A stretch of 22,294 nt of DNA from IMG/VR virus record IMGVR_UViG_3300007735_000486, positions 1 to 22,294 of that record; one strand, written 5' to 3'. The translations under genes and the position numbers were made by a program. The notes beneath the pieces were generated by a model. The model saw only the letters and a list, made by a program, of their open reading frames with translations. It was not told where the DNA came from and made no database searches. Source of the stretch: a virus. Below are positions 1 to 22,294 of this stretch, piece by piece; positions within the stretch are counted from its first letter, which is position 1; each line of letters opens with the position of its first letter.

Positions 1-526
1 GGTCGCCGTTGCTAGCGTACTGAAACCTATGTGTGTGTCCTGTAATCAACTTCCTGGGGTATCTTGTCAGATTACCAAACGCCACGTGGGCGTTGAAGTA
101 GTGGCCATGGTGCAGAACGCAGTCGCCTATCTGGCAGGACTTCCAGTCCGCGATAGGGTGCCATTTAATCCTGCGCTCGCGTAGTCTTAGCATCTCCGGT
201 ACCGACTTCACCACTTCGGTCAGCTCCCTGGCGTGCGACCACACGTACCGGCGCAGTCGATCCTCATGGTTACCCTCCAGTAGCCTGACCTCGCTGACAA
301 GTGAACACCACTGGTCAAGAATGCCGTTATATATCTTTATGTCCTCGGCGATGGTCTGTTTTCGCAGCGGGTTTTTGTCGTAGGATGAGATCTGCCAGAA
401 GTCTAACGCATCGCCAAGTTGGATGATTCCGTCTATTTTTGCGAGTTTTACAATCCGAGGAATCAGGGCTAGGAAGGACACGTCGTGGTAGGGTATATGA
501 ATATCAGGTATAACCAGCCACCTAAT
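1..526 (-). CDS. Calcineurin-like metallophosphoesterase, 3' end cut by window edge
   Basis: I translated the minus strand by hand because this frame is open to the window edge. The 175 visible residues hold the metallophosphoesterase metal-binding motifs in order: PDIH (residues 7-10), LGDALD (37-42), EGNHEDR (84-90), HHGH (139-142) and GHTHRF (163-168). These Asp, His and Asn residues bind the two metal ions, so the product is probably a phosphodiesterase or nucleotide/nucleic-acid phosphatase; the substrate is unknown. The frame has no ATG, GTG or TTG between its upstream stop (536-538) and the first motif. I place the start at ATT (524-526): a GAGGTG site sits 5 bases upstream and the resulting M-R-W-L-V-I-P-D-I-H fits the usual N-terminus of these proteins. 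It is transcribed away from every other gene here. Family call is strong; the start codon is inferred. The C-terminus is missing. Confidence 0.88.
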   Translation of the reverse strand, partial: MRWLVIPDIHIPYHDVSFLALIPRIVKLAKIDGIIQLGDALDFWQISSYDKNPLRKQTIAEDIKIYNGILDQWCSLVSEVRLLEGNHEDRLRRYVWSHARELTEVVKSVPEMLRLRERRIKWHPIADWKSCQIGDCVLHHGHYFNAHVAFGNLTRYPRKLITGHTHRFQYASNGD

Positions 527-531
527 AAGGC

Positions 532-537
532 CACCTC
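532..537 (-). promoter_or_regulatory. Shine-Dalgarno site supporting the ATT start of the phosphoesterase
   Basis: Read on the minus strand this is GAGGTG, a six-base match to the anti-Shine-Dalgarno core, with 5 bases before the ATT at 526-524. The next non-standard candidate, CTG at 517-515, would be 14 bases away, which is too far. The site lies inside the 11-bp gap between the two divergent start codons. Confidence 0.5.
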
Positions 538-1728
538 ATGCACGTAGAGAAAGTCCCGATTTCCAGTCTGGTCTTCGACCCAGCCAATGCACGCAAGCAT
601 GGCACCAAGAACCTTGAGGCCATCAAGGGAAGTCTAACACGCTTTGGCCAACAGAAGCCCATTGTCGTCGACGAAAAAGGGGTGGTCCTAGCCGGAAACG
701 GTACCCTTGCCGCGGCGAAGGAACTCGGGTGGACGGACATTGAAGTTCACCGCACCGCGCTCACTGGCTCTGATAAGACCGCGTTTGCCATAGCCGACAA
801 CCGCACGGGGGAGTTGGCGGAGTGGGATATGGATAATCTAGGAGCTATTTTAAAAGACCTAGATACCGACTTATTGAAAGACATCGGGTTCGACGCAAAA
901 GATCTAGAAAAATTAATGCCTGAATTAGTTAAAGAAGGTCTATGCGACGAAGACGAAGTCCCCGAAGTAACCGACACACGTTGCAAACCTGGTGACTTGT
1001 GGCAGCTCGGCAATCACAGGTTGCTATGTGGCGATTCCACGAACGTGCAGCATGTTGAGAGGCTGATGGGTGGGGAGAAGGCTGATATGGTTTTTACGGA
1101 TCCGCCGTATGGGGACAATCATGCCGCAATGGACGTAGATCCAACCGGCGCAAAGAATGGCAAGAGTCTGGTCACGAAGTCACACAAACTGAAGAATGAC
1201 GAAAATCTTGATTTCCTTCCTGGCGCTGTGGCTGCTTGCTTTGGAGTAGTGAAAAGCAACGCAACTAAGATGCTGTTTTTTAAGTGGAAGAAATGGAATG
1301 AGATCTTGCAGGCAACAGAATCATGGGGCGAACCGAGTGCGGTTTGTGTTTGGGATAGGGATGATATTGCCGCCGCTGTCATGAGGTTTAATCCATCCCA
1401 CGAGTTTTGTTTCCATTGGGGAAGCCAGTTAGACAAGCACTCTACTTCCAATCTTAGAAATGTTTGGCGATGCAAAAAAGAATACGAGAACAAGGTTTTG
1501 CATCCAACGGTAAAACCGATTGAGATTCTTCAGCCAGCAATTGAAGTTTGCACGGACAGGAGCGCAATTGTTCTTGACCTATTCCTCGGCTCCGGCTCCA
1601 CCCTCATCGCCTGCGAGAAAACTAACCGCCGGTGCTTTGGCATGGAAATAGATCCGCATTACTGTTCGGTTATCCTCGCCCGCTGGGAGAAATTCACTGG
1701 ACAACAAGCTAAGCTATTGTCAACATAG
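538..1728 (+). CDS. ParB-like domain fused to N6-adenine DNA methyltransferase
   Basis: The 396-residue protein has two parts. Residues about 1-90 resemble the ParB/sulfiredoxin-like domain often found in front of phage methylases (GQQKPIVV at 37-44, LAGNGTLAAA at 51-60). Residues about 150-390 are a DNA methyltransferase: the catalytic motif DPPY is at 188-191, HPTVKP at 322-327 and the S-adenosylmethionine-binding FLGSGST at 349-355. DPPY preceding FxGxG is the beta-class order, and DPPY rather than SPPY favours adenine-N6 methylation. The target sequence cannot be read from the protein. ATG at 538 follows AAGG at 527-530 with 7 bases between. No restriction partner is visible. It could protect phage DNA from host restriction or mark it for packaging. 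Codons 101-145 and much of 1240-1510 look more AT-rich than the genes after 2151. Confidence 0.92.
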   Translation: MHVEKVPISSLVFDPANARKHGTKNLEAIKGSLTRFGQQKPIVVDEKGVVLAGNGTLAAAKELGWTDIEVHRTALTGSDKTAFAIADNRTGELAEWDMDNLGAILKDLDTDLLKDIGFDAKDLEKLMPELVKEGLCDEDEVPEVTDTRCKPGDLWQLGNHRLLCGDSTNVQHVERLMGGEKADMVFTDPPYGDNHAAMDVDPTGAKNGKSLVTKSHKLKNDENLDFLPGAVAACFGVVKSNATKMLFFKWKKWNEILQATESWGEPSAVCVWDRDDIAAAVMRFNPSHEFCFHWGSQLDKHSTSNLRNVWRCKKEYENKVLHPTVKPIEILQPAIEVCTDRSAIVLDLFLGSGSTLIACEKTNRRCFGMEIDPHYCSVILARWEKFTGQQAKLLST

Positions 1729-1733
1729 AATTA

Positions 1734-1748
1734 TGTTCCTGTGGAACA
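1734..1748 (+). other. Small intergenic hairpin before the small terminase gene
   Basis: TGTTCC (1734-1739) and GGAACA (1743-1748) can pair as six base pairs around a three-base loop in the 43-base gap between the methyltransferase and TerS genes. There is no T-run after it, so it is not a typical rho-independent terminator. It may be a chance structure. Confidence 0.3.
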
Positions 1749-1771
1749 AAACCAATTAGCCCGGTGGGTAA

Positions 1772-2158
1772 GTGGCAGGCGGTAGACCTTCAAAATACAA
1801 GAAAGAATATTGTGATAGATTAATCGCTCATGTCGGTAGCGGTTTGTCATTTGATTCTTTTGCTGGGGAGATTGGCGTCAGTCGTGACACTATTTACGAA
1901 TGGTGCAAAAAACACGAGGAGTTCTCCGACGCTAAAAGGGTTTCTGAGGCTAAAAGCTTAACATTCTGGGAAAAAGTTGGCAGAGCAGGTACCCTTGACC
2001 AACTCGACAAAATTACCGGCAAGACTGGAGCCAAATTTAACCATATTGCCTGGATTTTCTTGATGAAAAATCGATTTGGCTGGCGCGACCACGTGCAGGT
2101 GTCCGATACCAACGCAGGTGAAGTTAAGAAGATAGAAGTCAGCTACAAAATTGACTAA
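1772..2158 (+). CDS. terS: Terminase small subunit
   Basis: The 128-residue protein begins MAGGRPSKYK, a common opening of phage TerS proteins, and carries a helix-turn-helix-like segment at about residues 26-50 (FDSFAGEIGVSRDTIYEWCK), expected to bind the packaging initiation site. TerS forms a ring that presents phage DNA to the large subunit. The start is GTG, with a GGTGGG stretch (1763-1768) close upstream; no ATG fits the opening. The next gene, reading as TerL, begins 8 bases before this stop, the usual terS-terL arrangement. Codon use is more AT-rich than in TerL. The call rests on the HTH, size and position. Confidence 0.85.
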   Translation: MAGGRPSKYKKEYCDRLIAHVGSGLSFDSFAGEIGVSRDTIYEWCKKHEEFSDAKRVSEAKSLTFWEKVGRAGTLDQLDKITGKTGAKFNHIAWIFLMKNRFGWRDHVQVSDTNAGEVKKIEVSYKID

Positions 2159-3482
2159 CCCAAATTTCTCCACATTCAAACCGCTTCCATACCAGATGGA
2201 AGTGATAAGGGCTCTCCACAAAAATGACTACTCGCTGGGAACTCATGAGTTCTTACTGTCAGGCTCTGTCGGAAGTGCGAAGTCTATTCTGCTCGCCCAC
2301 GCTGTCATCAGCCACTGCCTGCGAAATGCTAAATCTCGCGTCCTCGTGGGTAGATATTCACTGCCAGACCTTCGACTGACCATATGGAGAAAAATCCTCG
2401 AACACCTTGAGGGGCTGGACCTTGATTACAACCTCAACCTTTCACGCCTAGAAATCAGGTTCCCCAACGGGTCCGAGATCATATGCCGCAGCTGGGCGGA
2501 TGGTAACTATACCCGCATGCGGTCACTGGAGCTTTCGGCAGCAGTGATAGAAGAGTTAACCGAGCAGGACGGGGACGAGGGGCTGGAGATCTATAACGAA
2601 ATCAAAATGCGGGTGGGACGCCTGCCGTACATCAAGGAAAACTGGGTCATGTCGGCCACTAACCCTGGGGCACCGTCGCACTGGGCGTACAAATACTTTA
2701 TCCAGGCTGAATCGCCTACCCGCCATGTCTACTATTCCGTCACCACGGACAACCCATACCTCCCGCCGCAGTATATCGACCAGCTCAAAAGGGACCTGGA
2801 CCCGAAGCTGGCTCTGCGGATGATACATGGCCACTGGATAGAAATTTCTGGCGAGGTTGTCTACCACGCCTACGAATCTCCGGATCAGTTCCTTTGTAAG
2901 CCCTACACAGTCAACCCCGCTCACCCAATTATACTTAGCTGGGACTTCAACATCGGGGACGGCAAGCCCATGTCCATGTGCTGCATGCAGTACATCGACG
3001 ACACCTTCCACGTATTCGACGAGGTGGTTATCGACGGCGCCAGGACGGCAGATACCATCGACGAGCTAGACCATAGGGGGCTGCTCAAGGCTGACTGGAC
3101 CTACCAAATCTGTGGCGATGCCGCTGGAAAGCATAGGGATACTCGAGGCCGCCGATCGGACTGGGATATAATCTTGAAGGAACTCCAGAACAGAAACCTA
3201 AAGGTTACCTTTCTAGTCCCTCCTTCCAACCCAGGGGTCAGGAACAGGCATAACCGGGTAAACGCTTACTGTAAAAATGCCGAAGGTGCGGTTAGACTAT
3301 TCGTATACGAGAAGGCCAGAACCGTTGACGAAGGGCTCAGGCTTGTTAAGCTGAAGCCGGGCGCAAACTACATAGAAGACGACAGCAAGAGGTATCAACA
3401 CTGTACGACTGCCCTGGGATACGCTGTCTACATGCTTTCCATGATGGCAAGCAGGCCGGCTCAGTCAACTACTCTACTCTAG
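2151..3482 (+). CDS. terL: Terminase large subunit (packaging ATPase/nuclease)
   Basis: TerL powers DNA translocation into the procapsid and cuts the concatemer. The 443-residue protein has an N-terminal ATPase: Walker A GSVGSAKS at 38-45, Walker B-like AAVIEE at 130-135 with E134/E135 as catalytic candidates, and SATNPG at 168-173 as the coupling motif. The C-terminal half is the RNase H-like nuclease: D265 in SWDFN, GDAAG at 322-326, and acidic residues near 410-411 before HCTTALGY, which fits the metal-binding triad. The start is TTG at 2151, overlapping the terS stop by 8 bases, with no strong Shine-Dalgarno site, so translation probably depends on coupling to terS. An in-frame ATG at codon 16 would remove part of the adenine-binding region. 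All key motifs are intact. Confidence 0.96.
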   Translation: MTNPNFSTFKPLPYQMEVIRALHKNDYSLGTHEFLLSGSVGSAKSILLAHAVISHCLRNAKSRVLVGRYSLPDLRLTIWRKILEHLEGLDLDYNLNLSRLEIRFPNGSEIICRSWADGNYTRMRSLELSAAVIEELTEQDGDEGLEIYNEIKMRVGRLPYIKENWVMSATNPGAPSHWAYKYFIQAESPTRHVYYSVTTDNPYLPPQYIDQLKRDLDPKLALRMIHGHWIEISGEVVYHAYESPDQFLCKPYTVNPAHPIILSWDFNIGDGKPMSMCCMQYIDDTFHVFDEVVIDGARTADTIDELDHRGLLKADWTYQICGDAAGKHRDTRGRRSDWDIILKELQNRNLKVTFLVPPSNPGVRNRHNRVNAYCKNAEGAVRLFVYEKARTVDEGLRLVKLKPGANYIEDDSKRYQHCTTALGYAVYMLSMMASRPAQSTTLL

Positions 3483-3491
3483 GGATGGAAA

Positions 3492-4913
3492 ATGCTAGAC
3501 CCAAAATCCACAGCCAAGATCGTCGAAGGCTATGCCGACTACCTCCGGTACAATAAAGACCTGCTCTGCATCTACGAAGGCCAGCTGCTCTCATATATCG
3601 AACAAGACTTGAGAAATCAGCTTAACTTTCAAAGTTATCAACAGGCTCTCCACAGGATATTCCCAGTCAATATCCTTACCAAAGTCATCGACAAGCTGAC
3701 GAACATCTACCAGACAACTGTTGTCCGGGAAGTTGTTGACGGTACTCCTGCAGATGAGGAGCTGCTGGACTGGTACGAGGAGACCATGCAGGTAAACGAG
3801 CAAATGCAGTGCGCTAACGAGATGTATAACCTCTGCAAGGCGTCACTGATTCATCCCATGATCTACGAAGGCAAGCCCTACCTGCGGGTTATCCAGAACG
3901 ACCGTTTCGTGGTCCAAGGCCAGGACATGGCCATGCCGACTAAGCCCACGGATGTCATCCTCCTGGCAGGGCAGAAGGATGGCAAGCCACTCTACTTCGT
4001 TTACGATGCGTACAGCTTCCGGATCTACGTCGGCGAGGATGTCGACACGGCCATGATGGGGCAGTACGGTAACGAGCTGGGGATTAACCCCTTCGGCAAG
4101 CTGCCGTTTATTTACACACCTGACAGCAAGTACCAGATCATGCCGATTCAGGACAGTTCCATGCTGAAGGTGGTTAAGACCGTACCGGTTATCCTGAGTG
4201 ACCTAAATTTGGCCGCAATGTTTCAAACATTTAGTATCTTATTTTCGATTGACGCTTCCGACGAAAACATCAAGTTTGCCCCGAATGCTTTTTGGAGCTT
4301 TAAATCAGATCCAATGACCGGTAATAAGCCAGAGATTGGGCAGCTTAAGCCTCAGGTAGACATCGACCAGGTTATCCGCCTGGTGGAGGCCGAGCTGTCC
4401 ATGTGGCTTGGCACCAAGGGCATCCGCCCCGGCTCAGTGGGGCAGCTCACAGCCGAGAATTTCAGCTCAGGGATTAGCAAAGTCATCGACGAAATGGATA
4501 CCTACGAGGCTAGGCAGAAGCAGGTGACTGTATTCCAGAACACCGAAAAGAATATGTGGGAACTAGTCCTTAAGACCATGCATCCCTACTGGGTACAGAA
4601 CGGAATGGTAGAGAATACTACCCTCTTCAGCCCGGGCGCTAAGATCAAGACCACGTTTGCCGTCCAGCTCAACATGCAGTCCAGGGGTCAGCTGGTGAAG
4701 GACCTGAAAGAGGAGATTGCATCCGGGTTCACAACCAAGAAATTGGCTATTTCTAAGCTTAACCCTGAGATGTCTGAAGAAGATGTGATCGAGCTAATGG
4801 CAGAGATCGACGCAGAAAGGACCATCAATGTCATTACTGGACCCGAAAGCAACCCTCCTGAGCCTGTCGATACCCAAGGAATGGACCAGAAGCCAGCGGA
4901 TGGAGTTAGCTGA
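3492..4913 (+). CDS. Portal protein
   Basis: The portal is the dodecameric ring at one capsid vertex through which TerL pumps DNA and to which the neck attaches. The 473-residue product follows TerL directly, as portals nearly always do, and has the expected size. GINPFGKLPFIY (197-208) resembles the N-x-x-G-x-x-P element of many portals, and the helical C-terminal half with WLGTKGIRPGSVG (305-317) fits the stem, crown and clip region. ATG at 3492 follows AGGGATGG (3481-3488). Its last 86 bases overlap the start of the next gene in another frame. The call combines family resemblance and position. Confidence 0.88.
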   Translation: MLDPKSTAKIVEGYADYLRYNKDLLCIYEGQLLSYIEQDLRNQLNFQSYQQALHRIFPVNILTKVIDKLTNIYQTTVVREVVDGTPADEELLDWYEETMQVNEQMQCANEMYNLCKASLIHPMIYEGKPYLRVIQNDRFVVQGQDMAMPTKPTDVILLAGQKDGKPLYFVYDAYSFRIYVGEDVDTAMMGQYGNELGINPFGKLPFIYTPDSKYQIMPIQDSSMLKVVKTVPVILSDLNLAAMFQTFSILFSIDASDENIKFAPNAFWSFKSDPMTGNKPEIGQLKPQVDIDQVIRLVEAELSMWLGTKGIRPGSVGQLTAENFSSGISKVIDEMDTYEARQKQVTVFQNTEKNMWELVLKTMHPYWVQNGMVENTTLFSPGAKIKTTFAVQLNMQSRGQLVKDLKEEIASGFTTKKLAISKLNPEMSEEDVIELMAEIDAERTINVITGPESNPPEPVDTQGMDQKPADGVS

Positions 4914-5277
4914 CCTGGTCATTGAGCACATCTACGACCGGACAAATTCAGGCAAGGATGTAAACGGCAGGAACTTCAAACCATACAGCAAGGGCTATGA
5001 AGATTCCCTGGCCGGTAAGATCGGTAATAAGAAGGGCGCCACTCCAAACCTCCAGCTATCCGGTGACATGCTCGCGGCCATGACCCTGCTAGAGCAGCAG
5101 AAAGGAAAGGTTGTAATCGGATGGGCTGACCAGGGCGAGCGGGCTAAGGCTGAGGGTAATATTCTAGGTAGCTACGGTCAGCCAGACCCTAACCCTAAGA
5201 AGGCGCGGCCATTCTTCGGCATCAAGCCCAGTAAACTCCGTGAGCTTATAGACGCGGTGGACAATGGCTCTAACTAA
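4828..5277 (+). CDS. HK97 gp10-like neck/virion morphogenesis protein, copy 1
   Basis: This 149-residue protein looks like the gp10/virion-morphogenesis group that acts in head completion or the tail top. Visible landmarks are DRTNSGKDVNG (about 37-47), FKPYSKGY, NLQLSGDMLAAM (about 73-84), VVIGW and RPFFGI (about 129-134). The chosen ATG overlaps the portal gene by 86 bases; AAAGGA at 4816-4821 sits 6 bases before it, and the segment WTRSQRMELADLV fits the family's first helix. An internal ATG at 4900 is the alternative but has a poor ribosome site. It shares its core pattern with the next gene and overlaps it by 14 bases, suggesting a tandem duplication. Confidence 0.75.
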   Translation: MSLLDPKATLLSLSIPKEWTRSQRMELADLVIEHIYDRTNSGKDVNGRNFKPYSKGYEDSLAGKIGNKKGATPNLQLSGDMLAAMTLLEQQKGKVVIGWADQGERAKAEGNILGSYGQPDPNPKKARPFFGIKPSKLRELIDAVDNGSN

Positions 5278-5770
5278 CCAGCAGAAGACCAACATCAGCA
5301 AGATCTTCAAGAAGATAAATGCTGCGTTAGTTGACGCAATCAAGCCGCGTGAATTGGAGCCGGTTGCACGGTTTGCCATCGACATAATTGTGAAGCGTAC
5401 CCGCCTGGGGTATGGGGTATCCGCCCAGTTCGGGGCTAAGTCCCCACTTAAGAAGCTGACTGCGCGGTATGTCGAAAGGCGCCGCCGGTTCGGATTAGAC
5501 AACCTAACCGCACCGAAGAAGTCAAACCTCACCCTCACCGGTCAGATGCTAAGGTCCATGGATATAATTAAGGCCAAGCCTGGGGCGGTGGTTATCGGGC
5601 CTACCGGGAACCGCACAGACAGCAAGGCTTCAAACGCCGAAGTGGCTCTCTACCAAGAGAAGCAGGGCCGCGTGTTCAACCGGGTATCCCTCCTAGAGTA
5701 CCAGCAGATTCTGAGGTTCTACCGGCGCACATTCGGTGATGTACTCAACAAAAAGCATCTGCTACGCTAG
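5264..5770 (+). CDS. HK97 gp10-like neck/virion morphogenesis protein, copy 2
   Basis: The 168-residue product repeats the pattern of its upstream neighbour: KRTRLGYGV (about 43-51), NLTLTGQMLRSM (about 89-100), GAVVIG (about 107-112) and a basic C-terminus. It differs by a longer, arginine-rich middle (YVERRRRFG) and by lacking the RPFFGI ending. Such proteins form head-tail interface rings; this copy may have taken a different ring position. ATG at 5264 lies 14 bases inside the previous gene, with only a weak site (CGGTGG) upstream, so translation is likely coupled. Function is inferred from the shared pattern and position between portal and scaffold. Confidence 0.68.
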   Translation: MALTNQQKTNISKIFKKINAALVDAIKPRELEPVARFAIDIIVKRTRLGYGVSAQFGAKSPLKKLTARYVERRRRFGLDNLTAPKKSNLTLTGQMLRSMDIIKAKPGAVVIGPTGNRTDSKASNAEVALYQEKQGRVFNRVSLLEYQQILRFYRRTFGDVLNKKHLLR

Positions 5771-5804
5771 CGAGCATTGACAATACCAGCCATCAGAGGT
5801 GAAA

Positions 5805-6416
5805 ATGGAAAGCAAGGACGATAATCCGCCAGTGGCGGATAATTCTATTCCCGGTGGGAATGAATCCAACCAGCAGCCTGACATGCCCAAGAAAGATTCC
5901 GTAGCCTACGAAACGTACCAGAAGGTTCTGTCCGAAAAGAAAAAAGCGGCTGAAAGGCTTGCAGTTCTTGAGGCAGAGAAGTCTGAGCGCGAAAAGAAGG
6001 ACATGGAAGCTAAAGGGGAATATCAGAAGCTGATCGAGCTGGAAAAAAAGCGTGCCGACGAAGCGTTGGCCAAGGTTAGCGCGTTTGAAGAGCAGATGAC
6101 CCAGGGTAAGAAACTTCGTGCCCTGCTTAACGCTCTAGGTGGTCAGGTTGACGACAAGTTTTTAGGCTTTTTGCCAATCGACCAAATTGCTTTAGATCCA
6201 GAGACCAAGGACGTAAACCTAACATCGGTTGCTTCCGTGGCGGAACAGATCAAAAAGCAGTACCCGGAGTTCATTAAGAATCCAAATGCTCCCAGACTGC
6301 CGAACATGGCCCCGCAGGGTAACGAGGCAGGTAAGATCTCCGAGGCTGAGTGGAAGAAACTACCGGCTAAGGAAATGGCTAAATACAGCTCTAATCAAAT
6401 TATTTGGGGGAATTAA
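5805..6416 (+). CDS. Capsid scaffolding protein
   Basis: This 203-residue protein is acidic at its N-terminus, then highly charged and Lys/Glu-rich with a predicted long coiled coil from about residue 40 to 110, and ends in a basic Asn/Pro-rich tail. That profile, together with its place directly before the coat gene, fits a scaffold (GP20-like) that templates procapsid assembly and then leaves. The longest open frame would begin at GTG 5799, but those bases belong to the AGAGGTG ribosome site, so ATG 5805 is the better start. There is no sign of a protease domain. No sequence signature is unique to scaffolds, so the call is contextual. Confidence 0.8.
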   Translation: MESKDDNPPVADNSIPGGNESNQQPDMPKKDSVAYETYQKVLSEKKKAAERLAVLEAEKSEREKKDMEAKGEYQKLIELEKKRADEALAKVSAFEEQMTQGKKLRALLNALGGQVDDKFLGFLPIDQIALDPETKDVNLTSVASVAEQIKKQYPEFIKNPNAPRLPNMAPQGNEAGKISEAEWKKLPAKEMAKYSSNQIIWGN

Positions 6417-6419
6417 TCC

Positions 6420-7280
6420 ATGTCAGCAACGACTCTCGCAGAAGTATCAAATCAGATCCAAAAATACTGGTCGCCTCTCTTCACCAAGCAACTCCGGGAA
6501 TCCCTGTTGCTTGGCGGTTTGGTCGACAAGAAATATCAAGGCGCTATCGCTCGTGGCGGTGACACTGTTCGAGTGAGCCAAGTCAATGCTCCTGCTGGTC
6601 AGAACCTGACCGTCGGCACGGACGCAGATACATTCAACACTGAAGCTATCTCCACGTCCTATGTTGACATCAAGGCTGACAAGCGCGCGGTCGCTGCCTA
6701 CGAGTTCCAGGATCTCGTGGAGCTTCAGTCCCAGATCGACAACAACCCCGAAGTACGTGAATCCCTCATGTACGCGATGAACAAGCAAGTTAACGACTAC
6801 CTCTGGTCGCTCGTTTCTGCTTCGACATCTGCACCCGACCACAACATCAACGCTGTTTCTGACTTTAACAGCAGCCAGCTTTCCGCTTGCCGCGTGTTGG
6901 CAGCTCAAGCTAAATGGCGCCCTGAGCCAGGATGGTACGTCCTTGCAGACCCTCAGTATTACGGTGACCTGCTAAACAGCACCACCATCGTTAGCTCTGA
7001 CTTCTCTGCTGGCGATGCCCCTACTGTCGGCGGTATGATCGGCACCAAGCGCTTTGGCTTCAGCATCTTCGAAGATAACAGCCGTGCTGCTGACCATGCT
7101 CTCGTGTTCCACCCTGACTTTATGCACCTCGTTCAGCAGCAAGCTGTCCAGGTGAAGGTATCCGACATGCACGCCTTGGGCAAGTTCGGTTACAAGCTCT
7201 CGGTTGATATGGTCTACGGTGCTAAACTTGGGATCAACGGCTCTGTTAAGCACATCCAAGTTTACAACTCTGCTTGGTAG
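6420..7280 (+). CDS. Major capsid (coat) protein
   Basis: The 286-residue product builds the icosahedral shell. It starts ATTLAEVSNQIQKYWSP and continues with an arm, GDTVRVSQV, and an alpha/beta core with WYVLADPQYYGDLL and a C-terminal VDMVYGAKLGI, in line with HK97-fold coats of the family that is made without a cleaved N-terminal domain. At 286 residues it is near the small end for this fold. GGGGGA at 6406-6411 precedes ATG 6420. It lies right after the scaffold gene and its even, GC-ending codon use suggests high expression. The assignment is based on position, size and overall pattern. Confidence 0.85.
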   Translation: MSATTLAEVSNQIQKYWSPLFTKQLRESLLLGGLVDKKYQGAIARGGDTVRVSQVNAPAGQNLTVGTDADTFNTEAISTSYVDIKADKRAVAAYEFQDLVELQSQIDNNPEVRESLMYAMNKQVNDYLWSLVSASTSAPDHNINAVSDFNSSQLSACRVLAAQAKWRPEPGWYVLADPQYYGDLLNSTTIVSSDFSAGDAPTVGGMIGTKRFGFSIFEDNSRAADHALVFHPDFMHLVQQQAVQVKVSDMHALGKFGYKLSVDMVYGAKLGINGSVKHIQVYNSAW

Positions 7281-7283
7281 TAA

Positions 7284-7487
7284 ATGGAATTTGACTCACT
7301 GAACCCTTACCAATCACTTGTCCCGGTGGTCGCTGATTCACCGGGGCAGTTGGTTGACATGCTCAAGTCGATCAGGACACCTATTAAGATTGTGGCTATT
7401 GTTGGCTACGGTACAAAGCAGGTTGCCTATATCGCAGGGGATGTTAGGGTTGTTGCGAAAACTAAAAACACTAAAATTAAGGAATAA
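7284..7487 (+). CDS. Small hypothetical protein after the coat gene
   Basis: A 67-residue basic-ended protein with an acidic start (MEFDSL), a central VDMLKSIRTPIKIVAIVGYG stretch and a Lys/Thr-rich tail (KTKNTKIKE). I do not recognise a family. It sits 3 bases after the coat stop and 5 bases before the next gene, and has no strong Shine-Dalgarno site of its own, so it is probably translated by coupling. A role in the capsid is only suggested by position. It is compact enough to be a fold of two or three strands and one helix. Confidence 0.6.
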   Translation: MEFDSLNPYQSLVPVVADSPGQLVDMLKSIRTPIKIVAIVGYGTKQVAYIAGDVRVVAKTKNTKIKE

Positions 7488-7492
7488 CGAAA

Positions 7493-7924
7493 ATGGCTGC
7501 TATTGCAAAAGCATTGAATGTAGGCCCCGCATTTTCTGCCGGTATGGAAATGGCACATGCGGAATATGATTTCGCGGTTGACGGTGGCGCTACTGGCGCT
7601 CTCGACATCTTTACCGCTGGCGAAGACATCGTCATCACCCACTTCCATGCCAAGGTAATGACCGCTTGTACATCTGGCGGATCTGCCACCCTGAAGGTTG
7701 GCGTTTCTGGCGGTACCACCGATCTCTTCATGAACACCACCCAGGGTGCGGTTGCTTCCTTGACTTCCAACGCAGTAATCCTGCCTCCGGCTGTTGAAGG
7801 AACCCCCAACGCACTTCCCCTGCCGTACAAGTTGGCATCTGGTGGTAAGTTGATCCAGACCATCGGCACTGCTGCTATGACCGCTGGTAAGGTGAAGTAC
7901 GTCATCGGTTACGTAAAAGCTTAG
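7493..7924 (+). CDS. Probable capsid decoration or head-associated structural protein
   Basis: This 143-residue protein is rich in Gly, Ala, Thr and Val with alternating beta-strand patterns (YDFAVDGG, VITHFHAKVM, ATLKVGVSGG, KVKYVIGYV) and looks like a beta-sandwich. Proteins of this kind often follow the coat gene and decorate the shell or join fibres to it. AAGGA at 7479-7483 lies 9 bases before the ATG. Its codon use resembles that of the coat gene, consistent with high copy number. I know no diagnostic motif, so the function is inferred from position and composition. A strong hairpin follows its stop. Confidence 0.6.
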   Translation: MAAIAKALNVGPAFSAGMEMAHAEYDFAVDGGATGALDIFTAGEDIVITHFHAKVMTACTSGGSATLKVGVSGGTTDLFMNTTQGAVASLTSNAVILPPAVEGTPNALPLPYKLASGGKLIQTIGTAAMTAGKVKYVIGYVKA

Positions 7925-7927
7925 TAT

Positions 7928-7939
7928 CTAGCGCGCTAG
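7928..7939. repeat. 12-bp perfect palindrome CTAGCGCGCTAG
   Basis: A perfect self-complementary 12-mer lies 3 bases after the stop of the decoration-like gene and one base before the larger hairpin. It could be a binding site for a dimeric protein, or part of the same RNA structure. No further symmetry extends beyond it. Confidence 0.5.
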
Positions 7940-7940
7940 T

Positions 7941-7974
7941 TGAGGGGTATTGCCATGGATGGTGATACCCCTCA
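7941..7974 (+). terminator. Strong intergenic hairpin, possible terminator or attenuator
   Basis: TGAGGGGTAT (7941-7950) pairs perfectly with ATACCCCTCA (7965-7974). The inner bases extend the stem by five more pairs (two of them G-T) to a four-base loop, TGGA, giving about 15 pairs in 34 bases. No T-run follows, so it is not a textbook intrinsic terminator. It may act as a partial terminator, an RNA-stability element protecting the coat and decoration messages, or a regulator of the next gene, whose start is 19 bases beyond it. Confidence 0.6.
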
Positions 7975-7992
7975 GTGGCTTGCGGGGGTTAT

Positions 7993-8373
7993 GTGGCTTT
8001 ACCAAATCACATCAATGACCGAGAACAGGCCAAGTTTGTAGAGCTTGATGGTGAAGTAGCTGTCAGGACTACAGCTAGCGGTGAATTCGCTACGTCTGGA
8101 TTAAAAACAGGCGGGAGAATTACCGAGGTAACAGTAAACTCTAGTACGTGGACCGCCCTACCTCCTACCGCCCTTGCCAACCGTAACGCCTTAGCTATTC
8201 AGAATGCCTCTGGTGTAGAGATCAAGGTCAACTACGACAATACAGAGCCAGGCTATGTCGGGATGGTTGTGGCTGATGGCATTGAGCGGTTCTACGATAT
8301 TAAGGATACCATCCTAATATACGGGAAAAGCTCTGGGGCTGATGCGGTTCTCAATATTGAGGAGCTTGCATAA
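7993..8373 (+). CDS. Hypothetical beta-rich structural protein
   Basis: A 126-residue protein beginning MALPNHINDREQAKFVE. It is strand-rich with Thr/Ala/Val segments (VAVRTTASGEF, NALAIQNASGVEIKVNYDN, ERFYDIKDTILIYGKSSG) and looks like a virion component of the capsid or a fibre base. I do not recognise its family. I chose GTG 7993 because GGGGG at 7984-7988 lies 4 bases upstream; the longer frame from GTG 7975 starts exactly where the hairpin ends and lacks a ribosome site. It shares one base with the next gene (TAATG). The conserved-looking pattern of short strands resembles proteins that carry phage attachment fibres, but that is inference. Confidence 0.62.
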   Translation: MALPNHINDREQAKFVELDGEVAVRTTASGEFATSGLKTGGRITEVTVNSSTWTALPPTALANRNALAIQNASGVEIKVNYDNTEPGYVGMVVADGIERFYDIKDTILIYGKSSGADAVLNIEELA

Positions 8374-8582
8374 TGGCTACAATTGGCGCAACAAGCTCAT
8401 GCTCAACTGGCGGTGGAACAACCGTAAGCGATGAAGTCCCGCAATGTCTTGGAAAGTTGGTATTAGAGGCCGATTCAATCTTTAAAGCTTATCCGAATAC
8501 CACATGGAGGATTGTTAATAGTACAATCCCCTCACAAGAATTCAGGGTAAAAACTGGATCTCAAGTGGAGAATATATTGTGA
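8373..8582 (+). CDS. Small hypothetical protein ahead of the fibre genes
   Basis: A 69-residue protein with a Ser/Thr/Gly-rich N-terminus (SSCSTGGGTT) followed by a mixed region LGKLVLEADSIFKAYPNTTW. A strong GAGGAG site at 8359-8364 precedes its ATG by 8 bases, so it is likely a true gene. Its ATG overlaps the previous stop and its stop overlaps the next start by 4 bases, so it is translated as one unit with the fibre. No family was recognised; it may be a fibre-joining protein. Confidence 0.58.
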   Translation: MATIGATSSCSTGGGTTVSDEVPQCLGKLVLEADSIFKAYPNTTWRIVNSTIPSQEFRVKTGSQVENIL

Positions 8583-9466
8583 GTCAACAAAAGTTTGGTA
8601 TTGGCTCTGTTCCGGCAACCCCAGAATCTGGCTATGTGACTATCTATCCTAAGTCAGACAAACGCATGTATGGCAAGGATGCCAACGGTATTGAGTTTTC
8701 CCTTGGCGCAATCGCTAGTACAGATGCCCTGCCAGAAGGCGCCACCAACCTATACTTTACCGATGAACGTGCTCAAGACGCTGCTCTTAGTGTTTTGGCG
8801 GATAGCGCTGATATTGACTTTACTTATAACGATGCTGGTAACTCGGCATCTGCTGTTCTTACTACGTCAGGGGCATCGGCTGGGACGTACGGCTCGGCTA
8901 GTCAGACACCTGTAGTTACTGTGGATGCTAAAGGACGGGTTACTGGGATTTCTCAGACACCAACAGCCGCTCTAGCTAATACAGATGCCTTGCCAGAGGG
9001 GGCAAGCAATCTCTATTTCACGACTGAAAGGGCTCAGGATGCCGCTCTTGGTGTCCTCACAGATAGTGCCGATATTGATTTTACCTACAACGATGCCGGT
9101 AACTCAGCAACAGCAGTGCTTACCACATCAGGTACGGCAGGTACCTATGGATCAGCTAGTTCTGTGCCGGTGCTCACACAAGATTCCAAAGGTAGATTGA
9201 CGGGCGTCACTGATACACCGATAGCATTACTCGGCGCGGCAATCACAGCACTGACTGGACTCACTGAACAGTACGGCTTTGTGGAGGCTACGGATACGCT
9301 ATTGCAGGCCATCGCTAAACTCGGCTACAGTTCATGCTTACAGAAAAACACGATTAACACTAATGCTACGCTAGTAGACGGAGAGACCTGGATAAGGGCA
9401 GAAACTAGCATTACTGGTACATCGGAAATATTAGCTCTTGGTTCTTCAGAAGTTTTATTTATATAG
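8579..9466 (+). CDS. Fibre-like protein with two tandem repeats
   Basis: The 295-residue product has an N-terminal segment VPATPESGYVTIYPKSDKR (11-29), then two tandem repeats of 82-83 residues (48-130 and 135-216), each with ALPEGAxNLYFTxERAQDAAL, DSADIDFTYNDAGNSA and a TYGSASxxPV..KGRxTG end, and then a C-terminal segment. The NLYFTxERAxxA motif and the TYGSA..KGRxTG motif recur in tail-fibre and appendage shafts, where they usually form trimeric beta-structured rods. The start is GTG 8579, overlapping the previous stop (GTGA); GTGGAG at 8565-8570 gives a site 8 bases upstream. Its position in the head module, not after the tape measure, makes a head fibre or side appendage possible. Confidence 0.75.
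   Translation: MSQQKFGIGSVPATPESGYVTIYPKSDKRMYGKDANGIEFSLGAIASTDALPEGATNLYFTDERAQDAALSVLADSADIDFTYNDAGNSASAVLTTSGASAGTYGSASQTPVVTVDAKGRVTGISQTPTAALANTDALPEGASNLYFTTERAQDAALGVLTDSADIDFTYNDAGNSATAVLTTSGTAGTYGSASSVPVLTQDSKGRLTGVTDTPIALLGAAITALTGLTEQYGFVEATDTLLQAIAKLGYSSCLQKNTINTNATLVDGETWIRAETSITGTSEILALGSSEVLFI
8720..8968 (+). repeat. Fibre repeat unit 1
   Basis: Encodes residues 48-130 of the fibre-like protein. Its protein is about four fifths identical by eye to unit 2, while many codons differ at the third position, so the duplication is old and held at the protein level. Confidence 0.85.
8981..9226 (+). repeat. Fibre repeat unit 2
   Basis: Encodes residues 135-216 of the same protein. 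Compared with unit 1 it lacks one residue near GTAGTYG and has several changes in the C-terminal third (VPVLTQDSKGRLTG). A four-residue linker separates the units. Confidence 0.85.
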
Positions 9467-9475
9467 AGGTAAATA

Positions 9476-10603
9476 ATGGCAAAGGTAACCTTAGAAAATC
9501 AATCGGCGGCGTCAGTTCCAACGCCAGCGAGCGGGCGCACTACGGTATTCGTTGACAGTGCGGATAAACATTTCAAAATTAAAGACGATACCGGTGCCGT
9601 TACTGATACTTCTGTACCAGGTTCAGCAATAACAAGCTTGACTGGTGACGTAACAGCAACTGGGCCTGGGGCAGCTGCTGCAACCGTAACAAATGCCTCC
9701 GTTATCGCTAAAGTTTTGACGGGGTATTCTGCGTCATCAGGAACCTTGTCATCATCTGACAGTATCCTGACCGCATTCAATAAACTCGGAGCTAGGTTAG
9801 ATTGCGGGTGGTTTGGCACCGGGAACGACGGGACAGCCACAATCTCTGTCGATACTACCCTGATTAGGGATATGTATTACAGCTCCCTTCAAATCAATAC
9901 CGGCGCTACCCTGTTCACTGCTGGGTACAGGGTACATGTTCTTGGCGATTTCACTATTCAATCTGGGGCCTTTGTTGATCGTAGCGGGAACAACGCAACG
10001 TTATCATTAGCTGGTGCAGGTCAGACGGCCGGTACAATTGGTGCCGGGTCAGCTGGAGGTGTCGGTGGTGGGGTTGGAGCTGGTACAGCAGGTAGCGGCC
10101 AAACGACTTGCGTTGGAGGCGCCGGAGGTGCTGGAGGTGCTGGAGCTTTTGCCGGTGGTGCCGGTGGGGCAGCAACTGTCCCAGTCGCAACTGTTGGCGG
10201 GGTTGATGCTCTTTACGCAGTTCGGCAAGCTACCGTAGCAAGAGACATAACCAACGTTGTGATGACTCCAGGTTGTGGTGGAGGTGGCGGTGGCGGATCT
10301 GGCGCCGCTTCTTCTGGCGGTGGTGGCGGTGGTGGGGCTGGAATAATTGTAATCATGGCCCGCAACCTGACCGGTAGCGGAACAATTAGAGCTATCGGCG
10401 GAAGCGGTGGTAATGCCAACATTGCGACAGGCGGCGGTGGTGGAGGAGGCGGCGGGGGAACTATCGTTCTCGTAACTGAGAATGATACGACAACCACATC
10501 TCTTACTGTTAGTGTCACTGGCGGATCTGGCGGGGCGGGAAACACCACCGGTTTAGCGGGCGCAACTGGCGCCAACGGTCGTATCTATAGAGTGAGGACA
10601 TAA
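9476..10603 (+). CDS. Glycine-rich adhesin-like fibre protein
   Basis: The 375-residue product opens with a possible anchor segment similar to that of the previous fibre (SVPTPASGRTTVFVDSADK, 13-31), then LTGDVTATGPGAAAATV, a fibre-type motif, and a mid-region with a beta pattern around 110-175. From about residue 180 it is Gly/Ala-rich, and at 268-274, 281-287 and 319-328 it has pure Gly runs alternating with strands such as AGIIVIMARNLTGSGTIRAI and TIVLVTEN. This alternation is reminiscent of polyglycine type II adhesins, for example phage S16 gp38, which bind host surface molecules; exact fold and receptor are unknown. AGAGG at 9465-9469 lies 6 bases before the ATG. Low-complexity Gly codons explain the G-rich DNA here. 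Confidence 0.72.
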   Translation: MAKVTLENQSAASVPTPASGRTTVFVDSADKHFKIKDDTGAVTDTSVPGSAITSLTGDVTATGPGAAAATVTNASVIAKVLTGYSASSGTLSSSDSILTAFNKLGARLDCGWFGTGNDGTATISVDTTLIRDMYYSSLQINTGATLFTAGYRVHVLGDFTIQSGAFVDRSGNNATLSLAGAGQTAGTIGAGSAGGVGGGVGAGTAGSGQTTCVGGAGGAGGAGAFAGGAGGAATVPVATVGGVDALYAVRQATVARDITNVVMTPGCGGGGGGGSGAASSGGGGGGGAGIIVIMARNLTGSGTIRAIGGSGGNANIATGGGGGGGGGGTIVLVTENDTTTTSLTVSVTGGSGGAGNTTGLAGATGANGRIYRVRT

Positions 10604-10605
10604 CT

Positions 10606-11100
10606 ATGGCTAAGTTTCTAGTAGTTGATTCAGAAAATCATGAGCCTTATGCTCTATATGAAGCAGACTCCCAGAGGCCAGATGATTTTTTGGTAGAAGG
10701 CAAAAGCTTTATTCATTGCATTGTTACGACTGGTGCCAACCCAAGCTACTGCAATATTGTAAATGATGCAGGTATCTGGAAGGCCACTCCTAAAATAGAT
10801 GTGAATTTTGTAAAAGGCGAGTTGATGAAACGCATTGATTTCGCAATCGGTTTGATTGCGGAATTCTCTGCTGAAAACCAGCTTCTTGGGATCACAGCAG
10901 AGCAAACCACCGCGGTATTCGGAGCTATGTCTGGCATCATTCTTGCCATGCAGGTTGGCGCACTCGAGACGGCTATCGCTATGCTTAAAGCTCTGCCAGA
11001 CGAAGTAATGGATGGGGTTATCTTTTCAAAGGCTAGGCTTCTTGTTTACGTTAACAAGTGCGAAAACTTTATGGGTGTTCCTTTAAGCGGGGCCTGGTAA
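10606..11100 (+). CDS. Hypothetical protein, possible fibre-associated factor
   Basis: A 164-residue protein with a strand-rich N-terminal half (FLVVDSENHEPYALYEAD) and a helical C-terminal half (KRIDFAIGLIAEFSAENQL, EQTTAVFGAMSGIILAM, ALETAIAMLKALPDEVM). GAGGA at 10594-10598 lies 7 bases before ATG 10606, so it is expressed. It directly follows the Gly-rich fibre gene, the usual place for a fibre assembly chaperone, and its split layout fits that loosely, but I see no diagnostic motif. Its codon use is clearly more AT-rich than that of the flanking structural genes, a hint of separate origin. Its stop overlaps the start of the next gene by one base (TAATG). Confidence 0.55.
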   Translation: MAKFLVVDSENHEPYALYEADSQRPDDFLVEGKSFIHCIVTTGANPSYCNIVNDAGIWKATPKIDVNFVKGELMKRIDFAIGLIAEFSAENQLLGITAEQTTAVFGAMSGIILAMQVGALETAIAMLKALPDEVMDGVIFSKARLLVYVNKCENFMGVPLSGAW

Positions 11101-11915
11101 TGATTTTAGACCAACGGGTACTGTTCAACAGCACAGATATCAGCCATGAAGTCAACGACTACAGGGCCGAGCATGCTGATTTCCCTTACAGCACTGGTCA
11201 GTATCTTTATATTGGTTCTGTTCTGCCATTCAACAATCTCTGGTTTGAGATGGGGACTTCCAACAATGTTACTGCTGCCGTTAGCATTGATATATGGTTC
11301 GGTAATACTTGGGTTCCTGCTGTTGATGTTATTGACCAGACCAACGGACTGAAGAACTCTGGGAGGATCCAGTGGAATACGGACCTGAACAAGGGATGGG
11401 ATCTGCAACAGTATTCTAAGGATGTAACAGGGTTCTCTGCTACGTCTGCCATTTACAATATGTACTGGCTACGTATGTCTTGGTCAGCAAACTTCCACAG
11501 CAATACCAGAATCAATTATATCGGCCAGAAATTTTCAGATGACACGGTCCTATATAGCTTCTACCCGGACCTGAATAATACGACAGTCCAATCTAGTTTT
11601 GCTTCCGGTAAGACTGATTGGACCGAACAGCATTACATGGCTGCAGAGCATATCGTCAGGGATCTCAGGAAGAACGGCATCATCATCACCCGGGCGCAGA
11701 TTCTGGACTATTCCCTGTTGGTGGACGCTAGCTGCCATAAGGTTGCAGAGATTATCTACCAGGCTTTCGGGGAGCCGTACTTCGAGCAGCTCAAAACCGC
11801 ACGCTCGGCCTATAAGGAAGCCAGTCAGATTAAATTTTTCAACGTCGATAGGTCTGGAAACGGGCGTCTGGACGACGTAGAGCGATGCCACTCAACCTCA
11901 TTTGTAACTAGGTAA
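11100..11915 (+). CDS. Head-tail connector-like structural protein
   Basis: The 271-residue protein has two parts. Residues 1-170 form a beta-sandwich-like domain (YLYIGSVLPFNNLWFEM at 35-51, VSIDIWFGNTWVPAV, IYNMYWLRMSW at 118-128). Residues about 172-262 are helical: WTEQHYMAAEHIVRDLRKNG, ILDYSLLVDASCHKVAEIIY and the end FNVDRSGNGRLDD (247-259), which looks like a single EF-hand-like metal loop. The helical part resembles head-tail connectors, which stack beneath the portal. The start is ATG 11100, overlapping the previous TAA; a longer frame from GTG 11058 runs inside the upstream gene. GCGGGG (11088-11092) lies 7 bases before it. Position just before the tail terminator supports a neck role. 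Confidence 0.65.
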   Translation: MILDQRVLFNSTDISHEVNDYRAEHADFPYSTGQYLYIGSVLPFNNLWFEMGTSNNVTAAVSIDIWFGNTWVPAVDVIDQTNGLKNSGRIQWNTDLNKGWDLQQYSKDVTGFSATSAIYNMYWLRMSWSANFHSNTRINYIGQKFSDDTVLYSFYPDLNNTTVQSSFASGKTDWTEQHYMAAEHIVRDLRKNGIIITRAQILDYSLLVDASCHKVAEIIYQAFGEPYFEQLKTARSAYKEASQIKFFNVDRSGNGRLDDVERCHSTSFVTR

Positions 11916-11916
11916 C

Positions 11917-12372
11917 ATGGGTAAAATACTCACAATTTACGACAAAATTGTAGACGTTCTGGAAGCCCAGTTATCGACCCATACCAGGATGCCGAACCCG
12001 TACGAGGTAAACGCCAACACCTACTTGCATTTGAATAATGGTTTCGGTGTCGGCATCGGGGCAGGCCAGGACACTGAGAGGTATGTAGGATGTCTCGTTA
12101 CTTGGGAGCAGTCCTATAGTATCATTTTGGTTAGAAGGGTAGTTACTACCCAGAACAATACGACGGCCCGTGAGACTATCGAGAAAGATATACTTGCAGA
12201 CTGGGATGTTCTGAGGAAAGCTTTCTACCTGGATAATACCCTGTCAGGGAATGCAATTAAAACTACCGTGTTAAGCCACGGCGGGGTTAATTTCATAGAC
12301 GGGGACAGGCTCAAGTTTCTGGCCCTAGAGATGCAACTGGTAGCCGAATACCAAGAAGACCCTAACGCCTAG
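11917..12372 (+). CDS. Probable tail terminator protein
   Basis: This 151-residue protein begins with a helix (ILTIYDKIVDVLEAQLSTH) and continues with strands and a second helix (ARETIEKDILADWDVLRKAFY, about 84-104), ending in FLALEMQLVAEYQED. That helix-plus-sheet outline and length match tail terminators of siphoviruses, hexamer rings that stop tube growth and bind the head neck. It lies directly before the tail-tube gene, the usual place. ATG 11917 comes 1 base after the preceding stop. No residue-level signature is diagnostic, so the call is contextual. Confidence 0.65.
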   Translation: MGKILTIYDKIVDVLEAQLSTHTRMPNPYEVNANTYLHLNNGFGVGIGAGQDTERYVGCLVTWEQSYSIILVRRVVTTQNNTTARETIEKDILADWDVLRKAFYLDNTLSGNAIKTTVLSHGGVNFIDGDRLKFLALEMQLVAEYQEDPNA

Positions 12373-12388
12373 TCAAGGAGTGACAATA

Positions 12389-13915
12389 ATGGCTTCTATT
12401 TCAACCCGCAGTTCCGTTCTGGCAATCAAAGAAGAAGTCACCGAAGGGACGCCGGTTGTCCCTACGTCAGCTTCTGACTACGTTGCCCTTCAAGATGACT
12501 TCTCCATGGCTCCGGCAACGGACGTCCTGGATAACGCCGAGCTTAAGAGCTCTATCGCTCCTGGTAAGCCTATCCAAGGGGCAGAAAACCCCACGGCGAG
12601 CTTCAGCCACTACCTGAGAGCATCTGGCACGATAGCCCAGGCGCCTAACTACGGCCTCTTGATGAAGGCTGCTTTCGGTGCGGTTGCTACGGCATCGACC
12701 GAATACGACACGGTTGCGGCTTCTACCACCTCCCTTGTGAAGGTTGATACCGGTGAAGGCGCCACCTTCCAGCGCGGTGAGGCTCTGCTTATTAAGGATG
12801 CAGTATCCTCGTCAGGTAACTACTCCATCCGCTGTATCGACAGCATCGCGTCTGACGACTTGACCATCGGATTCCGCACGGCATCGGCTGTCGGTACGTC
12901 TAAGAACCTTGGTAAGGCTGTGCTCTACTACCCGGTCAACTCGGGGCACCCTAGCCTCAGCCTATGGCACTACCTCGGTAACGGCGGCGCTCTCCAGTGC
13001 ATGTCTGGTGCGCGTGTAACGGATACCTCTATTGAGATCTCGGCAGGGGACCTGATCAATGCCAGCTACTCCCTGGAAGGAACCCAGTTCTACTTCGACC
13101 CCATCACCCTGACTTCTTCTGACACGAAGCTGGACTTCACGGACGACGACGGCACCTTCGCTGCCACCATTGCAGCTAAGACCTACAAGGACCCGCACGA
13201 GCTGGCCCAGGCTATCCAGGATGCCATGAACACGGCTAACGCTGGGGAGACCCACACCGTTACGTATGACGATACGAACGGCAAGTTTACCATCAAGTCA
13301 ACCGGCACCTTGCTCAGTCTTCTGTGGAACACCGGCACTAACGCTGCCAACACCATTGGCGATAAGATCGGGTTCAACACAGCGGCCAACTCCACCGGCA
13401 CTGCTGCAACCACCGGCTATACCTCGGCAAACGCGGTATCTTTTGCTTCTCCTCAAACCCCATCGTTTGACAACGCCGACCCGCTGGCAGCGAAAGACAT
13501 GGAAGTTATGCTTGGGGACACGGCTGACTATCTCTGCTTCCAAGCCTCTTCTGTATCGGTCAGCTTGGCCACGCCGAAGACTAACATCAGCTCGGTTTGC
13601 GCTACGTCCGGGATCTCCGGGTCGATTGTTAACGATCGTAACGCAACGGTTACTATCCAGGCTGTCTTGGATAAGTACGACGCAGCAGACTTCAAGGCTT
13701 ACCGATCCAACAGCAACGTAAAATGCCAGGTCTCCTTCGGCAACAAGTCCGGTGGAAACTGGGTTGCTGGAAAGTGCGGGGCAATCTACATTCCTACAGC
13801 GACAATTACGAGTTTCGAAGTAGTCGACAACGACGGTCTGGCCAACATCTCGATCGAACTGGCTGCCTACGCAGACAGCTCGGGTCAAGGTGAGGTCTAC
13901 GTCAACTTCCTGTAG
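12389..13915 (+). CDS. Major tail tube protein with an inserted domain
   Basis: The tail-tube protein polymerises around the tape measure. The opening SISTRSSVLAIKEEV, then TEGTPVVPTSASDYV, resembles tail-tube families, and a DNAELKSSIAPGKP loop at about 48-61 follows. At 508 residues it is much longer than usual (roughly 150-300). Residues 235-337 form an extra domain starting FDPITLTSSDTKLDF and including AAKTYKDPHELAQAIQDAM, which recurs in the distal-tail protein at 17222. AAGGAG at 12375-12380 precedes ATG 12389 by 8 bases; the longer GTG start at 12380 lies inside that site. The gene is placed between the terminator and the chaperones, as expected. Confidence 0.85.
   Translation: MASISTRSSVLAIKEEVTEGTPVVPTSASDYVALQDDFSMAPATDVLDNAELKSSIAPGKPIQGAENPTASFSHYLRASGTIAQAPNYGLLMKAAFGAVATASTEYDTVAASTTSLVKVDTGEGATFQRGEALLIKDAVSSSGNYSIRCIDSIASDDLTIGFRTASAVGTSKNLGKAVLYYPVNSGHPSLSLWHYLGNGGALQCMSGARVTDTSIEISAGDLINASYSLEGTQFYFDPITLTSSDTKLDFTDDDGTFAATIAAKTYKDPHELAQAIQDAMNTANAGETHTVTYDDTNGKFTIKSTGTLLSLLWNTGTNAANTIGDKIGFNTAANSTGTAATTGYTSANAVSFASPQTPSFDNADPLAAKDMEVMLGDTADYLCFQASSVSVSLATPKTNISSVCATSGISGSIVNDRNATVTIQAVLDKYDAADFKAYRSNSNVKCQVSFGNKSGGNWVAGKCGAIYIPTATITSFEVVDNDGLANISIELAAYADSSGQGEVYVNFL
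13091..13399 (+). other. Inserted domain, copy A (in the tail tube)
   Basis: Encodes residues 235-337 of the tube protein. Its pattern is: strand TKLDFTDDD, strand AATIAAKTY, helix DPHELAQAIQDAMN, strand HTVTYDDTNGKFTI, then LWNTGTNAANTIGDKIGF. The second copy is in the distal-tail protein. It probably projects from the tube surface. Confidence 0.7.
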
Positions 13916-13922
13916 GTGTTAG

Positions 13923-14279
13923 ATGGCTTCTGTTAAGTTTGTACCTTCGGTTTGCAAGGGTGAAAGCCCCTCTTTTGAGGGGTTCGTAACCATGAAAATG
14001 CCTAACTTTGACGAGAAGTATGGGTTTATCGAAGACCTGGACCTTGAGCTAGACGAAGAAGGCAAGGTAGCCATGGGTAATGCTAAGAAAGGTCTTAGCA
14101 TGATCCGCAAGGCTGTTAGAGCCAGCAAGTCTTTCTACCAGCATGTGGAGCTAAAGCACCTGCAATCCGGGAAGACTTTCGGATCTTTTGACGATTTGTC
14201 TAGCGACGATAAGGCTCATGCGATTTTGATCGAGGTAGCAACTGCTCTGATGGCAGGGCTGCCGATGGGAAACGACTAA
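13923..14279 (+). CDS. Tail assembly chaperone G (zero-frame product)
   Basis: The 118-residue protein lies between the tail-tube and tape-measure genes, the fixed place of the G/GT chaperones of siphoviruses, which hold the tape measure and recruit tube protein and are not in the final virion. It has an alpha-rich acidic-basic mix (KKGLSMIRKAVRASKSFYQHVELK). AGGTG at 13914-13918 precedes ATG 13923 by 4 bases. Its second and third last codons form GGGAAAC, with the stop 3 bases after the heptamer. Most ribosomes end here; a minority should shift -1 to make the longer product. Confidence 0.88.
   Translation: MASVKFVPSVCKGESPSFEGFVTMKMPNFDEKYGFIEDLDLELDEEGKVAMGNAKKGLSMIRKAVRASKSFYQHVELKHLQSGKTFGSFDDLSSDDKAHAILIEVATALMAGLPMGND
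14267..14273 (+). promoter_or_regulatory. Programmed -1 ribosomal frameshift site, GGGAAAC
   Basis: In the zero frame the bases read ATG GGA AAC GAC TAA, so the heptamer is G_GGA_AAC, a perfect X_XXY_YYZ slippery sequence with X=G, Y=A and Z=C. Shifting back one base gives GGG AAA CGA CTA AAA, which stays open for 79 codons. I see only a weak GGAC/GTCC pairing (14292-14295 with 14305-14308) downstream, so a stimulating structure is not established. Confidence 0.9.
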
Positions 14280-14512
14280 AAGCCGCTCTCAGGACGCAGG
14301 TTCGGTCCGCCTATAACGGTGGGAAATTGCAGAATGAGACGGCTTTTTTGCTAGGTGAATACGTTACTCGCAAGCGATTAGCCAAGCTGGGGTATACTAG
14401 CCCTATCGGTCAACTTGATAGCTTCAGGGTAGAGGCTTTCTGTATGATCGATGCTGAGATTGAAGACCTATCTTCAAGGGAGATGAAGAAGGCTAATGGC
14501 AAACGAAAATGA
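14273..14512 (+). CDS. Tail assembly chaperone T extension, made as a G-T frameshift fusion
   Basis: The -1 frame is open from the slippery site to a stop at 14510-14512 and adds 79 residues to the first 117 of G, giving a fusion of about 196 residues. The extension is basic and helical: RLKAALRTQVRSAYNGGK, then AFLLGEYVTRKRLAKLGY, EAFCMIDAEIEDL and a Lys-rich end. A frame from TTG 14327 could be mistaken for a separate gene, but it has no ribosome site and the open frame begins upstream. It ends 17 bases inside the tape-measure gene. In lambda the equivalent GT protein is needed for tail assembly. Confidence 0.88.
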   Translation, partial: RLKAALRTQVRSAYNGGKLQNETAFLLGEYVTRKRLAKLGYTSPIGQLDSFRVEAFCMIDAEIEDLSSREMKKANGKRK

Positions 14513-17222
14513 CATACCGTTAAATATTACGGCTGATACCGAGGCCGCCCAGAAAAACCTGGAACAGTTTACCGCTGCCATAACCAAACTGATGGGCAGC
14601 CTAAACCAGTCGATCGATAACGGTATATCCAAGCCCCTAGAGAACGTAGCCAAGAACAGTAAGAAATCTACCGACCAGATCAGTTCGTTCTTCAGCAGCA
14701 TTAAGGTAGCAGCAGCGGCGGCATTTGCCGTGTTTGCCGGTAAAGAGGTGCTTGGGTTCTTCTCTGACGCCATTAAAGAGGGCGCAGAGGCGGATAAGGT
14801 ACTGGAGAAATTCAATTTCACCCTTGCAGCTACCGGGGAATACAGTGCAGAGGCGTCTAAAGGACTCCAGGAATACGCGGCATCTATCCAGCAGTCCACG
14901 ACATTTACGGACGACGCTGTACTAGGCGCTCTTACCCTAGCCAAGACTTTCGGACTGACAAACGACGCGGCTAAAAACCTAGTGGATGCTGCCGTCAACC
15001 TGGCTGCCGTGCAGGGGACAGACCTTGCCACAGCTACCGATAAGCTCCTCAACTCACTGAACGGGCAAGGACGAGCTCTTAAGGACCTTGGACCACAGTT
15101 TGCCAACCTGACTACCGAGCAGCTCAAGGCTGGAGAGGCGGTTAAGCTGGTAGAACGCAGGTTCGGGGACGCAGCCAGAACTCTAACATCTACGTTTGCC
15201 GGGGCTAGTACCCAGGCAAGTAACGCCTTCGGGGAATTCCAGGAGACTGTCGGGAAGATAATCACCAACAGCCCGGATGTGATTAAAGCTATCTCTGCGA
15301 TAGCTAAGATTTTCAATACGTTCTCTGATTCTGTATCCAAGAATGAGTCTGGTTTTTCTAAGTTCCTGTCGTTCCTTATCAAGGCAACGGCAGAAGCTGC
15401 CGATCTTGTGGTGAACAGTTTCGCGATTATTACCACCGGATTCCTGGAACTCGGGAAGGCTATCGGCAAAGGGGCTTCCCTTGTAGAGGCTGCTTTCAAG
15501 GGACTCAGTGGCGACACGAAAGGGGCAAAACTTGCCCTACAGGATTTCGCTGTCGGTGGTAACTCGTTTGTAAGGACGCTAGACGGCGTAGAAATGGCTC
15601 TGGATAAGGCTGCCAAGATAACCAGAGAGACGGCGGATAGTATCGGGGTTGTCGGGGATAAGTCCAAGAAAACAGACGACGCCTTAAAACAGATCAATGC
15701 TACTGCTGATAAGAGCAAAATTGCTTTCGGTAAGCTCCGTGAAGAGGCTTTGAAGTTTGCGGAAGACCTAGCTCTCAGGTCCGCAGACGCTTTCGACAAG
15801 TTGACGCTGCAACGCGCAAAAGATCTCAAGGAGCTGAATAAATTTCTTAAGGACGGAAGCCTTACATATAAAGAGGCTGCTGATGCAAGGGTAAGAATCG
15901 AAAACGATTTCTCTAAGAAGACCCAGGAGATCAGGGACAAGGACCGCAAGGACGCCCAGGCAGCTATCGACAAGTTCAATGACGACTATGCCAAGTCACT
16001 TGAAGATAGAAAAAAGCTGATCGAAGGTGCATTCAAGGATCCGATCCAGGCTGCGATTAATTTCGATACCTCATCTGGTTCAGCTAAACAAGTCGGTGCA
16101 GCTATCGGCCTTGGCATTGTTTCCGAGATGCTGAACGGTGCTAAAGGAGCCCAGAAGATTCTGTCTGCCGGTATTGGGGCCGCTGCCGAAGCTTTCCTTC
16201 CTGGATTTGGCGGGGAAATTGGCCAGCTTGCAGACCAGCTCCTGACCCTTGGCCCTGACGGTGCTAAGGCCATGGTCCGCGAGTTTGTGGACGCCCTGCC
16301 AGATCTGGTTATTAAATTAGCAGATGCTATCCCAGCGGTAGTTGAGGCTCTCGTAGATAGCCTGATTAACAAAGGCGGTGTTGTCCGCATTGCTGTAGCA
16401 CTTGCCAGGGCTATGTCTGGTGAGGCTGTCTGGCGGTCGATCGGTAAGCAGATCGGGACAGAATCAACTGCCGTAATGGTTTCAGGGTTGAGCAATTTCT
16501 TCTCTACCCTTGGTCAAAAAATATCGTCAGCTTTCCAGCAATCTATACCTCTGTTAAGGCAAGGTATTGTCAATGGTATGCTTGCTGGTGTCGGAGGTAT
16601 AACGGTAGCGATTACAAATTCTATTGCTTCCGGAGTTCAATCCGTTGGACCGGTTATTATCAATGCCTTCTCAGAAGCCGCTGGATTGCTACGTTCGGCC
16701 CTTTCTAATTTCCCATCAGATATTGGGGCCGCAATCTCTGGAGCCATCAGAGGTATCAAGTTTAGTACCCAGATCAAATTGAACGTAGAAGGTCTGGTTG
16801 ATGGGATCAAGGACGGCGTCAGGGATGCACTTAGTGATCTTCCTGGTGCAGTTGCTGATGCAATCAAAGGGGCTGTCAGTTTCGGCGGTGGGGGAGGTGG
16901 CGGTGGTGGAATCCTTTCTGGATTAGGTCTTGCCACCGGTGGTCTCGTACCCCCAGGGTACAATAATGATACCTTCCCAGCTCGCCTCAGCTCCGGCGAG
17001 TTGGTTATCCCGAAGGACTTAGTAGGCAGCCTGTCTGATTTCCTTGACGTAGGGTTGTCGCCTAAAAAGGATAACGGGGATCTTAACACGGCTATCCTAG
17101 GCAAGATTGCCGCTCTACTTGGTCAGCCGATGAATGTAGAATCGTCTATCAATATATCGGGACAGGCTTTCGCGGATATTATCCTGAAGCTCTCCCGCAA
17201 TAATGCAAGGTTGACCGCCTAA
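14496..17222 (+). CDS. Tape measure protein
   Basis: The 908-residue product sets tail length and is later ejected to help DNA entry. It is largely helical and Ala/Lys/Glu-rich, with hydrophobic stretches (VAAAAAFAVFAGKEVLGFF near 70-88) and coiled-coil-like regions (about 400-500). Near the end it has a Gly run (797-805) followed by ATGGLVPPGYNNDTFPARL and SSGELVIP (813-839), a common tape-measure C-terminal motif. By the usual ratio of about 0.15 nm per residue this predicts a tail near 135 nm, if unprocessed. AAGAAGG (14486-14492) lies 3 bases before ATG 14496, and the gene overlaps the G-T end by 17 bases and the next start by one base (TAATG). Confidence 0.95.
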   Translation: MANENDIPLNITADTEAAQKNLEQFTAAITKLMGSLNQSIDNGISKPLENVAKNSKKSTDQISSFFSSIKVAAAAAFAVFAGKEVLGFFSDAIKEGAEADKVLEKFNFTLAATGEYSAEASKGLQEYAASIQQSTTFTDDAVLGALTLAKTFGLTNDAAKNLVDAAVNLAAVQGTDLATATDKLLNSLNGQGRALKDLGPQFANLTTEQLKAGEAVKLVERRFGDAARTLTSTFAGASTQASNAFGEFQETVGKIITNSPDVIKAISAIAKIFNTFSDSVSKNESGFSKFLSFLIKATAEAADLVVNSFAIITTGFLELGKAIGKGASLVEAAFKGLSGDTKGAKLALQDFAVGGNSFVRTLDGVEMALDKAAKITRETADSIGVVGDKSKKTDDALKQINATADKSKIAFGKLREEALKFAEDLALRSADAFDKLTLQRAKDLKELNKFLKDGSLTYKEAADARVRIENDFSKKTQEIRDKDRKDAQAAIDKFNDDYAKSLEDRKKLIEGAFKDPIQAAINFDTSSGSAKQVGAAIGLGIVSEMLNGAKGAQKILSAGIGAAAEAFLPGFGGEIGQLADQLLTLGPDGAKAMVREFVDALPDLVIKLADAIPAVVEALVDSLINKGGVVRIAVALARAMSGEAVWRSIGKQIGTESTAVMVSGLSNFFSTLGQKISSAFQQSIPLLRQGIVNGMLAGVGGITVAITNSIASGVQSVGPVIINAFSEAAGLLRSALSNFPSDIGAAISGAIRGIKFSTQIKLNVEGLVDGIKDGVRDALSDLPGAVADAIKGAVSFGGGGGGGGGILSGLGLATGGLVPPGYNNDTFPARLSSGELVIPKDLVGSLSDFLDVGLSPKKDNGDLNTAILGKIAALLGQPMNVESSINISGQAFADIILKLSRNNARLTA

Positions 17223-18334
17223 TGGGAACAGCCAGAATACGCTTCATGTCCAACCAGTATATGAATAGGAATTTCACCTATTCGTCGCAGCAGTCTAGCT
17301 TTCCGGCGTCCAACGTGTATAACACCAGCAGAAGCCGGGTGTGGAAACCGGCAGGGAATTTTGAGATCACCACTGCCAACAACAAGCTGTATATAAACGA
17401 TGGATCAAATAAAACAGTTACTCTTATTGCGGGAAGCTATACGCCAGCAAGTCTGGCATCGCACATTCAAACTCAACTTAACGCTGCTAGCTCTAACTGG
17501 ACTTGCAGCTACGATCTTGTTAGCACTTTTAAATTTACCATAGCCAGATCTTCTGGAACCAATGTCCTGCGGAAGTCTCAGACCACGGATGCTGTATGGG
17601 ATACGATCGGTTTTACCGGTAATACCGACATCAGCACCGACCCTTTCGTAGCTGACGAGCAGAGAAACCATACCTCTGAGTGGGTCAAATGCGACCTTGG
17701 CATCCCGCAACAGGCTACCTTTGTCGGGGTTATCTCTGGTATCGACGAAGTATTCAGCCTGTCCGAGACGGCCACGGTTAAGATCCAGGCCAACAATATC
17801 GACTACTGGGAATCCCCGCCGGTAGATATCACTATCCCGGTAGACGATTCTGGCTGCTTGCGGTTTATCGACACTGAAAACACTGCATCCTATCGCTTCT
17901 GGCGAGTACAGATTGTCGACAGGCTAAATTACCTTGGACCTGAAGGAATTAAGATTGCCTATGTCTATGTTGGCGACCACGTCAGCATGACTACAAGCAA
18001 TATTGCTACCGGATTCCGAAAAGAACTTGTAGACCCGTCAAATGTTCTGCAATCAGAAAACGGTGCTTTATTTTTCGAAACCAGGCCACGCTACCTATCG
18101 TTTAGCAATGCCCAGGTCCAACTACTTTCTGGGTCAGAGCAACGTGAGCTAGAGCAACTCTTCTACGATCTAGGTAAGCGTGAACCGTTCTTCGTATCGA
18201 TTGACCCTGACCTTGAGGTATCCGCAACTCTAGGGGAGCTTACGCGGTTTGTGGTTATGACAAATAACCCGACGTTCGACCATGTAATCCGCAATTACTA
18301 CAATATCAATTTCGACATGAGGGAGGCGTTCTGA
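17222..18334 (+). CDS. Distal tail-like protein with the inserted domain
   Basis: The 370-residue product follows the tape measure, as distal-tail (Dit) proteins do. Its start, MGTARIRFMSNQYM, leads to SSFPASNVYNTSRSRVW, typical of minor tail proteins with an Ig- or lectin-like fold. Residues 47-135 are the same inserted domain as in the tail tube. The remainder is a beta-sandwich (WVKCDLGIPQQATFVGVI, ATVKIQANNIDYW, YRFWRVQIVDRL) like F5/8-type binding folds, and ends in a mixed segment with REPFFVSIDPDLE. It could join the tube end to the hub, with the sandwich touching the host. ATG 17222 overlaps the tape-measure stop. Exact role inferred. Confidence 0.65.
   Translation: MGTARIRFMSNQYMNRNFTYSSQQSSFPASNVYNTSRSRVWKPAGNFEITTANNKLYINDGSNKTVTLIAGSYTPASLASHIQTQLNAASSNWTCSYDLVSTFKFTIARSSGTNVLRKSQTTDAVWDTIGFTGNTDISTDPFVADEQRNHTSEWVKCDLGIPQQATFVGVISGIDEVFSLSETATVKIQANNIDYWESPPVDITIPVDDSGCLRFIDTENTASYRFWRVQIVDRLNYLGPEGIKIAYVYVGDHVSMTTSNIATGFRKELVDPSNVLQSENGALFFETRPRYLSFSNAQVQLLSGSEQRELEQLFYDLGKREPFFVSIDPDLEVSATLGELTRFVVMTNNPTFDHVIRNYYNINFDMREAF
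17360..17626 (+). other. Inserted domain, copy B (in the distal-tail protein)
   Basis: Encodes residues 47-135. Shared positions with copy A include NKLYIND versus TKLDFTD, TLIAGSY versus TIAAKTY, SLASHIQTQLNAA versus ELAQAIQDAMNTA, SYDLVSTFKFTI versus TYDDTNGKFTI, and TIGF versus KIGF. About 30 percent of positions look alike by eye. Confidence 0.7.
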
Positions 18335-18819
18335 TGGCTTTCCTACAATTCCCTCAGCAGCAATATTTCCGAATCGTGAATACTGGGGAAGAGGCCAAGC
18401 TTGGCTACTTCAACCTTGGTGCAGGTACCGAACTCAAGTTTATGATGGTTACCCTGTTCCAGCGTGGGGTAATTGCCAGCCCTTACACGATCAGAATGAA
18501 GATCTACGGTAATGATACCTTAGTGGATCCGATCGTTACGAGTGAGTGGGTAACGCTGTCGGCTGCAACCCTTCTGAACGGGAACGACACGACAGGGACG
18601 ACATACACCAACAACTGGTTTGGTAACGTCTATATCCCGTTCTCAGGTAACCCGCTCAACCCAAACATCAATTACTACATGACCATGGAAACCAGCGGCT
18701 ATACCAGGGTAGGAGATACGTTCTACCTCGGCGTGAACCTGGACTGGTACTCCCCGACTAATACCGCTGTCTCTGCTACCGAAGCTGGTGGGCGGGTGGC
18801 AATTCTAGGTAAACGATGA
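18334..18819 (+). CDS. Small beta-rich tail protein, unknown role
   Basis: A 161-residue protein with strand-rich, Asn/Thr/Tyr-rich sequence (LKFMMVTLFQRGVIASPYTI, YTNNWFGNVYIPFSG, INYYMTMETSG, TFYLGVNLDWYS), which suggests a jelly-roll or lectin-like tail component. A strong GGGAGG site (18321-18326) lies 7 bases before ATG 18334, which overlaps the upstream stop by one base. It sits between the distal-tail-like and hub-like proteins, so it may form part of the tip or a side decoration. I know no named family for it. Confidence 0.62.
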   Translation: MAFLQFPQQQYFRIVNTGEEAKLGYFNLGAGTELKFMMVTLFQRGVIASPYTIRMKIYGNDTLVDPIVTSEWVTLSAATLLNGNDTTGTTYTNNWFGNVYIPFSGNPLNPNINYYMTMETSGYTRVGDTFYLGVNLDWYSPTNTAVSATEAGGRVAILGKR

Positions 18820-20891
18820 GCATATCCACAGAGAAGGTTAAGCTCGCTACCGAAAGGTTCCTGCTCGTCAGGCTTACCCCCGGTAGGTATATCGCACCTG
18901 CCCTGCTGAGTGGATCGACATACCAGCAGACATTCAACTACCCGCTAGCTAAGATAGAGCGCAACGGGGTTGAGATGACAAAAGTTACTACGCTGTCCAG
19001 TAATGACCAGTGGACGCATGATGAGACTACCGGGGCGCTCCAGGTCCGCCTTGCATCGGCACCCAACTCCACCACGAACGTCTTGATAGCATACTACTAC
19101 CTCTTTTATACCGGGACTGTGTTCCGATCCATCTACCAGGACCCGGAAGACACGGCTACGACGGTGCGGGATTGGCAACCAAGGCTACTGAATTACCCCA
19201 TCGTAGGGCAGTCTTTCAGTAATATTATCAACGGCGTGTTTACGATTGCAGATACCAACGTCGATATTATCAACCACGACGCGGATTTTCAGCAGTACCT
19301 GACCGACGACGACAGCTTCTATAACAAGCAAGTCGACATATGGCTCTGTATTGGATCGGTAGAGAACATCCAAAAGATATTCACAGGGACAATCAGCAGA
19401 CTAACCATGACTCAGAGCCGGGTGACTCTGGAGGTTGTGGACAGCTTCAACAAGCTGAAACAGCCTGCATATATGGGGGACACCGTCGATGAGTCAGTAT
19501 TCAGACTTGCTGCCTCTAGCTTTCCTAATCTTGACCCTAAACACAATGATGTTCCTTGTCCTTATATTGTGGGGGCTTACTCACGCTACCAAACGAGAAC
19601 CAAAACCGGAGTCCCATCCGGCGCACCGTCAGCCTATGAGGTCTTCGTCGGTACGGAAGCCAGCTGCACAAACTACAGTACGACTACTTCCACGACAACC
19701 AACCGGGAGTGGGGGTGCTGCCGGCAAAAAGGTAGCGTGGCCACCCAAGCTTTCGGAGCTGTTCAAGCAAACTTAGATACCGGTACCGGTTTCCGCTTTG
19801 TGCGGTTTGCTTCTATTGCTAATGTGCAGATTGGCGACACGATAAAATGGACCGAGGGCGGAACGGATTACTATGGACTCGTTAATTATATCGGGGCTTT
19901 CACTTATAGCTCTGTCAACTACAATCTTATTTTTTCTGACCCTTCAGGCCCTTTCTCAAACGCTTCCACCGTCGCCAACCTCAAAAGTTTCGCGGCGTTT
20001 ATTGAAGCTCCAAACGAAACATTAACCTTTGTCCAGCCTAGGTATAGCAGGGACTACACGATCTCTGAGACCACCACTAGCGGTGGGAATAAGTACGTCA
20101 AGATTACCTTCGCCAACAACTTCGAGGCGAGCCATGCAGGGTTTGCCAAGGTGGAGCCGGATAACCAGCGGGTCTATTTCAGGACAAGCAACGCCACGGT
20201 CCAGAAGCATGGAGACATCCTGAAAGAGATCATGGGTAAGGTTGGACTCGCTACCAATGCAGCTACATTTACCCAGGCTGACACGGATCTAGCGGTAAAT
20301 TGCAGGTTTCACATCCCGAACTTTGACGAGCTGGCAGCGGATACCTACCTGAAATACTGCCAGGATGTGCTGGCTAGCAGCCTTGGTTATATGAAAATAA
20401 ACTCCAGTTTCGAGGTTGAATACAACCTGTTGTCTGCCCCGACCTCTACCGATATTCGGGATAACTTCCTGATGATCGATGAGGAGTCAACTTGTCAGGT
20501 GGAGTACCAGGACATCGTTACGAAGGTGATCGCCTATAACCCGCATAATGATTCTGGAGATGCCATTGTTGCTGCCAATACTCCGGCAGCTACAGCGGAA
20601 AACGTGAAAGCAAAATACCTGCATGGTATCGTAAATGTGGACAGGTTCCGCCACGTCCTGGAGGAGCTAACCAGCAAGATTACGGATCATATCGGGGTTA
20701 AGTCTTCTAGATCAGCCAAGTATTTGTTTGCAACGGCTACCCAGGATATCGATACTGAACTTGGGACGGACTTGCAGGTAGAGAACAAGATTCTCCTTGG
20801 CGGGTCCAGTGCAGCTGATGTTAAGGTGATTTCAATTGAAAAATCACCAGCTAAAATATCAATCGTGGCCTCTGACTTAAAAGGATTTTAG
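18816..20891 (+). CDS. Tail hub/baseplate-like protein
   Basis: The 691-residue product overlaps the upstream gene by 4 bases (ATGA). The opening 90 residues are strand-rich (IAPALLSGSTYQQTF), with a YYYLFYTGTVF stretch near 91-101. Residues about 128-230 (GQSFSNIINGVFTIADTN, IFTGTISRLTMTQSRVTLEV) resemble hub domains of the gp27/tail-associated kind. A Ser/Thr-rich, cysteine-bearing section (about 280-310, with ASCTNYS and GCCRQKG) may be an insertion, and the last third is a mixed alpha/beta part with KYCQDVLASSLGYM. Such hubs sit at the tail tip and may bind fibre or peptidoglycan hydrolase. No lysozyme motif is visible. The call rests on order, size and pattern. Confidence 0.65.
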   Translation: MSISTEKVKLATERFLLVRLTPGRYIAPALLSGSTYQQTFNYPLAKIERNGVEMTKVTTLSSNDQWTHDETTGALQVRLASAPNSTTNVLIAYYYLFYTGTVFRSIYQDPEDTATTVRDWQPRLLNYPIVGQSFSNIINGVFTIADTNVDIINHDADFQQYLTDDDSFYNKQVDIWLCIGSVENIQKIFTGTISRLTMTQSRVTLEVVDSFNKLKQPAYMGDTVDESVFRLAASSFPNLDPKHNDVPCPYIVGAYSRYQTRTKTGVPSGAPSAYEVFVGTEASCTNYSTTTSTTTNREWGCCRQKGSVATQAFGAVQANLDTGTGFRFVRFASIANVQIGDTIKWTEGGTDYYGLVNYIGAFTYSSVNYNLIFSDPSGPFSNASTVANLKSFAAFIEAPNETLTFVQPRYSRDYTISETTTSGGNKYVKITFANNFEASHAGFAKVEPDNQRVYFRTSNATVQKHGDILKEIMGKVGLATNAATFTQADTDLAVNCRFHIPNFDELAADTYLKYCQDVLASSLGYMKINSSFEVEYNLLSAPTSTDIRDNFLMIDEESTCQVEYQDIVTKVIAYNPHNDSGDAIVAANTPAATAENVKAKYLHGIVNVDRFRHVLEELTSKITDHIGVKSSRSAKYLFATATQDIDTELGTDLQVENKILLGGSSAADVKVISIEKSPAKISIVASDLKGF

Positions 20892-20893
20892 TC

Positions 20894-22294
20894 ATGGCAG
20901 GAACAGTTAAGAAGCTTCAGTTTTCGGAAGGCACAGACGTAGGCGCACCTACAGACCTGAGCCTTGCTACCAGTACCACCACTATCAGCTCTTATGTGGA
21001 TGACGCAGCATTTGTAACCGCAAACGGTACAGCTTCCGAAGGTGACGTATATCTAAACAGCACAACTAACAAGTTTAGGTATTACGTCGGAGGGTCATGG
21101 CGTAACGGTGCTCCTGAAGTTTCACCTACACTCACAACGCCGCTTGTAACCGCTGGTGGATCTATTGATGTTACAGGAGCAGGTTCATTCTCATTAGCGG
21201 CCAGCATGGGAGCTAACAACCTGACCCTTGGGGGAGCTTCATCTACGGTTGTAGTTCCTGGAAACATGACTGTGTCTGGGGTAACAACAACGATTAATAG
21301 CACCACGGTTGATGTTGCTGATAAAAACATCACGATTTCTAAGGGCGGTAACGATGCAGCTTCTGAGGGATCTGGAATCACGGTTGACAGAACTAGCACT
21401 AAGGGCAGCATCATCTACAAGGCTGCAAGTGCCTCTAGGTTTGCAATTGGAGACTTGGCTTCAGAAGTTGACGTAGTTGCAACATCCGCTACTCAACAAT
21501 TGACCAACAAGGATTTTGATGGCGGTACAGCGAGTAATGCGAACCGCTTTACCGTTCCTAAAAACACAAAATCCAACCTTGATGCACTGACGCGCAAGGA
21601 AGGTACGCTAGTATTTGCGACTGATACACAGTCAGCATACCTAGATTACAACTCCACACTTAACCCTCTCGGAGGTGCTGGAGTGACTTTGACGGTCACT
21701 CAGGCATCGCACGGGTTTACCTCGTCAAACTACGGGGCACCGCTTTACCTTAACGCTGGAGTTTACACGCTGGCGAAAGCAGATGCAGCGAGCACGGCTG
21801 AAGTGATTGGTGTGATCGACACAGTGATTGACGCCAATACGTTCTCGCTGAAAGAAGCGGGTTCAGTAGCTGTCAACACGGCCGTCAGCGGAGGAGCTTT
21901 GACGGCAGGTACGGTGTATTTCCTTAGTGCCTCGACAGCAGGTCAGATCACTGCTACTGAGCCAACGACGGTAGGGTATGTCTCCAAGCCTATCGGTGTG
22001 GCAAATAGCACCACGACATTGATTCTTACACAGTCTCGCGGTGTGGTTATCGGCGGCGCAAACGCTCGCACTACGATCTCACTCGCGAACAATGCGACCA
22101 CGACTGTTCAGAACGTATCGGCTTACTCGGCTGGCGAGCTGTCTGGTTGGATCACGATTGCAGCGACAACTCCCTTGCAGTTTTACGTTCAGGCGCAATT
22201 CGCCAAGAACGGCGCGGCGAGTGACTACAACATTGCTTACCAGACAACTGGAGACACACCACCGAGCGGGTTTAGCCTAACCGTGACGAGCGGG
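20894..22294 (+). CDS. Tail fibre protein, 3' end cut by window edge
   Basis: An open frame starts at ATG 20894 (AAAAGGA at 20879-20885, spacing 8) and has no stop through the right edge: 467 codons so far. The first 70 residues include an anchor-like segment ending in GDVYLNSTTNKFRYYVGGSW. Then TTTINSTTVDVADKNITIS, followed by EGSGITVDRT, is a motif known from phage fibre and other appendage proteins, and SQATQQLTNKDF-like text (near 203-210) occurs in fibre shafts. The segment from about 264 (GVTLTVTQASHGFTSS, with AEVIGVIDTVIDANTF and GTVYFLSAS) is another recurrent fibre domain. The receptor-binding tip is probably beyond the window. Its place after the hub is the standard tail-fibre locus. 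Confidence 0.8.
   Translation, partial: MAGTVKKLQFSEGTDVGAPTDLSLATSTTTISSYVDDAAFVTANGTASEGDVYLNSTTNKFRYYVGGSWRNGAPEVSPTLTTPLVTAGGSIDVTGAGSFSLAASMGANNLTLGGASSTVVVPGNMTVSGVTTTINSTTVDVADKNITISKGGNDAASEGSGITVDRTSTKGSIIYKAASASRFAIGDLASEVDVVATSATQQLTNKDFDGGTASNANRFTVPKNTKSNLDALTRKEGTLVFATDTQSAYLDYNSTLNPLGGAGVTLTVTQASHGFTSSNYGAPLYLNAGVYTLAKADAASTAEVIGVIDTVIDANTFSLKEAGSVAVNTAVSGGALTAGTVYFLSASTAGQITATEPTTVGYVSKPIGVANSTTTLILTQSRGVVIGGANARTTISLANNATTTVQNVSAYSAGELSGWITIAATTPLQFYVQAQFAKNGAASDYNIAYQTTGDTPPSGFSLTVTSG

Follow-up and report, generated by a model that had tools for sequence, protein, structure and literature searches.

The Gly-rich protein encoded at positions 9476-10603 of the viral DNA analysed here (termed P0001) is probably a virion fibre-tip adhesin that combines a beta-helix with a glycine lattice like that of phage gp38, and for this protein we infer polyglycine-II (PGII) geometry, host binding, an oligomeric state and a place in the virion. 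The DNA, hereafter the window, is the whole of an IMG/VR virus record (22,294 bases) and, as open frames are cut at both of its ends, represents a fragment. PHROG matches (ParB-like/methyltransferase, terminase small and large subunits, major head protein, minor tail protein and tape measure) reveal a siphophage-like gene set around the Gly-rich gene, which sits between head-side genes and the genes preceding the tape measure. A single frame immediately 5' of the terminase genes (538-1728) holds both ParB-like and DNA methyltransferase regions. A long frame after the tape measure (20894-22294), fibre-like by eye, is cut by the record end, which leaves distal tail genes out of view; in another contig (L153), one protein resembles its product (48%). 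A tRNA scan of the window found none, and neither megablast of the window nor tblastn of its major head protein in named phages returned anything useful.

Glycine blocks and predicted fold of P0001

The P0001 translation contains three pure-Gly blocks of 7, 7 and 10 residues, at residues 268-274, 281-287 and 319-328 (nucleotides 10277-10297, 10316-10336 and 10430-10459, in mixed Gly codons). This confirms a sequence-only reading that had described such blocks, alternating with hydrophobic strands, across 10139-10470 (residues 222-332); the strands it quoted are residues 288-307 and 329-336. A further, longer Gly-rich arm at residues 171-232 was absent from its list. The same reading had argued from the regular spacing of the blocks that they are not random low complexity. 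Three Gly runs of at least seven residues were found in 0 of 100,000 composition-preserving shuffles of the whole protein, in 2 of 100,000 of residues 181-375 and in 0 of 100,000 of residues 222-332, and the spacing is kept in relatives, which bears the argument out; on the basis of the shuffles, conserved Gly columns and predicted order, random low complexity was rejected. Also rejected, as a gene, was a Pro-rich 120-aa frame on the minus strand (10213-10575), which is merely the complement of the Gly codons. The parts of P0001 and its two neighbours are as follows.

8579..9466, plus strand: upstream fibre-like protein, 295 aa, likely tip partner (a relative immediately precedes the Gly-rich gene in 10 of 10 other contigs in view)
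9476..10603, plus strand: P0001, putative Gly-rich fibre-tip protein, 375 aa (open reading frame; full-length relatives in other contigs have 368-378 aa)
9476..9625, plus strand: putative N-terminal anchor, residues 1-50 (0.55 pairwise identity in the subfamily)
9626..9811, plus strand: linker and short helices, residues 51-112 (pLDDT 40-57 for 51-110; helices 73-80 and 97-105)
9812..9985, plus strand: 'DMYY' beta-helix scaffold, residues 113-170 (invariant motif; pLDDT block means 96-98 for 121-170)
9986..10171, plus strand: Gly arm 1, residues 171-232 (pLDDT block means 89-97 for 171-230)
10172..10267, plus strand: Gly-poor segment, candidate contact surface, residues 233-264 (pLDDT 68, 47 and 45 for 231-260)
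10268..10339, plus strand: Gly arm 2 with both blocks of 7, residues 265-288 (Gly runs, model and conservation)
10340..10396, plus strand: beta-helix strands, residues 289-307 (model strands 290-300 and 303-305)
10430..10459, plus strand: Gly block 3, residues 319-328 (0.89 pairwise identity in 12 sequences; pLDDT 94 and 97 for 311-330)
10460..10600, plus strand: last strands and C-terminal Gly turn, residues 329-375 (strands 329-334, 344-346 and 369-374)
10606..11100, plus strand: small protein of 164 aa encoded downstream, candidate chaperone (a relative follows immediately in 5 of 11 contigs in view)

P0001 was modelled with AlphaFold2 as a single chain from 43 aligned sequences (model 1; mean pLDDT 79.3, pTM 0.69). 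Ten-residue pLDDT means were 88-98 for residues 111-230, 83-98 for 271-375 and 40-79 for 1-110, with block means of 68, 47, 45 and 82 over 231-270; over the Gly blocks they reached 93-98, including 94 and 97 at the 10-Gly block. Residues 111-375, modelled confidently except at about 231-260, form in this model a short beta-helix with Gly-rich turns. The outcome that the sequence-only reading had named as fatal to its proposal, disorder with no conserved Gly spacing, is thus the opposite of what was found, as the Gly blocks are predicted to be ordered and their spacing is conserved. A second model was made for a distant member from a Myxococcales MAG (L139), a 262-aa protein that is almost the module only (model 2; mean pLDDT 87.5, pTM 0.85); it shows a similar strand order and, at the corresponding place, a low segment with a helix.

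Foldseek comparison of model 1 with the PDB gave no match at E<=0.001. In the VIA realignment, which covered the 69 best chains for model 1 (68 aligned) and 19 chains for model 2, the top match to model 1 was the PP01 gp38 domain (Z 5.2, 122 residues aligned, 4.0 A), level with an ice-binding beta-helix (Z 5.1) and not far above pectate lyases (Z 4.7). Autotransporter and tapirin beta-helices led the model 2 list (Z 7.4 to 6.0), in which PP01 gp38 (Z 5.8, 125 aligned), the Bxb1 tail tip chain 9d93_Qa (Z 5.6, 117 aligned, 32% identity) and S16 gp38 (Z 5.3, 117 aligned) appeared with other beta-helices interspersed among them; a dynein-dynactin chain listed above gp38 was discounted (rmsd 12.1 A). 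S16 gp38 and Bxb1 were absent from the model 1 list and the Pam3 entry 7YFW from both lists, and such absences are uninformative. Every Z-score was below 8, and plain beta-helices without Gly bundles tied with or exceeded gp38. PGII/PPII bundles are described for PP01 gp38, S16 gp38 and the Bxb1 tail tip in the excerpted texts of PMC12892980, PMC6851490 and PMC13243192, and the authors of the LSH1 study met the same problem of beta-helices swamping a structural search, according to extracts of their paper (PMC13243795). The occurrence of all three PGII/PPII phage tips among 19 chains supports the analogy at the level of predicted models, while the Z values are no proof of it.

No phage tip was retrieved by PDB profile searches with alignments A2 and A5, whose matches included Obg-type GTPases, merozoite surface antigens and engineered linkers; the Gly-rich module references numbered 40, with L067 and L125 excluded from alignment A2. 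Obg proteins carry Gly-rich left-handed helices, and the Obg match was therefore read as convergence.

Conservation and spread of the DMYY family

Pfam, PHROG and PDB sequence searches with P0001 gave no useful match, tblastn in named phages gave nothing with P0001, with a 72-aa piece or with two other family members (L094 and L028), and an exact-pattern search of viral contigs with P0001 likewise gave nothing; a search with alignment A1 was swamped by Gly patterns and yielded 4 loci. Relatives were instead gathered with a degenerate DNA pattern for D-G-x3-I-x3-T-x3-[R/S]-D-M-Y-Y, corresponding to P0001 residues 118-135, which was found in at least 119 stretches of viral contigs, with 124 motif-bearing open frames among the stretches listed. 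BLAST of P0001 against the motif frames listed matched L063 at 61% over 374 aa and L108, which is cut off, at 61%, along with many weaker ones. When the N-terminal 112 residues of P0001 were used as the query, 64 loci were found; among the 18 inspected, 10 carried the Gly-rich module, one (L156) stops just after the motif and 7 share N-terminal stretches only. Several loci represent the same gene twice (L108/L147, L063/L152, L076/L155, L030/L148 and L073/L074/L156) and were counted once in the cassette and conservation counts.

Among the 43 sequences, all of which except P0001 were gathered via the DMYY motif or via its close relatives, the invariant residues of the scaffold are D118, G119, I123, T127, D132-Y135 and L138. 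The Gly blocks and their spacing recur in the seven sequences compared (one of them cut off inside block 3) and in the 12 aligned, with a single block Gly replaced in some relatives by Ala, Ser, Arg or Lys, and frame length is nearly constant within the window's subfamily. Across residues 171-375 of the 12 distinct aligned sequences, 39 of 70 Gly positions are invariant vs 3 of 135 other residues, and 49 of the 76 invariant columns overall are Gly, counting columns with at least 11 letters. Pairwise identity within the module is 0.82-0.92 in Gly columns vs 0.30-0.49 in non-Gly columns (0.82 vs 0.44 in Gly arm 1). This contrast indicates that the glycine lattice is strongly constrained, while the residues borne on it are freer. 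The non-Gly residues of the module are just moderately more variable than the N-terminus, where non-Gly columns of residues 1-170 have a pairwise identity of 0.50-0.53. Hypervariable loops between conserved Gly blocks, which the sequence-only reading had proposed as a sign of receptor binding, were not seen in close pairs at the depth sampled: three such pairs (97%, 83% and 78% identical over the module), none including P0001, differ at scattered sites and not in a few loops.

In 33 of the 39 poly-Gly members, the longest Gly-poor stretch of the protein falls within the module. This stretch is mildly enriched in bulky hydrophobics (0.35 vs 0.27 of non-Gly residues; 34 of 39 members show the difference), an enrichment that choosing the longest Gly-poor stretch may itself favour. 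Membrane insertion of residues 233-264 was considered and not adopted, as the enrichment is small and open to this selection effect.

Not all DMYY proteins carry poly-Gly. By our own simple composition cut-offs, the 87 non-redundant, complete members, of which 5 come from genome contigs, comprise 38 poly-Gly, 17 Tyr-rich, 17 His-rich, 13 short and 2 other proteins; open frames cut at the 3' end were excluded from these counts and from those of Gly-poor stretches. Inserts rich in Tyr/Asn/Ser, or His-rich inserts of the H-x-H type, replace poly-Gly in L010, L062, L115, L037, L021, L035, L040 and others, and a second, short scaffold gene adjoins the insert-variant gene in L010, L021, L035, L040, L048, L088 and L126, two of these short copies being cut by the locus end.

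In the genome collection, the DMYY pattern was found in 9 stretches, 6 of them on contigs titled as Patescibacteria groups, assignments that rest on MAGs and are open to binning errors. Four Patescibacteria-titled contigs (L133, L134, L136 and L140) show phage tail operons by eye, with tape-measure matches in L133 and L136 and an amidase match in L136. Gly-rich DMYY proteins in such operons are a possible marker for Patescibacteria phages. Over the module, a frame from viral contigs (L071) shares 78% identity with L140. In a contig whose title names Woesebacteria, a Gly-rich DMYY frame (L138:5215-6828) opens only when TGA is read as a residue. Its 32 in-frame TGA codons (5872-6825) face Gly at 86 of 156 aligned places in six members, above the Gly share elsewhere in this comparison (0.26-0.34), so that, judging from these alignments, TGA most likely means glycine there (table 25); this would suit a phage of Gracilibacteria-like hosts, not of the titled Woesebacteria. 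A Bacteroidetes MAG protein (L137:2495-4288, minus strand) has a signal-peptide-like start by eye together with a DMYY Gly-rich module, suggesting that the module may also occur on cell surfaces.

A fold search of BFVD (E<=0.001) gave 10 matches for model 1 and 12 for model 2. Both models match three giant-virus proteins with E of 2.3e-19 to 8.6e-13, identities of 24-36% and rmsd values of 2.9 to 19.1 A, namely two 'collagen-like' proteins of Orpheovirus and one of Pandoravirus dulcis named 'collagen triple helix'. Both also match uncultured Caudovirales proteins and, less strongly, Bathycoccus and Ostreococcus virus proteins; gp38-type BFVD entries were not significant (E 0.36 and worse). Based on these predicted structures, we tentatively suggest that the beta-helix and glycine lattice could be one homologous adhesion unit shared by tailed phages of ordinary bacteria and of Patescibacteria (one with TGA as glycine) and by giant viruses of amoebae and algae, whose 'collagen-like' proteins would then be misnamed, and that the unit might serve as a chassis exchanging poly-Gly, Tyr/Asn-rich and His-rich fingers.

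Genomic context and rival readings

The Gly-rich gene and the upstream fibre-like gene form a cassette found on at least three backbones. A relative of the 8579-9466 product is encoded directly upstream in all 10 of the other subfamily contigs with this gene in view (including L063, L083 and L073), with similarity that in some contigs covers one protein end only. The window's copy matches structural, minor tail and unknown PHROG families, while the L063 copy matches tail fibre PHROGs, and residues 1-50 of P0001 are similar to the start of the upstream protein encoded in L076 and L083. Downstream, a relative of the 10606-11100 product, which has no Pfam match, follows directly in five of the 11 contigs in view (L147, L150, L151, L154 and L063) and not in L149, L153, L155, L083, L030 and L074. 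In L063, L076, L083, L108, L073, L074 and L030, the other window-like genes at E<=1e-3 were terminase and ParB/methyltransferase only. A second comparison, which included L149 and L155, displays the best match of each frame and may hide weaker ones. Relatives of the window's major head protein were found in 8 contigs, 6 of which hold the whole interval up to the relative of the 11100-11915 gene; a DMYY frame is present in none of the 8. The cassette is thus accessory and passes from one phage to another, as a fibre would be expected to do. Across all Gly-rich members, the comparison used 82 of the 91 upstream neighbour proteins and 55 of the 67 downstream ones (sets A3 and A4); the upstream set includes matches to tape-measure families (up to 10 of 82 proteins for any one PHROG), and the downstream set includes matches to endolysin and amidase families (at most 5 of 55 for any one PHROG).

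In the arrangement that we favour, the N-terminus (residues 1-112) would join the tip to the virion or to the upstream fibre-like protein (8579-9466), and residues 113-375 would form a short beta-helix with several turns drawn out as Gly-rich arms. Main-chain hydrogen bonds would hold these arms together in a gp38-like array of adjacent polyglycine-II-like helices. Contact with the host surface would fall to segment 233-264, poor in Gly and mildly hydrophobic, and to further non-Gly turns, all presented by the rigid lattice. The small 10606-11100 protein may assist folding of the tip.

The position of the gene counts against a tip: in the window it comes after the major head gene and the small head-side genes and ahead of the connector genes, not at the tail tip. 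The same glycine lattice might instead belong to a fibre of the capsid or neck, with a role in attaching the particle to surfaces or in shielding it, a placement that we consider unlikely but give some weight. Such a fibre would fit the cassettes of L063 and L149, which follow TerL-portal-protease-major head genes, the accessory nature of the gene, as shown by the head-protein-related contigs, and the presence in the window of the other long fibre-like frame after the tape measure. However, the cassette of L083 and of L076/L155 precedes a gene matching PHROG 1128 (a family with an uninformative name) and terminase genes, other Gly-rich members lie in tail operons, the L063 upstream partner resembles tail fibres, and tail fibre genes can in general sit away from the tail-tip block.

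Two further readings dispense with the lattice. Glycine makes up 36% of residues 222-332 and BLAST-type searches of named phages with P0001 were empty, as might be expected of a flexible, disordered glycine linker or low-complexity region without a specific fold, but the pLDDT over the Gly blocks, the conserved Gly columns and spacing and the nearly constant frame lengths of the subfamily make this improbable. A collagen-like triple helix would follow from the names of the giant-virus structural matches, since the best-named BFVD entries are called 'collagen-like' or 'collagen triple helix'; it has very little to recommend it given that the longest G-X-Y register run is 4 units, with no long repeat, and that the confident model is a single-chain beta-helix with turns.

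Glycine-lattice phage tips are known from few solved examples and were reportedly called rare in the title of the 2018 S16 gp38 paper. In 2019 they were called hard to predict in excerpts of PMC6851490. The DMYY family is common in environmental phage contigs and makes up a large viral family without an assigned function; it was not named in the titles and abstracts searched, and none of the papers listed as containing the letters DMYY concerns this protein, which is not proof that it is unpublished. If the fibre-tip reading is right, glycine-lattice adhesins missed by tblastn in this analysis could be traced through the DMYY motif, the fibre cassette could be recognized in uncultured phages, and phage tips could be connected in a testable way with the 'collagen-like' proteins of giant viruses.

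Comparison with known glycine-rich phage proteins

By sequence, membership of the gp38 family was rejected. None of the 43 DMYY family members scanned matches PF05268 at E<=0.01, and P0001 has no GP38 match at E<=1, whereas S16 gp38 used as a control scored 246 bits; hhalign with five aligned gp38 sequences yielded E 0.43 and 0.32, compared with 1.4e-36 for a held-out DMYY member. No Pfam family covers the 43 members. PHROG 13336, with no function assigned, is matched by 23 of them at E<=0.001 and by P0001 at E 0.037. The Gly-rich phage domain Gly_rich_2 (PF21722) matched neither P0001 nor the 43 members scanned, and hhalign gave none; it is present in L009, a backbone relative of the window, in a different Gly-rich protein (L009:12735-13433) encoded two genes ahead of the tape measure.

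In its predicted structure, P0001 modestly resembles gp38 of S16 and PP01 (PF05268), which likewise is a beta-helix with extended Gly-rich turns and long pure-Gly motifs (architecture as given in excerpts of PMC6851490 and PMC12892980). In T2-type phages gp38 is a separate fibre-tip gene, as P0001 is read to be, and its monomer is joined by an N-terminal helical domain to the end of a trimeric fibre. Unlike gp38, P0001 has its own N-terminal region, which does not match the Gp38_N attachment domain (PF21721), and hypervariable distal loops between Gly motifs were not seen in its subfamily. The gp38-like scaffold put forward in the sequence-only reading is partly supported: predicted order, conserved spacing and the presence of gp38 among the matches of both models speak for it, while the missing sequence relation, the modest Z-scores and the unrelated beta-helices that score equally or higher speak against it.

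Other phage tips show designs that may be comparable. The Bxb1 tail tip brush domains (gp33 and gp29; PDB 9D93) place a Gly-rich PPII bundle on a phage tail protein, although the match to 9d93_Qa is confined to residues 83-255 of model 2 and PDB sequence searches gave no match. The Pam3 fibre gp24, compared by text only, ends in a Gly-rich lattice and has a chaperone, gp25, but its lattice sits on a TNF-like domain and not on a beta-helix (excerpts of PMC9608196). The LSH1 hub brush domains, compared by description, share a beta-helix with Gly-rich fingers and hydrophobic patches, and differ in that the brush belongs to the tail hub protein (extracts of PMC13243795). Set beside these systems, P0001 may work like gp38 without belonging to the gp38 family.

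Follow-up and report, generated by a model that had tools for sequence, protein, structure and literature searches.

A homologous domain inserted in the tail tube and Dit-like proteins of a bacteriophage, with relatives in other phage structural proteins, flagellar proteins and giant-virus pentons

The major tail tube protein and the Dit-like protein of a virus of bacteria (IMG/VR record IMGVR_UViG_3300007735_000486, which is the analyzed window in full, 22,294 bases) contain one homologous domain of ~105 residues, located at residues ~236–350 of the tube protein and ~46–149 of the Dit-like protein. The domain is probably a promiscuous add-on that was inserted independently in its different hosts and serves as an outward-facing interaction module of large assemblies. 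The tail block of this phage encodes, in order, the tube protein, a 118-aa protein, the tape measure protein, the Dit-like protein, a 161-aa protein, a 691-aa hub-like protein and the start of a fibre-like protein. The features relevant here are:

12389..13915, + strand: major tail tube protein, 508 aa from ATG (open reading frame; AlphaFold2 pLDDT 87.9), with two fused MTP domains flanking the shared domain
12416..13099, + strand: first MTP domain of the tube, residues ~10–237 (T5 and P74-26 tube structures match over 5–508)
13094..13438, + strand: shared domain, tube copy, residues ~236–350 (HMM core 13094–13420; BLASTP with Dit; VIA match to 8rbs_K 287–397)
13457..13912, + strand: second MTP domain of the tube, residues ~357–508 (VIA: single-domain MTPs align to 357–508 only)
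14496..17222, + strand: tape measure protein, 908 aa (PHROG 58, E=1.2e-15; Pfam TMP_2 under its cut-off)
17222..18334, + strand: Dit-like protein, 370 aa (AlphaFold2 pLDDT 91.1; VIA CBM32/discoidin; PHROG 8610)
17243..17356, + strand: jelly roll part 1 of the Dit-like protein, residues ~8–45 (VIA range; alignment with Dits that do not contain the domain)
17357..17668, + strand: shared domain, Dit copy, residues ~46–149 (HMM core 17342–17659; missing from the L025/L119, L030 and L100 Dits; VIA match to 8rbs_K 286–405)
17669..17986, + strand: jelly roll part 2 of the Dit-like protein, residues ~150–255 (VIA range to 252–255)
18816..20891, + strand: hub-like tail protein, 691 aa, without the shared domain (its relative in L076 has one copy)

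For the tube ORF, an alternative GTG start at 12380 is possible.

A first-pass annotation of this DNA had proposed, by eye, that residues 235–337 of the tube protein and 47–135 of the Dit-like protein share a domain. BLASTP of the two proteins yields a single alignment that covers exactly these two segments, with 34% identity over 91 aa (E=0.002). The Smith–Waterman score of the pair, 71, was reached by none of 1000 shuffles of the full Dit sequence and by one of 2000 shuffles of the domain. Both copies had been located correctly, but the domain itself extends slightly further, to the boundaries given above. The proposed order of elements was largely borne out: the N/TKL..D strand, the Tyr, the L-A-x-x-I-Q helix, YD..FTI and IGF all align, but the '(T)GTN' elements do not correspond, as the GTN of the Dit copy pairs with a GTL of the tube copy and not with the tube's own GTN.

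The pairwise match is by itself modest and both segments are rich in T, S and A, as would be expected if two unrelated strand-rich segments resembled each other through convergence or low complexity. Profile methods argue strongly against this. With relatives gathered from IMG/VR, hhalign of small tube and Dit profiles gave E=8.5e-5, and profile–profile comparison of larger tube and Dit sets gave Prob 99.6 and E=4e-24 over 101 columns. Furthermore, an HMM built only from tube copies matches the Dits of other phages at 8e-14, 1.2e-8 and 2.5e-8 and the Dit of this phage at 2.5e-7, and in the opposite direction an HMM built only from Dit copies matches tubes at 9e-7 and 5e-6.

The predicted structures point in the same direction. 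AlphaFold2 models of the tube (from 26 tube sequences) and of the Dit-like protein (from 22 Dit sequences) both show the shared domain with confidence (block pLDDT mostly 92–97) and in one fold, with the element order strand, strand, helix, strand, strand, short strand and a conserved GF turn. DSSP assigns two strands, a 15-residue helix and then two or more strands in both models, which departs from an Ig-like all-beta sandwich that has no long internal helix. Each model matches the same domain of the EhV-201 penton (8rbs_K), the tube model with VIA Z 14.7 and rmsd 1.5 Å over 103 aa and the Dit model with Z 13.3 and 2.0 Å over 103 aa, the 8rbs coordinates in both comparisons being an AlphaFold model fitted to the map. 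In addition, the tube model aligns with PBCV-1 P1v1 (8h2i_bG) at Z 10.8 and 2.2 Å over 104 aa.

The proteins that carry the two copies differ in fold, as had been stated from the sequence, since the tube scaffold consists of two fused MTP domains and the Dit-like protein of a discoidin/CBM32-type jelly roll followed by a putative C-terminal tail domain. The tube scaffold, two MTP domains in one chain, matches P74-26 (VIA Z 27.3 over 307 aa) and has the same two-domain architecture as the T5 tube (Z 26.8), and the tube copy of the shared domain, at residues 239–350 by this comparison, fills the linker between the two MTP domains in the model. The P74-26 tube has the same two MTP domains, but has a linker alone at the position of the shared domain; this linker is plain and the outer surface is smooth, without added domains (PMC10034513). 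In the model of the Dit-like protein, the domain interrupts a jelly roll spanning residues 10–253 that resembles the CBM32 structure 4a42 over the same residues (VIA Z 14.2, 2.3 Å over 121 aa). The gene for this protein lies directly after the tape measure gene, as would fit a Dit. With regard to a possible tail fold of the C-terminal part, Foldseek gives hits to tail-tip or baseplate chains of lambda, T1 and diffocin at E about 0.005–0.01, whereas matches to the jelly roll take up the VIA list.

Related proteins exist in which the site is empty. L025/L119, L030 and L100 have Dits of 253–265 aa, compared to ~370, in which the jelly roll is continuous and the domain is missing. Among the gathered loci, 55 of the 59 Dit sequences contain the domain; of the remaining four, three are complete and lack it, and the fourth is a short fragment. 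The corresponding count for tube sequences, 87 of 89 with two fragments making up the rest, is subject to a bias, as the search patterns lie partly inside the domain. A fold search of BFVD furthermore lists 263–278-aa proteins, including one of Caulobacter phage Sansa, that fit the Dit model for the greater part of their sequence. The profiles phrog_290, Phage_tube_2 and phrog_442 are shorter than the proteins they match by about one domain length, and match across or beside the domain. Taken together, the profiles, the common fit of both models to one penton domain and the clean absence of the domain from related Dits reject a chance or low-complexity similarity, which is left with next to no probability, and the tube and Dit segments are homologous.

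The two copies separated long ago. A tree of 130 copies, built on few columns and with many weak forks, sorts them largely according to host gene (20 changes, compared to 74 for shuffled labels), and a single change sets the tube rows apart from the Dit rows. Identity between tube and Dit copies is 31.1% within a phage and 29.9% between phages (permutation p 0.0055). The separation on the tree and these nearly equal identities indicate that tube and Dit copies are old, separate lineages, in agreement with the old duplication that had been suggested; by the same figures, recent tube–Dit gene conversion is not supported. Neither is recent copying within the genomes of L132 and L160, where the ~60% identity between copies is no higher than that to copies of other genomes.

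Comparison of the domain with its scaffolds gave identities of 0.51 inside and 0.48 outside the domain for the tube, and of 0.36 and 0.33, respectively, for the Dit. Faster evolution of the domain than of the scaffold was thus not seen in either protein, and a role in receptor binding with rapid change is not favoured by this result. Across 54 diverse copies, Tyr33 and Gly90 are the sole invariant residues, which makes an enzyme unlikely.

The domain is found in a range of other phage structural proteins. A DNA pattern for its conserved GF-x4-DDTG-x3-YTxD end retrieved 69 viral and 5 bacterial stretches. The domain HMM finds copies in the tube, the Dit and the hub of L076, the hub copy apparently sitting, as judged by eye, near residue ~262 of the hub-like protein of the present phage (about 19600). 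Copies also occur in the central tail fibre J of L164 (PHROG 31, E 1e-58), in the head–tail adaptors of L160 and L180 (PHROG 442) and of L193, in large hub-like proteins of L132, L161 and L167, and in further tube proteins of the PHROG 290 and Phage_tube_2 types. Within tube proteins, three insertion sites are used: the inter-domain linker in the group of this phage, a position after the helix of the first MTP (L150, L156, L160, L183 and L132) and a position after the first strand (L142 and L163). Searches of 50,697 annotated phage records with three single-copy queries returned no match to the domain (a terminase control found 1034 records), and tblastn with the tube part and Dit of this phage likewise returned none. 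The spread over these proteins and sites supports the earlier proposal of a mobile module traded among structural genes, and this spread extends beyond phages.

In bacteria, the domain is present in flagellar proteins. Two Desulfobacterales genomes contain tandem copies in FliD, and one of them also in FlgL (Flagellin_N/_C). The identity of the L187 FliD is given by FliD_N and FliD_C (E 1e-27 and 1e-49). Domain matches were obtained in 25 of 146 genomes of one Desulfobacterota order (25 of 247 for the phylum), mostly in FlgL-like proteins with 1–5 copies, but also in FliD and in FlgK, the latter called by its C-terminal sequence. In the sampled Dependentiae, and likewise in the sampled class of genome G005, the domain was found in the single starting genome alone. 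The best viral match of a profile built only from flagellar copies is the tube copy of this phage (E 1.3e-24), and viral and flagellar profiles align with E 8e-33. Furthermore, identity reaches 60% between one of the FliD copies and a tube copy from a phage, which counts in favour of exchange across hosts.

The flagellar hosts bring the flagellin IN motif (Flagellin_IN, PF07196) into consideration, which is also found in flagellar proteins, has a similar order of elements, and in the L188 FliD lies at 237–296, just ahead of two copies of the domain. The domain could accordingly be regarded as a longer-range variant of this motif or, alternatively, of an inserted domain of the sheath-like DUF3383 proteins; three members match DUF3383 at E about 0.002, under its cut-off, and one DUF3383 protein gives a 10-bit match over 149–218. 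Such an assignment to a known family is unlikely. The IN motif is about half the length of the shared domain, hhalign of the domain with IN motifs gave a non-significant Prob of 7.4% (E 0.0047 for the single comparison), and family scans of the domain members returned no match to Flagellin_IN. The DUF3383 matches are weak and partial and constitute only a weak lead, and no member exceeds a Pfam cut-off in the tables seen. More generally, no model of Pfam, PHROGs or NCBIfam matches the domain above threshold; matches to the 'Ren-like' PHROG 16568 (E 0.01) and to SL4P (E 0.18) look like chance.

The structural match to pentons is accompanied by detectable sequence similarity. Among 177,635 PDB sequences, the top two matches of the A8 domain profile are PBCV-1 P1v1 (E 1.1e-4) and the EhV-201 penton (E 0.0017); with the broader A9 profile P1v1 is still the best (E 0.0021), and EhV-201 is no longer listed. 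The matched residues 80–177 of P1v1 fall within its insertion domain I; at the unique vertex of PBCV-1, the spike is held in a channel formed by this domain (PMC9617893). The EhV-201 penton has a 538-residue insertion with five small domains (PMC11006232). P1v1 domain I (8h2i) and the EhV-201 penton domain (8rbs) thus have the same fold as the shared domain and are likewise inserted in a structural protein, but their host protein belongs to the capsid of a eukaryotic virus, as a jelly-roll penton, and not to a tail. P1v1 is the one member with a described role, that of a docking element. In addition, Hokovirus, Catovirus, Klosneuvirus and a MELD virus are represented in the BFVD search by putative minor capsid or penton proteins, which are taken as leads, as their matches come without aligned ranges. 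Searches of IMG/VR with the P1v1 and EhV segments returned nothing, and a literature search, with most subscription papers outside it, found no paper tying penton insertion domains to phage tails or flagella.

The protein–protein contacts made by P1v1 domain I are relevant to a putative homotypic contact between tube and tip, which the first-pass annotation had also considered: tube and Dit copies would bind each other, or stack from ring to ring, and thereby lock the tail. It would fit such a contact that both copies occur nearly always together in this phage group (51 loci have both), that 6 of the 14 other phage records have the domain in at least two genes, and that identity within a phage slightly exceeds that across phages. 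However, this excess is tiny, L030, L100 and L119 keep the tube copy and have a Dit without the domain, and head–tail adaptors, J and flagellar proteins contain the domain where no such partner exists. A homotypic tube–tip lock is therefore quite improbable.

Known decorations of tail tubes provide further comparisons for the domain. The Ig-like (Big_2) domains of T5 pb6 and lambda gpV are likewise extra tube domains that project from the tail surface (PMC8718954), but the shared domain differs from them in having a helix between strands 2 and 3 and in its position between or inside the MTP domains, compared to the C-terminal position of the Ig-like decorations. One member matches BIg21 at E 0.0028 in a family-scan table without cut-offs, in which no other Big family is listed. 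The domain2 of the YSD1/chi major tail protein is also inserted in a tube protein, and in YSD1 it cements neighbouring subunits (PMC8718954). It is described as a beta-sandwich inserted between alpha1 and beta4, and the literature consulted describes no other host proteins for it.

In the proposed mechanism, the domain would have been inserted independently at linkers and loops of proteins that build large extracellular assemblies, its hosts being phage tubes, Dit-like proteins, hubs, J fibres and head–tail adaptors, the flagellar proteins FlgL, FliD and FlgK, and giant-virus pentons. All of these hosts contribute to large assemblies, either extracellular or of the capsid. In this phage, the domain would be placed between the fused tube domains and inside the Dit-like jelly roll at the tip, and with these two positions it would stud the tail lengthwise and again at its end. 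The host folds suggest that the domain is exposed in the assembled tail, which fits every host, and as an outward-facing module it would provide many weak contacts.

Three roles may be considered for these contacts, with adhesion ranked first, docking second and a spacer third. Contacts to extracellular polymers or cell surfaces have an even prospect of being the role, docking or cementing to neighbouring virion proteins is a more tentative candidate, and an inert spacer seems rather improbable. A stricter form of adhesion would be a putative carbohydrate-binding domain with a defined sugar site. The extracellular nature of the assemblies throughout, the embedding of the Dit copy in a CBM32/discoidin-like jelly roll and the resemblance of the tandem FlgL arrays to adhesin repeats are in line with it. 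The domain itself, however, has no match to a carbohydrate-binding family, nor to any other binding family in the family scans; the CBM32 likeness is that of the Dit's own jelly roll, and conservation is confined to the positions Tyr33 and Gly90 and does not mark a patch on the surface, which leaves a strict sugar-binding domain doubtful. The less specific outward-facing interaction module remains the preferred explanation.

With its many hosts in phages, flagella and giant viruses, the domain appears to be a widely traded surface module. On balance, it seems to have moved among phage tails, bacterial flagella and giant-virus vertices, always as an outward-facing interaction module, and to parallel the promiscuous Ig-like domains of phages as a second, non-Ig example that reaches across virus realms and into flagella. 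As a kind, promiscuous decorating domains are known, in phages mainly as Ig-like folds; the present fold is another one, and as far as seen both the fold and its reach are new. The span covers structural proteins of phages, of at least five kinds, together with three flagellar proteins from a single bacterial phylum and the pentons of giant algal viruses, which provides a concrete case of parts common to flagella, tailed phages and a different viral realm. With a named model for the domain, a hidden set of decorations on tails, flagella and capsids could be annotated, and since related proteins either have the domain or cleanly lack it, deletion offers a direct test of its role.

The shared domain is found in the hub protein as well as in the distal-tail-like protein (Dit) of the phages at loci L161 and L167, and these hub proteins end in long Cys-rich repeats of the CQxxCQ type.
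L161 and L167 (3209-7336): hub protein with Cys-rich C-terminal repeats
An inserted stretch in the DUF3383 (sheath-like) proteins of loci L250 and L253 resembles the shared domain in its order of elements, with a match between the two of only 10 bits, and the 344-aa DUF3383 protein of L252 appears to lack this stretch.

The tube gene of locus L028 is apparently split by a frameshift inside the shared-domain region.
L028 2515-3983: tube gene in two ORFs, 327 and 195 aa
A single in-frame TAG is present in a 676-aa ORF bearing the shared domain at L288 (genome G543, from a Desulfobacterota-phylum sample).

Relatives of the window tube and Dit are also encoded on a contig binned with Candidatus Dependentiae (L191 and L196; genome G001). 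Since the shared domain was found in none of 85 other sampled genomes of this phylum, the contig possibly reflects a binning error or a rare prophage.

Within the window itself, a single ORF adjoining the terminase genes has matches to ParB-like partition/nuclease PHROGs and also to DNA methyltransferase PHROGs.
Window 538-1728: ORF with both kinds of PHROG match

Outside phage tails, FlgL-like proteins of Desulfobacterota (L205-L227 and other loci), which reach up to ~1,550 aa in length, carry one to five shared-domain copies per protein, arranged in tandem and occupying the place of the variable outer region of the flagellin family. The FliD and FlgK proteins of Desulfobacterota are likewise hosts of the shared domain.
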